Both the position numbers and the translations under genes were made by a program. Shown piece after piece: positions 1 to 64,000 of a DNA stretch of 64,000 nt. The DNA is from Armatimonadota bacterium (GTDB lineage Bacteria; Armatimonadota; UBA5829; DTJY01). The notes below the pieces were generated by a model, which did no database searches, was not told where the DNA came from, and saw only the letters and a list, made by a program, of their open reading frames with translations. The stretch covers positions 62,001-126,000 of the forward strand of contig JAIMAU010000007.1 in the NCBI GenBank assembly GCA_023511795.1. The letters run 5' to 3'. Position 1 is the stretch's first letter. Every line of letters begins with the position of its first letter.

Positions 1-69
1 CTTATCGCCATGCCAACCACGAGCAGTTTCTTGAAGGCTTTTGGGAAAGCCCTATTTTCAGGATGCTTG

Positions 70-98
70 AAAAAAGAGGGGCCGGCTTTCGCCGGCCC
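70..98 (-). terminator. Rho-independent terminator of the giant amidase gene
   Basis: A perfect 8-bp stem (79-86 GGGCCGGC with 91-98 GCCGGCCC, loop TTTC) is followed on the minus strand by six T (70-75). It lies about 60 bp past the stop codon at 156. The plus strand has no T tract, so it serves the minus-strand gene. Confidence 0.85.
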
Positions 99-155
99 GC
101 ATCTCACTCCCTTCGGAGAGAGTCATGCTGATCTTTTAGCACTGCATTGCTTTTC

Positions 156-3100
156 CTACTGCCGAACCAGCTTTACGGCATCAGCAACTACTATGTAGCC
201 AGTGGTCGCCCAGCAAGAGAGGTTGACATGGTTGCTCCCTGCTGCAAATGTCTTCGTTGTAAGGGAGTTCCACTTTCCACCATTGGTCTGCTGGTTTACC
301 TTTATGGTTGTATTTCCGCCACTATAGTAGACGATGTATGGGGCTTGAGTAGACCGGTTTGTTCCAACCGTCCACCATGCGTAGACGGTAAAGCTTCCCG
401 GACCTATGAGGCTGAAGTTCCACACTGCATGGTCGCTGGTTGCAGCAGTGGGTCTCCAGCGGTAGTTCGACCCATACTTATCCGTGGAGGAAGTACCTGT
501 GGACCAGTTGGCCGATGCGGAGAATCCAGCGTCGGAGTTGTCTATGATCACTTGGGATTCCCATGTAGTTGCGGTTGCCTGATTGCTCTGGCCAGACTCG
601 TTTTCAGCCGCATCGTATGCCGACACTTTGTATGAATAGGTTGTCTTCTCTGGAAGCCCAGTATTCGAGTAGCTAGTGCCGGTTACGGATGTCAGGTACG
701 TGCCGTTCCTGTAAATCTTGTAGCCAGCTACGCCGACGTTATCCGTTGATGCGGTCCAGCTTAGGTTAATCTGGCTCTTCGAGACAGCCGTGGCAGTAAG
801 GTTGGTTGGCGTGCTCGGCGGTGTAAGGTCAGACGAGGTCATTTGGAAGCGCACTGCATCTGCAACAACAATGTAGCCGGTCGAGCCGGTGCCGTTGTGT
901 AGCTTTACTGAGCCGCTGATGCCTTGCATGTATACTTTCCTAGTAACCAGGGTGACCCATGTACCTCCACCGGACTGCTGGTTGATGCTCACTGTTTGCG
1001 AGCCATTATACCAGGTGACTACATAGGGTGCGTTAGTCGCCCTGTTGGAGCCCTGGGTATACCAGCAGTAGACAGTGTAGTAGCCTGACACGTCAATAGG
1101 CGGGGTCCACGTCGCCGAGCCTGTTTCTGTTACTGCAGTGCTTCGGTAAATGTAGTCCGTACCGTACTTGCCTGTTGTAGAAGTTCCTGAGGTCCAGGCT
1201 CCTACGAGCGTGGCCGCGGTGTTGTCCATGATAATGTCTGTAACGGCTGGGGTTGTTCGTACCGACGGCGAACTTTGCGCCGATTCGTTGCCTCGAGCGT
1301 CATAGGCGCTTACCTTGTAGGTATAGGTTGTGTTCCCCCAGCATGTAGTGTCAGAGTAGCTAGTCGTGGTGCTTGTGCCGATCTGGACGGAATTCCGATA
1401 GATCTTATACCCTGCCACGCCAACATTGTCTGTGGAAGCTGTCCACGACAGGTTAATCTGCGACCGCGATACTGCCGTGGTGGTCAAGTTTGTTGGCACA
1501 CTCGGCGGAGTCGAATCCTGATTCGTGGTGCCCGTCACAGGCGAACACAAAGCTGACACGTTGTGGTCTGCATCCTCGGCCGCTACCTGATAGGTGTAGG
1601 TAGTTGATGGGACGAGGTTTGTATCCGAGTAAGTCGTCGTCATTGGTACGGCAATCTCAACGCCGTTTCGATATAGCCTGTAGTTGGTTACCCCAACATT
1701 ATCAGTTGAGGCGTTCCAGCTTAGGTCAATTCGACTTTCGGATATGGGAGTCGCGGTCAGCCCCGTCGGCACACTAGGAGGTGTGCCATCAAGTGTCCTG
1801 CCTTCATAAGGGGCACTCCTGGATGACTCGTTATTTGCGGCGTCGTACGCTGACACCTCATAGGTATAAGTCGTAAGTTCAGCCAGTCCAGTATCGCTGT
1901 AAGAGGTATTGGTTGTCGTTGCAATCTGGTTGCCGTTGCGATAGACCTTATACCCAACGACCTCTACGTTGTCGGTTGAAGTTGTCCACGCAATGTCTAT
2001 TTGCGATGGCGACTTCCCGTCCGCCTTAATGATTTGAGGTACACTCGGCGGAATTCGGTCGCCGCCAGGCATGGTTATCTCGGCGGGAACGCTTCTGTCC
2101 GACTCGTTTCCTGCTGCGTCATAAGCCGAAACCTCGTATGTGTAAGACATTCCAGCCTCACAGGTTGTGTCAGAGTAGCTGTTTGTGGAGCTGGTGCCTA
2201 TCTGCGTATCATCTCGGTAAATCTTGTAGCCAGCAACTCCGATGTTATCGCTCGAAGCTGTCCAGCTCAGATTCGCCTGGGTTTCAGAAGCAGCCGTTGC
2301 CACGAGGTCGGTAGGTACGCTGGGTTTGGTAGTGTCGGCATAAGAGAGCTTGACGGCATCCGCCATTACGTTTAGCGAGCTTTCGCCTGTACCATTGCCA
2401 AGCTTAATGTAGCCAGACGTGCCAGTTGCGAATGGATGCCTGCCAAGCAGGTTCCATTTGCCGCCGTTTGTCTGCTGATTAACGTTATATGTCTTTGAGC
2501 CACCATTGTAATAAATGGTGAATGGCGCCTTCTGCGAGCGGTTGGTACCTTGAGGATACCAAACGAAGACATCATAACTACCAGCAACGATGATGTTAGG
2601 CGTCCACCTTGCCGACTTATCTTCAGTCTGCTGAGTCGTGCAGTAGTAGTAGTCCGCCCCGTACTTATCGGTGGAGGAAGTACCGGTAAACCAGGAACCA
2701 ACAAGCGTTGCCTGCGGGTTGTCAATGATTATATCGGCAACGACATCGTTCCCAATAGTGGTGAACGTGTAGTCGGAGGAAGTTGCCAGATTACCTGCAC
2801 CGTCCCTGCTCTTCACGCGGTAGTGGTATAGGGTGTTCTGCGTAAGATTAACAAGCTGAACGGTATGGTCTGTTACGAGTTGGGTATCTTCTGCAGTCTG
2901 GTTGCCATAGGATTGCGTCAACCCATACTCGACCTGGCTGGTTGCAGGCTCATTTGTATCCCATACAACCTGGACATTGGTCCCCCAGACATTCTTTGTT
3001 TCCACGTTCGTGATGACAGGCGGAGTATTGTCAACGCCAAGGATTATGTCCTGCGTTGTTACCACTCCTTCAGTTATTGTCACCTGGGCAGAATTGGCAA

Positions 3101-6100
3101 CGTATCCTGGGGCGCTTGCTGTGACAGTGTAGGTTCCCGGAGTCAAGTCAACGAATCCATAGAAGCCGGTTCCGCTGTTCTTCGTTGATTTGCCCTGGAT
3201 GGTAACTGTTGCAGGATAGATTGCCGTGCCAGAGCTGGTCTTGATGAAGCCCTTAAGCATGCCAGTTGTTGGCGCATCAATCCAGTACATTGGCGAGACA
3301 GTGCGGGGTGCCGAGAATGGCCCACCTGTGCCAATCAGAGCATCCCTGAAGGCAGGTCTGTCAACCGTGCCGCTGTTAGTTCGCCGGTAGTCATAAAGGG
3401 TTACGCCCGGGAAGCCTAGATTCTGTACTGAAAGAATCTGGGTCATTGAGTTGCTGATTGTATTCAGATAGCTGCCCTGGGCGGGATAGATGTGGCGTCC
3501 GTACTGTCTTCCTATGCTGTCCTGGTTGTCACCATCGAAGACGTTGTTGTTGTCGGTGTAGTTCATTGGGCAGACATAGTCTAGCCAGTGGTTGCTCATC
3601 CACTGATCCCAATTCTGCAGGTAGCTTGCATTTCCAGTCGATGCCGGGCTCCAAACAGCTGCGCCTACTTTGATGTATGGCTTGATGGCTTTGGCTTCGA
3701 GGTAGATCCTTTTCACCATGTTGGTGACCTGGTCTCTTCTCCAGTTCAGCCAGCGTGTATCCGTTGTGGATGGATTGCCTGAAGTGCCATACTCAGCATT
3801 ATATCGGGCGACTGCAGTCGGATTGTAACCGAAGCTCGTGCTGGGATATCGGATATAGTCCAGGGTTAAGCCATCAATATCGTAGTTCTGGACTATTTCC
3901 ATGAAGACGTTCTTGTGGTAGTTTTCGACGTCTGGATGACCTGGGTCAAGCCAACTGTCGTCGCCGTAGAACATCGATCCAGCGGAGCTCAGCGAGAACC
4001 ACTCAGGGTGGGTGTTGAACACGTGATTGGGCGTCGTTTGAGGCGGAGGAGTTTGGCTAGTCCATACGCGGTTCACGACCACCCAAGCATGTACCTCGAT
4101 ATTCCGGTTATGTGCCTTCGTGACTATATCTGCAAGACAGTCATAGCCAGGCTCGGGGGTTATATTAGTTCCCGTCGGCTCATATGAGGATGTGTAATAT
4201 GCGTCTCCGCGTTTTCTCATCTCAACTAAGACTGCATTTGCATTGCACGACTGCACATAGTCCAGCATAGTTGTAGTGGCTGAGGAATTCTCATAACCGG
4301 ATCCCCAAGCGTCTACCCAGAAAGCACGGAACTCGTTCATGCCCTCGGTTGTGGCTGGAGCACTCTGCGCCGACTCGTTATTCGCGGCATCATATGCGCT
4401 CACTGTGTAGGTATAAGTAACATTCGGCTGAACCGTCGTGTCTGAGTAGCTTGGTCCACCTGCCTTTTGTGCTAGGAGAGCGCCGTTTCGGTAAATCTTA
4501 TATCCGACGACTCCCACGTTGTCGGTCGAGGCAGTCCAGGTTAGGTTTACTTGGTTTAGCGATACCCTGGTCGCCATTAGGTTGGTCGGAACGCTCGGCG
4601 GGATTGTATCAGGGCCGGTGTCAACTGAGATAGTCACAAAGCGGACTGCATCCGCCACGACGATATAGCCTGTGCTACCTGTGCCATTGCCCAGCTTTAC
4701 ATAACCCGATGTACCTGTGGCGAAAACATTCCCCGACCGCAGGAGGTTCCATCGGCCGCCGTTTGTCTGCTGGTTTACCCTTACAGTCTCGTTTCCGCCA
4801 TAGTAGAACACGGTGAACGGCGAGGCGGTAGATCTATTGGACCCCTGTGGGTACCAGACATAGATGTCGTACGTGCCGCCGTATGCCAGGTTTGGCCGCC
4901 ATATTGCGGTCTTGCCCTCAGTCTCAGCCGTGCTTGCGAATGCATAGTCTGCGCCATACTTGTCGGTAGACGAAGTGGCTGTGGTCCACACGCCAGTGAA
5001 TTCGGCGGATGGATTGTCAATAATTATCTCCGCTGGCGGAGTCGTTGCTGAAGCAGGCGAGCTCTGGGAGGACTCATTTCCGGAGGCATCATATGCGCTC
5101 ACCGTATAGGTATAGCTGGTGCTTGCGGAACAAGTGGTGTCCGTGTAGCCGCTTGCGTTTGGCGCTGTTCCTATGAGAGTGCCGCCACGGTAAATCTTGT
5201 AACCAGCCACCCCTGTATTGTCCGTTGAGGCCGTCCAGGTTAGGCTAATCCTTGTCGGTGCGGTTGCGCGAGCTACAAGGTTGGTGGGTGTACTTGGCGG
5301 TGTTGTGTCAGTCGGCACCAAAGCAAAGTTCTTTGTGGTGGTTGTGCCAGCGGTTACGGTGACTGATGCGCTCTTCGTGGTGTAGCCCGACTTGCTTACG
5401 GTTACTGTGTAAGTTCCAGCGGTCAGGCCAGTGATGTTGTAAACGCCCGAGGTATTTGTGGTAGTTGATGGGCCGCCTGTTACAGCTACCGTGGCTCCCG
5501 AAATTGCTGCTCCTGTAACTGAGTTGGTGACGGTGCCAGTGATGTTTCCGGTAGCGGCAGTAACCGTAATAGTCCACGTGATTTCAGGGCCAAACCACGT
5601 TACTCCTTCCTGGACCAGCCTGTATTTTTCGGTGTATGTGCCTGGGGTGGTAGGCGCCTTCAAGATGAAGGTGAAGCGTCCAACCTGCCCATTGGTAACA
5701 CTGCTCTGGTCTACATCAGTGGGCCTGTTGCTGCTAATCCAGTTTGAGGAGTTGTAGAATGGACTCGCTCTGTCTTGTGGACTAGAGGTTCCTAAGCGGG
5801 TGTTCCCGTGGGTCCAGGTGCCTGTGCCGGTGTTTGTAAACTCCACCCATGCGATAGCGGTTGACCCAGCGACCATGCTGGACGGATAAGACTGCGCTTT
5901 GTAGCTGGCAGCCCAGGTCGGCGTTGTTGGCGTACCCTTCACTACGCTCATGAAGTAGTTCCAATCCCAGCCGTTGCCTGGATCCCAGTGGTCGCCGCCG
6001 CAAACGCATACATTTATATCCTTGTGGCCCAGGACACCAGGGGGACAAGGGCGATGCTCCTTTACGATTCCCCAGTCATTGCACATATCCCGCGTCAACA

Positions 6101-7124
6101 ATCCAGCCGCATCATATAAAGTCTTTGGATGAGAGGAAGATGCAGCATATCCCTCGTTCTCAATGCCAAGGGAGTAAGAGTTTGCACATCCGCAGTGCCA
6201 GGCCGTGTATATCTCTCGCACCATCTGCCACACGCCTCCGGCTTCGGAGACGACATAGTGGGAGGTTACGTTGGAGGCACAGTTTTTCATCCATGCCCGA
6301 GCACCTGCTGCAGTGCCCTCAATGGTATGGATTACAACTGTGGTCTTGTTGTATTGCGAATAAGAGAAGTTGCAGCTAGGTGCAGGGTCCCAAATTGCTG
6401 GGCCGTAGTCGGTGGATAGGACACTAGCATCACCATTTCCTGCCACTTCTGCATCCACGAGGCTTCCTGATTCTTTTTGTCTTCCAACGCCCTCCTTGGG
6501 GAAGAGGTCAGAAAGATCTATTGCCCCTATCTCCTGAGGTGGGAAATAAAACCTTTCTCCTGCAGAGTTTGTGTAGTCCATGCCTGTGAGGAGTTTTTCA
6601 TAAACCTCAGCAGCAAAGAAGCGGCTGTTCTCCTCATCCAATCCAGCATATTTGATAACAGGCTCAAGCCATGCTTCGAGTCCTTTGCTACGGTCAATTT
6701 TGAACTTGTTAGCATAGGCCGATAGCACAGCTGCCGCCGCGTTGATGTTGCCGGCAGCATGAACTTTGAGAAGCCCTGGTGGCATTTTTACAAGGTCTGC
6801 GCCCTCTGAAAGCGAGTTGCATCCCCATTTGTTGTTTTCACGGAGTGCCATTACGCCGTAACCGCCTTCGATGGTTGGCGCATCACCTCGGTTTTCAAAG
6901 TTGCTGCCAAAGTATCCCAATGTAAGCAACAAAGGTAAGGGAACGTTGTGTCGCTCAGCGGCTGCTTCGAAGAGTGGCATGAGCGGTTGGTTCCAGCGCC
7001 CTGGTGGAGCGGGAACCAACGAAGCACAAACTTCGCCTTCATCACAGAAGGCAGGGGGTATGTTTGCCGCCACCAGTAGCACTACAGCCACCAGCAGCGA
7101 CATCAGCACCCATGATCTCGCCAT
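156..7124 (-). CDS. Giant secreted multidomain cell-wall hydrolase: amidase + GHL10 (DUF187) + FN3 and golvesin-like modules
   Basis: About 2322 residues. I start it at the ATG at 7124, because a purine-rich RBS (GGAAAGGAGC) precedes it and a signal peptide (MARSWVLMSLLVAVVLL...) follows. Order seen: an N-terminal helical region; an amidase_2-type N-acetylmuramoyl-L-alanine amidase (VIHTIEGT, GHKDI, HWDPG motifs supplying the likely zinc ligands); an NBR1-like Ig domain; a carboxypeptidase-regulatory-like repeat; FN3; golvesin-C-like module; FN3; a GHL10/DUF187 domain (FRAFWVDAWG, DGLTLDYIRYP); another regulatory-like repeat; then about six FN3 modules with three more golvesin-like modules (IIIDNPxA start, VADAVK/RF end). 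Expected to act outside the cytoplasm on peptidoglycan or surface glycans. It stands alone between a terminator and a long leader. Family assignments are by motif reading; the GHL10 substrate is unknown. Confidence 0.85.
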   Translation of the reverse strand: MARSWVLMSLLVAVVLLVAANIPPAFCDEGEVCASLVPAPPGRWNQPLMPLFEAAAERHNVPLPLLLTLGYFGSNFENRGDAPTIEGGYGVMALRENNKWGCNSLSEGADLVKMPPGLLKVHAAGNINAAAAVLSAYANKFKIDRSKGLEAWLEPVIKYAGLDEENSRFFAAEVYEKLLTGMDYTNSAGERFYFPPQEIGAIDLSDLFPKEGVGRQKESGSLVDAEVAGNGDASVLSTDYGPAIWDPAPSCNFSYSQYNKTTVVIHTIEGTAAGARAWMKNCASNVTSHYVVSEAGGVWQMVREIYTAWHCGCANSYSLGIENEGYAASSSHPKTLYDAAGLLTRDMCNDWGIVKEHRPCPPGVLGHKDINVCVCGGDHWDPGNGWDWNYFMSVVKGTPTTPTWAASYKAQSYPSSMVAGSTAIAWVEFTNTGTGTWTHGNTRLGTSSPQDRASPFYNSSNWISSNRPTDVDQSSVTNGQVGRFTFILKAPTTPGTYTEKYRLVQEGVTWFGPEITWTITVTAATGNITGTVTNSVTGAAISGATVAVTGGPSTTTNTSGVYNITGLTAGTYTVTVSKSGYTTKSASVTVTAGTTTTKNFALVPTDTTPPSTPTNLVARATAPTRISLTWTASTDNTGVAGYKIYRGGTLIGTAPNASGYTDTTCSASTSYTYTVSAYDASGNESSQSSPASATTPPAEIIIDNPSAEFTGVWTTATSSTDKYGADYAFASTAETEGKTAIWRPNLAYGGTYDIYVWYPQGSNRSTASPFTVFYYGGNETVRVNQQTNGGRWNLLRSGNVFATGTSGYVKLGNGTGSTGYIVVADAVRFVTISVDTGPDTIPPSVPTNLMATRVSLNQVNLTWTASTDNVGVVGYKIYRNGALLAQKAGGPSYSDTTVQPNVTYTYTVSAYDAANNESAQSAPATTEGMNEFRAFWVDAWGSGYENSSATTTMLDYVQSCNANAVLVEMRKRGDAYYTSSYEPTGTNITPEPGYDCLADIVTKAHNRNIEVHAWVVVNRVWTSQTPPPQTTPNHVFNTHPEWFSLSSAGSMFYGDDSWLDPGHPDVENYHKNVFMEIVQNYDIDGLTLDYIRYPSTSFGYNPTAVARYNAEYGTSGNPSTTDTRWLNWRRDQVTNMVKRIYLEAKAIKPYIKVGAAVWSPASTGNASYLQNWDQWMSNHWLDYVCPMNYTDNNNVFDGDNQDSIGRQYGRHIYPAQGSYLNTISNSMTQILSVQNLGFPGVTLYDYRRTNSGTVDRPAFRDALIGTGGPFSAPRTVSPMYWIDAPTTGMLKGFIKTSSGTAIYPATVTIQGKSTKNSGTGFYGFVDLTPGTYTVTASAPGYVANSAQVTITEGVVTTQDIILGVDNTPPVITNVETKNVWGTNVQVVWDTNEPATSQVEYGLTQSYGNQTAEDTQLVTDHTVQLVNLTQNTLYHYRVKSRDGAGNLATSSDYTFTTIGNDVVADIIIDNPQATLVGSWFTGTSSTDKYGADYYYCTTQQTEDKSARWTPNIIVAGSYDVFVWYPQGTNRSQKAPFTIYYNGGSKTYNVNQQTNGGKWNLLGRHPFATGTSGYIKLGNGTGESSLNVMADAVKLSYADTTKPSVPTDLVATAASETQANLSWTASSDNIGVAGYKIYRDDTQIGTSSTNSYSDTTCEAGMSYTYEVSAYDAAGNESDRSVPAEITMPGGDRIPPSVPQIIKADGKSPSQIDIAWTTSTDNVEVVGYKVYRNGNQIATTTNTSYSDTGLAELTTYTYEVSAYDAANNESSRSAPYEGRTLDGTPPSVPTGLTATPISESRIDLSWNASTDNVGVTNYRLYRNGVEIAVPMTTTYSDTNLVPSTTYTYQVAAEDADHNVSALCSPVTGTTNQDSTPPSVPTNLTTTAVSRSQINLSWTASTDNVGVAGYKIYRNSVQIGTSTTTSYSDTTCWGNTTYTYKVSAYDARGNESAQSSPSVRTTPAVTDIIMDNTAATLVGAWTSGTSTTGKYGTDYIYRSTAVTETGSATWTPPIDVSGYYTVYCWYTQGSNRATNAPYVVTWYNGSQTVSINQQSGGGTWVTLVTRKVYMQGISGSVKLHNGTGSTGYIVVADAVRFQMTSSDLTPPSTPTNLTATAVSKSQINLSWTASTDNVGVAGYKIYRNGTYLTSVTGTSYSNTGLPEKTTYSYKVSAYDAAENESGQSNQATATTWESQVIIDNSDAGFSASANWSTGTSSTDKYGSNYRWRPTAATSDHAVWNFSLIGPGSFTVYAWWTVGTNRSTQAPYIVYYSGGNTTIKVNQQTNGGKWNSLTTKTFAAGSNHVNLSCWATTGYIVVADAVKLVRQ

Positions 7125-7582
7125 TCCTTTGCTCCTTTCCTTTTTCACGGTTGCTGTTCTCCAAAAAACCAATGGCAAATATCGGCATCTCTTATCTTGC
7201 AAAACACCTCCCTCCCCCGACAGTTTTTGCAAGATTTGGCACTTTGGAGAGCCGAACAACCTCACTACTGGCTGGTGGCCGAGCCAAAAACTTACAAGGT
7301 GCACATCCTTAACTTATATATATGGGGAAAATTATTGCTTGATATGCTAGCACTTAATCAAAAAAACTGCAATAGTTTTTTCTAGAAGCAAAAAAAATTA
7401 GTGATTTTTTGCTGAGGGAGATGCTACTTGAACAATCTTTGGTGTGATTCACGCCAATTCTGCTATTTTGCAAGCAAGTTGCGGATTCGTTTTTACGTAA
7501 TTCTATACAAGAAACATTCGATAATAATTCTTTATTTTCTTCTTTTGAAGCCATCCTTCAGGAAAATTTATTGAGGTAAAGT
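7125..7582. other. Divergent intergenic region without a gene
   Basis: Apart from the RBS and candidate promoter of the minus-strand gene I see no coding sequence. The part from 7300 to 7560 is strongly AT-rich. The leader 7125-7337 has purine-rich stretches but I could not match it to a known riboswitch class. Confidence 0.5.
7344..7372 (-). promoter_or_regulatory. Candidate promoter of the giant amidase gene
   Basis: On the minus strand TTGCAG (7372-7367) and TAGCAT (7349-7344) are 17 bp apart. This would give a leader of about 210 nt before the ATG at 7124. The boxes are only moderate matches, so this is tentative. Confidence 0.35.
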
Positions 7583-7611
7583 TTGACAGAGAACCTATAT
7601 TTTTGTATACT
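7583..7611 (+). promoter_or_regulatory. Near-consensus sigma-70-type promoter of ffh
   Basis: TTGACA at 7583-7588 and TATACT at 7606-7611 with a 17-bp spacer. Transcription would start near 7618. This rules out the in-frame start at 7603, which lies inside the promoter, and supports the ATG at 7648. Confidence 0.8.
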
Positions 7612-7647
7612 TTACTTCTGTCCATCTTTTTGGAAGCTTGTAGCAAA

Positions 7648-8979
7648 ATGTTTGAGAGCCTTACCGAAAAACTTCAGAATGTTTTCAAAAAGCTGCGTGG
7701 CAAGGGCACGCTCTCCGAGCAAGATGTCGCAGATGCCTTGCGAGAGATACGGCTCGTTTTGCTTGAAGCAGATGTCAATTACAAGGTCGTGAAAGATTTT
7801 ACAAATACTGTGAGAGAGCGGGCAATTGGCCAGGATGTCCTCAAGAGCCTAACGCCAACACAGCAGGTAATCAAAATCGTTAGCGAGGAGTTGACGAGTC
7901 TGCTGGGTGGTTCAGAAGTTGGGCTTAACTTAGCTGGCAAACCCACTGTTGTGATGCTTGTCGGTCTCCATGGGTCGGGCAAGACAACAAGCGCCGCCAA
8001 GCTTGCAAACATGGTGCGTAAACAAAATCGAAAACCGCTCCTTGTTGCACTAGATGTATACCGACCGGCAGCTGTAAAGCAGCTGCAGGTGCTAGGAGAC
8101 CAATTGGGCATACCAGTGTTTGCATTAGGTGACAAGCACGACCCCGTAGACATAGCCAAAGCGGCAGTGAGCTCGGCGGCAAACGCAGGACAAGACGTGG
8201 TAATTATGGATACGGCAGGCCGGTTGCACATTGATGAAGAGCTGATGAGCGAACTTTCACGCATCCGCGACGCTGTTTCCCCGAAGGAAATTCTTCTTGT
8301 TGTAGATGCGATGACAGGGCAGGATGCTGTAAACATCGCAGAGCAGTTTAACAATGCTCTTGAGGTAACCGGTTTCATCCTAACCAAGCTTGATGGGGAT
8401 GCACGAGGTGGTGCAGCGCTCTCTATAAAGGCTGTTACGGGCAAGCCCATCAAACTTGTAGGCGTGGGTGAGAAGCTTGATGCTCTTGAGACATTCCATC
8501 CCGAAAGAATGGCGTCGCGGATTCTAGGCATGGGCGACGTGCTTAGCCTAATTGAGAAAGCCGAGGCTGTTCTTGATAAACAAAAAGCAGAAGACCTTGA
8601 ACGCAAGCTTAAGGAGAACAAATTCGATTTCGAGGACTATCTTGATCAGCTTCAACAGATGAGGAAAATGGGGCCGCTCGACCAAATTCTCAGCATGCTT
8701 CCGGGGTTCAACGCACGTGCAATGCAAGGTATGGAAATTGACGAGCGGCAGTTGGCGCGGACCGAAGCGATTATTCGTTCTATGACCAAGCAAGAGCGTC
8801 GGCACCCCGAGATATTAAATGGAAGCAGAAGGCGCCGAATAGCGAATGGGAGCGGCACTAGCATTCAGGAAGTAAACCGTTTAATAAAGCAATTTGAAGA
8901 AATGAAGAAAATGATAAGAGGTTTTGCTGAAGTTGAACAAGGGGGACGTCGACGAAAAGCAATCCCATGGCCCTTCTGA
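7648..8979 (+). CDS. ffh: Signal recognition particle protein Ffh (SRP54)
   Basis: 443 residues. This is the GTPase that binds signal sequences with 4.5S RNA and delivers ribosome-nascent chains to FtsY at the membrane. An N-terminal helical domain is followed by the G domain (GLHGSGKTT P-loop near residue 106, DVYRPAA, DTAGRLHID, TKLDGDARGG) and a methionine-rich M domain (MRKMGPLDQILSMLPG, then the arginine-rich RNA-binding SRRRRI-type helix). The start at 7648 follows the promoter by about 30 nt. The receptor gene ftsY is in the same window at 18545. Length is normal for the family. Confidence 0.97.
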   Translation: MFESLTEKLQNVFKKLRGKGTLSEQDVADALREIRLVLLEADVNYKVVKDFTNTVRERAIGQDVLKSLTPTQQVIKIVSEELTSLLGGSEVGLNLAGKPTVVMLVGLHGSGKTTSAAKLANMVRKQNRKPLLVALDVYRPAAVKQLQVLGDQLGIPVFALGDKHDPVDIAKAAVSSAANAGQDVVIMDTAGRLHIDEELMSELSRIRDAVSPKEILLVVDAMTGQDAVNIAEQFNNALEVTGFILTKLDGDARGGAALSIKAVTGKPIKLVGVGEKLDALETFHPERMASRILGMGDVLSLIEKAEAVLDKQKAEDLERKLKENKFDFEDYLDQLQQMRKMGPLDQILSMLPGFNARAMQGMEIDERQLARTEAIIRSMTKQERRHPEILNGSRRRRIANGSGTSIQEVNRLIKQFEEMKKMIRGFAEVEQGGRRRKAIPWPF

Positions 8980-8993
8980 TATAATAGATTTCG

Positions 8994-9023
8994 TTGCCGT
9001 TAGAATATGGGCACGATTAAATA
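8994..9023 (+). promoter_or_regulatory. Candidate promoter of the rpsP operon
   Basis: TTGCCG (8994-8999), an 18-bp spacer and TAAATA (9018-9023) lie upstream of the strong RBS GGAGG at 9053. A match by eye only; read-through from ffh is equally possible. Confidence 0.35.
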
Positions 9024-9064
9024 TATGGTAGTGAAAAATTTGTAAACACCGAGGAGGTTAGGCT

Positions 9065-9598
9065 TTGGCAGTAAAGATAAGACTTAGGAGGATGGGAGCT
9101 CGCAGCAAGCCGTTCTACAGGTTGGTGGTAGCGGACAGCCGGTCGCCACGTGATGGCCGGTTCATCGAGATGGTGGGATATTACGATCCACGAGCTGAAC
9201 CGCCGGTAATAAATGTAAATGCAGAGAAGGTTCTTTTGTGGCTAAATCGTGGAGCTCAACCAACGGATACAGCTGCGGTGCTACTAAAAAAAGTGGGTAT
9301 TTCTCATAAAGCCCTAGGAAATAAGGAGAGAACAAAGGAAGAACCAGAAAGTCCAGCTAAACCGGCCGCTGGGGAGCTTAAAGCAGAGGTTGCTTCTGAG
9401 GCGACCAGGGAAACGGTTGTGGAGGCTGAGCCGGCGGTAGAAACGGAAGCTGCGACTGAATCAAAAACTAGGTCTACCCGCAAAAAGAAGGCTTCTTTGG
9501 AAGACGAAGGAGCTGAGGCAGAAACTGCGTCTTCTGCGACCGAAACAGAAACTATTGGCAACGCTGAGGCCGCAGACGAAAAAGAGACAACTGGATAG
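9065..9598 (+). CDS. rpsP: Ribosomal protein bS16 with a long acidic C-terminal tail
   Basis: 177 residues with a TTG start 8 nt after GGAGG. The first 80 or so residues are a standard small-subunit S16 ([29 protein letters not shown], then IEMVGYYDP). The remaining 90 or so form a low-complexity Ala/Glu/Thr-rich extension with a basic RKKK patch, about doubling the usual length of 80-90. Such tails occur in some phyla and are probably disordered. It is the first gene of the rpsP-khpA-ylqD-rimM-trmD-rplS cluster seen in Firmicutes. Confidence 0.95.
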
Positions 9599-9722
9599 CA
9601 GGGGCTACGGGACAGAGATACAGGCCGTAATGGCCACCGGCATGCCACGTTTAAAAGGTGTTTCATGTCGCGTGCCTGCGTCTTGCTTCCTTTCAGCCCT
9701 GCGTCTGAAAGGAGTGTTCAGA

Positions 9723-9953
9723 TTGAAGGAATTGATAGAGTATCTAGTCAAAGCGTTGGTTGATGAGCCTGCGCAGGTGGATATCAGGGAAGTTGTTGGC
9801 GAAGAATCAACTACGTTTGAAATTCGCGTGGCACCAAACGACCTAGGCAAGGTGATTGGCAAACAAGGCAAAATAGCAAATGCGCTCCGTACCGTAGCCA
9901 AAGCTGCGGCAATGCGTGAAAAAAAGCGAGTCTATCTAGAAATCATCCCCTAA
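9723..9953 (+). CDS. khpA: KH-domain RNA-binding protein KhpA (YlqC)
   Basis: 76 residues. I chose the TTG start at 9723 because AAAGGAG ends about 9 nt upstream and the protein then begins with the family's usual KELIEYLVKALVD. It is a single KH domain with the GKQG loop (GKVIGKQGKIANALR). In Firmicutes KhpA pairs with KhpB to bind many RNAs. It lies between rpsP and ylqD, as in Bacillus. The 124-bp gap after rpsP has no other gene. Confidence 0.93.
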   Translation: MKELIEYLVKALVDEPAQVDIREVVGEESTTFEIRVAPNDLGKVIGKQGKIANALRTVAKAAAMREKKRVYLEIIP

Positions 9954-10010
9954 GAAGCATATCGCTGTATAATTCGGCCATTGCGAAAACGGTAGAGAAG
10001 GACTAATAGT

Positions 10011-10031
10011 GCCTGCCGCCTATTGGCAGGC
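10011..10031 (+). repeat. Short inverted repeat before ylqD
   Basis: GCCTGCC (10011-10017) and GGCAGGC (10025-10031) form a perfect 7-bp stem with a 7-nt loop, ending 14 nt before the ATG of the next gene. It lacks a T tract. It could modulate translation or be an RNA-processing site. Confidence 0.5.
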
Positions 10032-10045
10032 GAGTTGCTGCCAAA

Positions 10046-10450
10046 ATGTTAGTCAAACGCAGAGTTATTATAAAGGCGGTAGTTACTGAGAAGTTCAAGA
10101 AGCAACTGATTTCGCAGTTGGAACAGGCTCTTCAAGAGGTAAAACGCACACAACAGCAGATTGAAACTCAAGGTATGCGATATCTTGCGGAGCTAGAAGG
10201 AAGGGATCCAACGCAAGCAGTAGCTTTCGCTAGAAAACTCGAGCGCCAGAAGCGCAAGCAGGAGGCGGTAAGAGCGCGGCTAGACGAGGAGCTCTCAAAA
10301 GTCCGAATGCTTGAGTTGGGTGCTGAGCACCCCCAAGGGACGGTTGAGGGGTTGGTGGAGATAAATATAGGCGACAACATTAATGAAAAGCTTTGTGCCA
10401 CTGAATTGATTGTTGAAGACGGCTTTGTCAAGGAAATACGCAACCCCTGA
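10046..10450 (+). CDS. ylqD: YlqD-like protein
   Basis: 134 residues. A long central coiled coil (roughly residues 15-90, rich in Lys/Glu/Gln) is followed by a small C-terminal beta domain (VEGLVEINIGDN, IVEDGFVKEI), the pattern of Bacillus YlqD. The function of the family is unknown. Its position between khpA and rimM is the same as in Bacillus, which strengthens the assignment. Its TGA overlaps the rimM ATG (TGATG). Confidence 0.85.
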   Translation: MLVKRRVIIKAVVTEKFKKQLISQLEQALQEVKRTQQQIETQGMRYLAELEGRDPTQAVAFARKLERQKRKQEAVRARLDEELSKVRMLELGAEHPQGTVEGLVEINIGDNINEKLCATELIVEDGFVKEIRNP

Positions 10451-10971
10451 TGGCTAGCGACGAGTGGAACGTTCTTATAGGAGAAGTGGTTGCACCGTTT
10501 GGACGTAGGGGAGAAGTGAAGGTGCTCCCCTACACCGATTACCCAGAGCACTTTTTTGAGCTTAAGGAAGTTCGGCCAGACCGCGCCATAGAAGGGCAAA
10601 ACCTGAAAATTGAAGCAGTTCGACAGCATAAGAACCTTCTGCTCGTGAAGTTCGAAGGTTTTAACGATATTTCAGCTGCAGAGCGGCTTAGGGGAGCAAA
10701 GCTTTATATACGCGAGAAAGATCTAGTACCGCTTGGAAAAGACGAGTATTACATTCATGACATAATCGGACTTGAAGTGGTTACCCCCGAGGGGAAGAGC
10801 CTTGGCAAGGTTAAGGAGGTCATTCGTGGGCCAGCGAATGATGTGTACGTAACTGAGCGAGCGATGATCCCGGCCGTGAAGGAGTTCGTTACTAGCATCG
10901 ATCTCCGCGAAAAGCGAATAGTCGTGCGCCCTATTCCAGGAATGGTCGAGGAAAATGAAAATGAGAGTTGA
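10450..10971 (+). CDS. rimM: 16S rRNA processing protein RimM
   Basis: 173 residues. RimM binds ribosomal protein S19 and helps mature the 30S head. The N-terminal barrel ([21 protein letters not shown]) is followed by a PRC-barrel domain ([11 protein letters not shown]...[17 protein letters not shown]) and the usual MIPAVKEFV segment. The start codon overlaps the ylqD stop, indicating translational coupling; its end overlaps trmD. Confidence 0.96.
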
Positions 10972-11707
10972 TGTTCTCACCATCTTTCCAGAAATGGTGC
11001 GCTGTGGAGTGGATTATAGCATTCTTAAGCGCGCCCAAGAGAACAATCTTCTCACGATTTGCGTACATAATATCAGAGATTTTGCGGAGGATAAACACAA
11101 AACCACCGACGAGCCGCCATATGGCGGGGGCGCCGGCATGGTAATGAAACCTGAGCCAATCTTTAAAGCTGCAGAGCATGTAAAAGCTGAATACTGGACT
11201 GACCAAAGCAGGATAATCCTGACCACGCCCCAAGGACAGCTTTTTAATCAAGAAAAAGCGGCCGAGCTATCAAAATGTCCTCATTTGGTTTTTATCTGCG
11301 GCCATTACGAAGGCGTGGATGAACGTGTCCGAGAGCATTTAGTAACAGATGAGCTCTCAATCGGAGATTATATTTTGACTGGCGGTGAACTGCCTGCGCT
11401 CGTCATGCTCGATGCAGTGGCAAGGTTAATTCCGGGCGTGTTGGGAACGGAGCAGTCTGCTCTTGAGGAATCGTTCTCGGAGGGTTTGCTCGAATACCCA
11501 CAGTATACTCGGCCGGTAGAATTTCGAGGCTGGCGGGTGCCAGATGTACTTCTATCCGGACATCATGCGGAAATTCAGAAATGGCGTCGCGTTCAATCGT
11601 TGAAACGAACGCTAGAGCGTCGGCCAGACCTTTTGGAAAAGGCACATCTTACTGAGGAAGATGTGCGAATCCTTGACGAACTGAGGAGGTCAAAGGATTC
11701 AAGGTAA
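10961..11707 (+). CDS. trmD: tRNA (guanine-N1)-methyltransferase TrmD
   Basis: 248 residues. It makes m1G37 in tRNAs using SAM. SPOUT/trefoil-knot motifs are clear: [12 protein letters not shown] start, [45 protein letters not shown]. Of two in-frame ATGs (10955, 10961) I prefer the second because GAGGA at 10948 is then 8 nt away and the N-terminus matches the family. It overlaps the end of rimM by 11 nt. Confidence 0.97.
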
Positions 11708-11726
11708 AATCGGCAAAACTAGCCGA

Positions 11727-11760
11727 AAGCAAGAGTCTTTTTATTTAATTTAAAAGGCTC
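11727..11760 (+). promoter_or_regulatory. Hairpin in the rplS leader
   Basis: GAGTCTTTT and AAAAGGCTC pair over 9 bp (one G-U) around an AT loop in the 95-bp gap between trmD and rplS. L19 genes often carry autoregulatory leaders; calling this one is inference. Confidence 0.35.
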
Positions 11761-11802
11761 CTCTGCCATACTAACGCAGTACTAGCAAAAGGAGTAGTTG
11801 GA

Positions 11803-12156
11803 ATGTCTACAGTAATACAAGAGATTGAGAAGGAACAACTGAAAGCTGAAAAGCCAGAAATTAACGTTGGCGACACAGTTCGGGTCCATGTTCGGGTCAT
11901 CGAAGCTGGCAAAGAACGAATACAGGTTTTCGAAGGCATTGTTATCGCAAAGCGCCATGATTCAGTGCGGGAGACCTTTACGGTTCGTAAAATCTCCCAT
12001 GGCATTGGCGTTGAACGCACTTTCTTACTACATAGCCCCAGGATTGCTAAAATCGAGGTGGTGCGCAAAGGAAAGGTGCGCCGTGCAAAGCTCTTCTATC
12101 TGAGAGAGAAGGTAGGAAAAGCGACACGGATAAAGGAAGATAAGAACCGCGGATAA
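11803..12156 (+). CDS. rplS: Ribosomal protein bL19
   Basis: 117 residues, standard length. Family core is present: [54 protein letters not shown]. An AGGAG RBS lies about 9 nt before the ATG. Its stop overlaps the ATG of the following signal peptidase (TAATG), so the two are probably co-translated. Confidence 0.97.
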
Positions 12157-12776
12157 TGGAGTGGCTGGCTAACCTAAAAATCGAATATGTCATAATCATA
12201 TCCGTTGTTTTACTTATACTTCGCCTATGGCTTGGCCGCTACAAAAACGTGACGGCAAAGTCGGCCGCTGAAATAGTCGAGTCGGTGCTAATTGCCATCG
12301 TACTCGTTTTCTTGATTATCCGGCCGTTCATAATCCAGGCGTTTTTCATTCCATCGGGATCGATGGAGCCTACCCTTTTGGTGCATGACCACATTTTGGT
12401 CAATAAATTCATTTATCGATTCAAGGAACCTCAGCGGGGGGATATAATCGTTTTCAAGGCGCCGGAGAATGCTACTACCGATGGAGTGGAGCGCGACTAC
12501 ATTAAACGGCTCATTGGCTTGCCAGGCGACGTAATAGAGGTTCGCAATGGTATACTTTATAGGAATGGCAAACCCGTCCGCGAGCCATACATCAAAGAGC
12601 CAATGGATTATGAGATGCCGCCGTTTAAAGTTCCGAAAGGGATGCTTTTCGTTATGGGTGACAATCGCAATGATAGCAACGACAGCCATAGGTGGGGTCC
12701 ACTCGATCGAAACCGTGTTCTCGGCAAGGCGTTAGTAATCTTCTGGCCGCCCAGCCGAATCGGAATTCCCCGCTGA
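12156..12776 (+). CDS. lepB: Type I signal peptidase (first of two tandem copies)
   Basis: 206 residues. It cleaves signal peptides from exported proteins at the outer face of the membrane. One N-terminal membrane segment (about residues 42-62) is followed by the catalytic box FFIPSGSMEPTL with the nucleophile Ser, the general-base Lys in YIKRLIGLPGD, and MGDNRNDSNDSHRWGPL. All catalytic boxes are intact. It is translationally coupled to rplS, and a paralog of identical length follows 72 bp later. Confidence 0.95.
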   Translation: MEWLANLKIEYVIIISVVLLILRLWLGRYKNVTAKSAAEIVESVLIAIVLVFLIIRPFIIQAFFIPSGSMEPTLLVHDHILVNKFIYRFKEPQRGDIIVFKAPENATTDGVERDYIKRLIGLPGDVIEVRNGILYRNGKPVREPYIKEPMDYEMPPFKVPKGMLFVMGDNRNDSNDSHRWGPLDRNRVLGKALVIFWPPSRIGIPR

Positions 12777-12848
12777 AAACCTTGCTCTGCTCGTCTAGCT
12801 GGAGGTCAACTAGCCGAAGGCGGTTGTAAAAGCAGGAGCCCACAGACA

Positions 12849-13469
12849 ATGGACTGGCTTGCAAATGTCAGAATTGAATATGTCGTCGCGGCAATTGTCA
12901 TACTTTTCATCGCGCGGTTGTGGCTTGCACGTTATAAGACTCCCATTGGTAAATCGGCCGCCGAGGTAGTTGAATCTGCCCTCGTAGCAATAATCCTTGT
13001 TTTCCTCATTATCCGTCCGTTTTTTATTCAGGTTTACACCATTCGGTCGGCTTCCATGGAGCCAACGCTTCGCGAAGGCGACCACATACTTCTAAATAAA
13101 CTTGTCTATCGCTTGCGGCCGCCAAGGAATGGAGAAATAATTGTATTTAGAGCGCCCAAAAGTTGGACTGCTGATGGGACCGAGAGGGAATTTATTAAGA
13201 GACTTGTTGGTGTGCCTGGTGACCTAATAGCAGTTAGAAATGGAAAACTGCTGCGAAATGGAAAACCGGTAGACGAACCATACATCAAAGAGCCGATGAA
13301 CTACGAAATGGACCCGATTCGTGTGCCCCGCGGCAAGCTCTTTGTGATGGGCGACAACCGAAACAACAGTAATGATAGCGTAAAAGAAGGCTTGCTAGAT
13401 TTGAAACGAGTTCTGGGGAAATCAATAGCCATATTTTGGCCGCCTAACCGAGCGAGAATAATAAAATAA
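12849..13469 (+). CDS. lepB: Type I signal peptidase (second tandem copy)
   Basis: 206 residues and clearly a duplicate of the preceding gene (same opening motif WLANVRIEYV, same spacing of boxes). The nucleophile box is TIRSASMEPTL and the Lys is in FIKRLVGVPGD, so it should be active. The box after MGDNRNNSNDS is VKEGLLD instead of the usual RWG-type sequence, so substrate choice may differ from its neighbour. An RBS (CAGGAG) lies at about 12833. Confidence 0.94.
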   Translation: MDWLANVRIEYVVAAIVILFIARLWLARYKTPIGKSAAEVVESALVAIILVFLIIRPFFIQVYTIRSASMEPTLREGDHILLNKLVYRLRPPRNGEIIVFRAPKSWTADGTEREFIKRLVGVPGDLIAVRNGKLLRNGKPVDEPYIKEPMNYEMDPIRVPRGKLFVMGDNRNNSNDSVKEGLLDLKRVLGKSIAIFWPPNRARIIK

Positions 13470-13552
13470 TTTGCTAACAAAACTGTATTGTTACGTATAG
13501 TTGAAAGCCTAACGTAAAATGAGAAAATTTGGGCAAGGATGATAAGTTAGGG

Positions 13553-14233
13553 ATGGAGGAAAGCCAAGATTCCGCGGACTTGTGGCATTACGAGCGAGCA
13601 GTCCGGGCACAAGGTTATCGCATTGTCGCCGGCGTTGATGAATCAGGCCGAGGGCCGCTTGCTGGACCGGTGGTTGCGGCTGCGGTAATTCTTCCTTTCG
13701 AATGTGATATCGGCGGCATATACGATTCAAAGCAACTTTCTCCAGCAAATCGCGAGGCAGCTTACGAAAAAATTCTAAGCATTGCTCTAGGCGTTGGGGT
13801 TGGCGTTGTGGATGCCGACGAAATAGACCGCTTAAATATCCTTCAAGCTACTTATCAGGCAATGCGAATCGCCATTGGCAAGCTGACCACTGCTGCCGAT
13901 ATCTTTCTGGTGGATGGTTATCCAATTCGCAATTTCGAGTTTCCACAAGTCGGCATAATTGACGGCGATTGCAAGAGCGCAAGTATAGCAGCTGCTTCTA
14001 TAATCGCAAAAGTCACGAGAGACCGCATTATGCTGAACTATGACCGATTGTATCCTCAATATGGCTTTGCTAAACACAAAGGCTACCCTACGGAAGAGCA
14101 TTTGCGAAACCTTGCCATTTATGGGCCTTGCGATATCCATAGGAAAACGTTCGGCCCCGTGGCGGAGGAGTTAAACCTTCTATGGGCACGGCAAGATCTG
14201 CTCTCGGCAGAGCAGGCGAAGAAAGAGCTATAA
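13553..14233 (+). CDS. rnhB: Ribonuclease HII
   Basis: 226 residues. It cuts RNA in RNA-DNA hybrids, including single ribonucleotides in DNA. The signature GVDESGRGPLAGPVVAAAV supplies Asp and Glu of the active site; YDSKQLS, LVDG and the SASIAAASIIAKVTRD block are present. The ATG at 13553 is preferred; a TTG at 13529 in the same frame is possible, and neither has a strong RBS. The 3' end overlaps yraN by 52 nt. Confidence 0.95.
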   Translation: MEESQDSADLWHYERAVRAQGYRIVAGVDESGRGPLAGPVVAAAVILPFECDIGGIYDSKQLSPANREAAYEKILSIALGVGVGVVDADEIDRLNILQATYQAMRIAIGKLTTAADIFLVDGYPIRNFEFPQVGIIDGDCKSASIAAASIIAKVTRDRIMLNYDRLYPQYGFAKHKGYPTEEHLRNLAIYGPCDIHRKTFGPVAEELNLLWARQDLLSAEQAKKEL

Positions 14234-14553
14234 AACATTTAGAGTCAATTGGCTATAAGGTTGTTGAGAGAAATTTCCGATGTAGTGGCGGCGAAATTGA
14301 CGCAATCGCCTACGACGGAAGCGACCTGGTATTCATTGAGGTCAAAGCCAGACGAAGCACTTCATTTGGCTATCCTTCTGAGGCTGTTGACTCTTTGAAA
14401 CAAGCGAAGTTGATACGCTCAGCAGAGATATACCTTGCCGATCGCAGCTTGGGGGAGGTTGGCGCGCGCTTTGACATTGTAGAAGTCTATTTTGAAAGAG
14501 GAAAACTAGTAAGAATAGAGGTTATCAAGGGCGCTTTTATGGAGGACCGCTGA
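14182..14553 (+). CDS. yraN: YraN/UPF0102 family nuclease-like protein
   Basis: 123 residues, normal length. It has the family pattern GRAGEERAIKHLESIGYKVVERNFRC, GGEIDAIAYDG and FIEVKARR, an Endonuclease-like fold related to Holliday-junction resolvases; the precise role is not established. It starts inside rnhB behind a GGAGGAG sequence at 14163, the common rnhB-yraN arrangement. Confidence 0.93.
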   Translation: MGTARSALGRAGEERAIKHLESIGYKVVERNFRCSGGEIDAIAYDGSDLVFIEVKARRSTSFGYPSEAVDSLKQAKLIRSAEIYLADRSLGEVGARFDIVEVYFERGKLVRIEVIKGAFMEDR

Positions 14554-14555
14554 GC

Positions 14556-14783
14556 ATGAACTATGAAGTTCGAGAAGGGAAGGAACGGCTGCCTGAAGAG
14601 GAAGATATCTACGGAGTTAATGAAAGTACGGAGAACGAATATGATTATGAATTCTGGATGCCCCATGAGGCAAAGCTTCGCCGCCGCAAGACACGCCTGC
14701 GCGCTCTTGCCGTTATTGTCATCCTCGCCTTTGTCATTACAATAGGATTTTTCGAGATTATACAGTTCCTATTGAATAGATGA
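14556..14783 (+). CDS. Small acidic single-pass membrane protein
   Basis: 75 residues, no family recognised. Acidic N-terminal half, a basic patch (LRRRKTRLR, about residues 41-49) and one C-terminal membrane helix (about 50-70), so the N-terminus is probably cytoplasmic. It begins 2 nt after the yraN stop and ends the operon. Real on account of spacing and composition, but the function is unknown. Confidence 0.7.
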   Translation: MNYEVREGKERLPEEEDIYGVNESTENEYDYEFWMPHEAKLRRRKTRLRALAVIVILAFVITIGFFEIIQFLLNR

Positions 14784-14850
14784 TACCCCTTTTATAAGCC
14801 GCCAGCTTAAAAGTTCTGTCGTAGGTTAAAAGCATTGGGAAAAACGCTTA

Positions 14851-16149
14851 CTAAAGCACACGCAAAACTTGTTGAGCAAGAGAGTCCATGGCAGGCGCAA
14901 TGTTTGGTGGAATTTTCTCAAAGCGTTTGTGCTCAAAGTCTCCCGAGTAGAGGACTGCCACAAAGTTACCTTTGCGAAAAATTAGGCGGATGTTACCGTT
15001 TTTATCGTCGGCGGAGTATGTTTCGTCTCCAATTATTCTTCCTTCAAGAGAGCGGTTGGTCCAGGGAAATGAAGACCACTCGGCCCCTGGGAGAGAAAGC
15101 TTTCTTAGCGCGGAAATCGCCCATTTAGCATGGTCCGCGGTGGAGAAAAAGTAATAACATGCGACAAAGCCGTATTCAAACCTCCGCGGGTCGCCAACTT
15201 CATAGTCTGCTGATACCATGCAATCATTTGCATAAGCTAGAAGAACGTCGCGAGAGAAACCGGCGTGATGTGCATTTATTTGTGCAAACTCATATGATAG
15301 CGGAAATTCGCGTCTAAAACCGGGAACCGTGATTTGGGCGCAGTATATTTTTGTAGCCAGGCGCCTAGCTTGTGCATGTTGATTAGCTTTTTCTATTAGC
15401 TTATCGAACCCAGGCAGAGTGCGAACTTTTTCAAAAAGCCTGCTATTTGTTGCGGCATTAATCCATCCTTGAATCCGGACATTTTGGCTTCCGTCCCCGG
15501 CGCCTACACCAATTATGAATGGATGGTTGAAAAGGCTAGAGAGATATTCATATGCCTTGCCAGCTTCCCCATCGCGCGCTTTGCAAACCGCGGCATCGAA
15601 GTATATTTCAGGCCTACGTACCGCAGCTTTATACTTAATGGCTTTCTCATATTCGCGGGCTGCGGAGGAGTAATCTCCCTTCTTGCGGTAAAGTTCGGCA
15701 AGCCTTACTCGCAAAAAAACCTGCCTGGTAGAAGTAAAACCTGAGTTCAGGTTTCTAGTGTAGTAGTCTATTGCTGCGTCGTAGTCGCCCAAGTCCTCAT
15801 ACAATTCTGCTAAAGCCGAGTTGATTCGTCTCTTAATAAACGCGGATTCCTTGCTAGATTCAGAAAACTTCAAACCACTCTTGAATACTCCCACGGCAGC
15901 CTTGTGCTTCCCTTGCTGTGCAAGCGATTCACCTAGCAGAAAATATACGCTAGGGTTGCGTGGTTGAATTTTAAGACACTCACGCATTAACCTTTCGGCC
16001 TCTCGAGGTTCTGCCTCGAGTGCAAGGCGAAAATACTCTCTTGTTTTCTCTTTAATTTTTTGGGCTTTGAAGTAATAAAAGACTCCCAAAATAGCTACAA
16101 AGGCGACAATAACAACACTTACTTTTTGCTTTTTGGACATAGGCTTCAC
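14851..16149 (-). CDS. Membrane-anchored TPR protein
   Basis: 432 residues. The GTG at 16149 is preferred because AAAGGAAA lies 4-7 nt upstream; an ATG at 16140 is the alternative. A short basic N-terminus and one membrane segment (VSVVIVAFVAILGVFYYF) are followed by about four TPR-like repeats (VYFLLGESLAQQGKHKAAVGVF; ALAELYEDLGDYDAAIDYY; AELYRKKGDYSSAAREYEKA) and a C-terminal domain I do not recognise. Probably a scaffold facing the periplasm. It converges on the rnhB operon. Confidence 0.85.
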   Translation of the reverse strand: MKPMSKKQKVSVVIVAFVAILGVFYYFKAQKIKEKTREYFRLALEAEPREAERLMRECLKIQPRNPSVYFLLGESLAQQGKHKAAVGVFKSGLKFSESSKESAFIKRRINSALAELYEDLGDYDAAIDYYTRNLNSGFTSTRQVFLRVRLAELYRKKGDYSSAAREYEKAIKYKAAVRRPEIYFDAAVCKARDGEAGKAYEYLSSLFNHPFIIGVGAGDGSQNVRIQGWINAATNSRLFEKVRTLPGFDKLIEKANQHAQARRLATKIYCAQITVPGFRREFPLSYEFAQINAHHAGFSRDVLLAYANDCMVSADYEVGDPRRFEYGFVACYYFFSTADHAKWAISALRKLSLPGAEWSSFPWTNRSLEGRIIGDETYSADDKNGNIRLIFRKGNFVAVLYSGDFEHKRFEKIPPNIAPAMDSLAQQVLRVL

Positions 16150-16262
16150 TTAGTTTCCTTTTAATTAAAAATTTCTTAGCATTACGCAAAATAAAGTCTA
16201 TTTCTATTAGCTATGACGAATTGGCTTGCCCTGCGGTTTCAAAAACACGCGGCTTGTTCGAT

Positions 16263-16538
16263 TTACCGTGAGGGCATCGGATGAATCCCTTGGATTTCAA
16301 CATCCGCGGAATTAAGCGCGCGTTCGACATCAGCAACTCGTGTCCATTCGAATCGTGCTGCCACACCGCAGTCGCTTGATAAACTGCGTGGTATGGGAAT
16401 GAGGCGGCACTCAATCCCAGCCTTAAGGAGAATTTTCTCAGCACGGAATGCCGAGGATTGACTGTGAAAGAGTACCACCCCGTATTTTTCCAATTTTTGT
16501 TTCTCCTTTTCGATTGCTTTAGCTGTGCCGTGGGTCAT
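16263..16538 (-). CDS. DUF3343 protein (putative Se/S carrier-like)
   Basis: 91 residues from the ATG at 16538. The segment YGVVLFHSQSSAFRAEKILLKAGIECRLIPIPRSLSSDCG matches DUF3343, a small family found beside YedE/YedF in selenium-using bacteria. It overlaps the TusA-like gene by ATGA, so the two are coupled. A role in carrying reduced selenium or sulfur is inference from family and context. Confidence 0.88.
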   Translation of the reverse strand: MTHGTAKAIEKEKQKLEKYGVVLFHSQSSAFRAEKILLKAGIECRLIPIPRSLSSDCGVAARFEWTRVADVERALNSADVEIQGIHPMPSR

Positions 16539-16756
16539 TTTGATATTGTTAATCGGAACTCGCCAGAGCCAATGTCTTCGATGATGACATTCCATCCGGA
16601 ACTTTTGGCGATTCGCTCCACGTTATCCCGTGCAGCATATGAGTCAACTATTATCTCTATTTTTCCACGTTCACGATCCTTGATTGCCCTTTTTGCCATC
16701 ATTGCAGGTATCGGACAAGATAGCCCGCGTGCATCAAGTTCGATTGAGTCGCTCAT
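16535..16756 (-). CDS. TusA/SirA-like sulfurtransferase (YedF-type)
   Basis: 73 residues. The family signature is complete (LDARGLSCPIPAMMAKRAI, with the CPxP cysteine). These proteins pass persulfide or, in YedF relatives, selenium-type groups. It has only the TusA domain; YedF proteins often carry TusA fused to a DsrE-like domain, and here DUF3343 is a separate downstream gene. Its ATG overlaps the TAA of the transporter gene. Confidence 0.93.
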   Translation of the reverse strand: MSDSIELDARGLSCPIPAMMAKRAIKDRERGKIEIIVDSYAARDNVERIAKSSGWNVIIEDIGSGEFRLTISK

Positions 16757-17874
16757 TAAAGATCCTCCTTGGATTTCTTTACTTCGCGCATCGTCAGGCC
16801 AATAACAGTGCAAAATACTAGCCCAATGACGAGCGCCCAGGGTCCAAATGCACCTGGTCCTTTTGGCGAGCTGGCGAGTGAGAAGTTATGTGCAAAGCCA
16901 GCTCCTACCAACATCCCGAGTACAAAAATGCCAGCATCACCATCGCCTTCACCGGATAGGAAAATTTGGCGTCCCGGGCACCCACCTGCAAGTGTGAACG
17001 ACAATCCGGCAAGGAGCATCCCGCCAAAGTTAAAAGGTTGATTCGTATGCGCTACTGGTTGCTGGGCGAATCCTGGCTTGAACTGTCCAAGGGCTACATT
17101 GGTTATTAACGCAGTGGCAATAAGTGCCAGAATTCCACTAAAGAGATGTGCATCCCTAAGAAGAACGAGGTCTCGTAGTGCACCAACCGTACAGAATCTC
17201 GACCGCTGTCCAAGTAATCCAATCAGAGCTCCTGCCGCAAGAGAGATGAGAATGGGCGCATGCATGCTCCCAGGTCCTTCCACGGATAAAAACACGGGGC
17301 CAGTCGGTTTTCCACTGGGGTCGAACCCTAGCTTAGGTTCGGTAATTAAAAGTATAAGCAATCCAATTGCAACTAGCGGCATCATCCATCCCAAGGCTAC
17401 TGGCGCTGGTTTGCTCCTTCCAAGGTTGAATCCAGATTTCACGAAGGCTGTGCCGAGCAGTACTCCGGCGAATAGCCCTGCAATTCCAAAAATTGCATTC
17501 CAATCGCCGCCGGAAAGCCTTAGGTATGCGCGCCATGGGCATCCAAGGAACATAAGCGCCCCTATCATTGAAAACGCTCCGAGAAAAAAACGTACAATGG
17601 GCGAAGAGCCGGTCCGTGGTTTGAATTCTCGGAAGACTAAAGCCGCGACTAACGATCCGAGAATGAAACCTATTATTTCCGGGCGGATGTACTGAACCAC
17701 CGATACTCGATGGAGCCCGAGAGAACCGGCAATATCGCGGGTGAAGCATGCAACGCAAATTCCCATATTGCCAGGGTTGCCACTTCTTACCAATACCGGG
17801 GCGAGTACCCCAACGGCAATACCTGTGATGATTGGTCCTGAGCTTGAACTTAGAAACCGACGAAAAGAAAGCAT
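16756..17874 (-). CDS. yedE: YedE family putative selenium transporter (YeeE/YedE)
   Basis: 372 residues and about ten membrane segments. The duplicated YeeE/YedE half-motifs are present: MFLGCPWRAYLRL, LGQRSRFCTVGALRD, LAGGCPGRQIFLSGEGDGDAG. The first of three overlapping genes, yedE-tusA-DUF3343, an arrangement strongly linked to selenium metabolism. Transport of selenium species rather than sulfur is inferred from that context. A structured leader lies immediately upstream. Confidence 0.93.
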   Translation of the reverse strand: MLSFRRFLSSSSGPIITGIAVGVLAPVLVRSGNPGNMGICVACFTRDIAGSLGLHRVSVVQYIRPEIIGFILGSLVAALVFREFKPRTGSSPIVRFFLGAFSMIGALMFLGCPWRAYLRLSGGDWNAIFGIAGLFAGVLLGTAFVKSGFNLGRSKPAPVALGWMMPLVAIGLLILLITEPKLGFDPSGKPTGPVFLSVEGPGSMHAPILISLAAGALIGLLGQRSRFCTVGALRDLVLLRDAHLFSGILALIATALITNVALGQFKPGFAQQPVAHTNQPFNFGGMLLAGLSFTLAGGCPGRQIFLSGEGDGDAGIFVLGMLVGAGFAHNFSLASSPKGPGAFGPWALVIGLVFCTVIGLTMREVKKSKEDL

Positions 17875-17902
17875 AGCTAGGCTCCTTTCAAATTAGGTTT
17901 AG

Positions 17903-17977
17903 GCTGCCACAACCGGCACGAAAGGAGCAAGAGGTTGTTCAACTTAAGAAGAAGGGTATCCGGCCGGAAACGGCAGC
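17903..17977 (-). promoter_or_regulatory. Candidate structured leader of the selenium cluster
   Basis: Two nested inverted repeats pair GCTGCC (17977-17972, minus strand) with GGCAGC (17908-17903) and CCGG (17967-17964) with CCGG (17916-17913), separated by symmetrical 4-nt internal loops. The stem ends about 28 nt before the yedE ATG. I do not recognise a riboswitch class. Confidence 0.4.
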
Positions 17978-18242
17978 ATTATTCTGTAATTTGATTTTTG
18001 AACGCAACACGTGCGCCGTTGTTGAGGAATATCAAGTCTTTCTATATGCTGGCACGGTTTCCGACCCCCTTCCGGATGGTGTTTGTGGGATTTAATTTGG
18101 CACTATTATATTATGGAATTGTCGGTATATACAATGCCGGCTAATGAGGTATAAGGCTTTATGGAATGCTGCAAGTATTTGTTTTTGTGGTGGCTGAATT
18201 GAGGGTGTGTTGACTAATTTATAGGCTAATCAACTAGAGTAA
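17978..18242. other. Intergenic region upstream of yedE, no gene seen
   Basis: No credible reading frame. On the minus strand TTGCGT followed 18 nt later by AATAAT (about 18000-17970) is a weak promoter candidate for yedE. The right part is AT-rich. Confidence 0.4.
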
Positions 18243-18318
18243 TGGTGAGCCCGGTGCGAATCGAACGCACGACCCACGCCTTAAAAGGGCGTTGCTCTGC
18301 CGACTGAGCTACGGGCCC
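18243..18318 (-). tRNA. tRNA-Lys (UUU)
   Basis: A complete cloverleaf can be read on the minus strand: acceptor GGGCCCG/CGGGCTC, D arm GCTCAGTCGGCAGAGC, anticodon stem ACGCC/GGCGT with loop CTTTTAA (anticodon TTT), T arm GTGCG-TTCGATT-CGCAC, discriminator A, and an encoded CCA (18245-18243). Confidence 0.97.
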
Positions 18319-18334
18319 ACATTGGTGAACACAT

Positions 18335-18364
18335 AATTATACCACATGTGGTATAAAATAATCA
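18335..18364 (-). promoter_or_regulatory. Promoter of tRNA-Lys
   Basis: TTGATT and TATAAT on the minus strand, 18 bp apart; the start would be about 10 nt before the tRNA 5' end at 18318. The -10 box is consensus and overlaps the palindrome. Confidence 0.6.
18337..18356. repeat. 20-bp perfect palindrome in the tRNA-Lys promoter
   Basis: The sequence centred on ACCACATGTGGT is perfectly self-complementary over 20 bp. On the minus strand its last bases form the TATAAT -10 box of the tRNA gene, so a bound protein would block it. Binding is inference. Confidence 0.6.
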
Positions 18365-18450
18365 ATAGTTTAGATTTCGCGGAAAACAATAAATGTGTGG
18401 AAATCGCGCCATGTTCAGGAGGAAGCTTTTTAGGTAAAAGGGTAGCATGC

Positions 18451-18479
18451 TTGACGGCGTTGAAAAATCATGCTAAATT
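18451..18479 (+). promoter_or_regulatory. Promoter of ftsY
   Basis: TTGACG (18451-18456), 17-bp spacer, TAAATT (18474-18479). It covers the upstream in-frame ATG at 18470, so translation should begin at 18545. Confidence 0.6.
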
Positions 18480-18492
18480 TCATAGTAAGTCG

Positions 18493-18519
18493 CCCCGACT
18501 TTGTCGGGGTATTTTTATT
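18493..18519 (+). terminator. Terminator-like hairpin in the ftsY leader
   Basis: CCCCGAC (18493-18499) pairs perfectly with GTCGGGG (18503-18509), followed by TATTTTTATT. It is a textbook intrinsic-terminator shape but starts only a few nucleotides after the predicted ftsY transcription start and 26 nt before its ATG. It may be an attenuator or a 5' stabilising hairpin, or it may end transcripts from upstream. Confidence 0.6.
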
Positions 18520-18544
18520 GCGTAAAGTTGGGATCGATTGCTAT

Positions 18545-19420
18545 ATGAGGTTGTTCAAAGGATTATTTCAAAAAGTTGACCAGCTGCTTTCTCGTGGCAG
18601 GCTGGTGGATGACGAGTTTTTTGATGAACTTGAGGAGGCGCTCATACAGGCCGACTTAAACGTCCACACCACAATGCGCATAGTTTCTGGTCTGAGGGAA
18701 GACGCTCGAAAGGAGCGAATCTCAGAACCCGAGCAGGTGCGCGAAAGGCTCAAGCAGCAGCTAGCCGAAATATTATGCCAAGGAGAGGGTCCTGCACTGC
18801 GTGGTTCTGATGGGCTTTCTACCTATCTTATAGTTGGCGTGAATGGCACGGGGAAGACGACTTCGATTGCAAAACTTGCGCACAGATTCAAATCGCAGGG
18901 GAAGCGGGTAATCCTAGCCGCGGCAGACACCTTCCGTGCGGCGGCAATTGATCAACTCGAGATATGGGCGAATCGAATTGGAGTTGATTTAATTAGACAG
19001 CGCGAAGGTGCTGACCCAGCAGCAGTAGTCTATGATGCTATCCAGGCGGCAAAGTCGCGGAAAGCTGATGTTCTGATTGCCGATACAGCAGGTCGTCTTC
19101 ACACAAGAAGCAATCTCATGGAAGAACTAAAAAAAATTAGTCGAGTGATTGAACGTGAGTTGGGCCGCCCTGCCGATGAAACACTGCTGGTGCTTGATGC
19201 TACCACCGGTCAGAACGCAATCAGCCAGGCTAGAGAGTTCCTAAGCGCCGTTAATGTTACTGGAATTGTGCTGGCAAAGCTTGATGGTACTGCAAAAGGC
19301 GGAATAGTTGTAACAATAAAGGACGAATTGGGTATACCTATCAAGCTTGTTGGCACCGGAGAGAAACTTGAAGACTTGGAAGAGTTCAACTGCAATGACT
19401 TCGTGGAGTCTCTTTTATAG
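18545..19420 (+). CDS. ftsY: Signal recognition particle receptor FtsY
   Basis: 291 residues from the ATG at 18545. This is the SRP GTPase partner of Ffh. It has the short form: an N domain (VDQLLSRGRLVDDEFFDELEEALIQADLN) and G domain (GVNGTGKTTSIAKLA, DTFRAAAIDQL, DTAGRLHTRSNLMEEL, AKLDGTAKGG, GTGEKLEDLEEF) without the long acidic A domain of E. coli. The RBS is weak. Confidence 0.96.
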   Translation: MRLFKGLFQKVDQLLSRGRLVDDEFFDELEEALIQADLNVHTTMRIVSGLREDARKERISEPEQVRERLKQQLAEILCQGEGPALRGSDGLSTYLIVGVNGTGKTTSIAKLAHRFKSQGKRVILAAADTFRAAAIDQLEIWANRIGVDLIRQREGADPAAVVYDAIQAAKSRKADVLIADTAGRLHTRSNLMEELKKISRVIERELGRPADETLLVLDATTGQNAISQAREFLSAVNVTGIVLAKLDGTAKGGIVVTIKDELGIPIKLVGTGEKLEDLEEFNCNDFVESLL

Positions 19421-19516
19421 AAGTTAATTTCCTTTCAACTTAGTCATTTTAAAAGGCGTCGAAAGCGTAGTCGCGAATAAGTACATATTTTGCATATAAT
19501 TTAGCTAAAATTGGCG

Positions 19517-19561
19517 AAAAGCCCTCGGAGAATTCGGAACTAGCCGGGGGCTTTTGATTTT
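19517..19561 (+). terminator. Terminator after ftsY
   Basis: AAAAGCCCTCGG (19517-19528) pairs with CCGGGGGCTTTT (19544-19555), a 12-bp stem with one G-U pair and a 15-nt loop; the T-rich end is TTTTGATTTT. It separates ftsY from the ABC transporter genes. Confidence 0.8.
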
Positions 19562-19796
19562 AATACATCAGAGTAGCTATGAGTATTATTGCTGTCTGCT
19601 ACAATTTTTAGATGTTGAACTGCTGGTCCTATTGGATTTTAACAGGAAATTGCAAGTTTTGATTGATATTTGGATTGGTGATTAATGAATTAGGGAATGG
19701 TAGCAATATCGTTTGAGTCCGCACGAGGCTACCCATAAAGTTGGCTAGTTGAAAGGAATGTATCATTTATACGCTCAAACCAGGGGAGATGTTCTA
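19562..19796. other. Intergenic region before the ABC transporter, no gene seen
   Basis: AT-rich with no convincing coding sequence. A weak promoter-like pair, TTGAAC (19615) and TTTAAC (19638), lies 17 bp apart. No known riboswitch recognised. Confidence 0.4.
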
Positions 19797-21518
19797 ATGA
19801 ACCGTCAGCCTCGAATTTTTGGTCTTGTATGGCCGCCAAGCAGATTGGCTACGTGGGCGGATGTTATTATTATAGTTGGAATCGGTGTTTTAATTTATAT
19901 AGGAGTTGAGTTAGCAAGGGGTGCGCCTAAAGTAATTAGCGGACCTAAGATATCCCTTGAACCGTCTGCATTGGCGCTATACGCTGTGTTGTCTACCGCA
20001 AGAATGGCTGCCGCATATATACTGTCTATGTTATTCACGATTGTGTATGGATATATCGCTGCTAGAAACCGAAGTGCCGAATGGATAATGATACCGCTTC
20101 TCGATGTCTTTCAAAGTGTGCCAATACTTTCTTTTCTTCCGGTCGTTCTACTTAGTCTTTCCGCGATAATGCCAGAAAAGATAGCTGCTGGGTTGGCATC
20201 TATCGTGCTAATATTCACCAGCCAAGTTTGGAACCTAACATTCGCTTGGTATCAATCGCTTACGACAATTCCAAACGAGCTTTGTGAGGTCAGTGCAATC
20301 TTTCGATTTAACACCTGGTTTCGCCTTAAGGTGCTAGAGCTTCCGTTTGCCGCTATTAGCCTAATTTGGAATAGTATGATGAGCTGGGCAGGCGGTTGGT
20401 TTTTCTTAATGGCAGCGGAGATTTTCACGGTTGGCAACCGCGATTTCCGGCTGCCTGGGCTAGGTAGTTACCTACAGACCGCCGCAAACGAAGGCGACGT
20501 GCGCTCTATTTTACTGGGAATCCTGACCTTAGTATTGGTTATAGTCGCTTTGGATCAGCTTGTTTGGCGTCCTCTCTTGGTTTGGGCTAAACGTTTCAGA
20601 TTGGAAATGGTTACCGGCGCTCCTGAGCCTCATTCTTGGTTTTACGATGTTTTACATAGTTCATTACTTGTTAAGTGGTTCAGTAGTAGCATATTGCAGC
20701 CACTTGGGGAAAAATTTGATACTTGGTCATTGCGGCACTTCCCGGCCGATGTCAAAAAAGCTGAAAGTCATCGAAAGCCTTCCACGGCTATTGCTGTGTT
20801 TGCAATTTTAATAGGGGGGCTTGCGTATGGTGCATATCGTGCATCGGAAATGCTTGTCGAATTATCATTGGCAGAATGGTTGGATATAGGCATTGGTGTG
20901 CTTGCAACGTTGGCACGCGTAGCAATTTCGCTCGTTGTGGCTCTTGCATGGACAATACCCGTGGGAACCATTTTGGGAACTAACCGAAAGCTGGCAACTT
21001 GGATTCAGCCAGTGGTTCAGGTGATGGCGTCAATTCCTGCTACTGCTTTCTTCCCAATTCTAGTTATGTTTCTAATCGGTCTGAAAGGTGGGATTAATTT
21101 TGTGGCGGTTCTCCTGATGCTAATGGGCACCCAGTGGTATCTTCTTTTTAATGTGATTGCTGGAGCAAGCGAGATTCCGCAGGACCTTAAGTATACATCA
21201 ATTCTATTGGGGTTGAACAAATGGGAGCAGTGGCGAACACTTACTCTTCCTGCATTGTTTCCATATATTATTACAGGCGCAATAACAGCAAGTGGCGGAG
21301 CATGGAATGCCAGCATTGTTGCCGAATACGTTGAGTTCGGCAAGAAAACCATTTTTACAACCGGCATCGGCTCCACTATTGCGCGTGCGACTGCCACAGG
21401 TAACTTCCCGCTTCTGCTAGCATCTACAATCAGCATGATTTTGGCAGTTGTGCTTATCAACCGGTTGTTTTGGCGGCGCCTTTATCGGATAGCCGCAGAT
21501 AGGTATAAATTGGAGTAA
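19797..21518 (+). CDS. ABC transporter permease with two fused permease domains (NitT/TauT-like)
   Basis: 573 residues from the ATG at 19797, which follows GGGGAG at a good distance. Two BPD_transp_1-type halves are fused: the first has its EAA-like loop near ELCEVSAIFRFNTWFRLKVLELP, the second near EIPQDLKYTSILLGLNKWEQWRTLTLPALFPYI. About twelve membrane helices in all. Such fused permeases occur with nitrate/sulfonate-type ATPases, but the substrate is unknown. No substrate-binding protein gene is adjacent. Confidence 0.9.
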   Translation: MNRQPRIFGLVWPPSRLATWADVIIIVGIGVLIYIGVELARGAPKVISGPKISLEPSALALYAVLSTARMAAAYILSMLFTIVYGYIAARNRSAEWIMIPLLDVFQSVPILSFLPVVLLSLSAIMPEKIAAGLASIVLIFTSQVWNLTFAWYQSLTTIPNELCEVSAIFRFNTWFRLKVLELPFAAISLIWNSMMSWAGGWFFLMAAEIFTVGNRDFRLPGLGSYLQTAANEGDVRSILLGILTLVLVIVALDQLVWRPLLVWAKRFRLEMVTGAPEPHSWFYDVLHSSLLVKWFSSSILQPLGEKFDTWSLRHFPADVKKAESHRKPSTAIAVFAILIGGLAYGAYRASEMLVELSLAEWLDIGIGVLATLARVAISLVVALAWTIPVGTILGTNRKLATWIQPVVQVMASIPATAFFPILVMFLIGLKGGINFVAVLLMLMGTQWYLLFNVIAGASEIPQDLKYTSILLGLNKWEQWRTLTLPALFPYIITGAITASGGAWNASIVAEYVEFGKKTIFTTGIGSTIARATATGNFPLLLASTISMILAVVLINRLFWRRLYRIAADRYKLE

Positions 21519-21522
21519 ACCT

Positions 21523-22833
21523 ATGGCAGTTGAAGCGTTGGTCAAGCTTGATAGGGTGACTCAGAAATATTTTACGGGCAAAAAAGAGTTCATCGCTATT
21601 CGCGATGTAAGCCTTACTGTATACGATGGCGAATTTGTCGTGCTAGTTGGACCCTCAGGTTGTGGAAAGAGCACTTTGTTGAGGATTGTTACTGGTTTGC
21701 AGAAACCAAGTGAAGGAGAAGTTTTTTATCGTGGACAACTTGTCGTGGGTGTAAACCCTCATGCAACGATTGTCTTTCAAACATTTGCACTTTTTCCATG
21801 GTTGACTGTCCAGCAAAATGTGGAGGTTGTTCTTAAAGCTCGTGGTGTTCCAGGTCCTGATCGCATTCACAAAACCATCGAACTCCTTGACCGTGTAGGA
21901 CTAGATGGTTTTGAAACGGCGTATCCACGTGAGCTTTCAGGAGGTATGCGCCAAAAAGTTGGATTTGCACGGGCAATGGCGGTGGAGCCAGAATTATTAT
22001 GTCTAGACGAACCCTTCTCAGCGCTGGATGTGCTGAGTGCCGAATCATTGCGCGGCGAGCTTCTTGAGCTTTGGTTGAGTGGAGGCATTCCTACGAAGGC
22101 GATACTGATGGTTACGCATAATATAGAAGAAGCCGTTTTTCTGGCAGATAGGATTGTTGTGATGGAAAAGGATCCTGGTAGAATAGTGGCGGATGTAGTC
22201 GTGGATTTACCGCAGCCTCGCCAACGTAAATCTCCAAATTTCGCGAACTTAGTAGACCATGTCTATTCAATACTTGCAGGTCAGACGCGGCCAGAACATA
22301 TCGAGCTTGGCACGGCGCCTGGAGAGCCAGGGCACACTCGAGCTTTGCCCAACATAGCGATAGCCGACCTAGCAGGCGTGCTTGAGCGGCTAATAGAAAT
22401 GCCCAATCATACTGCTGATATATTTAGGCTTGCGGAGGAACTGCGAGTTGATTCGGATCGTTTGCTAAGGGTTACCGATGCGGCGGAGCTCCTAGGGTTT
22501 GCAACTCTTTCTCAAGGCGATATCACTTTAACCCCACTGGGCGAGGCATTTGCCGAAGCCCGAATCAACACCCGAAAAGAGATATTTGCAACGCGAATAC
22601 GTAGGTTACCGTTGTTTCAATGGCTGCTTAGAATGCTTGATGCAGCAGATAAACACCAAATTGAGCGGGACGTTGCAATTGCAGCGCTTGAATTGGAATT
22701 TCCGCCGCGGGAAGCTAAGCGTCAGCTTGATTTGATCATCGAATGGGGTCGATATGCTGAGTTGTTGGAATATGACCATGTGAGCGGCTTGATATTCCTT
22801 AGCGCCAGTAGTGTCGTTGCAGCACAGGCTTAG
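21523..22833 (+). CDS. ABC transporter ATP-binding protein with AAA-associated C-terminal domain
   Basis: 436 residues. It starts 4 nt after the permease stop with GGAG overlapping that stop. Walker A GPSGCGKST, Q-loop QTFALFPW, signature LSGGMRQKVGFARAMA, Walker B LLCLDEPFSALD and switch His in THNIEEAV are all intact. After about residue 280 comes an extra winged-helix-like AAA-associated domain (LERLIEMPNHTADIFRLAEEL), typical of the ATPases that pair with fused NitT/TauT-like permeases and perhaps regulatory. Confidence 0.93.
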   Translation: MAVEALVKLDRVTQKYFTGKKEFIAIRDVSLTVYDGEFVVLVGPSGCGKSTLLRIVTGLQKPSEGEVFYRGQLVVGVNPHATIVFQTFALFPWLTVQQNVEVVLKARGVPGPDRIHKTIELLDRVGLDGFETAYPRELSGGMRQKVGFARAMAVEPELLCLDEPFSALDVLSAESLRGELLELWLSGGIPTKAILMVTHNIEEAVFLADRIVVMEKDPGRIVADVVVDLPQPRQRKSPNFANLVDHVYSILAGQTRPEHIELGTAPGEPGHTRALPNIAIADLAGVLERLIEMPNHTADIFRLAEELRVDSDRLLRVTDAAELLGFATLSQGDITLTPLGEAFAEARINTRKEIFATRIRRLPLFQWLLRMLDAADKHQIERDVAIAALELEFPPREAKRQLDLIIEWGRYAELLEYDHVSGLIFLSASSVVAAQA

Positions 22834-22876
22834 TCATGAAGGAAGAAGTTTTTACAATTTAAAAAGAAGTTTAAAA

Positions 22877-23317
22877 ATGAAAAAAGTTCTTTTCATTTGT
22901 ATTCACAATTCAGAGCGAAGTCAGATGGCTGAGGCTTTCGCAAAGAAATTTGGCAAGGGCAAAATCATTGCCGAGTCAGCCGGGACATCGCCCGCAAAAA
23001 CTATTAATCCCTCGGTTGTTCAAGTGATGGAAGAGATAGGCTATGATATGAGTGGCCACTATCCAAAGGTTTTGACGCCAGACATGATCAAGAGTGCGGA
23101 TAGGGTAATTACAATGGGCTGTGGGGTGAATATGGATGACTCAGGCCGCAATGGTGCTGTGTGCCCGGTTGTATTTGTCGAATCTGAAGATTGGGGCATT
23201 AAAGACCCAGAAGGTCAGCCTGTTGAGAAAGTCCGCGAGATTCGAGACCAGATTAAAGCGAAGGTAAAAAAGCTAGTTGAAGAGTTGACGGGAATTAGTA
23301 CCAATAATGAAGCATAA
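22877..23317 (+). CDS. arsC: Arsenate reductase-like protein (low-molecular-weight phosphatase fold)
   Basis: 146 residues from the ATG at 22877. The P-loop VLFICIHNSERSQMAEAF gives the nucleophilic Cys and Arg of thioredoxin-linked ArsC. Further cysteines occur in ITMGCGV and AVCPVVF, with DWGIKDPEGQP near the end, as in arsenate reductases. The two later cysteines are separated by a longer than usual insert (NMDDSGRNGA). It follows the ABC transporter by 43 nt and may share its transcript. No ars regulator or efflux gene is near, so arsenate as substrate is likely but not certain. Confidence 0.85.
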   Translation: MKKVLFICIHNSERSQMAEAFAKKFGKGKIIAESAGTSPAKTINPSVVQVMEEIGYDMSGHYPKVLTPDMIKSADRVITMGCGVNMDDSGRNGAVCPVVFVESEDWGIKDPEGQPVEKVREIRDQIKAKVKKLVEELTGISTNNEA

Positions 23318-23370
23318 AAAGATTTGTAGCCTCTGCCTGGTATCATTTTTTAAAGAAGATTCTATTTTTA

Positions 23371-23409
23371 CTTTTCTTAAGAAAAGATGTCATCAAATTG
23401 ACATCTTTT
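23371..23409. terminator. Overlapping hairpins after the arsC-like gene
   Basis: AAAAGATGTCA (23382-23392) pairs with TGACATCTTTT (23399-23409), a perfect 11-bp bidirectional stem. A 16-bp palindrome, CTTTTCTTAAGAAAAG (23371-23386), shares its last bases and would compete with it. Confidence 0.7.
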
Positions 23410-23426
23410 GGCGCTAGGGTTAGAAT
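23398..23426 (+). promoter_or_regulatory. Promoter of the SDR pair
   Basis: TTGACA (23398-23403), 17-bp spacer, TAGAAT (23421-23426). The -35 box lies in the right arm of the preceding terminator stem. The first 14 bp (ATTGACATCTTTTG) are identical to those of the phosphate-operon promoter at 25531. Confidence 0.7.
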
Positions 23427-23522
23427 TGGCTAGAGCCAGGGTGACCGATTAGAACATTTAGTTCTAGACCAATCATCCCGACAATTACTTTGTAGGACCA
23501 TATTAGTCATCGGAGGCACTGC

Positions 23523-24497
23523 ATGAGGGTACTCATCACTGGAATTACAGGAATGGCAGGCAGCCATTTGGCAGACTATCTGCTTTCACTGCCTGAAAAA
23601 ATAGAAGTATATGGTACTTTTCGCTGGCGTAGTCGCATGGAAAACGTTGCTCATCTCGAAGGCAAAATAAATCTCATCCAATGTGAGCTGACAGATTTTA
23701 GCAATACTGTCAGAGCGTTAGAAATCTCCAAACCTGATTTCATATTCCACCTTGCCGCTCAGAGCTATGTTCTTGCCAGTTGGAGTTCGCCGACTGCTAC
23801 CATGCTAGAAAATCCCAGGATGCAAATAAACTTATTCGAGGCAATGTTGCTCCTGGGCATAGATTGTCCGATTCAGGTTGCCTTAAGTTCGGAAGAATAC
23901 GGTATGGTTTATCCTAATGAACTGCCAATTAACGAGGATAACCCCCTAAGGCCGTTGAGCCCTTATGCCGTTAGCAAGGTAACGCAAGATATGATGGCAT
24001 ATCAGTATTATAAAAGCCATGGGTTGAAGACAATTCGCACGCGCGCATTCAACCATGAAGGTCCTCGCCGTGGCGATGTTTTCGTAACGAGCAACTTTGC
24101 CAAACAAATTGCACTGATAGAGGCTGGGAAGCAGGAGCCCGTGATTTACGTTGGCAACCTAAAAGCCAAGCGAGATTGGAGCGACGTCCGAGACGTGGTT
24201 CGTGCCTATTGGCTTGCGGTTAACAAATGTATTCCTGGCGAGGTCTATGTAATAGCATCGGGCAAGTGCTACAGCGTTGAAGAAATGCTAAATATGTTGC
24301 TTGATATGTCGACAGTCAAGGTTGAAATACGAGAAGATCCCGCCAGAATGCGGCCTTCAGATGTCATGGTACTTCAAGGTGATGCCTCCAAATTCAAAGC
24401 TCAAACAGGATGGGAGCCAGCGATTCCACTGGAGCAAACACTAGCTGACCTGCTGAACCACTGGAGGGAGGAGGTTCAGCGACAAAATGTCCCATGA
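23523..24497 (+). CDS. NAD(P)-dependent sugar dehydratase/epimerase, GDP-mannose 4,6-dehydratase-like
   Basis: 324 residues. An extended SDR with the N-terminal nucleotide-binding GITGMAGSHLADYLL, catalytic SSEEYG and YAVSK, and substrate-binding RTRAFNHEGPRRGDVFVTSNFAKQI. The sequence is closest in pattern to the GDP-mannose 4,6-dehydratase/RMD group. RBS GGAGG lies 9 nt upstream. It overlaps the next SDR gene by 11 nt. Together they could convert an NDP-hexose to a 6-deoxysugar such as GDP-rhamnose; which enzyme does which step is inference. Confidence 0.85.
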   Translation: MRVLITGITGMAGSHLADYLLSLPEKIEVYGTFRWRSRMENVAHLEGKINLIQCELTDFSNTVRALEISKPDFIFHLAAQSYVLASWSSPTATMLENPRMQINLFEAMLLLGIDCPIQVALSSEEYGMVYPNELPINEDNPLRPLSPYAVSKVTQDMMAYQYYKSHGLKTIRTRAFNHEGPRRGDVFVTSNFAKQIALIEAGKQEPVIYVGNLKAKRDWSDVRDVVRAYWLAVNKCIPGEVYVIASGKCYSVEEMLNMLLDMSTVKVEIREDPARMRPSDVMVLQGDASKFKAQTGWEPAIPLEQTLADLLNHWREEVQRQNVP

Positions 24498-25446
24498 GAC
24501 GACGCTGATAACCGGAGTTGGCGGTTTCGTCGGGCGACATCTTGCCGAGCTATTAGTTAAATCAGGCGCGTTTGTATATGGAACAATACTTTCGCCTGAG
24601 GAAGTATCCCCAGACAATCCAATTCCCGGCGTCGAGCTGATGGTTTGCCATCTAGAAAACCAGTCCAATGTCGAGGAAGTAGTAAATAGCGTACGGCCTT
24701 CGGTTGTGTATCATCTGGCGGCCCAAAGCTCGGTTTCACGCTCACTAAGCGATCCTATTGGGACCTTCAAGACGAACGTGATGGGAACACTTCATTTGTT
24801 GGAATCACTAAGGAGCCTGCCGAACTTGAGAGTATTGGTGCTAATAAGTTCAGCCGAAGTGTATGGCGTAGTTTCCGAAGCTGACCTCCCCATTACCGAA
24901 AGGACATCCCTTGACCCTGTTAATCCATATGCATGCAGTAAGGCTTGTGCAGACCTGCTTGGAGTTCAATATTTCCGCATATTCCAAGTCCCGGTAATTA
25001 GGTTGCGGCCGTTCAACCATATTGGGCCTGGGCAATCGGACGCTTTTGTGGCATCAAACTTTGCACGTCAAATCGCTGAAATTGAAGCTGGAATTCGCCC
25101 CCATAAGCTCATGGTTGGTAATCTTGATGCAAAACGTGATTTTACCGATGTTAGGGATATCGTTCGTGCATATGTGTTGGCAGCAGAGAGGTGTTCGCCT
25201 GGAGATGTATACAATATTTGCTCTGGCAAGGCAGTAAGCATACGTGAAGTATTAAACCAGCTTCTTACTTTGACATCTGTTCAGATTGAGGTTGTCCAGG
25301 AACCTGATCGCATGCGTCCATCGGATCTCCCAATACTTGTAGGTGATTACTCAAAGTTCCATGCAGAAACAGGTTGGACTCCCGAAATTTCACTCGGCCA
25401 GACACTCAAGGATCTTCTGAATTTCTGGCGTGTGAGGGTATCCTAG
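24487..25446 (+). CDS. NAD(P)-dependent sugar reductase/epimerase, GDP-6-deoxymannose reductase-like
   Basis: 319 residues and a diverged paralog of the preceding gene. GVGGFVGRHLAELL binds the cofactor; SSAEVYG and YACSK hold the catalytic Ser/Tyr/Lys; KRDFTDVRDIVRAY and VYNICSGKAVSI match the RMD-like family. It is translationally coupled to the first SDR and is the last gene of the unit. Probably makes a deoxysugar for surface glycans. Confidence 0.85.
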   Translation: MSHETTLITGVGGFVGRHLAELLVKSGAFVYGTILSPEEVSPDNPIPGVELMVCHLENQSNVEEVVNSVRPSVVYHLAAQSSVSRSLSDPIGTFKTNVMGTLHLLESLRSLPNLRVLVLISSAEVYGVVSEADLPITERTSLDPVNPYACSKACADLLGVQYFRIFQVPVIRLRPFNHIGPGQSDAFVASNFARQIAEIEAGIRPHKLMVGNLDAKRDFTDVRDIVRAYVLAAERCSPGDVYNICSGKAVSIREVLNQLLTLTSVQIEVVQEPDRMRPSDLPILVGDYSKFHAETGWTPEISLGQTLKDLLNFWRVRVS

Positions 25447-25531
25447 ACAGAGTTTTCCGGCTTTTTAGAAAAGTATGTCGTTTTAGCAGTAAGACAGAGT
25501 TGAACCTTCGAGGCCGTTGATGGATAAGCAA

Positions 25532-25560
25532 TTGACATCTTTTGCCATCGCTGATATAAT
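25532..25560 (+). promoter_or_regulatory. Perfect-consensus sigma-70-type promoter
   Basis: TTGACA (25532-25537), exactly 17 bp, TATAAT (25555-25560). The start would be near 25567, about 180 nt before the first DUF47 gene, with a terminator in between. Confidence 0.85.
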
Positions 25561-25566
25561 AACTCG

Positions 25567-25670
25567 GTTCTCTTAACGCGGTGTGTTGGTGGTTTCAACA
25601 AGTGAGATATATTTGGAAAATCTTAATCTAAAAGGTCAGCAAAGAAGCAGTGCTGACCTTTTATTTTTTT
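25567..25670 (+). ncRNA. Candidate small RNA or terminated leader upstream of the phosphate operon
   Basis: The transcript from the consensus promoter would be about 104 nt and end at an intrinsic terminator (stem 25630-25641 with 25651-25662, 12 bp, then seven T at 25664-25670). It contains no start codon with an RBS. I found no clear antiterminator pairing, so a free small RNA is as likely as an attenuator for the genes that follow. Confidence 0.55.
25630..25670 (+). terminator. Strong intrinsic terminator before the DUF47-Pit operon
   Basis: AAAAGGTCAGCA and TGCTGACCTTTT form a perfect 12-bp stem around a 9-nt loop, followed by ATTTTTTT. The DUF47 gene begins 75 nt downstream. Confidence 0.9.
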
Positions 25671-25744
25671 ACAACCTATGCTGAACTACGGTCACTTTTT
25701 AAATACGGTGAACGATCGCTTCTTAGATCAGGAGGATTTATCGC

Positions 25745-26368
25745 ATGATACGTCTTTTACCTAAGCAGGAGTCATTCTACGATTTGCTAGAGAAACAGGT
25801 TCAGATGGTAAACGAAGCAGCCCATATTCTTGTCCAGCTGATGGCCGATTGCCGTGATGCCGAAGACATTGCCTTCAAGATAAGAGCAATGGAGCATGAC
25901 GCAGATGAGCTAACCCATGAGGTAATTCGGAAATTGAATACTACTTTTGTCACCCCGCTTGACCGCGAGGACATTCATGCCCTCACAAGCGCTCTCGATG
26001 ACATCATGGATTATATTGAGGCTGCAGCCGACCGAATAGTTTTATATGAAATCACTCAACCTACGGAGGCGGCGGCCAAGCTTTCGAAGATTCTTGCTGA
26101 AGCCACTGAACAAACCGTCCAAGCTGTTGGATGTCTTAGGGATATCAAACGCTCGGCGCCTGTGCGCGAAGCGTGCATTTTGATAAATCGTTTAGAAAAT
26201 CAAGGCGATCAAGTAAATCGGGTTGCGATTGCAAAGCTATTCCAAATGCATGACAAGCCAATCGAAGCTCTCAAATGGCGCGAAATCTATGATCATATTG
26301 AGACAGCAATTGATAAGTGCGAGGATGTTGCCGATATAATTGAGTCAACTTGTCTGAAAAATGCTTAA
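25745..26368 (+). CDS. DUF47 (PhoU-like) Pit accessory protein, first copy
   Basis: 207 residues, all helical, with the metal-binding PhoU-like motifs MEHDADELTHEV and DREDIHALTSALDDIMDYIEAAADR. DUF47 proteins accompany Pit phosphate transporters and tune their activity. GGAGGA stands 9 nt before the ATG. A second DUF47 gene follows after 15 nt. Confidence 0.93.
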   Translation: MIRLLPKQESFYDLLEKQVQMVNEAAHILVQLMADCRDAEDIAFKIRAMEHDADELTHEVIRKLNTTFVTPLDREDIHALTSALDDIMDYIEAAADRIVLYEITQPTEAAAKLSKILAEATEQTVQAVGCLRDIKRSAPVREACILINRLENQGDQVNRVAIAKLFQMHDKPIEALKWREIYDHIETAIDKCEDVADIIESTCLKNA

Positions 26369-26383
26369 CGCGGGAAGAAAAAA

Positions 26384-27022
26384 ATGAAACGTTTTCGCTT
26401 CATGCCTACGGAAGAAAACTTCTTTGAGCTTTTTGAAGAAATAGCCCAAGCCCTTGTCGAAGCTGCCAAGGTGCTCCACGAATTAATCGCTAATTACGAT
26501 GACATTGAGCATAAAACTCACTTACTTCGTGAGATGGAAAAGCGGATAGACCGAGCGACCGGCGGAATATGCGATCGATTGAATATTAGCTTCGTAACGC
26601 CAATTGACCGGGAAGATATACACAACCTTGCGGTTTCAATGGATGAGGTTCTTGATTATATAGAGGCATCTGCCGACCGCATGAAGCTTTATGGTGTTGA
26701 GGACCCTGCAGCGGAAGTGCCTGAGACGGCGGAGATATCTGCTATCCTTGTCCAGGCTACTGAGCAAATTCAAATTGGCATCAAGGCGCTTTCAAATCTT
26801 CGGCAGATTGACCAAGTACTGAATCCTTGCGTTAAAATAAACGAGCTGGAAAACGACGCGGATAAGTTGCTTAGGAAAGCACTGAACCGATTGTTTAAAG
26901 AAAAGACAAGGCCACTCGATATAGTCAAGTGGCAGGAGATTATCTACAGATTAGAGTTAGCCACAGATAAGTGTGAAGATGTGGCAAATGTTTTGGAAAG
27001 CATAGTGGTGAAAAATGCTTGA
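26384..27022 (+). CDS. DUF47 (PhoU-like) Pit accessory protein, second copy
   Basis: 212 residues and a paralog of the previous gene (MEKRIDRATGGI; PIDREDIHNLAVSMDEVLDYIEASADRMKLY; C-terminal DKCEDVANVLESIVVKNA shared by both). Two copies before a single transporter suggest a heteromeric regulator. Its stop overlaps the start of the permease gene by 8 nt. Confidence 0.93.
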   Translation: MKRFRFMPTEENFFELFEEIAQALVEAAKVLHELIANYDDIEHKTHLLREMEKRIDRATGGICDRLNISFVTPIDREDIHNLAVSMDEVLDYIEASADRMKLYGVEDPAAEVPETAEISAILVQATEQIQIGIKALSNLRQIDQVLNPCVKINELENDADKLLRKALNRLFKEKTRPLDIVKWQEIIYRLELATDKCEDVANVLESIVVKNA

Positions 27023-28025
27023 TGCGACAATTATACTTCTCGGAACAGTAGTTGTTCTTGCACTAGCTTTCGACTTCATAAATGGCTTTCATGATACAGC
27101 AAACGCAATAGCTACTTCGGTTCTCACTCGCGCGCTCTCCATTCGAAATGCGATATTTCTTTCTGCTATGCAAAATTTTGTGGGAGCGATGATTTGGACG
27201 GGCGTAGCGCAAACAATAGGAAAGGGTATTGTAGACCCAAGCCTGGTTACTGGCAAAGGCGGACAGATTCTTGTGCTTTCAGCGCTTGTCGGAGCAATTA
27301 CGTGGAATCTCATAACATGGTACTTTGGCCTTCCCAGCAGCTCGTCTCATGCGTTAATAGGCGGGGTCATGGGGGCTGCCGTTGCATATAAAGGAATCGG
27401 CGTGCTTAACGAGGAAGGACTTAAAAAAATCTTTATTTCCCTTGTAGGGTCTCCTATCGTGGGCTTTCTGGCAGGCGCGACGCTAATGATTTTGGTGATG
27501 AACTTTTTTGCTCAGCAGGCCCCTTCGAAGCTTAATAGATATTTCAAAGTTCTCCAAGTCCTCTCAGCCAATTTCATGGCTTTCACACACGGGTCAAACG
27601 ATGCTCAAAAGTCAATGGGAATTATTACCATGGCGTTGGTTGTCGGCGGTTTTTTACCCACTGTGCAAGTTCCGCTTTGGGTGAAGGTAACATGTGCGGC
27701 AGCGATGGCATTGGGAACCGCAGCTGGCGGTTGGCGGATTATTAAAACTGTTGGAAAAAAAATTATGGGGCTTCAGCCTGTTCACGGTTTCGCCTCCGAG
27801 ACAGCAGCCGCGTTGGTAGTTCTTTCCGCAACCTTATGGCATGCACCGGTTAGCACCACTCATGTAATATCCTCCTCGGTAATGGGCGTTGGTTCGGCAA
27901 AGCGACTTTCGGCAGTAAGATGGGGGATTGTCGGCCAAATTGTGCTAGCTTGGCTGATGACGCTGCCTATTTCGGCGCTGCTTAGCATGATTAGCTATGC
28001 CCTACTACACATTATATTGCATTAA
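27015..28025 (+). CDS. pit: Low-affinity inorganic phosphate transporter, PiT family
   Basis: 336 residues and about ten membrane helices. The duplicated PiT signatures are GFHDTANAIATSVLTRAL near the N-terminus and AFTHGSNDAQKSMGII in the second half; GLPSSSSHALIGG and APVSTTHVISSSVMG are the other conserved pair. Cation-coupled phosphate or metal-phosphate uptake. Translationally coupled to the second DUF47 gene. Confidence 0.96.
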   Translation: MLDATIILLGTVVVLALAFDFINGFHDTANAIATSVLTRALSIRNAIFLSAMQNFVGAMIWTGVAQTIGKGIVDPSLVTGKGGQILVLSALVGAITWNLITWYFGLPSSSSHALIGGVMGAAVAYKGIGVLNEEGLKKIFISLVGSPIVGFLAGATLMILVMNFFAQQAPSKLNRYFKVLQVLSANFMAFTHGSNDAQKSMGIITMALVVGGFLPTVQVPLWVKVTCAAAMALGTAAGGWRIIKTVGKKIMGLQPVHGFASETAAALVVLSATLWHAPVSTTHVISSSVMGVGSAKRLSAVRWGIVGQIVLAWLMTLPISALLSMISYALLHIILH

Positions 28026-28363
28026 GAAGCTGAACTTGGAAAGCTTGCTTGATATGCTTCCCAAAGTGGCAGCAAAAATTTGCAAGAATCTTTTAGGTAC
28101 CAACGTTATTCATTGCTTTACGAGCGTCCTTTTCTTTTTCAGCTTTGTACTTTAATTTGATTTGTGCTTTCCATTGAAGGTTGATATGTCATTTTTAGGG
28201 AATTTCGCATCTCGACTTGCGTTAAAAACGTTAGAAACGGCTGCTTTTCTACTATGTTTTAAACCAGTCCGGATATATGTCAGCCGCTTTTGCGGTGAGA
28301 ACGGTGTGGCAGAGAAATATCCAAAGCAAAATAGCTCTGCTATTGACTTGCAAGCGCTACTGG
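28026..28363. other. Intergenic region after pit, no gene seen
   Basis: AT-rich, with short frames on both strands lacking an RBS or family features. No strong terminator was recognised directly after pit. Confidence 0.4.
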
Positions 28364-28457
28364 CTTTGCGTAGATTAGTAAATCCGTGCATTTTTCACAG
28401 ATGTCCTCATCCGTGCCGCGGTTGGAATTTACGCAGATGAGGGTGTGGTACGCAAAG
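28364..28457. ncRNA. Candidate multibranched RNA element between convergent genes
   Basis: An outer 9-bp stem (CTTTGCGTA 28364-28372 with TACGCAAAG 28449-28457) encloses GATT/AATC (28373-28384), GTG/CAC (28386-28398) and a 7-bp stem CCTCATC/GATGAGG (28405-28411, 28436-28442) extended by CGT/ACG. The strand is unclear and there is no T tract. Confidence 0.35.
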
Positions 28458-28517
28458 AACCCATAACTTAAAGTTCTAAAAAATAGCTGGGTTTAAAACT
28501 GGCAATGGTTTATAAAA

Positions 28518-30713
28518 TCAGCTAGGGCGCTTAGCTTGCTTTTTAATCTTAAGCAGGATCGCATTTCTGGCTGGGATTGTTACTTTTTGGATAGCTGTTG
28601 TACTTTGCCAATCGGATTCCTTGCCTTCAGGACCAAATTTCTCAACGGAAAATCCTTCATCAGCTTGAATCCCTGCTTTGTTAAGCGGGAGGCACACCTG
28701 CACATTATGGTCTTCATTTGATTGGTTTACCATAAGGATGCCCAAGCTTCCGTTTTCCGCAAGCCAAGCGGATGTGAGGACCGATGGCAGTTCCATGGCG
28801 TAAGTTCCACTGCCGAATGAGGGTTTACCTTCAATCCGTAACAGTGGATTGTCTCCTTGCGCATTAAGCATTCCTAGGAAGCGCCCAGTAACAACATATT
28901 CGTGTGCAAATCTTCGGCATCTTGCAAGCGTTCGCAGGAAATCAGCTTCCTGCCTAACTTCTTGTGCCATGAGAACGCTTAAGCTCACCCAGCCGAGCTG
29001 TGAGCCAAATACAAATGCCTGTGCCATCTTTGCCCTCCACGGAGCGGAATCCCGGAGGTCTTCTGGAAGTGTGTATTGAAATCCAAATGTGATTGTTCTG
29101 CCTGAGTATACTGCTGGGAATAGAGGGATGACCTTCTTTGTGCCAACGGGTGTGTTTACAAGAAGCAAAGCGTCAAATTGGTCTAGCCAGCACTCGGCAT
29201 TTTCCTCGGTTGTCAAAATTTTTCCTTTGGGTAGACGTGACCTTGCCATTTCGAGCATCTTTCGGTAGCCATCTGCCCAGAACTTACCACCGCCTGTTGG
29301 GTGGTTATGTTCGCTATTGAAGCACTGAACTGCACTAGCCGCGCTGATTTGGTCGATATAAACCCCATCCACATTATACTCATTCACTAAACGGTCAACC
29401 AATGCCGTAATCTTTTCTTGCCATTGCTGGGTATAGGGACACATAACGTTGAGGGGAACTTTTGAACCATAAATCTCGGTATATGGCTTTCCGTCTTCCT
29501 GCCTAGCCGCCGACCGGTCGGCTCGCTCTTCGATCCAGGTCCTGGACTTAGGGTCGCATAGCCGGCCGTTGATGTAGGGCATAACATGGAAGCCGATTGC
29601 TTGGAGTGCCTTAACTCCTTCGGCGAAGTTTGGTTTTGCGGGGAAGTATTCGGGATAAAGAGTGTCAAATGGAATCTGGTGCCAAGTATACCAGTGCAAT
29701 GCAATAGGAATGCCGAAAAAATCGGCGGCCTCTTTGGCCATTTCGAGGTTTTCAACTGGCTCGGATTCGGTATCGCTCCAAACATCTTTAACCCTAATCC
29801 ATAAATCGGTGTCCTTCAACCACTGAGGGATTGTTCGCTTGGATATCGGTCCACCTTTTCCCCATGGAGCGTCGAATGTCCATTCGCGATAAATCTGTGC
29901 CGCGTCGTAATAATCGCCCGTAAAGACACCAACTGCCGCCTCATAAGGGAGCTTCCATGCACCGCTGCCTTTCTTGGGAATTGCTGGGAGGTTAGTTATT
30001 GTAAAGCTGATGCCGTCTTGACGAGCTTTCATGCTAAAACGCTTGTGGTTCGCCTGCGGGTCATGCGTTCCAATGTAGAGGCCGTGCCCCCGGTTGTAAA
30101 ATGCAACGAACTGCATAGCAGCGACAAGCGATGGGTATGTGGCATCATATGCTTCTCCGGGTTTCAACTCATATTCGAGTCCCCAGCCAAATGGAGCGGC
30201 CATTTTTAAACCCTTCTCGGGCTTTATGTTGGGTATTATTGGGAAATTTGCCCTATTGATTTTCCATCCGTTGGGAAGTTTAGCGGAAATTGACCAGTAT
30301 GAAAGACGACTCCTGTCATTAAGACGCACCGACATGTGAACCTCGGCTTGTACTTCTCCAAGGGGCACTATCCATTTGAACTTATTCATTTGTTGCCCTA
30401 AAAACGATGCTTTGCTGCTTTCAACCTCTTTCGATTCGCCACTTGGGCCTCGGAAGACAATTTGCCAAATTGACGTATTGTCTTGGGCATCGCCGAGAAA
30501 CTCGTGGCCCGAGGAATCCTTGATACTATTCAGACACAAACGGCCACCTTCAATGCCTAAAGTAATACTCAGGTATTCATTCCTCAGAACGATTGGGTCT
30601 TCTGAGGGTTTGTTATTTTTCATATCTGCCTCCATTGCTCCGCATACTGTACAAATAGGGATTAGGATAGTGGTTATGATAATTATGTAATGGCATGTTA
30701 TCCTGCACTTCAT
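28518..30713 (-). CDS. Secreted DUF6259-type glycoside hydrolase-like protein
   Basis: 731 residues. GAGGA is 7 nt before the ATG. A hydrophobic signal segment (YIIIITTILIPICTVCG) starts the protein. An N-terminal beta region (VLRNEYLSITLGIEGGRLCLNSIKD) resembles the galactose-mutarotase-like domains in front of barrel enzymes. The central part has TIM-barrel features (HWYTWHQIPFDTLYPEYFP, GFHVMPYINGRLCDP, YNVDGVYIDQISAAS, ILTTEENAECWLDQFDALL). I place it in DUF6259; the substrate is unknown. It is divergent from a GH38-like gene 138 bp away, suggesting a shared glycan target. Confidence 0.75.
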   Translation of the reverse strand: MKCRITCHYIIIITTILIPICTVCGAMEADMKNNKPSEDPIVLRNEYLSITLGIEGGRLCLNSIKDSSGHEFLGDAQDNTSIWQIVFRGPSGESKEVESSKASFLGQQMNKFKWIVPLGEVQAEVHMSVRLNDRSRLSYWSISAKLPNGWKINRANFPIIPNIKPEKGLKMAAPFGWGLEYELKPGEAYDATYPSLVAAMQFVAFYNRGHGLYIGTHDPQANHKRFSMKARQDGISFTITNLPAIPKKGSGAWKLPYEAAVGVFTGDYYDAAQIYREWTFDAPWGKGGPISKRTIPQWLKDTDLWIRVKDVWSDTESEPVENLEMAKEAADFFGIPIALHWYTWHQIPFDTLYPEYFPAKPNFAEGVKALQAIGFHVMPYINGRLCDPKSRTWIEERADRSAARQEDGKPYTEIYGSKVPLNVMCPYTQQWQEKITALVDRLVNEYNVDGVYIDQISAASAVQCFNSEHNHPTGGGKFWADGYRKMLEMARSRLPKGKILTTEENAECWLDQFDALLLVNTPVGTKKVIPLFPAVYSGRTITFGFQYTLPEDLRDSAPWRAKMAQAFVFGSQLGWVSLSVLMAQEVRQEADFLRTLARCRRFAHEYVVTGRFLGMLNAQGDNPLLRIEGKPSFGSGTYAMELPSVLTSAWLAENGSLGILMVNQSNEDHNVQVCLPLNKAGIQADEGFSVEKFGPEGKESDWQSTTAIQKVTIPARNAILLKIKKQAKRPS

Positions 30714-30851
30714 ATTTATCCTCGCTTTGCAAGTGAAAGTTTAGCACATGTGAGGTTGGTATGGAAACATCTGAAGGATTTTACACTCCTTGGGTTGAAC
30801 CATATGCCAAGCACGAAATTTGATTTTTTTTCAAGTAATTTCGGGGCTAAA

Positions 30852-33800
30852 ATGAAAACCGTTCATTCATTGCTATTTCTACTTATTGTAGCATCAAATG
30901 CTCTTGCTTTTGAAACTGTCGTTTGGCAGATAGGGAAAGCTGATAATTCTTATGGCGAGTTTGCCTTAGCTGGAAATTACAATGGTTATGCTAAGGCCTT
31001 CCCTAAGGACGTCACGTTCCAACCTGATAAGGACGACCCTTCAAAGGCTTGGAGCTTCATACATCCGGGACCGTCGGACTCATGGGCTGGCTCGAAGCCT
31101 CACGGATTCACAATTATTTTTAACTTGCCGCGGCAACCTAAGGGGGTATTTTCTTTCACGATTGACATGGTAGATACTCATGCCTCGGCGCCGCCGGCAA
31201 TCAAGTTGTCAATAAATGGTCAATCAGGCATAATCAAACTTGCGGAGGGTGCTGGTGATGATTCGCTTGTGAATCCTAGGGCTGGCAGGGAGTATGTCTT
31301 CAGTACCTCATTGCCCGCATCAACTTTGCGCAAAGGTGAGAATAAGATTGAGATTCTGAATGAAAAAGGCTCATGGTTCCTCTATGATGCGGTAATTCTG
31401 AAGAATGACCCGGAGGGCGTGGTGAAGGCAAGCGTAAAGAGAATCGAGCTACACCCAACGATTAGGTTTGTTCGCTCTGGCAGAACTCTTATGCAAGTAG
31501 TTGACCTCGAAGCTGAGTTCACAAATGCACCGGCGGATTGCAAAGGGATTCTAAGAATGGGAGAGTGGAGCACGGCGGTTACGCTCAATCCGCCGTTCTT
31601 GGGGATTCTTCGCAAGGAACTTGCGGTTCCCAAGGTGCACGAACCATCGAAATTAGAACTCTTCGTAGAAGTGGGCGAAAAGACTGCAACGGCATCATGC
31701 GAGGTCAAGCCGGAGAGGCATTGGTTATTCTATCTTCAGCCGAGTTCCCATGTGGACATCGGCTACACGGATTTTCAGGATAAAGTAATTAAATTGCACA
31801 ACGACAACATGTCGCTTGCCCTTTCTCTTTGCAAGAAGTACCCCGGCTTTGTATGGAACACCGAGGCGGCATGGGTCGAAGACAATTATCTTTCTCTTAT
31901 GCCGCCGGAAAAGGCGGACGATTTCTTGAGGGCGGCAAAAGAGGGCCAGATAGGTTGCCAGGCGGTCTATGGAAACATGCTCACTGGAATCTGCTCGCAT
32001 GAGTCTTTTATACGCACCCTTTATTTTGCTCACTCGATTGCCCGAAAATATGGGATTCCATTTGACATAGCAATGAGCAGTGACGTCCCAACTCAGGTAT
32101 GGACACTGCCTACGGTTTTGGCGCAAAGTGGCATCAAATACTTTAGCGCTGGATTGAACCTCACGCGGGGCGATTCGTTCAACAAGCTTTTTGGCAAATC
32201 GCCTTTCTATTGGCGAGGACCTGATGGTAGCAAGGTTCTTACCTGGTACATGAATGGCTATGCAAAGGCTGTCCATTCAGGGCTGGCTATAGACATCGAC
32301 CGCGCAAAAGCAGGTGTAGAGTCGCTCCTGAGGGAGTATGACCGCGACGACTACCCATACGATGCAATTCTCGGTTTCGGCGGTTATGGAGACAACCAGC
32401 GGCTCAGCGAGAGGCTTGCGAAGACGGTGCAGGAGTGGAATGACCGCTATGCTTATCCGCGCATAATCCTTTGCCGCGGTCCCGAGTTCTTCGAATACAT
32501 TGAGCATGGTTTCAAGGACAAAATACCAACGATAGAGGGCGACGGTGGCGTATATTGGGAGGACGGAGCTGGTTCCTCTGCACGTGAAACGGCTCTGGTT
32601 CGCATCGCCAAGGAAGATCTTGTTACTGCTGAGAAAGTCTTTTCTCTTGCTTCCACCATCTTTGGGGAAAAGCATCCGAAGGATGAGTTTGACACGGCTT
32701 GGAAAAATGCGATCCTATATGATGAGCACACGTGGGGCGCACATTGCAGTATTAGCCAGCCGCAGAGCGAACAGACAACAAAGCAGTGGGTCTATAAAGC
32801 TCGTTTTGCATACAATGCTTCAAGGCAAGCCAAGAAAGTTCTCCAAGCTGGGCTTCGCTCCCTTGTTCGTTCGGTCAAAGCCGATAAACCTTCACTCCTA
32901 GTGTTTAACCCGCTCGATGTTTCTGTAAGCGGGTTGGTGCTTGCTCGGAATAAATCTGGCGAATTGGTTGAACTTTGGGCGGAGGATGTGCCTCCTCTTG
33001 GGTATCGTGTATTTCCGCTATCAACAGCAAACCCGATGGACGGAACTTTTCAGACTGTCAATACAACTTCTCAAATCAGCATTCCGAAATTCGAAAATCA
33101 ATTCTATCGTTTAGAAATTGACCCTCTTACTGGTGCTGTGAAAAGCCTTATCGACAAGGAACTTAATCGTGATTTGGTTGATTCCAAGTCGCCGTATGGT
33201 CTCAACCGTTATCTTTACGTATCGGGCCACGGCGAATCCATGACCATTCATGCCGACGCTAGGCCGGTGAAGATAAGCACAGCGCTGCTTCCCTATCGGC
33301 GGGTGATACGGATCGATAGCTCTGCATATATGACTCCTGAGCTCACTACCGAAATCGTGCTTTGGGATAAAATTAAGCGCATTGACTTCAACAATACGCT
33401 TAGGAAAAAAGGTACTTACATGAAGGAGGCGGGATACTTCGCTTTCCCATTTAACTTGAAGAAGCCTGAATTCCACATTGAGATACCTGACGGCATTATC
33501 CAGCCAAGTAAGGATATGCTCCCTGGTGCATGCATGCAGTGGTATTGTGCCCAAGACTTTGTTGTAGCGACTGAACCAGGATGCACTATTGTCTGGACGG
33601 CGCTTGAAAGTCCGCTAATCACATTGGGTGACATCAACCGCGATACCTTTCAGTCGCCGCTCCCTATTGATAATGGCCACCTGTATGCTTATATATTCAA
33701 TAACTATTGGTTTACGAACTACAAAGCATCGCAGAGTGGGCAATTCACGTTTCGCTTCTCACTCACTAGCATGGCTGAGTATAACCCAGTGGCAGCATCG

Positions 33801-34136
33801 CGCTTTGGACGGTCGGTTAGGAACCCTCTAATCGCGGCTGAGGTTGCGGGCAAGGGAGAAGCTGGTGTTCATACTTTGAGCCTTGTGTCTGTTGCGCCTT
33901 CGAGCGTCATCATCCAGGCTTTAAAGCCTGCGGAATCCGGCAAAGGAATTATTGTTCGCCTCAGAGAAGTTGCTGGCAGGGATGCCGAAGCAGTCCTGCA
34001 ATTGCCGGCGATGTTCAAGCGTGCGTGGAAGTGCAATCTGGTGGAAGATGTGGGACAGTCGCTTCCAATATCAAAAGGCACTTTGAAAGTAGCACTCCGA
34101 CCTAACGGCATGGCTACGGTACTACTCTCGCCATAG
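30852..34136 (+). CDS. Secreted GH38-family alpha-mannosidase-like protein
   Basis: 1094 residues. The ATG at 30852 opens a clear signal peptide (MKTVHSLLFLLIVASNALA); the longer frame would hide it. Residues 20-200 look like a rhamnogalacturonan-lyase-type beta-sandwich (WQIGKADNSYGEF; FTIIFNLP; WFLYDAVIL). The GH38 domain follows, with metal ligands in SHVDIGYTD (His300, Asp302), the likely nucleophile Asp411 in SSDVPTQ, and a later His in YDEHTWGAHCSI. A large C-terminal beta domain ends the protein. Exact substrate not shown. Confidence 0.85.
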   Translation: MKTVHSLLFLLIVASNALAFETVVWQIGKADNSYGEFALAGNYNGYAKAFPKDVTFQPDKDDPSKAWSFIHPGPSDSWAGSKPHGFTIIFNLPRQPKGVFSFTIDMVDTHASAPPAIKLSINGQSGIIKLAEGAGDDSLVNPRAGREYVFSTSLPASTLRKGENKIEILNEKGSWFLYDAVILKNDPEGVVKASVKRIELHPTIRFVRSGRTLMQVVDLEAEFTNAPADCKGILRMGEWSTAVTLNPPFLGILRKELAVPKVHEPSKLELFVEVGEKTATASCEVKPERHWLFYLQPSSHVDIGYTDFQDKVIKLHNDNMSLALSLCKKYPGFVWNTEAAWVEDNYLSLMPPEKADDFLRAAKEGQIGCQAVYGNMLTGICSHESFIRTLYFAHSIARKYGIPFDIAMSSDVPTQVWTLPTVLAQSGIKYFSAGLNLTRGDSFNKLFGKSPFYWRGPDGSKVLTWYMNGYAKAVHSGLAIDIDRAKAGVESLLREYDRDDYPYDAILGFGGYGDNQRLSERLAKTVQEWNDRYAYPRIILCRGPEFFEYIEHGFKDKIPTIEGDGGVYWEDGAGSSARETALVRIAKEDLVTAEKVFSLASTIFGEKHPKDEFDTAWKNAILYDEHTWGAHCSISQPQSEQTTKQWVYKARFAYNASRQAKKVLQAGLRSLVRSVKADKPSLLVFNPLDVSVSGLVLARNKSGELVELWAEDVPPLGYRVFPLSTANPMDGTFQTVNTTSQISIPKFENQFYRLEIDPLTGAVKSLIDKELNRDLVDSKSPYGLNRYLYVSGHGESMTIHADARPVKISTALLPYRRVIRIDSSAYMTPELTTEIVLWDKIKRIDFNNTLRKKGTYMKEAGYFAFPFNLKKPEFHIEIPDGIIQPSKDMLPGACMQWYCAQDFVVATEPGCTIVWTALESPLITLGDINRDTFQSPLPIDNGHLYAYIFNNYWFTNYKASQSGQFTFRFSLTSMAEYNPVAASRFGRSVRNPLIAAEVAGKGEAGVHTLSLVSVAPSSVIIQALKPAESGKGIIVRLREVAGRDAEAVLQLPAMFKRAWKCNLVEDVGQSLPISKGTLKVALRPNGMATVLLSP

Positions 34137-34175
34137 CAGGCTAAAGAAGTATGCAGGGGCAAGGGTCAAGAATTG

Positions 34176-34523
34176 TCAGATATTAAGCTCGTGCCCGGTT
34201 ATTGAGCAGGAAACCGTTTCGCCGATAGTTAGGAGATTATAATTACCACCAGCCGGACATTCAGGCTGTTCCCTTATATAATCAGGCACAAGGTCATCCC
34301 ATGTTACCAAGTCACCGTTGGATTTGTTGTTCTCCATTGCAAACTGTTCTTTGGCTGTGTAAATCTGCTTCATATTCTCAATGCAAGACTTTGTCCGAGA
34401 CGTATTTTGTGCGTGAATAAAGCACGGAGCAGCTATCATCATTAGAATGCTAACGACCAAGATCACAATCATTATTTCTATGATTGTGAAACCGGCGTTC
34501 TCACGAACAATGTGCCTTCTAAC
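34176..34523 (-). CDS. Pseudopilin-like protein with type IV prepilin signal
   Basis: 115 residues. A basic leader (MVRRHIVRENAG) is followed by the prepilin cleavage pattern G-FTIIEIMIVILVVSILMMIAAP, with Glu at position 5 of the mature protein. The short C-terminal domain has two or three cysteines (IENMKQIYTAKEQFA, CPAGGNYNLL). Typical of small ComGC/GspG-like pseudopilins. No other pilus gene is adjacent. Confidence 0.85.
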   Translation of the reverse strand, partial: VRRHIVRENAGFTIIEIMIVILVVSILMMIAAPCFIHAQNTSRTKSCIENMKQIYTAKEQFAMENNKSNGDLVTWDDLVPDYIREQPECPAGGNYNLLTIGETVSCSITGHELNI

Positions 34524-34714
34524 CATATTTGCCACCCCCGATACAAAAGGCAAAGCAGTTTGCCTATAAATTAGAACGCTGTACTATAAGATTTCATCAG
34601 AATTATTCCATAAGTTACATTGGATGTTCAAGTACTATGTGCATATACAAGAAACTCAGCTGGGTAGGAATAAATTGCAACAATATAGAACCGACATTAT
34701 AGGAGGTGGAGAAC

Positions 34715-35212
34715 ATGGATGCGATTGAATGCATGAAGACTAGGCGAAGTGTTAGAGTATATCAGGATAAACCCGTTCCTCGGGAAATCATCGAAGATAT
34801 TGTTGATTGCGGAAGACTTGCTGCAACGGCGATTAATATTCAGCCTTGGCAGTTCATTGTGGTGCAAGACCCAGGAATGCGCAAAAAGATCGCTGATACT
34901 ACAGATTATGGTAAGTTTATAGCTCAAGCGCCAGTTTGTATAGCCGTCTTTTGCCAGGATACCAAATATTACCTTGAAGATGGGAGTGCCGCAACGCAGA
35001 ATATCCTCAATGCGGCACGAGCGCATGAGCTCGGTTCGTGCTGGGTTGCAGGTGACAAGAAAGCATATGCACCAAAAATAGGAGAAATGCTGGGGATGCC
35101 GCCGAACTATAAATTAGTCTCACTAGTATCAATAGGCTATCCAATCGAAACTCCAAACCCAGGTAAGAAGCCGTTGTCTGAAGTGTTACATTGGGAAAGG
35201 TATTCGGGCTAA
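34715..35212 (+). CDS. Nitroreductase-family FMN oxidoreductase
   Basis: 165 residues. The ATG at 34715 is 8 nt after GGAGG. Family features: IECMKTRRSVRVYQDKPVP at the N-terminus (FMN-phosphate Arg residues), AATAINIQPWQFIVV, and GSCWVAGDK. Shorter than classical NfsB, as in the compact nitroreductases of anaerobes. Substrate unknown; stands alone. Confidence 0.9.
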   Translation: MDAIECMKTRRSVRVYQDKPVPREIIEDIVDCGRLAATAINIQPWQFIVVQDPGMRKKIADTTDYGKFIAQAPVCIAVFCQDTKYYLEDGSAATQNILNAARAHELGSCWVAGDKKAYAPKIGEMLGMPPNYKLVSLVSIGYPIETPNPGKKPLSEVLHWERYSG

Positions 35213-35253
35213 TAAGCTTTTAGTTTTTCCTAAGCATGGTTGCAATATAATTC

Positions 35254-36123
35254 TCATTTGGGCAGTATTGCCAATGGATCGCTTGTAACCCACCGAATTG
35301 TGCGGGCGTCTATGCGTTCGACGTAGCTAAGCCTTTCAACAGCTGAGTCACAATAGTCCGAGCGATTATATTTAAGTACGATTGTCATCGGCTTTTCGGG
35401 AATAAAAGGTTTGGCTTTACCGATAAGCGAAATAGCTTTTTTCGCTGCTTCACGGATGCGAGCTCGTGCTTCATCCAAGGGCACAAGCTCTGCTTTGTTT
35501 CGCCCAATTCCCCTTTTTACCACAGCCGTTTCTATTGGGTCGAAGAAGTCTCTTGCCTCTTTGCATGCAGCTTCGTCACCGCTTACCATGAGCATAGGAA
35601 CGCCGAAATTCCCAGCGACAATCGCCCATTGTGCCAACTCACCCATTTTGCGACCATTGATTGAGTAGTCATGCCAGTGCGTGGATGATTGAGTATGGTC
35701 AAGAAAACCGTTAATGGTGCCAGCCATCGCATGTGCACCTATAAAGAATGTGCCGGAATAGGTTTCATCCAACGCACCCCACCATTTTTTGTTTGCACGA
35801 GGGTCTTGTACTGCCCGCTTATCAAGCATCTCGGGAATAAAATTGTGGGCTCCGTTATGACTGTCTAGAACTGTTACTTCGTCAGCACCGCCTTCAAAAG
35901 CTCCTGCAACTGCGGCGTTAATGTCTTCCATTAGAAGCCTGCGTGCTTTCTGATAACCTTCGGTAGTTTGGTCCATCATTTCATATGCGTCGACGCCTGA
36001 GACACCCTCTAAATCTGTGTGGATATAAATCTTGATCTTTTTCACAGGCTTGTCTCCTTTGTCAGCCAGTACGAACCCAGCTACTGCAATTATTATTAGA
36101 GTACTAAGAAGTATATATCTCAT
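35254..36123 (-). CDS. Exported M55 family D-aminopeptidase-like protein (DppA-like)
   Basis: 289 residues from the ATG at 36123, preceded by GAGGAAAGCG; the longer frame would bury the signal peptide (MRYILLSTLIIIAVAGFVLA). Zinc-site motifs of family M55 are present: HTDLEGVSG, LDSHNGAHNF, GAHAMAGT, and SGDEAACKEA. DppA releases D-amino acids from peptides; an exported member could act on wall peptides, which is inference. Confidence 0.88.
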   Translation of the reverse strand: MRYILLSTLIIIAVAGFVLADKGDKPVKKIKIYIHTDLEGVSGVDAYEMMDQTTEGYQKARRLLMEDINAAVAGAFEGGADEVTVLDSHNGAHNFIPEMLDKRAVQDPRANKKWWGALDETYSGTFFIGAHAMAGTINGFLDHTQSSTHWHDYSINGRKMGELAQWAIVAGNFGVPMLMVSGDEAACKEARDFFDPIETAVVKRGIGRNKAELVPLDEARARIREAAKKAISLIGKAKPFIPEKPMTIVLKYNRSDYCDSAVERLSYVERIDARTIRWVTSDPLAILPK

Positions 36124-36242
36124 CGCTTTCCTCGAGGAACACGTAGAGGATTTGATATTAATATTAAACAGGCGGTTCATGATTACCTTCGACGGTCTGA
36201 ACCGTTTCATCAGGAATCTGGTTGCTCTAGCATGTTAGCGAT

Positions 36243-36527
36243 TCAAGAGTGGCAATGTACTGCGCCGTCTGGTTCTTCGAAAACCATTTTTTGGACCACA
36301 ATGCCGTCTATTTGTCGGAGGGTATCCTCAAGCTGGTTGATTTGCTTTTCATCGCCAAACATCTCAAGCAGAATCAGGCCAGAGTTTGAGCATGCATTCT
36401 CGGTAACATTATGTAGCCCAAGTCGGGTTTTTATATTACACCCAAATTTCGTGAGGACTTCCTGAAACGCTATCGCTTCTTTAAATCTATCCGTTAGCAA
36501 AGCACCTATGATTATTCGTTTTGCCAT
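36243..36527 (-). CDS. Small ACT-like protein (TM1266-type)
   Basis: 94 residues with GGAGG 8 nt upstream. It has a ferredoxin-like beta-alpha-beta pattern (RIIIGALLTDRFKEAIAFQEVLTKFGCNIKTRLGLH; LILLEMFGDEKQINQLEDTLRQIDGIVVQKMVF), resembling the TM1266/iron-only hydrogenase system regulator group. It ends with CHCHS-like residues (HCHS). No hydrogenase gene is near. Family call is tentative. Confidence 0.6.
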   Translation of the reverse strand: MAKRIIIGALLTDRFKEAIAFQEVLTKFGCNIKTRLGLHNVTENACSNSGLILLEMFGDEKQINQLEDTLRQIDGIVVQKMVFEEPDGAVHCHS

Positions 36528-36621
36528 TGCTTACCTCCTTGCATTATTTGTAATGTTTTACCGCATGTTGGAGCGAAATCAACCTGTCATCGAATATTGT
36601 AAAATGGGAACCTAAGGCAGC

Positions 36622-37422
36622 TTATTTTCTCGCCGCTTCTGGTGCAGGTTTGACTTCCTGTGTTTCCTCTTGCTCTTCTTTTACATAAAATGTGCCGCTG
36701 GCTTTTTCGGCTTCTATCCATTCATCGTCTTCTTTAAGCGAAATAATTACCTTTGGTGCGGAGAAGGAATGCTTTTCCTTTTCATCATAACCTTTGACGT
36801 TACCAACAAGCTCAACTCTATCTTCCTTGCCGAAGTATGTTGCGGAGTCTGCGGTGACAATGCGGTTTTTCTGGGCAATCTTTAAGCCGCCGGAAACAAT
36901 AGCCTTCTTTTGCTTATAGTAATACTCGATTTTGTCGCAAGTTATGACTGCTTCGTCTTTCCACTCTGAGCTAAGTGATTTGGGCGCATCTTTCTTTTCC
37001 TGTGTCTCCTTTTTGGGCTTTGGCTTGGCAACCATGCGAACGTTTCCGGTTAGAGTGCCCTTTTTCTCTTCGAAGTTTATCGTGCAAATATCCGCTGTGA
37101 TATTGTTTCTATCGTCGAAGATTTTTAGGTTTCCGGTGGCTTGGGCGGTTTTGGTCTTCTCGCTATAGTCAACCTTGTCGGCTATAAGGGTTGTATCGCC
37201 TTGGACAAACATCACGTTGCCCCTGAGGACCGCAATACGATCTTCACCGTCCCAGCGGTAGGTAGAGCTATCAGCTGAATACTTAACTTCCTTATACGTT
37301 GGCTCGGTTGGTTTCGCCGAAGTATTTCCCTGCTGAGCCCTACCTACTGAAGCGAGAATCACAGCAAACATGACGGCCGATGCTATGCTGAACGCTACAT
37401 ATTGCTTTAATACTTTTGTCAT
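36622..37422 (-). CDS. lptA: LptA/OstA-family LPS transport protein
   Basis: 266 residues from the ATG at 37422 (AAAGGATGG upstream). Signal peptide, then repeated beta-strand OstA pattern: VLRGNVMFVQGDTTLIADKVDYSEKTKTAQATGNLKI, ...GTLTGNVRM, ...AIVSGGLKIAQKNRIVTADSATYFGKEDRVELVGNV. A Lys/Glu-rich insert (KPKPKKETQEKKDAPK) separates two OstA units, so it may form a longer bridge than E. coli LptA. Directly follows lptC on the same strand. Evidence for an LPS-type outer membrane. Confidence 0.88.
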   Translation of the reverse strand: MTKVLKQYVAFSIASAVMFAVILASVGRAQQGNTSAKPTEPTYKEVKYSADSSTYRWDGEDRIAVLRGNVMFVQGDTTLIADKVDYSEKTKTAQATGNLKIFDDRNNITADICTINFEEKKGTLTGNVRMVAKPKPKKETQEKKDAPKSLSSEWKDEAVITCDKIEYYYKQKKAIVSGGLKIAQKNRIVTADSATYFGKEDRVELVGNVKGYDEKEKHSFSAPKVIISLKEDDEWIEAEKASGTFYVKEEQEETQEVKPAPEAARK

Positions 37423-37438
37423 AAAAACCATCCTTTGT

Positions 37439-38014
37439 CTAGTCTGGAATTCGAATTGTGCCTCTTACTTTGTTAATCGTAATTTCTTTCTTTTCGAAGT
37501 CTGCAGTCAGCCGCTCGCCCTCCAAAGTGCTCCCATCAAAATTTGCGCGAATGCCACCAGTGCATACGAGCTTCGACTTCTGGCCGTTCCAGTAGATATT
37601 CTTTACTTTGAGTGTTGGGCCATTCACAATTTTTACTTCCGACAACCCTGGAGCTGATATTTTGCCGATTAAAGAATCATATATAGCTTTTTTGGCGGAA
37701 AGGGATGCTATTGCATTGCCATCTTTTATTAAAATGCCATTTATAATGTTTTGGAAGGTTATGAGTCTCCGATCCCGACTTACTTCTATGCTTTTTGCAT
37801 GGAAACTCCAAACTTTTTTTCCATCTTGGCGGCCTATTATATTGGCATCCCTAAAGAATAGTCCAATGCCAGAAAATTCGTCCTGTTTCAGTTTGGCTTC
37901 CATAGCTCCAAATGGATGCAGAGCTTTCAAGTAAAGGAAGGCCCAGATGAGAGCGGCAATGACTACGCCGCCAGTTATCCAAGGAAGCCACTTTTTCAGT
38001 TTTATTGCCAACAT
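37439..38014 (-). CDS. lptC: LptC-family LPS export protein
   Basis: 191 residues. One N-terminal membrane helix (WLPWITGGVVIAALIWAFLYL) then a periplasmic LptC beta-jellyroll (IIGRQDGKKVWSFHAKSIEVSRDRRLITFQNIINGILIKDG; LTADFEKKEITINKVRGTIRI). It anchors the Lpt bridge at the inner membrane. 16 bp separate it from lptA, so they share a transcript. Confidence 0.85.
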   Translation of the reverse strand: MLAIKLKKWLPWITGGVVIAALIWAFLYLKALHPFGAMEAKLKQDEFSGIGLFFRDANIIGRQDGKKVWSFHAKSIEVSRDRRLITFQNIINGILIKDGNAIASLSAKKAIYDSLIGKISAPGLSEVKIVNGPTLKVKNIYWNGQKSKLVCTGGIRANFDGSTLEGERLTADFEKKEITINKVRGTIRIPD

Positions 38015-38015
38015 T

Positions 38016-39440
38016 TCACCGCACAATGAAGGGGCGAAGATCCCCGTATGAGAATGCTGTTCCCGAATTGTCCTGCGCTAGTACAACCCAATAATATTTG
38101 CCAGGCCCTAATTCCGGTCCTATCATTGAGGTGGCAGGAGCAGAAACTGTCCGGTGCCATATTGGGAAAGTGCCAACTAGTACAGCAGGGTCTGTGCCGT
38201 AATCGAAATCAGGGTCAAGCGGAAGCGTCGGGAAGCGATCATATACATAGACAGAATATTTGTCAGCTCTATCGAGAGCTTGCCATTTGAATACCGGTGG
38301 ACTGCTGATGGTAGCGCTTTGTGCCGGAGATATCGAACGAAGCTGGTCAAGAGGCACAACGTCGAGCAGATTGCTAAGTTCGCTTACTGCGCGTTCGTCA
38401 GGTTGATTGAATTCGTCTAAAAATTCTACATCCACCGATGCGACGGCATAGTAGTACTTTAGGCCAGGAGTTATTTCCACACCAGTGTCGCCATAAAAAG
38501 TTGCATATGGATCGCGTACGAAATCAATTGCTCTGACAGTTGGGCTTTGCCCACGATAGATGCCATACCCAGCAATGTCTCGCGACGGATTGTTAGGGTC
38601 TGACCAGTATAGGTCAATTTCGATGAGCGACCCCAGCGGCGTTGATCTTACAATCCTTGTGGGTTTCTTCTTTGCAAGAGCCGCACGGAATCTTGGGGAC
38701 GTGAACGCCCGAATCGCATCAAAAGCGTTTTCGCTTCGTGTAATAGAATCAGGCATAGTATACGCTTCGATTGCGTCCAATCTTGGGGCCTCTGGTCCTT
38801 CTCTTAGGTTCGAGCGTATAAGGTGAAAATTAATAAAATCGATCGAAGGAGTGAGATTTGCGATTTCTACTTCGTCATTTGTGAAACCAACTTTCGAGGC
38901 AGTAATTACTGCAGGAACGCCTGTCGGCACATCTTGAAGCACGTAATGCCCGTTCCTATCGGTAATCGCTACTATTGAGCCATATGGGCCTACTTGACCC
39001 TCACCTGTGGGTTGGAGTAGCAGGAATACTCTTGCTCCCTCGACTCTATGGTTGGTGTCATCGAATACAATGCCTTCAATAGATGTTGTGTTTGATACAG
39101 GTGCAATAATTATATTGACATTCATAGTCGGCTCGTCTCTGAGAATTTCAGCTGCGGTGCAGCCTATCCATGTCTTACCGTTGATTGTTGTTTTTGCACG
39201 AATAGTACGCCATCCGCTTGGCACATTTTCTAGGCGGTAAATGCCGGTGATAAGTGACCTTGTTTTGCGCGCTCCATCATAATAAACCTCGGCATCTACA
39301 ATAACATTTTGGTTCATATCTGAAACGGTGCCGCTGACCACACTCCTAGGCCTATGTCCTCCACCGCATCCCTGCAAAACAGTGAGAGCTAAAAGCATCA
39401 TCGCTGGCAAACCTAGAAAATGCTTCATTTGCTTTGTCAT
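38016..39440 (-). CDS. Lipoprotein with regulatory-like beta repeats and FN3-like domains
   Basis: 474 residues. Signal peptide with lipobox (LTVLQGC, Cys about residue 25), followed by a Gly-rich linker. Two carboxypeptidase-regulatory-like repeats (VVSGTVSDMNQNVIVDAEVYYDG; SIEGIVFDDTNHRVEGARVFLL) precede two FN3-like modules (IEIDLYWSDPNNPSRDIAGYGIYRG; FKWQALDRADKYSVYVYD). No catalytic motif. Its stop touches the lptC start, so it is in one operon with lptC-lptA. Probably outer-membrane or surface attached. Confidence 0.82.
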   Translation of the reverse strand: MTKQMKHFLGLPAMMLLALTVLQGCGGGHRPRSVVSGTVSDMNQNVIVDAEVYYDGARKTRSLITGIYRLENVPSGWRTIRAKTTINGKTWIGCTAAEILRDEPTMNVNIIIAPVSNTTSIEGIVFDDTNHRVEGARVFLLLQPTGEGQVGPYGSIVAITDRNGHYVLQDVPTGVPAVITASKVGFTNDEVEIANLTPSIDFINFHLIRSNLREGPEAPRLDAIEAYTMPDSITRSENAFDAIRAFTSPRFRAALAKKKPTRIVRSTPLGSLIEIDLYWSDPNNPSRDIAGYGIYRGQSPTVRAIDFVRDPYATFYGDTGVEITPGLKYYYAVASVDVEFLDEFNQPDERAVSELSNLLDVVPLDQLRSISPAQSATISSPPVFKWQALDRADKYSVYVYDRFPTLPLDPDFDYGTDPAVLVGTFPIWHRTVSAPATSMIGPELGPGKYYWVVLAQDNSGTAFSYGDLRPFIVR

Positions 39441-39472
39441 TGAGGATTCCTCCATTCTATACGATATAAGAG

Positions 39473-40537
39473 CTATTCCAAAAGCTCCAGCGCCAGGCGG
39501 ATGTTTTCTTTTGCAGCATCTTTGAATGCGGGCACTTTTTCAGCTAGTCGGGCAGAAAGAACATCGCGCTTGTGCCATGTATCTAATACCCTTCTTGGAA
39601 GTTTGCCAGACTTTAAGTCTTCAAGAGACATATTTTCTTGACCAACAGATTTTAGGAAGCTTTCGACCTTTGGGTCGTAGGTAATGCCGAGCATAGGAAT
39701 GCCAGAAGCAGCGGCGAATATCAGTGCATGTAGCCGCATTGACACCACCATTTTTGATGCGCAAATGATGCCCAAGAGTTGCTCTGGCGTTAGGTTTTCT
39801 TTTTGAACGATTACGGAATCTCCAACTTGCCTGCCAATTCTTGAAGCCATTTCCAGATCGCCTGGTGTGTGCATTGCCATGAGAAATATTTTCGCTGGCA
39901 GTTCTTTCGATAGCTGTTTTAGTGATTCGATTGCATATTGTTCCACCCACGGCGCTTCACGCCATTCGCGGAGGGCAAAAGTTATAATATCCCCCTCGAA
40001 TTGCTCCGTTGGTTCGGCTTTGAGAAGAAACGCGGGGTCAGCAGTCACGTAAATTGGTGGCCTTGCTACCCCAATTTTTTTAAGCAGATTGGCCGAGTCT
40101 GGATCGCGAACTGCTATGATATCAACTCTATCAAGCACGCGGCGGGCGAGCATGCAAGATATTTTTCGCCTTAGAGGGCCTATCCCTTGGCCGAGAATCA
40201 TTACTTTGCGGCGAGACCGCTGTGCCTGCATGATAACCCATAAATAATATAAAAGTGAGCGGAAGCTTGTAGCATCTTGGATGAGACTGCCGCCGCCGCT
40301 TATTACTAGGTCGCTCTCGCGAATCGCGGTAAGTACTTCGGCGATAGAGCGCCTTGACAGCGACCGAACGCCATGGTGTAGCTGGGTTTCTTTAGGAGCG
40401 CCCGAGATTACGGTAATCTCGATGTCTTTTTTTGAGTGCTCCCTAAGTCCAGCGATGATGGCGGACAGAACTGCCTCATCGCCCATGTTGGAGAATCCGT
40501 AGTATCCTGAAATAATTATACGTTTTCTAGCTATCAC
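39473..40537 (-). CDS. csaB: Polysaccharide pyruvyl transferase CsaB
   Basis: 354 residues, GTG start. CsaB adds pyruvate ketals to secondary cell-wall polysaccharide, which anchors SLH-domain proteins. Matches: SGYYGFSNMGDEAVLSAII, ISGGGSLIQDATSFRSLLYYL, ILGQGIGPLRRK, SMRLHALIFAAASGIPMLGI. It overlaps the DUF5693 gene by 11 nt, a pairing also known in Firmicutes. In a diderm it would support SLH-type outer-membrane tethering, which is inference. Confidence 0.93.
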   Translation of the reverse strand: MIARKRIIISGYYGFSNMGDEAVLSAIIAGLREHSKKDIEITVISGAPKETQLHHGVRSLSRRSIAEVLTAIRESDLVISGGGSLIQDATSFRSLLYYLWVIMQAQRSRRKVMILGQGIGPLRRKISCMLARRVLDRVDIIAVRDPDSANLLKKIGVARPPIYVTADPAFLLKAEPTEQFEGDIITFALREWREAPWVEQYAIESLKQLSKELPAKIFLMAMHTPGDLEMASRIGRQVGDSVIVQKENLTPEQLLGIICASKMVVSMRLHALIFAAASGIPMLGITYDPKVESFLKSVGQENMSLEDLKSGKLPRRVLDTWHKRDVLSARLAEKVPAFKDAAKENIRLALELLE

Positions 40538-42443
40538 TGTTTAACTTACGAGAGACCCCGGTATTGCGCTTGCCAAAAATCAGCCAAGCAGCCAATCCAA
40601 GTACAAATCCGAGCACTAGACCGTCAATGGTGCGCATTGCCGACAGCGCAAGTGGGGTGTGTATGTGACAGAAGGTATTCAGCATAGAAACCTGACCGAG
40701 CGTACCAAGCGCGATTAGTGGGAGACCCCAAGCACGACGCCTGCTCACTAGAAGGGCAATGCCGAGGAACATAGCAGGGTGGCCGATTAGGAATTCCTTT
40801 GTTCGCGGGCGAACGAAAAGGACTTTATCGAGTATTGCTCGGAATTTAAGTTCGACTGTTGATACCCCAATTGCCGCATCATTTCCTGTACGCATGAGGG
40901 CAATAAGAAGAATGATTAGTGCAAAGCTAATCGCTATTGCATGCCATACGAAAAGCGGATGTGCCATCACTGAGTAAAGATTCTCACGAACCTTTGCCCA
41001 AACACGCCCAAGAGGTTCATTTATCATTGGCAACCCTGCTGCCATGACGAAGATTACTATGAGAAGTGGGGCAATATGCGCTAGCTTGATACCTATAAAC
41101 TGTTCGACTTTGACCATGTATAGCCGGTTCCCAAGCATCCCGGCGATGTGAAAGGCGCCAATGAGTGTAAAAATTGATGTTCCAATGAATAGTTTTGTCG
41201 CTGTTAATGCTGGCGACTTTTCGTTTGTTTTACTCGTAAAGCGTGGGCCAATCACGCCGACGATTCCTAAAGTCGGGAATATGATAGCAGCTTTAAGAGC
41301 AACTAGTTGTTTGCCAAGTTCGCTTGAGGCTATTAAGCCGGCGAATGCAGCAAAGGCGAGTATTAGAATTCCATATTTGAATATTCCCGGCAGAGTGACC
41401 ATTGAGTCGAGAAGTATAATTCCAGCTGAGGCGATGGAGAGCGCTATTAGCAAGAGAAGTATTATCGGTTGTGAGGATGTTCCAAAAGGCCTGGCAGTAC
41501 CGATTTTGTAGCCGGCTTTTTCGATGGCTTTGCGTATTGCACTAACGAACTGTATATTTTTATGCATATCCGATTGGCCGGATGATTCTATTAAGCGTAT
41601 ATAGCAAAGTCGTATGTTGCGTTCCTTTACTGCGCGGGCAAACCGCTCGATAGCTGCCGATGGAGCAATGCCAGCCATCTCAGTGTAGGGAATGCTGTGG
41701 GCGCGGATGAAATTCCCCTCAAGCTCTCTGCACATTATAGTATCGCCCTTCTGTTTGGCAAACTCAATTGATCCGAAGATTAGGCTGTTTTTCTCAAGCT
41801 GTTTTGCGGCATGAGATAGGAGTCCTCTGAAACCAATCACCTCGTCGCCGGCACAAATCAGCCTTGATATGCCCTCTTGCCTTAGCTCCTTGGCTGCCGA
41901 ATCTATTGCTTTTGTAGTTATCGCAGGGTGGTTTTGGAGTCGGGCCACAACGTCAAAGCCGCATTGCCTAATAAGATTTACAGCTTCTGGAGGTAGCCCT
42001 ATGCCTATTGTGTTGAGCGTCTCTGGGGTTGCCTTGATAACAAAACGAGTCGGCTTATTAGCAAAATGGGTGTACAAATAGTTGCGTTTGAGCAGCGCCT
42101 CCCAAACACGTTTTGCCAGCGTGGAATCAGAGATGATAACCTCGGTACATGGTTCATTATTATAAAGGGTTGCTCTAAAACGAATTTGGCCTGTTGATAC
42201 CAGGTCCTCCAGGGTTTGTTCGGTGATTGCTATGCCGGTCATGCCTGCTTGGCGGAAACTGCTTAGGACGTCCGAAAGTGCCATTGATTCCGACAGGGCA
42301 ACATTTTGGAGTTCTTGGTAGTCGAGAATAAGCTCAACATTGCGGTTTGCTACTTCTAGCTTGTACCGACGGTCTGCGAGGATAAAAGCACTCAGCAGGC
42401 CGGGTATAAGAAGAATAAGCAGTAGCCAGTTTCGTTTAAGCAC
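40527..42443 (-). CDS. DUF5693 membrane protein
   Basis: About 638 residues. I prefer the GTG at 42443 (GGGGG 9 nt upstream); a TTG at 42500 lacks an RBS. One N-terminal membrane helix (WLLLILLIPGLLSAFILA), an external domain with a TIM-barrel-like pattern (SFRQAGMTGIAITEQTLEDL; IRLCYIRLIESSG), and about eight C-terminal membrane helices. DUF5693 has no assigned activity but is regularly next to csaB, suggesting a role in the same wall-polymer pathway. Confidence 0.85.
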   Translation of the reverse strand: MLKRNWLLLILLIPGLLSAFILADRRYKLEVANRNVELILDYQELQNVALSESMALSDVLSSFRQAGMTGIAITEQTLEDLVSTGQIRFRATLYNNEPCTEVIISDSTLAKRVWEALLKRNYLYTHFANKPTRFVIKATPETLNTIGIGLPPEAVNLIRQCGFDVVARLQNHPAITTKAIDSAAKELRQEGISRLICAGDEVIGFRGLLSHAAKQLEKNSLIFGSIEFAKQKGDTIMCRELEGNFIRAHSIPYTEMAGIAPSAAIERFARAVKERNIRLCYIRLIESSGQSDMHKNIQFVSAIRKAIEKAGYKIGTARPFGTSSQPIILLLLIALSIASAGIILLDSMVTLPGIFKYGILILAFAAFAGLIASSELGKQLVALKAAIIFPTLGIVGVIGPRFTSKTNEKSPALTATKLFIGTSIFTLIGAFHIAGMLGNRLYMVKVEQFIGIKLAHIAPLLIVIFVMAAGLPMINEPLGRVWAKVRENLYSVMAHPLFVWHAIAISFALIILLIALMRTGNDAAIGVSTVELKFRAILDKVLFVRPRTKEFLIGHPAMFLGIALLVSRRRAWGLPLIALGTLGQVSMLNTFCHIHTPLALSAMRTIDGLVLGFVLGLAAWLIFGKRNTGVSRKLNSDS

Positions 42444-42493
42444 TTGGCAGTACCCCCAGTTGCTTTTTCGGCTTGAGACTAATTTGCCGGTCT

Positions 42494-43207
42494 TTACCAA
42501 TATGGTCGCCTATAATACCAATATCCGATTTGGCGTCGCCTTCGAAGGAGCTTTCGCCCACCCAGAAGATATGTGATGAAAACTCCAGTAATGAAGCCGC
42601 CAACGTGGGCGGCATATGCTACCCCTCCCGCGGCTGCATCCATTCCGCTGAGACTGATAATTTGAATTAATATCCAAAGGCCAAGCACTATAGATGCTGG
42701 ATACTCTACCAGTTGGACGAAAAAGAAGAACGTTAAGGTTATGATTCTTGCATCAGGGAAAAGAATCAAGTATGCGCCCAGCACTCCAGCAATTGCTCCG
42801 CTCGCTCCTACCATTGGGATAGTAGAAAATGGAGCAATCAGTACCTGCAAGAGCGCTGCACCAACACCAGATAAAAGGTAAAAAAGCAAGAATCTAAAGT
42901 GTCCAAATGTATCCTCTACGTTGTTGCCAAATATCCATAAATAAAGCATGTTGCCGGCAATATGGAGCCAGTTTGCATGCATAAACGCTGAAGTGAAGAT
43001 TGTGAGCCAAGGGGTAATAGGCGTCGCGGGACCAACATCACGTCCGGTTGTTAGTTCGTATGGTACGAGCTCGAATCCTGCAAGTGGATTGTGAACCCCT
43101 GGTCTGAGCGGTCCGTTGTAGAGATATATTAGCACGTTGGCTACGATTAGCCCATAGACTACGAGCGGTGTTGCACTAGTGGGGTTTTCATCCCTCAAAG
43201 GAATCAC
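42494..43207 (-). CDS. Rhomboid family intramembrane serine protease
   Basis: 237 residues. The GTG at 43207 lies 6 nt after GGAGG. Six or seven membrane helices; HANWLHIAGNMLYLWIFGNNVED, the nucleophile Ser in VGASGAIAGVLGAYL, and the catalytic His in AYAAHVGGFITG make a complete Ser-His dyad. A basic C-terminal tail (RKLLRRRRQ) is cytoplasmic. Substrate unknown. Confidence 0.93.
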   Translation of the reverse strand: MIPLRDENPTSATPLVVYGLIVANVLIYLYNGPLRPGVHNPLAGFELVPYELTTGRDVGPATPITPWLTIFTSAFMHANWLHIAGNMLYLWIFGNNVEDTFGHFRFLLFYLLSGVGAALLQVLIAPFSTIPMVGASGAIAGVLGAYLILFPDARIITLTFFFFVQLVEYPASIVLGLWILIQIISLSGMDAAAGGVAYAAHVGGFITGVFITYLLGGRKLLRRRRQIGYWYYRRPYW

Positions 43208-43304
43208 CAAGGACCTCCACTTTAAACATTTATAAGCATTCTATCACACGTCTTGCTGACTGTAAACACAATTAAAAATTGTGTTATCTTGTTTTATAAA
43301 GTTT

Positions 43305-43334
43305 AAAGGGCTCGGAGGATTATCCGAGCCCTTT
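43305..43334. terminator. Bidirectional terminator
   Basis: AAAGGGCTCGGA (43305-43316) pairs perfectly with TCCGAGCCCTTT (43323-43334) around GGATTA. It lies just past the stop of the zinc-ribbon gene and before the rhomboid gene. Confidence 0.85.
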
Positions 43335-43360
43335 ATAATTTTAGTTTTTATGCAGGCTTT

Positions 43361-43711
43361 CTATGTTTTTTCGTTCTTTTGCTGTAAGAGATATTCGTTT
43401 AGCTTTGCAAGGGCATCCGGCTCTTCCAATGAGAAATGAAAATCAATTGCCTCATGGATGTCAATTGTTCCCATTGCCTGGAACTTTTGGCGTTCGTCGT
43501 CCATTATCTCGCAGGGAGTATCCTTTAGTATGCTATCTTCCCACTCTTCCTGTTTTATGAATTGTTCTCCGAGCTTCTTGCAACGCGAGCATCTATACTT
43601 GACGTATACGAAACTCGGGCCAAACAAGCGCAAGTAATAGCCCGTCTGCATGACGTCTTTTGCGATTATACGTTGCCCACAGTCGCATCTTATCAAGGGT
43701 CTGGTACTCAT
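43361..43711 (-). CDS. Small zinc-ribbon protein of unknown function
   Basis: 116 residues from the ATG at 43711 (GGAGGTG upstream). Four cysteines form a likely zinc site (RCDCGQRIIAKDV and YRCSRCKKLGEQF), and one more follows (TPCEIMDD). The C-terminal half is acidic and helical (IDIHEAIDFHFSLEEPDALAKLNEYL). I do not recognise a named family. It is followed by its own terminator. Confidence 0.75.
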   Translation of the reverse strand: MSTRPLIRCDCGQRIIAKDVMQTGYYLRLFGPSFVYVKYRCSRCKKLGEQFIKQEEWEDSILKDTPCEIMDDERQKFQAMGTIDIHEAIDFHFSLEEPDALAKLNEYLLQQKNEKT

Positions 43712-43855
43712 GGCATACACCTCCGTTAAAAAATTTGGAACCTCTCGATGCTCGCGCGCATGCCTCTGAAGTGAGGAGAAGCGCGAAGTCATACTAGCAA
43801 TTAATTATAACATAGCTACCAAGGTTTTTCCAATGCCAAAGCTTTTCAAGCGTCG

Positions 43856-44923
43856 TTATTTTGTTGAAAATATGTTCGAGTGCGGCATGAAATATTCTTC
43901 ATACTTCTGTTCTGCATATCTGTCCGTCATCCCAGCAATGAAGTCGCATACTGCGCGGGCCCTTCCTGGAGTATCCTGCAACTTTGCGTTGTACCAAGTA
44001 GGAAGGAGTTCCGGATGCTCCATATAAAAGTAAAAAAGTTCTTTGAGAATTTTTTGCGCTTTTTTGAGTTCTCGCAATACAGGGGTGTCGACATAGTATA
44101 CGCGTTCGAATAAGAAATCTTTTAGTTTATTGGCTGCTGCAAGTACTTCATCGCTCATGCTTAGCTCTGGCTTACCAGTGCTGTTCTCGACGAGGTCAAT
44201 CACCATTATCGCAATGCGCTCGGAGGGCTGCCGCCCGAGGACCTTTGTGCAATCTTTTGGCAAGTCAATTTCTCGGAGAATTCCAGCTCTGATGGCGTCG
44301 TCAATGTCGTGGTTTATATAGGCAATTCGGTCGGCAATGCGTACAACTTGCCCTTCAAGCGTGCCGTTTCCTTGCCTATTGAGGTCTACGTCTTCGCTTC
44401 CCTTTGAGTGCTGAACGATGCCCTCGCGAACTTCAGCGGTCAAGTTTAAGCCACAACCGTCTTTCTCAATTATATCGATGACCCTCAAACTTTGCTCGTT
44501 ATGCCGAAAGCGCGCATTAGGAACGAACTCGCGGTATACCTCGTCAAGTGCTTCTTCTCCTGCGTGGCCAAATGGTGTGTGTCCAAGATCATGGCCGAGA
44601 GCGATGGCTTCGGTAAGGTCTTCGTTTAGCCGCAGCCCTCGGCTGATGGTGCGTGCGATTTGTGAAACTTCAAGTGTATGAGTTAATCGAGTGCGGTAGT
44701 GGTCTTCTTCGGGGTCGATGAAGACCTGCGTTTTGTGTTTCAGGCGGCGAAAGGCTTTTGAGTGAATAATTCTATCGCGGTCACGCTGAAAGTCTGTGCG
44801 GATTGGACATTTCTCTTCGGGTTTTGTGCGTCCTTTTGATTCAGCGCTCAGCGTTGCAAAGGGTGATAAAATCTGCCGCTCTAGCTCTTCTTGTTGTAAT
44901 CTTATGAAAGAAGTATTTAGCAT
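43856..44923 (-). CDS. dgt: dGTPase-like HD-domain triphosphohydrolase
   Basis: 355 residues. HD motifs: RLTHTLEVSQIARTISRGL, ALGHDLGHTPFGHAGEEAL, and Asp in RIADRIAYINHDIDDAI. The front carries SKAFRRLKHKTQVFIDPEEDHYRTR, diagnostic of the deoxyguanosinetriphosphate triphosphohydrolase-like family. It hydrolyses dNTPs to deoxynucleoside and triphosphate; the preferred nucleotide is not predictable. Confidence 0.93.
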   Translation of the reverse strand: MLNTSFIRLQQEELERQILSPFATLSAESKGRTKPEEKCPIRTDFQRDRDRIIHSKAFRRLKHKTQVFIDPEEDHYRTRLTHTLEVSQIARTISRGLRLNEDLTEAIALGHDLGHTPFGHAGEEALDEVYREFVPNARFRHNEQSLRVIDIIEKDGCGLNLTAEVREGIVQHSKGSEDVDLNRQGNGTLEGQVVRIADRIAYINHDIDDAIRAGILREIDLPKDCTKVLGRQPSERIAIMVIDLVENSTGKPELSMSDEVLAAANKLKDFLFERVYYVDTPVLRELKKAQKILKELFYFYMEHPELLPTWYNAKLQDTPGRARAVCDFIAGMTDRYAEQKYEEYFMPHSNIFSTK

Positions 44924-45006
44924 CTAATATAACCTGAGGACAACTCCAACTTTGTTTCTTGTGATTGAAATCGTTTGAAGGTCAATTTGGCTTGCTTTAT
45001 ATGGTA

Positions 45007-45537
45007 TTATTTGAAAACATGTAATCTAGACAATGGCCAGTAACGAAGCCATGCTTTTGCCTGAATGTTCTTGATGGGCAGATCGCCCCAGAACCTGCTG
45101 TCGTTGCTTTCGTCACGGTTGTCTCCAAGCACGAATACGCATCCCTCAGGCACCTTTTGGGGCGGGAAGTCGCCGTGAGCATTGCGTGAAAGATACGGCT
45201 CTCTTATTTCTTTGTTGTTTATGAATACCTTGCCTGAGCGTATCTCAATTATTTCACCCGGAAGAGCAATAATTCGTTTGATGAATATCTTGCGTGGATC
45301 TGCCGGGAATCGGAATACGATAATATCACCTCTTACAGGCTTCTCAAACCTATAGATAAATTTGTTGCCCAAAAGACGCTCGCCACTTCGAAGATGCGGC
45401 TCCATGCAGCGCCCACATACTTTGAAGCCTTGGACTATAAATGTTACAAGGAATGCGAACACCACCGCTGTCATAACGATGGTTTCACACAATTCCCTGA
45501 GAACTCGTGAATATTTTTTCTTCATTAGAAAAGCCAT
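45007..45537 (-). CDS. Type I signal peptidase homolog with Cys in place of the catalytic Ser
   Basis: About 176 residues from the ATG at 45537; an upstream TTG (45606) or the ATG at 45525 are alternatives and no start has a well-placed RBS. One membrane helix (ETIVMTAVVFAFLVTFIVQ) is followed by VCGRCMEPHLRSGERLL, where SPases have a Ser-Met-Glu-Pro-Thr sequence: the codon at 45406-45408 is TGC, so the nucleophile position is Cys, and Pro-Thr is Pro-His. The general-base Lys (FIKRIIALPGE) and GDNRDESNDSRFWGDL are intact. It could be a Cys-Lys enzyme or an inactive homolog. Third SPase-like gene in the window. Confidence 0.88.
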   Translation of the reverse strand: MAFLMKKKYSRVLRELCETIVMTAVVFAFLVTFIVQGFKVCGRCMEPHLRSGERLLGNKFIYRFEKPVRGDIIVFRFPADPRKIFIKRIIALPGEIIEIRSGKVFINNKEIREPYLSRNAHGDFPPQKVPEGCVFVLGDNRDESNDSRFWGDLPIKNIQAKAWLRYWPLSRLHVFK

Positions 45538-45649
45538 CGGTGGTAGGTCGCCGGCAAAAATCTCTCCTTTAGCCGAGACATTTATAAGTGTGCGAGGTAG
45601 CCGCAACTTTGTACCCGGCCTGAGGACGACAGACTTGTGGGCAAGATGA

Positions 45650-46303
45650 TTAACCTACCAGTATATCGAGCGGCGTATTCGATACTTTTCGTTTTATTCG
45701 CGCCAGAGCATTATCCACCGATTTTGTTTTGCACTGAAGCTCGGACGCAATCTCCCTGTACGACTTGCCGACTCGATACCCAGAAAGCACCCGCCATTCG
45801 AAGTCGCTTAGCATTTGCTGAAGCCTTTCTTGCAGCTGATTCGAATCTTCCTGCTTGAGCACCACCTCTTCTGGGTCGACGACATTCTCAGAAGTAAGAA
45901 TGTCGGAAAGCGTCCATTCGGAACTCGACTCATCGGGCGGCGACTCAAGCGAAAGAGAGGTGTTCAGCGGAATTTGCTTCTGGCGCGTAGCGGTCTTAAT
46001 GGCGGTGATAATGTGCCGCTGGATGCAGATTCTGGCAAACGCAGGGAATGAAATTGCTTTGTCGGCTCTATAATCCACCACAGCTTGCCAGAGGCCAATC
46101 ATCCCGACCTGCAGAAGGTCTTCTTTCTCTGCGCCCACAAGGAAATAAGATCTCACTTTGTTGCGAACAAGGTTTCTGTATTTATAGAGAAGATACTCGG
46201 CGGCTTGCTCTTCACCCGCCTGCGCACGCTCGACGACTCCGGCGTCCGACATACCTTCGTATTGAGCATGCCTTTGTGGCACAAGGTCCTGATCGTATTC
46301 CAT
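45650..46303 (-). CDS. sigH: SigH-like RNA polymerase sigma factor
   Basis: 217 residues. Region 2 is very close to Bacillus SigH: YRNLVRNKVRSYFLVGAEKEDLLQVGMIGLWQAVVDY and FARICIQRHIITAIKTATRQKQIPLN. Region 4 has a helix-turn-helix (GKSYREIASELQCKTKSVDNALARIKRK). In Bacillus this factor drives early stationary-phase genes; here the regulon is unknown. Its ATG overlaps the TAA of the preceding DUF4342 gene. Confidence 0.9.
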   Translation of the reverse strand: MEYDQDLVPQRHAQYEGMSDAGVVERAQAGEEQAAEYLLYKYRNLVRNKVRSYFLVGAEKEDLLQVGMIGLWQAVVDYRADKAISFPAFARICIQRHIITAIKTATRQKQIPLNTSLSLESPPDESSSEWTLSDILTSENVVDPEEVVLKQEDSNQLQERLQQMLSDFEWRVLSGYRVGKSYREIASELQCKTKSVDNALARIKRKVSNTPLDILVG

Positions 46304-46668
46304 TAGCTAGCAGCCTCTCCTTGGTCCTTCTCCACCTCTATGACCAGTTTGCTGACCAGCAGGGCGGCGAGTCCGACGGCTACCGCAGTGGCAGCGCTAA
46401 GAACCACTGGCATTTCGGTGAGCGTCCGATCGCCGTACCTGATTCTCAGCTTTCTAATCGGTCCGCCGCTTGTTATTTTTTGCAGCTCATCAGCCATTTC
46501 TACGCCCAGGGCAATCAAGTCTGCCCTGTCTTGCTTCTTTTTTTCTTCAAGCGCTGCTAGGGCTGCTACCACATCGCCCGAAGCTTCATTGAGTGCTTTT
46601 CGGGCGTCTGCATAGCTTACCCTTAGCCTGCTGCGAATGGCATCGATCTTTTCGAGCTCACTGTCCAA
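46303..46668 (-). CDS. DUF4342 protein with UBA-like N-terminus
   Basis: 121 residues, TTG start. The N-terminal 45 residues are UBA-like, as in EF-Ts (IRSRLRVSYADARKALNEASGDVVAALAAL). A DUF4342 part follows with one membrane helix (MPVVLSAATAVAVGLAALLVS). It is translationally coupled to the sigma factor, so it may influence that factor; this is inference from position only. Confidence 0.82.
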   Translation of the reverse strand: MDSELEKIDAIRSRLRVSYADARKALNEASGDVVAALAALEEKKKQDRADLIALGVEMADELQKITSGGPIRKLRIRYGDRTLTEMPVVLSAATAVAVGLAALLVSKLVIEVEKDQGEAAS

Positions 46669-46816
46669 GCGGCATCACCCGCCAAATTATACACTAGCTT
46701 CTGAAGATATGCAATAGCGGTGGAAAGATTTTTGTGGAATATATTTTGAAGAAACTTTAGCAGAGCATGGTACATTAGGGCTGTGTTTGTGTTTTTACTT
46801 TGGCTTAGTGAAAAGA

Positions 46817-46898
46817 AAACCGCCGAGATTTAGTCTCGGCGGTTTTTAACTTCTTGATTTAAAATCGGATGCCGACTATGTTAGTCGACGTCCGATTT
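46817..46898. terminator. Two consecutive hairpins after the PEP-CTERM gene
   Basis: AAACCGCCGAGA/TCTCGGCGGTTT (46817-46845, perfect 12 bp with T tracts on both strands) is a bidirectional terminator. Between it and the PEP-CTERM stop lies a second hairpin, AAAATCGGA ... TCCGATTTT (about 46860-46898), with an inner CGACT/AGTCG. Confidence 0.85.
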
Positions 46899-46909
46899 TA
46901 TGTTTGGGG

Positions 46910-47767
46910 CTACCTTCTGCGTCGGATGAATCCGGCGAGTCCGAACAGGCCGGCGCCAAGCGCAAGCAAGCTTGTTGGCTCAGGCACCATGTTCCAGTTG
47001 CCTCGCCATGCGACGTCATCAACGTAGTTGTAGCCATGGGCTACCGCTGACCAGTTGCCAAGGATTAGGGTTGCTGGCGTGGATGTGTTAGCCCACCGAG
47101 CGCACGTGTTGTCCATGGTCATGGTCATCTTCGGCGCAAGCGTGCTGTCTACATACCACTTGATTGTGCCTACACCTGCGCCGTAGTCGAATGACCAGGT
47201 TACTCTCCACCTGTGCCAGCCTAAGCTCCTAGGAGCAGCTGAACCAACGGTCCACGTAGTGCCGGCAAATGTTGGAGCAGTCACGCCATCCAGTTTGGCG
47301 TAGGTGTACGACCACATCAAGCAGTAGTAGTCGGTACTACCCCAACCCGTGCTGGTGTTGGTAATTGCGCCTGTGATGTAGCCAGCTGGCGAGTTTGTCG
47401 CAGTCCAAGAGGTGCACTTGGAAGTGACTACGCCCAAGCGAAGGTCGTCGTTCGGGCTGAAGGTCATGTCATCGTAGACCCAAGCCTCTGCCTGGCCTTC
47501 CTTGAAGTAGAACTGCTGGCTGTTGTTGTTGAAGTTGCGCCCAATCCTGTCAACGGTCGAGTTGCCCTGCCGTGCGGACCAATAACCAGTTCTCACCTGA
47601 TATCCCTGGGCCGCAGTGCCTACGCTGAACGTACCCCAAGCACCTATGTTCCATGCGCCTAGATTTCCAGACTCAAAGCCGTCGAGAACTTCTAAGTCCC
47701 ATGCATATGCAGGGGCGATTGCGAGCGCCATTGCAACAACAGTTAAGGCTACTAATATCTTCTTCAT
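46910..47767 (-). CDS. PEP-CTERM sorting-domain surface protein
   Basis: 285 residues from the ATG at 47767 (AAGGAG upstream). Signal peptide MKKILVALTVVAMALAIAPAYA; the body is a concanavalin-like beta sandwich rich in Trp, Thr and Asn (LDGFESGNLGAWNIG; WHRWRVTWSFDYG; IKWYVDSTL). The C-terminus is a full PEP-CTERM signal: VPEPTSLLALGAGLFGLAGF then RRRR. An exosortase (not in the window) would cut it during export. It carries the conserved 23-bp element and promoter at 48051-48113 and a leader of about 277 nt. Confidence 0.93.
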   Translation of the reverse strand: MKKILVALTVVAMALAIAPAYAWDLEVLDGFESGNLGAWNIGAWGTFSVGTAAQGYQVRTGYWSARQGNSTVDRIGRNFNNNSQQFYFKEGQAEAWVYDDMTFSPNDDLRLGVVTSKCTSWTATNSPAGYITGAITNTSTGWGSTDYYCLMWSYTYAKLDGVTAPTFAGTTWTVGSAAPRSLGWHRWRVTWSFDYGAGVGTIKWYVDSTLAPKMTMTMDNTCARWANTSTPATLILGNWSAVAHGYNYVDDVAWRGNWNMVPEPTSLLALGAGLFGLAGFIRRRR

Positions 47768-47846
47768 CTTTTTCTCCTTCACGCTGCAATTGTGCGTCAA
47801 TCTAGTTTATGATTGACTTAGCGATCTTTGGATTTTCACCTCCTTC

Positions 47847-47912
47847 TCTCGCTTTTGGTGGTTAGCGGTTGGGATGCAAATGTAATTCTTTTTGCATCAT
47901 TCTCGCTTTTGG
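47847..47912 (-). repeat. Direct repeat in the PEP-CTERM leader
   Basis: On the minus strand CCAAAAGCGAGA occurs twice, at 47912-47901 and 47858-47847, 54 nt apart in the untranslated leader. Between them lies a short frame (MMQKELHLHPNR). A possible RNA-binding site. Confidence 0.45.
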
Positions 47913-48050
47913 CTAGGCTAGTTTCCCGGAGTGCTTTCTGTGCTTGGAGCTGATCAGACCTCCTGCAAGTTGCGACTGTTCTCGGCCGCATCTTCTTGCC
48001 TCGCAGGTTCTTTCTTGGTGCACGCGTCAGAGGATTTCCGTTACAAGCGC

Positions 48051-48079
48051 ATAATACACCTTCTTCGCTGTCTTGTCAA
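48051..48079 (-). promoter_or_regulatory. Promoter of the PEP-CTERM gene at 47767
   Basis: Minus strand TTGACA (48079-48074), 17-bp spacer, TATTAT (48056-48051); start near 48044. The 23-bp element stands exactly 11 bp upstream of the -35 box. Confidence 0.8.
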
Positions 48080-48090
48080 CCCCTATAATG

Positions 48091-48113
48091 AAAAACAGGT
48101 AAAAATACTAGGT
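48091..48113 (-). promoter_or_regulatory. 23-bp conserved upstream element, copy 3
   Basis: Minus strand ACCTAGTA-TTTTT-ACCTGTTTTT. Identical to the two copies at 58497 and 58641 except in the central five A/T bases. Its first base touches the last codon of the cvpA-like gene, so the element lies directly behind that gene. Confidence 0.8.
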
Positions 48114-48622
48114 TATTTTTCGGGAACAACAGCTGAATCTGGTCTATGAAAGTTGTAAAGCGCCTGAACGATTCGGTGGTAGGTGTCAAAATAGAGGAAT
48201 TCCCTGCCCAAGGCTGAGTCTGTAATGAGCGAAGGGAGCTCTTTCGTGCCGGCGGCAAACACGATGGTTCGGACAAACACATGGTCGATGGTAATGCCAA
48301 TCAATATGCCGCAAATTCCGCCAAGGAGAGGATCAAAAATTTCTGCAGATATGAGTGTTGCTTCGTAGACAAGCTTGCCCAGAAACCAAAGCAATGCTGA
48401 CAGTACAATAAATGGCGCTACAAAGGCAATGGTTTGGTTTGTTGCTGGATTCGCCGAAACCTTGATTGAGGCCGAAAGTGGGTCAGCAACCATATATGCG
48501 ATTCGTACTGCCACGAGAACGGCGGCAAGGTCAAAAACGGCACGTCCAAAACCACGCTTGGTCTCTATTATCACAGCCAACGCAAGCATTATAATTGTTG
48601 CCAAATCTACCCAGTTGCCCAT
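48113..48622 (-). CDS. CvpA-like membrane protein
   Basis: 169 residues from the ATG at 48622. Four membrane helices with the CvpA-family layout (WVDLATIIMLALAVIIETKRGFGRAVFDLAAVLVAVRIAYMV; FIVLSALLWFLGKLVYE; LLGGICGILIGI). CvpA proteins affect colicin V production and envelope stress; the molecular role is not known. It starts 8 nt after the stop of the Memo-family gene. Confidence 0.8.
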   Translation of the reverse strand: MGNWVDLATIIMLALAVIIETKRGFGRAVFDLAAVLVAVRIAYMVADPLSASIKVSANPATNQTIAFVAPFIVLSALLWFLGKLVYEATLISAEIFDPLLGGICGILIGITIDHVFVRTIVFAAGTKELPSLITDSALGREFLYFDTYHRIVQALYNFHRPDSAVVPEK

Positions 48623-48630
48623 TGCTGAAC

Positions 48631-49503
48631 CTACCTGTCTATCTCGAGTGAAGCATATCCGACTACTTGAAGGTAATCGCCGGTTACATCGCCAGAGGTG
48701 CGATATGCCAGCTGATGGCATAATGTTGCTCCTAAACCTTTGCAAGTCTCGATGGTGACCGCCGTTGGAACGACGCCGCACATTGAAATATCCATTTCTC
48801 TTACTATTTTTATGAGTCCGTCGGCATCGAGCGCTAGGATTCGCTCAATTGCTGCCAAGTCCTTTCGCTTTGCTAATTGCTGAGATTCATAGTGAGAAAA
48901 ATCAGTGCTTGCTATCACGACCGCATTTTCCCCTTGTAGGACTCTTGCTAATGCTTTGCCAAGGGTGTGCACGAACTCTGAAGCGTTTGGATCGTATATT
49001 GAGACGCCTATGAGCAATGGAACAATTTTCACTTCTTGGCCTATTTTGGAGGCGATATACTGAAGAAAAGGCAGCTGAACTTCAATTGAGTGTTCTGCGC
49101 GGTGAGCGCGCGAATCCAGGACGGCGGCTGGGTATTCGGAAGCGATGTTTCTAGCGATTGCAGTATTGAGAGGAACATTGCCTAGTGGAGTGCGCCATGC
49201 TTTATCGTCGGCGACGGCAACTGACGCCATTATCGGCCGATGGCTTGGGCCGATGAGCACAATATTGGGGGGAATTCCGTCTTCGGCAAGTCGGAGGTAG
49301 GCGTGTGCTGCGACCCGGCCTGAATATACGAAGCCGGCATGAGGGCTGACTAAACCAACAATTCGGCGCGCTCCTTCCCCTTTTACGTCGGGCAATCGCC
49401 CAGGGCCCCCAGGTCCAAGGAAGCATGATTCCACTTCTTCTATTAATGCCGCCTGCCCGGCTTCGTAAAACATCCCAGCAACAGCGGGTTGGCGTACTGA
49501 CAT
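48631..49503 (-). CDS. amrB: AmmeMemoRadiSam system protein B (Memo family)
   Basis: 290 residues from the ATG at 49503 (AGGAGGGG upstream). Motifs of the Memo family: RQPAVAGMFYEA, SPHAGFVYSGRVAAHAY, IGPSHRP, HRAEHSIEVQLPFLQ, STDFSHYESQ, CGVVPTAV. The His/Asp/Cys cluster resembles extradiol dioxygenase metal sites. Its usual partners (AMMECR1 and a radical SAM protein) are not in the window. Confidence 0.95.
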   Translation of the reverse strand: MSVRQPAVAGMFYEAGQAALIEEVESCFLGPGGPGRLPDVKGEGARRIVGLVSPHAGFVYSGRVAAHAYLRLAEDGIPPNIVLIGPSHRPIMASVAVADDKAWRTPLGNVPLNTAIARNIASEYPAAVLDSRAHRAEHSIEVQLPFLQYIASKIGQEVKIVPLLIGVSIYDPNASEFVHTLGKALARVLQGENAVVIASTDFSHYESQQLAKRKDLAAIERILALDADGLIKIVREMDISMCGVVPTAVTIETCKGLGATLCHQLAYRTSGDVTGDYLQVVGYASLEIDR

Positions 49504-49616
49504 GCTACCCCTCCTGCCGCATTTGTATATAAACATTATTCCACATTTGCGGCGAAGTTCCTTCTGACAACTCCTAATTTCCGGCTTTCAAAGGATAGTA
49601 ACATGAAGGATTTCAA

Positions 49617-49646
49617 TTGACAATGCGGGCATACATACACTACACT
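49617..49646 (+). promoter_or_regulatory. Promoter of the four-gene TPR/GT-C operon
   Basis: TTGACA (49617-49622), 18-bp spacer, TACACT (49641-49646), start near 49653. It overlaps the upstream in-frame start codons, so translation should begin at 49707. The 23-bp PEP-CTERM element is absent. Confidence 0.65.
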
Positions 49647-49706
49647 ACTTCTGAAGCTTACGTCATTAGCGCTTTTCCATTCGTGTCGGAGAGGTATCCG
49701 GCTAAA

Positions 49707-51875
49707 ATGACTATCAAAACAAGTAAGTGCGGTCGCTCCTTGGATGACCAGGCTAAAGGCGGGGCAACTTCTAGACGCTTTGAGGTGCTTGCCGTCGCTG
49801 CTCTTCTCCTAATAGCTATTATCATCAGGGTGGTCTATATTCTCCAATACAAGAACAATACTCCATGTTATTCGGCGCCTATGATGGATTCGCAATATTA
49901 CGATTTATGGGCTCAGAGGGTAGCCAGTGGGGAGGGGTATGGTGCCAAGCCGTTTTACATGGCGCCGCTTTACCCGTATGTGTTGGCGGGGATATACAGG
50001 GTATTTGGGCACAATTATGGGATTGTTTACATATTTCAGATGGTATTAGGTATAGGGAATCTAGTGATGGTGTACTTGATAGGGAGGAGGGTATTTGGGC
50101 ATTGGGCAGGGGTTGTGGGGATGTTATTAGTGATGGGATATGGGCCGGTGATATATTTAGAGACCAAGTTATTGACTGAGACGTTATCGATAGCGATAGG
50201 GTTAGGGACTATATTGGTGTTTATGGGAGCTGTAGGTAGTGGTAGAGGCGTAAGGTATTTACTGGGGGGTATACTGGCTGGTTTAGGGGCGATTTGTCGA
50301 GCGAACATGATAATATTTGGGATATTTGTTTTGGGATGGGTATTGATTAGTGGCGTGCGAGGGGTAGAGGGGTTAGGTAGGGGTATACGTAGTAGCGTTT
50401 TGGTATTGGCGGGGATGATTTTGGTAGTAGGGTTAGTAGGGGTGAGGAACTACGTAGTAGGTAGGGATGTGGTAATGATATCGTCGAACGCGGGGATAAA
50501 CTTTGCGCAGGGTAATTTAGGGAGGCGTGAGGGGATATTCACATATTTAGAGGGATTTAGTGGTTCGATAATAACGCAGGAGGATGAGGAGCGGAGGATA
50601 GCGTCGAGAGAGGTAGGGCATATAGTTAAGGCGTCTGAGTCATCGAGGTATTGGATTAGGGAGACGATTAGGTATATGAGGGGGCATATAGGTGAGACGT
50701 TTTTGTTATGGGTGAGGAAGGTTATATGGGTATTACACGGCAGGGAGGCGCCATGCAATTACAACATATATCTTGAGAGGGAGATGGTATGGGTATTGAG
50801 GTATTTGTTTGTACCGTATTGGATGATATTAGGGTTAGGGATGTATGGGTTTGTTAGGGGTATAGGCAGGGGTAGCAGGTATGGGATAAGTTTGGTAGGG
50901 TTGTACATATTATCGATATTCGTGACGTTGGTAATATTCTCGGTAAGTTCGAGGTTTCGTGCGCCGATGGTTCCGGCGCTTGGGGTATTTGCTGGGTATG
51001 GGTTTACACAAGCCATTAGTGGGTTTAGTAAGAGGTGTGTTGGTGTTTTAGCAGTTTGCCTTGGGCTTCCAATTTTAATCTCCCTGATACCCTATCCGGT
51101 GCCATTGATAACTTCCGAGGCGCTAGCGAATCTCGGCGTTTCTTACTTAAGCTTAGGTGATGTTAAGGAAGCCGAGAAAAGATTAGAAGAAGCATTGGAG
51201 GTTGATCCGGATTTCGCATATGCACATGTCAATTTGGGAACGGCATTGGCAATGCAGGGGAGGATGGAGGAGGCTGCAAATCATTTCTTAGAGGCGTTAA
51301 GGATCTATCCTAGCTCAGTCGAGGCTCACAGTAACCTTGGAAGCATACTGGCGATGCAGGGCAAGTTCGACGAAGCGTTGCGGCATTTTGCTGAGGCTGC
51401 TCACCTCAATCCAAATTCGGCCGAGGTTTTAAACAATTTAGGAAACGTGCTGGCAAAGTTGGGAGATTTAAATGGGGCGGCAGAGAGCTACTCGAAGGCT
51501 TTGAAGATTAATCCACGTTTTTCCCAAGCACATGCAAGCCTTGGAAATATCCTCATGCAGCAGGGCAGAATAAACGAAGCTATTGAACATTTTGAGTCGG
51601 CATTAGAAGCAAACCCTGACGACATAACCATACATTATAAGTTGGCGAACCTTTTGCTTAGACTCCGTAGGTTTGACGAGGCGATCAAACATTATAGGGA
51701 GATTTTAAAGCGTAACCCAGAAATTGGTAGGGTGCATAACAATCTTGCAGTAGCACTTTTCTTCAATGGCGATTATGCAGAAGCTTGGAAGGAAGTACGT
51801 CTTAGCGAGAGGTATGGAGTCAAACCAGCTCCGGGTTTCATTGAAGGTCTCGCTAAAAAGATGCCCGAGCCCTAA
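49707..51875 (+). CDS. GT39-like multi-pass membrane protein with C-terminal TPRs (copy A1), codon-mosaic gene
   Basis: 722 residues from the ATG at 49707 (GGAGAGG upstream). About ten membrane helices in an ArnT/PMT-like GT-C layout: the first loop has MMDSQYYDLWAQRV and MAPLYPYVLAGIYRVFGHN, where GT-C enzymes carry an Asp near the active site. About six TPRs (residues 500-680) and the tail HNNLAVALFFNGDYAEAWKEV...KKMPEP follow. Positions about 49915-51045 use almost only AGG, ATA, GGG, TTA/TTG and GTA codons, unlike the TPR part and the paralog at 56364. Probably a lipid-linked sugar transferase; substrate unknown. Confidence 0.85.
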   Translation: MTIKTSKCGRSLDDQAKGGATSRRFEVLAVAALLLIAIIIRVVYILQYKNNTPCYSAPMMDSQYYDLWAQRVASGEGYGAKPFYMAPLYPYVLAGIYRVFGHNYGIVYIFQMVLGIGNLVMVYLIGRRVFGHWAGVVGMLLVMGYGPVIYLETKLLTETLSIAIGLGTILVFMGAVGSGRGVRYLLGGILAGLGAICRANMIIFGIFVLGWVLISGVRGVEGLGRGIRSSVLVLAGMILVVGLVGVRNYVVGRDVVMISSNAGINFAQGNLGRREGIFTYLEGFSGSIITQEDEERRIASREVGHIVKASESSRYWIRETIRYMRGHIGETFLLWVRKVIWVLHGREAPCNYNIYLEREMVWVLRYLFVPYWMILGLGMYGFVRGIGRGSRYGISLVGLYILSIFVTLVIFSVSSRFRAPMVPALGVFAGYGFTQAISGFSKRCVGVLAVCLGLPILISLIPYPVPLITSEALANLGVSYLSLGDVKEAEKRLEEALEVDPDFAYAHVNLGTALAMQGRMEEAANHFLEALRIYPSSVEAHSNLGSILAMQGKFDEALRHFAEAAHLNPNSAEVLNNLGNVLAKLGDLNGAAESYSKALKINPRFSQAHASLGNILMQQGRINEAIEHFESALEANPDDITIHYKLANLLLRLRRFDEAIKHYREILKRNPEIGRVHNNLAVALFFNGDYAEAWKEVRLSERYGVKPAPGFIEGLAKKMPEP
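49915..51045 (+). other. Segment of aberrant codon usage inside the first GT-C/TPR gene
   Basis: C is depleted and G enriched on the coding strand; in 50341-50400 I count 26 G and 4 C, against 15 G and 13 C in the equivalent part of the paralog (56941-57000). Leu is TTA/TTG, Arg AGG, Ile ATA, Gly GGG or GGT. The reading frame is intact and the protein aligns with the paralog. Confidence 0.8.
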
Positions 51876-51952
51876 AGCTACTGTTGATTTGAGGGATTGG
51901 GACTGGTTGGAAATATCTTTTTAGGCTGTTTGTTGGGTTATAGGCAAGTGAT

Positions 51953-54031
51953 ATGGGTAAGTTTTCAAAGAAGCAGTTGGACTACACTCTCATACTTATT
52001 TTCTTTCTAGCGCTAGGCACGTTTGCCGCTTTTGCTCAGGTGCTTCGGCACGAGTTCATAAACTTAGATGATAATGTCTACGTGACGGAGAACCCCCAGG
52101 TCTTGCGAGGGCTTTCCATCGATAGCGTCAAATGGGCATTCACTGCCATTTATAGAGCAACCTGGCAACCGTTGATATGGCTTTCTTATATGCTTGATAT
52201 GCAGGTTTATGGATTGAAGCCGATGGGCTTCCACCTGACAAATGTTATTTTTCACATCGCTAACGTACTTCTGTTATTTCTAGTTCTCAATCGTATGACT
52301 GAAAAATTGTGGAGAAGCGCACTAGTTGCCGCTCTTTTTGCCGTCCATCCGTTGCATATCGAGTCGGTTGCATGGGTTGCAGAAAGGAAGGACGTCGTTA
52401 GTACTTTTTTCTGGATGTTTACGATGTGGGCGTATGTCCGATATGCCCTTTTACCTAAGGTCAGCACCTACATCCCGGTGGTTGTTTTCTTTGCACTAGG
52501 TTTGATGGCAAAGCCGATGCTTGTCACCCTTCCTTTTGTGCTTCTTCTTCTTGATTATTGGCCTTTAAATCGTATAAGACCCGTTCGGGACTTGCAGTTG
52601 GAAAAGCCTTCAAAGGCAATTGGAAGGCTTGTTGTCGAAAAAATCCCGCTTTTTGTGCTGGCGTTGGCTTCAAGTGTACTTGCGGTTGTTGTGCAGAAAA
52701 AAGGAGGAGCATTGAGCTCCACTGAACTTGTGCCAGTTGGAGTGCGAATAGCAAATGCGCTTTATTCATATTCTGCTTATATAGTAAAAACTATTTGGCC
52801 CGTAAAGCTGGCAATTTTATATCCACATCCAGGCGACACACTAGCCATTTGGCAGGTTATCGGTTCGGCGGCACTGCTCATAATACTTACGATTTTTGCA
52901 ATTCTGCTTGCAAAGGCTGGTCGTCAATTTGTAGCAGTTGGGTGGCTTTGGTTTATGGGTACGCTTTTGCCGGTGATAGGCATTGTGCAAATCGGCCCTC
53001 ATGGGATGGCTGATCGTTTTACTTATATTCCGCTGGTTGGGCTATTTATAATAGTTGCTTGGGGAATACCTGATGTGTTTTACTGTCAAAATAACGAATT
53101 ATCGGCAGAAAATAGCCGATCGAGGTTCTCACATCCAACCGTTATTCCATTCTGCGCTTTAGTTGTCCTGGCGGCTTTGATTATATGTACGCAATTCCAG
53201 CTAACCTATTGGAAGAATAACATAACGATATTCGCTCGTGCTCTTGAATGTACCAGACGCAATTACTTGATGCAAAACAATATGGGACTTAGCTTTGCCG
53301 CCCAAGGCAAGTATGAATTGGCTGTCAAACATTATGCTAGGGGCCTGGAACTTCGGCCTGATGATGCTCAGTTGAACAATAATATGGGTGTGTCATTGGC
53401 GGATCTTGGCAGAATTGATGAGGCGATGATGTATTACCACCGGGCGATTGAACTGGATCCAAAATATGCGATGGCGCACAATAACCTTGGTATCGCACTA
53501 GCACAAAAGGGCCGCTTGGAGGAAGCTATTAAACATTATGAGACTGCCATCAGGCTTAATCCAAATTTTGCCGAGGCGCACAATAACCTAGCTGTGGTTC
53601 TCGTCTCTTCGGGCAGGATTGATGAAGCTTTGGGGCACTATTTGGAGGCAATACGGATAAATCCCACCTATGCCAGTGCTCATATTAACTTAGCAAATGA
53701 GCTTGCGAAGTTAGGACAGTTAGACGATGCTGTTGAACACTACCGGGCAGCAGTTCAAATTCAGCCAGAGAATCCCATGCCTCATTATAAATTAGCAAAC
53801 ATACTGTTTAGACAAAAGAAATATAATGAAGCCATTAAGGAATACCGAGAAGTTCTGGAGCTTATGCCTAAACTTGCGGCGGCACACAATAATCTAGCGG
53901 TTGCGCTATACTTTGCTGGTAATTATGCCGGTGCTTGGGAGGAAGTGAAGCTTTCTCGGAAGTACGGCGGAAAAATACATCCTCAATTTCTTCATGCACT
54001 CTCAGAGAAAATGCCGGAGCCTAAGCAATGA
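51953..54031 (+). CDS. TMTC-like multi-pass membrane protein with TPRs (copy B1)
   Basis: 692 residues. About eleven membrane helices of the DUF1736/TMTC-like GT-C type: FINLDDNVYVTENPQV (Asp-Asp in the first loop), TWQPLIWLSYMLDMQVYGL, FAVHPLHIESVAWVAERKDV, MADRFTYIPLVGLF. About seven TPRs follow (residues 440-660), and the tail HNNLAVALYFAGNYAGAWEEV...EKMPEP is shared with its neighbours. Eukaryotic TMTCs are O-mannosyltransferases; a protein-glycosylation role here is inference. Starts 77 nt after copy A1 and overlaps copy B2 by ATGA. Confidence 0.87.
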   Translation: MGKFSKKQLDYTLILIFFLALGTFAAFAQVLRHEFINLDDNVYVTENPQVLRGLSIDSVKWAFTAIYRATWQPLIWLSYMLDMQVYGLKPMGFHLTNVIFHIANVLLLFLVLNRMTEKLWRSALVAALFAVHPLHIESVAWVAERKDVVSTFFWMFTMWAYVRYALLPKVSTYIPVVVFFALGLMAKPMLVTLPFVLLLLDYWPLNRIRPVRDLQLEKPSKAIGRLVVEKIPLFVLALASSVLAVVVQKKGGALSSTELVPVGVRIANALYSYSAYIVKTIWPVKLAILYPHPGDTLAIWQVIGSAALLIILTIFAILLAKAGRQFVAVGWLWFMGTLLPVIGIVQIGPHGMADRFTYIPLVGLFIIVAWGIPDVFYCQNNELSAENSRSRFSHPTVIPFCALVVLAALIICTQFQLTYWKNNITIFARALECTRRNYLMQNNMGLSFAAQGKYELAVKHYARGLELRPDDAQLNNNMGVSLADLGRIDEAMMYYHRAIELDPKYAMAHNNLGIALAQKGRLEEAIKHYETAIRLNPNFAEAHNNLAVVLVSSGRIDEALGHYLEAIRINPTYASAHINLANELAKLGQLDDAVEHYRAAVQIQPENPMPHYKLANILFRQKKYNEAIKEYREVLELMPKLAAAHNNLAVALYFAGNYAGAWEEVKLSRKYGGKIHPQFLHALSEKMPEPKQ

Positions 54032-56340
54032 ACAAGTCATCTAGTTGGCCTGCTCATTGGAAAATTGCCATTGCTCTGTTTGCCATAACCTTAGTTGCTT
54101 TCTGCCGGGTGCTGGGGAACCAGTTTATAAACCTCGATGACCCGGAGTTTATTCATAACAATCCTTTTGTAAGAAGCGGGCTAACATGCGCCAGTGTAGC
54201 ATGGGCATTTAAGACGACACACACTGCCAATTGGCATCCATTAACGTGGATTTCGCACATGGTTGATGTTCAGCTTTTTGGATTGAATTCCGCAGGGCAT
54301 CATCTCACAAGCTTGTTGGTGCATGCTGTAAGTGCGGTACTATTATTTCTTGTTTTATATAAGGCGACCTTTGCAATCTGGCGTAGCGCATTTATTGCGG
54401 CTTTATTCGCCGTTCATCCATTACGTATCGAATCAGTCGCATGGATTGCAGAGAGAAAGGATGTGCTGAGCACAGCTTTTTTATTGCTTACAATATTGGC
54501 GTACATTCGATTTGTCCAATCGCCTTGCATAAAAACTTATGTTCCAGTAATCGTTTTTTTCATGCTGGGTCTAATGTCCAAGCCAATGCTTGTCACATTG
54601 CCTTTTGCGCTGCTGCTTTTAGATTACTGGCCCCTCGGCCGTACTTCATTAAATCGTTGCTCGTTAAATGATATACCTACAAGCCGAGCAAGTAGACTCG
54701 TGTTAGAGAAAATTCCCCTGTTTGCGCTGTCTGCCTTATCTTGCATTGTTACATATCTCGTCCAGAGGGAAGAAGGTGCAATAAGGGATTTGGCTCAGTT
54801 CTCGTTGGGCGTTCGGATAGCGAATGGAATTGTGGCTTATGTCGCCTATATTGGAAAGATGCTGTGGCCAGCAAAGCTTTCGGTGTTCTATCCGCACCCA
54901 GGGCGGAGTCTGCCTATATGGGAAGTCATCATGTCGGCGTTGGTTTTGATAGGGATCACTTTCCTTGTGCTCAGGCTGGCTAGGAGGGCGCCATACCTCC
55001 CAGTTGGCTGGTTTTGGTATCTCGGAACCCTAATTCCAGTCCTAGGACTTGTCCAGGTTGGCGGAGCGGCAATGGCTGATAGGTATACATATATTCCTCT
55101 AATTGGCTTATTCTTTATTGTCACGTGGGGATTGCCTGAGATGGTCGGAAGCAGTTGGCAAAGTGAGAGGTTGCCGACGGTTGGCGCCAGAAATAACGCT
55201 TCCTCATTGCCCGTTGGATCTAAACTGGCATCTTCTAAGTTCGACGCTCTTCCGTTCGTGGCTGGATTGGCAGTCATTGCATTGATGATATCTACTGCGG
55301 TCCAGCTGGGATACTGGGAAAACACCTTCACTCTATTCAAGCGGGCGCTAGCAGTGACAGCGAAAAATGCTGTTGCACACGGGCAACTTGCTGTTGCTTT
55401 GGAAGCTGAAGGTAAACTTGACGAGGCGTTAGAACATTACCGAGAGGCCGTCCGTATAGAGCCAAGAGATCCAATGGCTCGGTATAACCTGGGTGTTGCG
55501 CTGGCGAAGATTGGAAGGACTGATGAGGCGGTTGAGAAATACAACGAAGTGCTTCGCCTAAATCCAGAGCATGTCGGCGCACACAATAACTTGGGGCTTC
55601 TCCTTCTCAACCGTGGCAACGTGAAGGAAGCTATACACCACTTCAGGGAAGCTCTGAGAATTGATCCCAATTTCCCAGAAGCCAGGAATAATTTGGCTAA
55701 TGCATTGGCTGGCGGCGGCAATGCACAGGAAGCTATACGTAAATACGAAGAAGCCCTCGAGGCTAATCCTAATGACGCAACTACTCACTATAATCTAGGT
55801 GTAGTTCTGGCTGAAAAAGGCGAGACCGAAGAAGCAATTAGACACTATCTTGAGGCGGTCAGACTGAGGCCAAATTATGCTAAGGCTCACCTAAATTTGG
55901 GGCTTTTGCTCGAACAGCAAGGGCGAATGGACGAGGCGGCCGAGCATCTGGCGAAGGCATTGCAAGCTGATCCCAAGTGTGCAGATGCCCACAATAGCCT
56001 TGGTATTATACTTGCAAAGCAAGGCCGCCTTGACTTGGCAATGCTACATTTTGGTAGCGCCGTCCGCCTCGACCCAAATAACGCACAGGCGCATTTCAAC
56101 CTGGGAAATATATTTGGAGCTCAAGGTGAGCAAGACAGGGCTTTGAGTCATTTTACCAAAGCAGTGGAATTGAAACCGGACTTTTCACAAGCGCATTTTA
56201 ACTTGGCAGTTGCGTTGTTTCATAAAGCTCGGTATGCTGAAGCATGGAAACATGTTCGCCTTGCGCAGAAGTATGGGTTCGAGCCGAATCCTGCATTTCT
56301 CCAAGCTCTGAGTGCAAAGATGCCCGAGCCGAATAATTGA
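54028..56340 (+). CDS. TMTC-like multi-pass membrane protein with TPRs (copy B2)
   Basis: 770 residues and a paralog of the preceding gene: FINLDDPEFIHNNPFV, NWHPLTWISHMVDVQLFGL, FAVHPLRIESVAWIAERKDVLST, MADRYTYIPLIGLFF. It has more TPRs (about nine to ten, residues 445-745), so its binding surface is longer. The tail is HFNLAVALFHKARYAEAWKHV...AKMPEP. Start overlaps the stop of copy B1. Confidence 0.87.
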   Translation: MNKSSSWPAHWKIAIALFAITLVAFCRVLGNQFINLDDPEFIHNNPFVRSGLTCASVAWAFKTTHTANWHPLTWISHMVDVQLFGLNSAGHHLTSLLVHAVSAVLLFLVLYKATFAIWRSAFIAALFAVHPLRIESVAWIAERKDVLSTAFLLLTILAYIRFVQSPCIKTYVPVIVFFMLGLMSKPMLVTLPFALLLLDYWPLGRTSLNRCSLNDIPTSRASRLVLEKIPLFALSALSCIVTYLVQREEGAIRDLAQFSLGVRIANGIVAYVAYIGKMLWPAKLSVFYPHPGRSLPIWEVIMSALVLIGITFLVLRLARRAPYLPVGWFWYLGTLIPVLGLVQVGGAAMADRYTYIPLIGLFFIVTWGLPEMVGSSWQSERLPTVGARNNASSLPVGSKLASSKFDALPFVAGLAVIALMISTAVQLGYWENTFTLFKRALAVTAKNAVAHGQLAVALEAEGKLDEALEHYREAVRIEPRDPMARYNLGVALAKIGRTDEAVEKYNEVLRLNPEHVGAHNNLGLLLLNRGNVKEAIHHFREALRIDPNFPEARNNLANALAGGGNAQEAIRKYEEALEANPNDATTHYNLGVVLAEKGETEEAIRHYLEAVRLRPNYAKAHLNLGLLLEQQGRMDEAAEHLAKALQADPKCADAHNSLGIILAKQGRLDLAMLHFGSAVRLDPNNAQAHFNLGNIFGAQGEQDRALSHFTKAVELKPDFSQAHFNLAVALFHKARYAEAWKHVRLAQKYGFEPNPAFLQALSAKMPEPNN

Positions 56341-56363
56341 AAAAACAAGAGGACAGTACAAGG

Positions 56364-58424
56364 ATGTCTTCTGAAAGCAAACGCAAAAACCCCAAGTCAA
56401 AAACAGCTCTTTTTTCTTCTGGTATTGCTAGCAATCATCTTGTTCAGCTGAGCCTTGTTGTGCTCCTGGCAATCGCAATTAGGGTTATTTATCTACTGCA
56501 ATACAAAGCGAACGCACCTTATTATTCGGTTATGATTGTGGACTCACGTTACTACGATGAATGGGCTCAGCGAGTTGCTGCGGGAAAGGGATATGGTCCG
56601 ATGCCATTCTACATGGCACCGCTATATCCGTATTTTCTGGCGATTATGTATAAGATTTTTGGCCATAATTTTACTCCAATATATGTCCTTCAGGCGGCCC
56701 TCGGCATAATCAATGTCTGTCTTGTTTATGTTCTGGGAAGAAAGCTTTTTGGCCATCTATCTGGCTTAATTGCAATGCCGCTTATTCTGTTTTATGCTCC
56801 GCTTGTATACCTTGAAGCCAAAATTCTCACCGAAACGCTGGCGATTGCTATTAACCTGTGTTCTATACTGCTTCTGATGCGTGCGATTGAACGACCTAGC
56901 GCCAGCAGGTTCTTAGGAGCGGGTGTTTTGCTTGGTGTGAGTGCTGTCTGCCGGCCGAATTCACTAATAACAATTGAACTGTTTATTGCGTGGCTTTGGC
57001 TTTTTGGCCGTCGGATGGCTAGTTTTTATACTCGCCAACTTTTCCCTCTAATCATTGGTGTTGTGCTTGCGATTGCACCTGTTACAGCGAGGAATTATTT
57101 CATCGGAAATGACTTAGTGCTCATTACGTCAAATGGCGGGATTGTTTTTGCTCAGGCAAACAACGAAGCCGCTAATGGTGTATCTTCTGCAATGGCTGGT
57201 TTCAGTACCTCAATAATGACCCAGCAACAAGAGGAGATGGCAATCGCAAGTAGGGCTCTAGGCCATCAGGTGAAACCTTCGGAGTCGGCGGCCTTTTGGT
57301 TTCGCCAGGGGCTTACTTTTATTAGAGATCACCCAGGCAGTTTTGTCAGGCTTCTTGCGCTAAAACTTCTTTGGTCTTTGCATGATGTCGAAGCACGATG
57401 TAGCTTCAATGTCTATCTTGAAAAGACTTTTGTCCCCATTCTGCGATGTCTTCTGCTTCCCTTTTCTCTGCTGGCCGGCTCAGCACTATATGGCATCATC
57501 CGCGGACGCAAACAGTGGACATTTGGAGCTTCTCTGACGGGTCTCTATATTCTTTCTATTTTTCTCGGCCTCATAATTTTTTCCGTTAGCTCAAGATACA
57601 GAGTTCCAGCGGCTCCGGCGCTTGCCGTTTTCGCAGGCTTTGGCATTGTCAGCGCGGCCGAGGAAGTCCGGAGGCGAAGGATTAGGCCGCTGTTTGCCTT
57701 GCTAGGTTGCATTGCGATTTTCCTCGGCATTTCATCTGTGCCCTATCCGATACCCAAAATCACTGCTGGCGGATACAACAACCTAGGGGCGGCGCTTGTT
57801 CGCCAGGGTCGCCTTGATGAGGCAGTTATCCAATACAAGCGAGCTCTCAAAGTCAAGCCAAACCACTTCTCGGCTCATGTAAACCTTGCGAACGTCCTTG
57901 CCGCGCAGGGGAAGCTGGACGGGGCGGCAGTACACTATCGGGAGGCTATTCGCATTAAGCCGGATGATGCGAGAGCACATTTTGAGCTTGGGATTGTTTT
58001 AATTGGGAAGGGATGTTTTGGTGAAGCAATCGAGGAGCTTTCAGAGGCGATACGGTTGAATCCAGGTCATGCTGGTGCGCATCTAAAGCTAGGCGAGGCG
58101 CTTGCAGCAGTTGGTCGGAGGGAGGAGGCGATAAGGGAGTATAGGGAAGCGATACGTTTGAGACCATGGGATGCGAGGGCACATTTTGAGCTTGGGGTTT
58201 TATATGGTGAGAAGGGTTTAATAGATGATGAGATGAGGGAGTACAGGGAGGCGATAAGGTTGAGGCCTAATTTTGGGGAGGCGCACAACAATCTTGCGGT
58301 TGCGTTGTATTACAAGGGACGGTATGATGAGGCTTGGGAGGAGGTAAGGTTATCGCGCAGGTATGGAGTATCTCCCGATGCTAGTTTTGTGAAAGCGCTT
58401 TCGGAGAAAATGCCGAGGCATTGA
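56364..58424 (+). CDS. GT39-like multi-pass membrane protein with C-terminal TPRs (copy A2)
   Basis: 686 residues from the ATG at 56364 (GAGGA 9 nt upstream); a TTG at 56337 overlapping the previous stop is the alternative. A close relative of copy A1 in the membrane part (MIVDSRYYDEWAQRV; MAPLYPYFLAIMYKIFGHN; RVPAAPALAVFAGFG) with about five TPRs and the tail HNNLAVALYYKGRYDEAWEEV...EKMPRH. Codon use is ordinary until about 58100, then turns AGG/GGG/TTA-rich like the odd part of A1. Last gene of the operon; I saw no strong terminator after it. Confidence 0.86.
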   Translation: MSSESKRKNPKSKTALFSSGIASNHLVQLSLVVLLAIAIRVIYLLQYKANAPYYSVMIVDSRYYDEWAQRVAAGKGYGPMPFYMAPLYPYFLAIMYKIFGHNFTPIYVLQAALGIINVCLVYVLGRKLFGHLSGLIAMPLILFYAPLVYLEAKILTETLAIAINLCSILLLMRAIERPSASRFLGAGVLLGVSAVCRPNSLITIELFIAWLWLFGRRMASFYTRQLFPLIIGVVLAIAPVTARNYFIGNDLVLITSNGGIVFAQANNEAANGVSSAMAGFSTSIMTQQQEEMAIASRALGHQVKPSESAAFWFRQGLTFIRDHPGSFVRLLALKLLWSLHDVEARCSFNVYLEKTFVPILRCLLLPFSLLAGSALYGIIRGRKQWTFGASLTGLYILSIFLGLIIFSVSSRYRVPAAPALAVFAGFGIVSAAEEVRRRRIRPLFALLGCIAIFLGISSVPYPIPKITAGGYNNLGAALVRQGRLDEAVIQYKRALKVKPNHFSAHVNLANVLAAQGKLDGAAVHYREAIRIKPDDARAHFELGIVLIGKGCFGEAIEELSEAIRLNPGHAGAHLKLGEALAAVGRREEAIREYREAIRLRPWDARAHFELGVLYGEKGLIDDEMREYREAIRLRPNFGEAHNNLAVALYYKGRYDEAWEEVRLSRRYGVSPDASFVKALSEKMPRH
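58100..58370 (+). other. AGG/GGG-rich codon segment at the end of copy A2
   Basis: The TPR repeats EYREAIRLRP and the conserved tail are written with AGG, GGG, ATA and TTA codons, as in the odd segment of copy A1, while the upstream part of the gene is not. Confidence 0.6.
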
Positions 58425-58496
58425 GCGCTTTGGTTTTCATTGTCTTAAAAATGCTCCCGGTGAAATCTCCCCAAGGATTGCTGAAGCAGGGATTAC
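58425..58496. other. Start of the gap before the second PEP-CTERM gene, no gene seen
   Basis: No reading frame with an RBS and no convincing terminator. The remainder of the gap to 59012 holds two promoters and a leader of about 300 nt (58710-59012) containing no gene I can support. Confidence 0.4.
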
Positions 58497-58519
58497 ACCT
58501 AGTAAAAATACCTGTTTTT
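58497..58519 (+). promoter_or_regulatory. 23-bp conserved upstream element, copy 1
   Basis: ACCTAGTA-AAAAT-ACCTGTTTTT, ending 11 bp before the TTGACA at 58531. ACCT recurs 13 bp apart inside the element, suggesting a direct-repeat operator. Confidence 0.85.
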
Positions 58520-58530
58520 GTGAACAAGTA

Positions 58531-58559
58531 TTGACAGCTCGGCCGTACCGACGTATACT
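58531..58559 (+). promoter_or_regulatory. PEP-CTERM promoter P1
   Basis: TTGACA (58531-58536), 17-bp spacer, TATACT (58554-58559); start near 58566. Confidence 0.85.
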
Positions 58560-58640
58560 GGGCTGTGACAAAAGAGGTTCGTAGCTAAGCAAGTACAGCA
58601 TGCAAGCGCGATTTAAAAATAATCGAACACTTCCGATGGG

Positions 58641-58663
58641 ACCTAGTAATAATACCTGTTTTT
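58641..58663 (+). promoter_or_regulatory. 23-bp conserved upstream element, copy 2
   Basis: ACCTAGTA-ATAAT-ACCTGTTTTT, again ending exactly 11 bp before a TTGACA box; 144 bp downstream of copy 1. Confidence 0.85.
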
Positions 58664-58674
58664 CAATGAGTGGC

Positions 58675-58703
58675 TTGACAAGAAAGCTAACTTCGAGTAT
58701 ACT
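58675..58703 (+). promoter_or_regulatory. PEP-CTERM promoter P2
   Basis: TTGACA (58675-58680), 17-bp spacer, TATACT (58698-58703); start near 58710, giving a leader of about 300 nt. Spacer and flanks differ from P1, so the shared parts are under constraint. Confidence 0.85.
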
Positions 58704-59012
58704 TGCGCATGTAAGGAAAACTCCGATCAGCTTCTCCGCTATCCCCACTGGCGGAATGTCCGAAAATAAGCTAAAGGAACATAATGTCGCCAACTTTGAT
58801 TCTACAACAAGCAATGTCTCAGCCGATTAGCCAAAAATGCGTCAGAGGAGGCATGGAGTGTCTGAGGCATGCTTGTTGGGGGATAGGTCCGGCAGGTGTC
58901 GTGAGGTTGCAAAAACCGCCGGATCATTAATAATCGGCTAGCCTGGGTTCTTATGCCCGGCAGCTGGTTCCGTTACAGCTACTGAGGAATTGCTACGAAG
59001 GGAGGTGACACG

Positions 59013-59768
59013 ATGAAGAAGGTTCTTGTAATCACCTGCATTCTGGTTCTGGTCGCGCTGGTCGCTGGGAGTGCATTCGCCGCAGAGAACAACTGGCGGT
59101 TCAGACTGCGCGCTGACAACAACGCCGGCGCGTACATGAGCGACAGCCAGTTTGGTATCTATCCGACGTCCAGCGACGGCTATGACTCTCAGGATGGCGC
59201 GGCTCAGTTCCTCGCTGACCCGTATGGCATGACGTATGCAAACTGGGCGACTGAGGTAATCCCAGGAAGGACCGAAGCCTTCATGAAGAGTATCAAGGCG
59301 CCCATACAAGCCGGTCAGCCAGTGGAGAAAAAGTGGGACCTGAGAGTCTATGTACTGAGGGATGGGACGAATCCTTACATTCGCCTGAACTTCATGTGCA
59401 TAAGCACTTTGGCAGGAATGGCCCCACCCTCAATGATAAATGGCGTGCCGTTAGTATACTACATAAAGATGGTCAACAACCGGGGTGTAGAGGGCGCGCC
59501 AGCCAATGGAACGGAATGGATAATCCCTGTTCCAACGGAATACAAAACGAACGAGGCGTGGTTCACGCTCGTCCTGCCGACCGGCTTCAGGGGGGTAAAT
59601 GGCCCGAACGACATCATGTTGACGGTGAGCCACCCGAACAATGCAGCAAGTGAGGGCTACATCATGGAGTACGGGTTCAGACCCGTTCCTGAGCCTAGCA
59701 CCTTGCTTGCATTCGGGACCGGTGTAGTCGGATTGGTGGGCTTCGTGATGAGGAGGCGCAGAGCCTAA
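59013..59768 (+). CDS. PEP-CTERM sorting-domain surface protein (second)
   Basis: 251 residues with RBS GGGAGGTGA. Signal peptide MKKVLVITCILVLVALVAGSAFA; the mature part is a beta-rich domain of unknown family (NWRFRLRADNNAGAYMSDSQFGIY; WDLRVYVLRDG). The C-terminus is PEP-CTERM: VPEPSTLLAFGTGVVGLVGF then RRRR. It is driven by two tandem promoters with the 23-bp element. It shares only the sorting signal and regulation with the protein at 46910-47767. Confidence 0.93.
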   Translation: MKKVLVITCILVLVALVAGSAFAAENNWRFRLRADNNAGAYMSDSQFGIYPTSSDGYDSQDGAAQFLADPYGMTYANWATEVIPGRTEAFMKSIKAPIQAGQPVEKKWDLRVYVLRDGTNPYIRLNFMCISTLAGMAPPSMINGVPLVYYIKMVNNRGVEGAPANGTEWIIPVPTEYKTNEAWFTLVLPTGFRGVNGPNDIMLTVSHPNNAASEGYIMEYGFRPVPEPSTLLAFGTGVVGLVGFVMRRRRA

Positions 59769-59794
59769 CCTCGGAACGATAAGAACCATAATAG

Positions 59795-59823
59795 TTGACA
59801 GACCGAATCTTGGTGCACAATAA
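59795..59823 (+). promoter_or_regulatory. Candidate promoter of the terminal propeller-protein gene
   Basis: TTGACA (59795-59800), 17-bp spacer, CAATAA (59818-59823). The -10 box is weak and the 23-bp element is absent. A GC-rich inverted repeat (GGGCCG ... CGGCCC, about 59826-59862) follows. Confidence 0.4.
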
Positions 59824-60049
59824 ACGGGCCGTCAGGTCAGCCGTCAGGAGGCTTGGCGGCCCATTTCAAAAATGAAGGACACAAAGACCGCCGTTACTAT
59901 TGTTACATTAATGAAAAGGCCACCTTTTTGGTGGACAACTGAAAGCGTTAAAATGATAAATTGTGCCGCCTTAATATAGGTTTTGAATGTGCTGAAATTG
60001 GCGGCTAAGTAAGAAACTAGAAACAATAAACGAAAGGAGGATTTGCCTA

Positions 60050-63000
60050 ATGAAGCGCAGTTACCTGCTGTGTCTTCTGGCGGGGGTAATGATGGTTGCC
60101 CTGGCACTGCCTGGCTTCGCCGCGGTTGAAATTTACCAGGTGAAAGTCCCTGGAGCGCCAGCGTGCCCGGCGTTCATATTCTACACCTTGAACTGCCCAG
60201 CTGACGTAACCATCGAGATCCTCGCGTATGATACTTCAGCGGGAACTCTCGGCAGCGTCGTGAGAACGGCCAATTTGGGGACCCAGACTCGCGGTAAGCA
60301 CATGTGGATCTGGCCCTGCACGAACGATTCGGGTGCGAAAGTAGCCCTAGGTGCTTATAAGGCTAGAATCACCGCCACGGCAAACCAGGCTAGCTGGGGG
60401 CCGATAATTGGTATTTACAAGAACAACGACTGGACTCACGAATATCCGCCGAACCCGAGTGTTCCAGATGCTGAAGGATTTTACGGCATAGCTATTAACA
60501 AAAATCCAAACAGCCCATACTATGGTCGAATTTATGTGTGCCATAAGGTGCAGAAAGAAATATTCATGTACGACCCAGATGGCGAGTTCCTCGGTGCTAT
60601 GAATGACGCAGGAATCGCTTGGGGTACAAGTGCACCATGGGACATTTCCATTGGAGACGACGACTACGTATATGTGGGCGACCGCTCTACACCCACTATT
60701 TACTGCTTCAAGCCCGATGGCAGTGACTGGATTCGACCAGCGAGCGGTCAGCTTCCGGTAACCACCTATTACCGTGCGCAATTTACTCGCAGCTCGGGCG
60801 GCACAGCGTACCAATACGGGTCAGGTAGCCAGTATGTTAGGGATAACCGTGTTGATGAAGCCACACACTCCAACTGGACAGGTTATCGAAATCTTTACCA
60901 GGTTGGAGTAAACAGCTACACAACAACACAGAATGCCTTCGGTATGTGGGTTTCGCCCGACAGAAGCTATCTCTTCCAATGCTATTTGCCCGAGGGCGGC
61001 TGTACAAACAACTTCGTGACGAAGTGGAAGCTTAACGCTGACGGCTACACTTATTCAAGGCTCCCGTGGCAGAGCCCAAATATTGGCAGTGTGATTGACG
61101 TTGATATGGGCCACGACGGCACATATCTATGGGTAACCTGCATGGCTTCTGCAAGCACAGCCAGAGCTATTTACAAGTTAAGCACCTCAGACGGTTCGGT
61201 TTTGGACAGCAGCATGGGCATCGTTACCTGGGGCCTGATGTGTGCTACTGACCCAGTTGGCAACGTTGCCGTTACATATGGTAAGAGCACGGCAACATGG
61301 GCTAGCTACTACTGGGGTGTGTTTGCTTCTCCGGGAACGAACTCCCGAACCAAGGTTACCTCCGAATGGTTTGAGGTCAAGACAAACAACCCGCCGGTGG
61401 TAGTCCCTTACAGCGACAGCTGGACCTTCAGCAATCCAAGCTATCCTGGCAAGCTTCCGCCTGATGACAGCTCGACTGCATCCGTAACGTTCAAAGTTAT
61501 AGATGCTGAAGGCTGGACTCAGCTTCAGCCCGTCAATGGCGGAGGATGCAAGCTTAATCTGTCTTCTCTTGGTTATGGTTCTGCCACGCTTGTGGATTCT
61601 GTAGTGCAGGATACCAGCGATCCTGCAGGCTTGACGGCAATCTGCACCAAAGCAAATATCAAAGCCAAGAGAGGGGCTGAGTGCAAGACCCACAAGATAA
61701 CCGCCACTCCATACGACCAGGTAGGTAGCACGTCGTGGGACTTCGACCTGCCTGTCGCTGGTTGCACGCTCACCGGCATAGTTCATCATACAAGGTGGCT
61801 TAGCGACGACAAAGTGGCTGGTGCGACTATCGTGGCACGTGGCGGCACTCCTGGATTCCCGGGTTATCCGTTTACCTATCGTTCCCCGCTGACTGGCGAT
61901 GGAGTAGCCAGCCCGAAAGGACAAGCTATACTCGATATCAGCGAGGGTACATATCAGGTATGGGCGGAAAAATCGGGATTTGCCAGCACTGACCCAATCA
62001 CTGTGGTCATACCTGCATTTTATTCTGAAACCCTCAATGACAATATTTACCTTAGGCCTTTGACAATGGCTGAGGCAAGAGCCACCGCTAACGGCAGCAC
62101 AGTGAACATTGAAGGTCTGTGCTATGCCCAGCCTTGGGGCACTGCTGTGCCGTCGTCGGGTATCCCTGAGCAGAAGGGTTATGATGAGCGCAGAGACCTG
62201 ATGCAGAACTGCTGGCAGTGGTACATGTGCGACCCAGCGGATCCTTCCAATGGCCTTCTGTGCTTAATGTACAAACCAGATTCAACCTATTCTCTGCAGT
62301 GGGATGACCCGAATGGTACTGATGCTGACGGCAACCTGACGTACTTTGGTAAACGCCCGTCGAATGGCGAGACAATCATGATTACTGGTTCGCTTGACAT
62401 CCCTGGCGGTGGAGAGCGGAGAGTTAAGCTGCTGCACAACGAGATGCTCACGGCATACGAGCTTGAGACACACGACCGGTACTACATGAACCTGACGGAT
62501 TTGGGCGTAGTTCCATCCAAGCCACTGCCGAATCCGGTCTATATGAGCATCTCCGAGATATACCATTCGGATACAGCTGGCTTCTCGCCGACATGGGGTC
62601 AGTTCATCCGAACGTCCGACGCATGGGTTGTGAAGAACGTAGCTGATGGTTTGCCTGCAGATACGGTCTACACGAATGCCGTGCCATATTCCTACATTGC
62701 CGATGCTAGTGGCAACTGGGCACTTTGCGCAGTTGACACACCGAGCAAGCTTGGCTTCAACCTGCCTACCGTTGGAGCGAAGTACGACTTCAAGGGCGCA
62801 GGTGGCAGAAGGAACAGGTACGGGTTCGGATGTATTAGGCCAAGGAATACGGGCGATGTAATCCTGAAGGCGAGCCCGACGACTCCAAGTAACCTCAGCA
62901 CCATCAGGTCGCTTCCAAGCGGCTCGGCAGTGAATGTCGAAGGCAGAGTGACCGCCTTGTGGAGCAGCTCGTTCTACATCCAGGCTGAGGACCGAAGCGT

Positions 63001-64000
63001 TGGCATTCGTGTGCAAGCGTCGGCTGGTCCTTGGGTCAATGTTGGCGACAAGGTTCAGGTGCAGGGTACTCTCGGCATGCTCGATGGCGAGAGGGTTATA
63101 AATGTTACGGCTCCCGTAATCGAGCTTAGCAACGGTAGCGAAACAAACGTACCTGCAGCGCTTGGCTTGAGGACGAGAGAAGTTGGCGGCGCCGACTACG
63201 ATGCCAACAACCCAGGCGTAACTGACGGTAGAGGCGCACTGAACGTTGGCCTACGCGTCAAAATCTGCGGTAAAGTTACCGCAAGAGACACGAATGGCCA
63301 GTGGTTCTATGTCTGGGATGGTGCCAACAGAACAAATGATGTTCTCGACGACGGATCGGGTAACCCTGGTGTCCGAGTTGAGAGCACGCAGGTCGTGGCT
63401 GTTGACGATTGGGTAGACATTGACGGCATAGTCAGCACCAACGCGACAGCTGTTCCAGGCAGGACAATCCCAGTAATTATCCCGAGGGCTACAGTGACCA
63501 AGGTAACTGCATTTGATACCATCACTGATGCCGTGCCTTGGGATCCGGGTCAAAGCGGAGTAATGGCGCCCTACTGGAACATTATCGGCCTGCCCGCATG
63601 TCCGAAAGAATGGGATCCGATGGTCGTCTTCAATGGTTACGATCCAGCTGCTACTAACCTGTGGAGATGGGAAGCTATGGCGTCGAGCTTCTTCGTATAC
63701 GACCAGTGGGATCCTGTTGCATTTGGCGGCATGCTGTTGGGTGACGGCTACTACCTGCTACCGGACAGCGACTGGGCTCTGAGCTTCGAGGGCTTGTACC
63801 GGACTGATGACCAGTGGATCTCGTTGCCTAGTGGGAACGACAGCTGGACCTTAATTGGCCATCCGTTCAACCATAACACATGGCTTTCGGATGTCAAGGT
63901 CCACACTGGTGGAGCGGTTATGACGATAGCGGAAGCGGCAAATGCCGGCTTGCTCTCAACTGAAGGTTGGTGGTTAGACAACACCTCTGGAAGCTTGATG
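60050..64000 (+). CDS. Very large secreted propeller/OB-fold-type protein (partial, runs off the window)
   Basis: At least 1317 residues with no stop before the edge. The ATG at 60050 follows AAAGGAGG. Signal peptide MKRSYLLCLLAGVMMVALALPGFA. Then a FlgD-like Ig domain (ADVTIEILAYD; GKHMWIWPCTNDSGAKVALGAYKARI), an NHL-like beta-propeller (GFYGIAINKNP; GRIYVCHKVQKEIFMYDPDGEFLG; DDYVYVGDRSTPTIYCF), a carboxypeptidase-regulatory-like repeat (CTLTGIVHHTRWLSDDKVAGATIVARG), and beta domains including OB-fold-like stretches (AVNVEGRVTALWSSSFYIQAEDRSVGIRV). No catalytic motif seen. Whether it ends in PEP-CTERM cannot be seen. Confidence 0.9.
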   Translation, partial: MKRSYLLCLLAGVMMVALALPGFAAVEIYQVKVPGAPACPAFIFYTLNCPADVTIEILAYDTSAGTLGSVVRTANLGTQTRGKHMWIWPCTNDSGAKVALGAYKARITATANQASWGPIIGIYKNNDWTHEYPPNPSVPDAEGFYGIAINKNPNSPYYGRIYVCHKVQKEIFMYDPDGEFLGAMNDAGIAWGTSAPWDISIGDDDYVYVGDRSTPTIYCFKPDGSDWIRPASGQLPVTTYYRAQFTRSSGGTAYQYGSGSQYVRDNRVDEATHSNWTGYRNLYQVGVNSYTTTQNAFGMWVSPDRSYLFQCYLPEGGCTNNFVTKWKLNADGYTYSRLPWQSPNIGSVIDVDMGHDGTYLWVTCMASASTARAIYKLSTSDGSVLDSSMGIVTWGLMCATDPVGNVAVTYGKSTATWASYYWGVFASPGTNSRTKVTSEWFEVKTNNPPVVVPYSDSWTFSNPSYPGKLPPDDSSTASVTFKVIDAEGWTQLQPVNGGGCKLNLSSLGYGSATLVDSVVQDTSDPAGLTAICTKANIKAKRGAECKTHKITATPYDQVGSTSWDFDLPVAGCTLTGIVHHTRWLSDDKVAGATIVARGGTPGFPGYPFTYRSPLTGDGVASPKGQAILDISEGTYQVWAEKSGFASTDPITVVIPAFYSETLNDNIYLRPLTMAEARATANGSTVNIEGLCYAQPWGTAVPSSGIPEQKGYDERRDLMQNCWQWYMCDPADPSNGLLCLMYKPDSTYSLQWDDPNGTDADGNLTYFGKRPSNGETIMITGSLDIPGGGERRVKLLHNEMLTAYELETHDRYYMNLTDLGVVPSKPLPNPVYMSISEIYHSDTAGFSPTWGQFIRTSDAWVVKNVADGLPADTVYTNAVPYSYIADASGNWALCAVDTPSKLGFNLPTVGAKYDFKGAGGRRNRYGFGCIRPRNTGDVILKASPTTPSNLSTIRSLPSGSAVNVEGRVTALWSSSFYIQAEDRSVGIRVQASAGPWVNVGDKVQVQGTLGMLDGERVINVTAPVIELSNGSETNVPAALGLRTREVGGADYDANNPGVTDGRGALNVGLRVKICGKVTARDTNGQWFYVWDGANRTNDVLDDGSGNPGVRVESTQVVAVDDWVDIDGIVSTNATAVPGRTIPVIIPRATVTKVTAFDTITDAVPWDPGQSGVMAPYWNIIGLPACPKEWDPMVVFNGYDPAATNLWRWEAMASSFFVYDQWDPVAFGGMLLGDGYYLLPDSDWALSFEGLYRTDDQWISLPSGNDSWTLIGHPFNHNTWLSDVKVHTGGAVMTIAEAANAGLLSTEGWWLDNTSGSLM

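Follow-up and report, generated by a model that had tools for sequence, protein, structure and literature searches.

Operator Copies and Promoters in the Window

The window, a 64-kb stretch of DNA from an Armatimonadota genome, carries two PEP-CTERM surface-protein genes, one on the plus strand at 59013–59768 (PF07589, 28.6 bits; Pfam and NCBIfam) and one on the minus strand at 46910–47767 (PF07589, 28.4 bits; ATG at 47767). A pattern search of the window for ACCTAGTA-W5-ACCTGTTTTT returned exact copies at 58497–58519 and 58641–58663 on the plus strand, separated by 144 bp, and at 48113–48091 on the minus strand, which are the three 23-bp copies reported in the preliminary description. No further match with up to three mismatches was present in the window, and 100 shufflings of the window gave 0 matches, so that none is expected by chance.

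All three copies consist of an inverted-repeat core followed by a T-tract: 58499–58514 and 58515–58519 in copy 1, which is conserved in the class, 58643–58658 and 58659–58663 in copy 2, and 48111–48096 and 48095–48091 in copy 3. As had been claimed, each lies 11 bp from a TTGACA that is followed after 17 bp by a −10 hexamer. The sigma-70-type promoters read from the sequence in this way are P1 at 58531–58559 (TTGACA 58531–58536, TATACT 58554–58559), P2 at 58675–58703 (TTGACA 58675–58680, TATACT 58698–58703), and, on the minus strand, P3 at 48051–48079 (TTGACA 48079–48074, TATTAT 48056–48051). The genes downstream are indeed PEP-CTERM genes, but they number two rather than three, the copies at 58497 and 58641 belonging to tandem promoters of the single gene at 59013–59768 and P3 serving the gene at 46910–47767. 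Beyond a sorting tail and a signal peptide, the two proteins have nothing in common, and flanks and spacers are unlike among the copies, in line with the earlier view that the proteins are otherwise unrelated and that the copies did not arise by recent duplication. A leader of about 280–300 nt, also proposed earlier, describes the window genes (∼303 nt from P2 and ∼277 nt from P3); other targets in the same genome have leaders of 106–357 nt and those in relatives vary widely, and no particular leader length can be taken as characteristic.

An RNA element in the leaders was considered and rejected: Rfam at the gathering threshold found only a tRNA in the window, the two leaders gave nothing credible as a riboswitch at E values up to 1, and they have no sequence in common. 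Downstream of the minus-strand PEP-CTERM gene lies a gene for a sigma-70 region 2/4-like protein (45650–46303), which we do not favor as the regulator because the promoters are consensus sigma-70 promoters. Between the two loci, four large TPR protein genes stand in a row (49617–58424), at least two of them with a mannosyltransferase-type domain; similar genes occur at another locus (L072).

Structure and Distribution of the Operator

The window's own genome (G000, 3.09 Mb) was analyzed by searches and by the stretches around matches, 28 genomes were used for comparison within the class, and 263 genomes represented the rest of the phylum; the reversed pattern served as control in the same scans. 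In G000, the strict string has 4 exact copies and several variants, and comparison of these sequences revealed an inverted repeat, CTNGTA-N4-TACCNG, and, toward the promoter, the T-tract. The inverted repeat CYNGTA-N4-TACCNG together with a promoter-side T-tract is a better description of the element than a string with a W5 gap.

The preliminary description had proposed a genome-wide search, and within the class this search yielded a strong excess over the control: the pattern CYNGTANNNNTACCNGTTTTT had 85 matches in 16 of the 28 class genomes against 1 match of the reversed control. Outside the class, the 17 matches in 263 genomes (5 for the control) are near background. Two named records matched the operator together with TTGACA, both of them Armatimonadetes MAGs.

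Helical Phasing to the −35 Box

A relaxed scan asked for the repeat and a TTGACA within 6–36 bp (36 bp being the upper limit), with neither the T-tract nor a fixed spacing demanded. It gave 101 matches versus 3 for the control and recovered the T-tract unprompted, with 85–92% T at three of its positions. The distance from repeat to TTGACA was 15–17 bp in 62 of the matches, 25–28 bp in 25, and 35–36 bp in 6, and the peaks at 16, 26–27, and 36 bp are separated by one helical turn, the stepped placement upstream of −35 that characterizes class I activator sites. With the −35 box set at −35 to −30, arithmetic from the spacing puts the main site center at about −60 and the others at about −70 and −80. 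The activator-type placement suggested earlier is borne out by the phasing, while the position given for it, around −50, shifts to nearer −60 for the main center and the spacing is not always 11 bp. No conserved start region was seen after the −10 box.

Steps of one turn relative to −35 point to an activator that reaches RNA polymerase along a single face of the helix. It appears improbable that the site instead serves a repressor of sigma-70 promoters that would otherwise be constitutive; the near-consensus −35 and −10 boxes may need no activator, but the site is clear of the core promoter, and its one-turn steps fit polymerase contact better than occlusion.

The phasing is predicted by neither an intrinsic terminator nor a repeat family and argues against both. 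An inverted repeat followed by TTTTT does resemble a terminator, or an RNA hairpin that insulates the gene; however, a full stem is possible at just 19 of 74 sites, the position pair 3–16 is without compensation (25 observed versus 26.6 by shuffling), the window copies break the stem, and the distance to −35 would stay unexplained, which leaves this explanation with hardly any probability. We regard as equally implausible that the copies are a dispersed repeat or mobile element. Several copies per genome could be read in that way, and the preliminary description had named such a family, or hits scattered without regard to PEP-CTERM genes, as what would overturn its proposal, yet 98 distinct gap sequences were found among the 101 relaxed-scan matches, flanks are unrelated, no longer unit common to the copies was found around them, and the sites lie upstream of exported-protein genes. 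On sequence grounds, there is good support for an activator-type operator that is conserved, phased, and placed before genes for exported proteins.

Genes Downstream of the Operator

In the relatives, 68 of 74 sites have an ORF within 900 bp. By the tail pattern, 27 of these 68 downstream genes encode PEP-CTERM proteins, and many of the other products start with a signal peptide; among non-PEP-CTERM targets, of which nine to fifteen were examined with Pfam, we found Ig, fn3, BNR, NHL, amidase, and GHL10/glycosidase domains. Enrichment upstream of PEP-CTERM genes, a test put forward in the preliminary description, was assessed in ten genomes with the 53 PEP-CTERM genes that scored highest; a site, either strict or promoter-linked, was present at 10 of them, whereas random placement predicts 0.09. 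PEP-CTERM genes therefore bear the operator ∼100-fold above chance, yet those that do are only a subset, about one-fifth of the genes sampled. The idea of a surface-protein regulon holds, but its confinement to PEP-CTERM genes does not, since other exported proteins are also targets and most of the sampled PEP-CTERM genes lack a site.

Clear PEP-CTERM targets in G000 are the two window genes, C2:70092, and the pair C3:174456/175124. At C3:10237 the palindrome is present in a different placement, and some strict matches are not followed by a clear promoter or a gene for an exported protein. The weak palindrome at C12:14978 was dropped as a target because a good sigma-54-like site was found at this gene.

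Two further loci carry related sequences. At L056:3673–3723 (G000, C1:641672–641722), two close operator-like repeats, kept in G007, are flanked by a glycosidase-like gene and by a small ORF whose product has a zinc-ribbon-like CxxC motif, with no clear in-phase promoter. At L066:4899–4914, a near-perfect repeat, CTAGTAATTATACCAG, also present in G007, occupies the gap that precedes what appears to be dnaA and has a minus-strand TTGACA at an in-phase distance.

GerE-only LuxR-family Proteins as Candidate Regulators

G000 encodes 3 strong GerE proteins, all of them HTH-only. The candidate regulator protein is of the LuxR/GerE type (PF00196 HTH, 68.6 bits versus a cut-off of 23.5); it is 81 amino acids long and consists of the HTH alone, and the absence of an autoinducer-binding domain sets it apart from LuxR-LuxI quorum sensing. 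The operator has LuxR-type arms: a 20-bp inverted repeat with arms ACCTG-N10-CAG is seen when ACCTGGTAATTTTACCAGTT is compared with the lux box, ACCTGTAGGATCGTACAGGT (PMC4444344).

One GerE gene, C2:296922–297164, is preceded by CTGGTAATTTTACCAG, a T-tract, 10 bp, and TTGACA-N17-TAAAAT. It begins 272 nt downstream of this promoter, whose repeat is perfect and in phase, and the arrangement is kept in G007; such an operator at its own promoter implies that the gene may be positively autoregulated. In G006, two divergent GerE genes have two palindromes between them, one of which is in phase. Most GerE paralogs have no operator upstream.

Across the class, no site is present in the five genomes that lack such GerE proteins, and promoter-linked sites occur in 20 of the 23 others (p ∼ 6e-4 by simple counting, kinship ignored). 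The remaining three genomes, G003, G004, and G025, have GerE proteins but no site in the promoter-linked scan, and G004 has two strict-pattern matches. The five genomes that lack these GerE proteins also lack RpoN and a PrsR-like protein, so this co-occurrence fails to single out GerE. G019, with 30 PEP-CTERM genes and an exosortase, has no GerE-only protein, RpoN, or operator sites, and its being rich in PEP-CTERM genes yet site-free makes the operator separable from PEP-CTERM itself.

Small GerE-only LuxR-family proteins are likely readers of the operator. The same activator site and regulon might be served by a regulator from a different family, such as one of the GntR type, with the operator near GerE genes merely placing GerE within the regulon, a reading that we consider rather unlikely. 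The A/T-centered repeat could suit other dimeric HTH families, and most sites are not adjacent to GerE genes. However, the CT-N12-AG and lux-box arm geometry of the operator, its location at the GerE promoter in G000 and G007 and between the GerE genes of G006, and the fact that no other regulator gene was noticed among the ORFs directly downstream of the sites all favor the GerE-only proteins.

A Possible Sigma-54 Route in the Same Genomes

The operator was described at the outset as distinct from the PrsK/PrsR-sigma-54 system, and the data agree. It sits at sigma-70-type −35/−10 promoters; the element-bearing window genes have TTGACA-N17-TATACT or TATTAT and not the −24(GG)/−12(GC) boxes of a sigma-54 promoter. 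The best match to the PrsR model (TIGR02915) scored 434 bits against a cut-off of 502.6, which none of the 28 genomes exceeded. G000 does encode a full-length PrsR-like NtrC-type regulator near a second RpoN (C1:570289–571620 and C1:573880–574296), and the pairing of a PrsR-like protein with RpoN recurs in other class genomes.

At a threshold of 8, no sigma-54-like site was found in L017, L019, L150, or L166. Among the element-bearing PEP-CTERM genes of relatives, 4 of 27 also have a sigma-54-like site, so the two routes can overlap. PEP-CTERM genes of G000 without the element gave sigma-54-like scores of 10 out of 11 (C4:64734 and C12:15844) and 9 (C13:34432), scores of 10 and 9 being reached by 1.6% and 4.8% of random windows, respectively. 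Sigma-54-like −24/−12 sites are likewise present at element-free PEP-CTERM genes in L067 (TGGCATGATAATTGC), L064 (TGGCATGATTCTTGC), and L070 (TGGCCCAATTCTTGC). Several element-free PEP-CTERM genes thus have sigma-54-type promoters, and the two routes may coexist.

Discussion

We propose that an activator working at sigma-70 promoters uses the element as its operator to control a regulon of exported surface proteins, and that the element is probably read by small GerE-only LuxR-family proteins. A dimer would bind the 16-bp CYNGTA-N4-TACCNG, centered at about −60 or one or two helical turns farther upstream, and from there would contact RNA polymerase on the same DNA face, as class I activators do; the promoter-side T-tract probably aids bending or docking of the alpha-CTD. 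The regulon would comprise PEP-CTERM proteins together with large Ig/fn3, beta-propeller, amidase, and glycosidase exoproteins. Its most likely regulators would be the GerE-only LuxR-family proteins of the class, the product of C2:296922–297164 being positively autoregulated. Judged from the genomes, surface-protein genes throughout a class of uncultivated Armatimonadota are probably turned on by tiny LuxR-type proteins. A more speculative extension, which we put at somewhat below even chances, is that self-activating HTH-only LuxR paralogs, acting by dosage or mutual pairing, run a class-wide exoprotein regulon as a sigma-70 alternative to the sigma-54 PrsR-like route in the same cells.

PEP-CTERM regulation in the literature searched follows the proteobacterial sigma-54 route only. 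Haft (2006) described a PEP-CTERM cis-element with a −24/−12 sigma-54 promoter and a proposed PrsR site, in Proteobacteria only, and stated that there were more motifs and regulators yet to be discovered (PMC1569441); in Aquincola, sigma-54 control of one PEP-CTERM gene has been demonstrated (PMC9850573). In the literature that we searched, mostly outside subscription journals, no description of a sigma-70 or LuxR-type PEP-CTERM regulon in Armatimonadota was found, and we regard the sigma-70 surface-protein regulon as a new control route to that extent. For a phylum in which genetics is almost lacking, the analysis supplies an operator of defined sequence, a list of its targets, and the name of a candidate regulator family. 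The data also suggest that the surface proteins of a single genome are split between two modes of control.

Like the PrsK/PrsR regulon (PMC1569441), the regulon proposed here was discovered by comparative genomics, has a common cis-element in the long regions that precede PEP-CTERM genes, most of which stand singly, and appears to place surface proteins under activator-type control; unlike it, the Armatimonadota operator is phased to a −35/−10 sigma-70 promoter, and other exoproteins are covered too. With LuxR and the lux box it shares the 20-bp inverted repeat and its arms, GerE-type HTH regulators as candidates, and a site at the regulator's own promoter, whereas the inner bases are GTA-N4-TAC, the candidates are without the autoinducer-binding domain, and the main position is farther upstream of −35. 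EpsA (TIGR03020), an XrtB/PEP-CTERM-associated LuxR-type protein that annotation also ties to PEP-CTERM genes, is the best NCBIfam HTH match for two of the three G000 GerE proteins and the third-best for the other, but these proteins score 54.4–60.2 bits, over the HTH only, against a 170-bit cut-off, and the N-terminal part of ∼180 residues is absent. Very small HTH-only LuxR-family proteins are known in Bacillus GerE (1fse, E = 2.6e-9) and PedR (model match), which resemble the candidates in build and differ from them in serving other regulons in other organisms.
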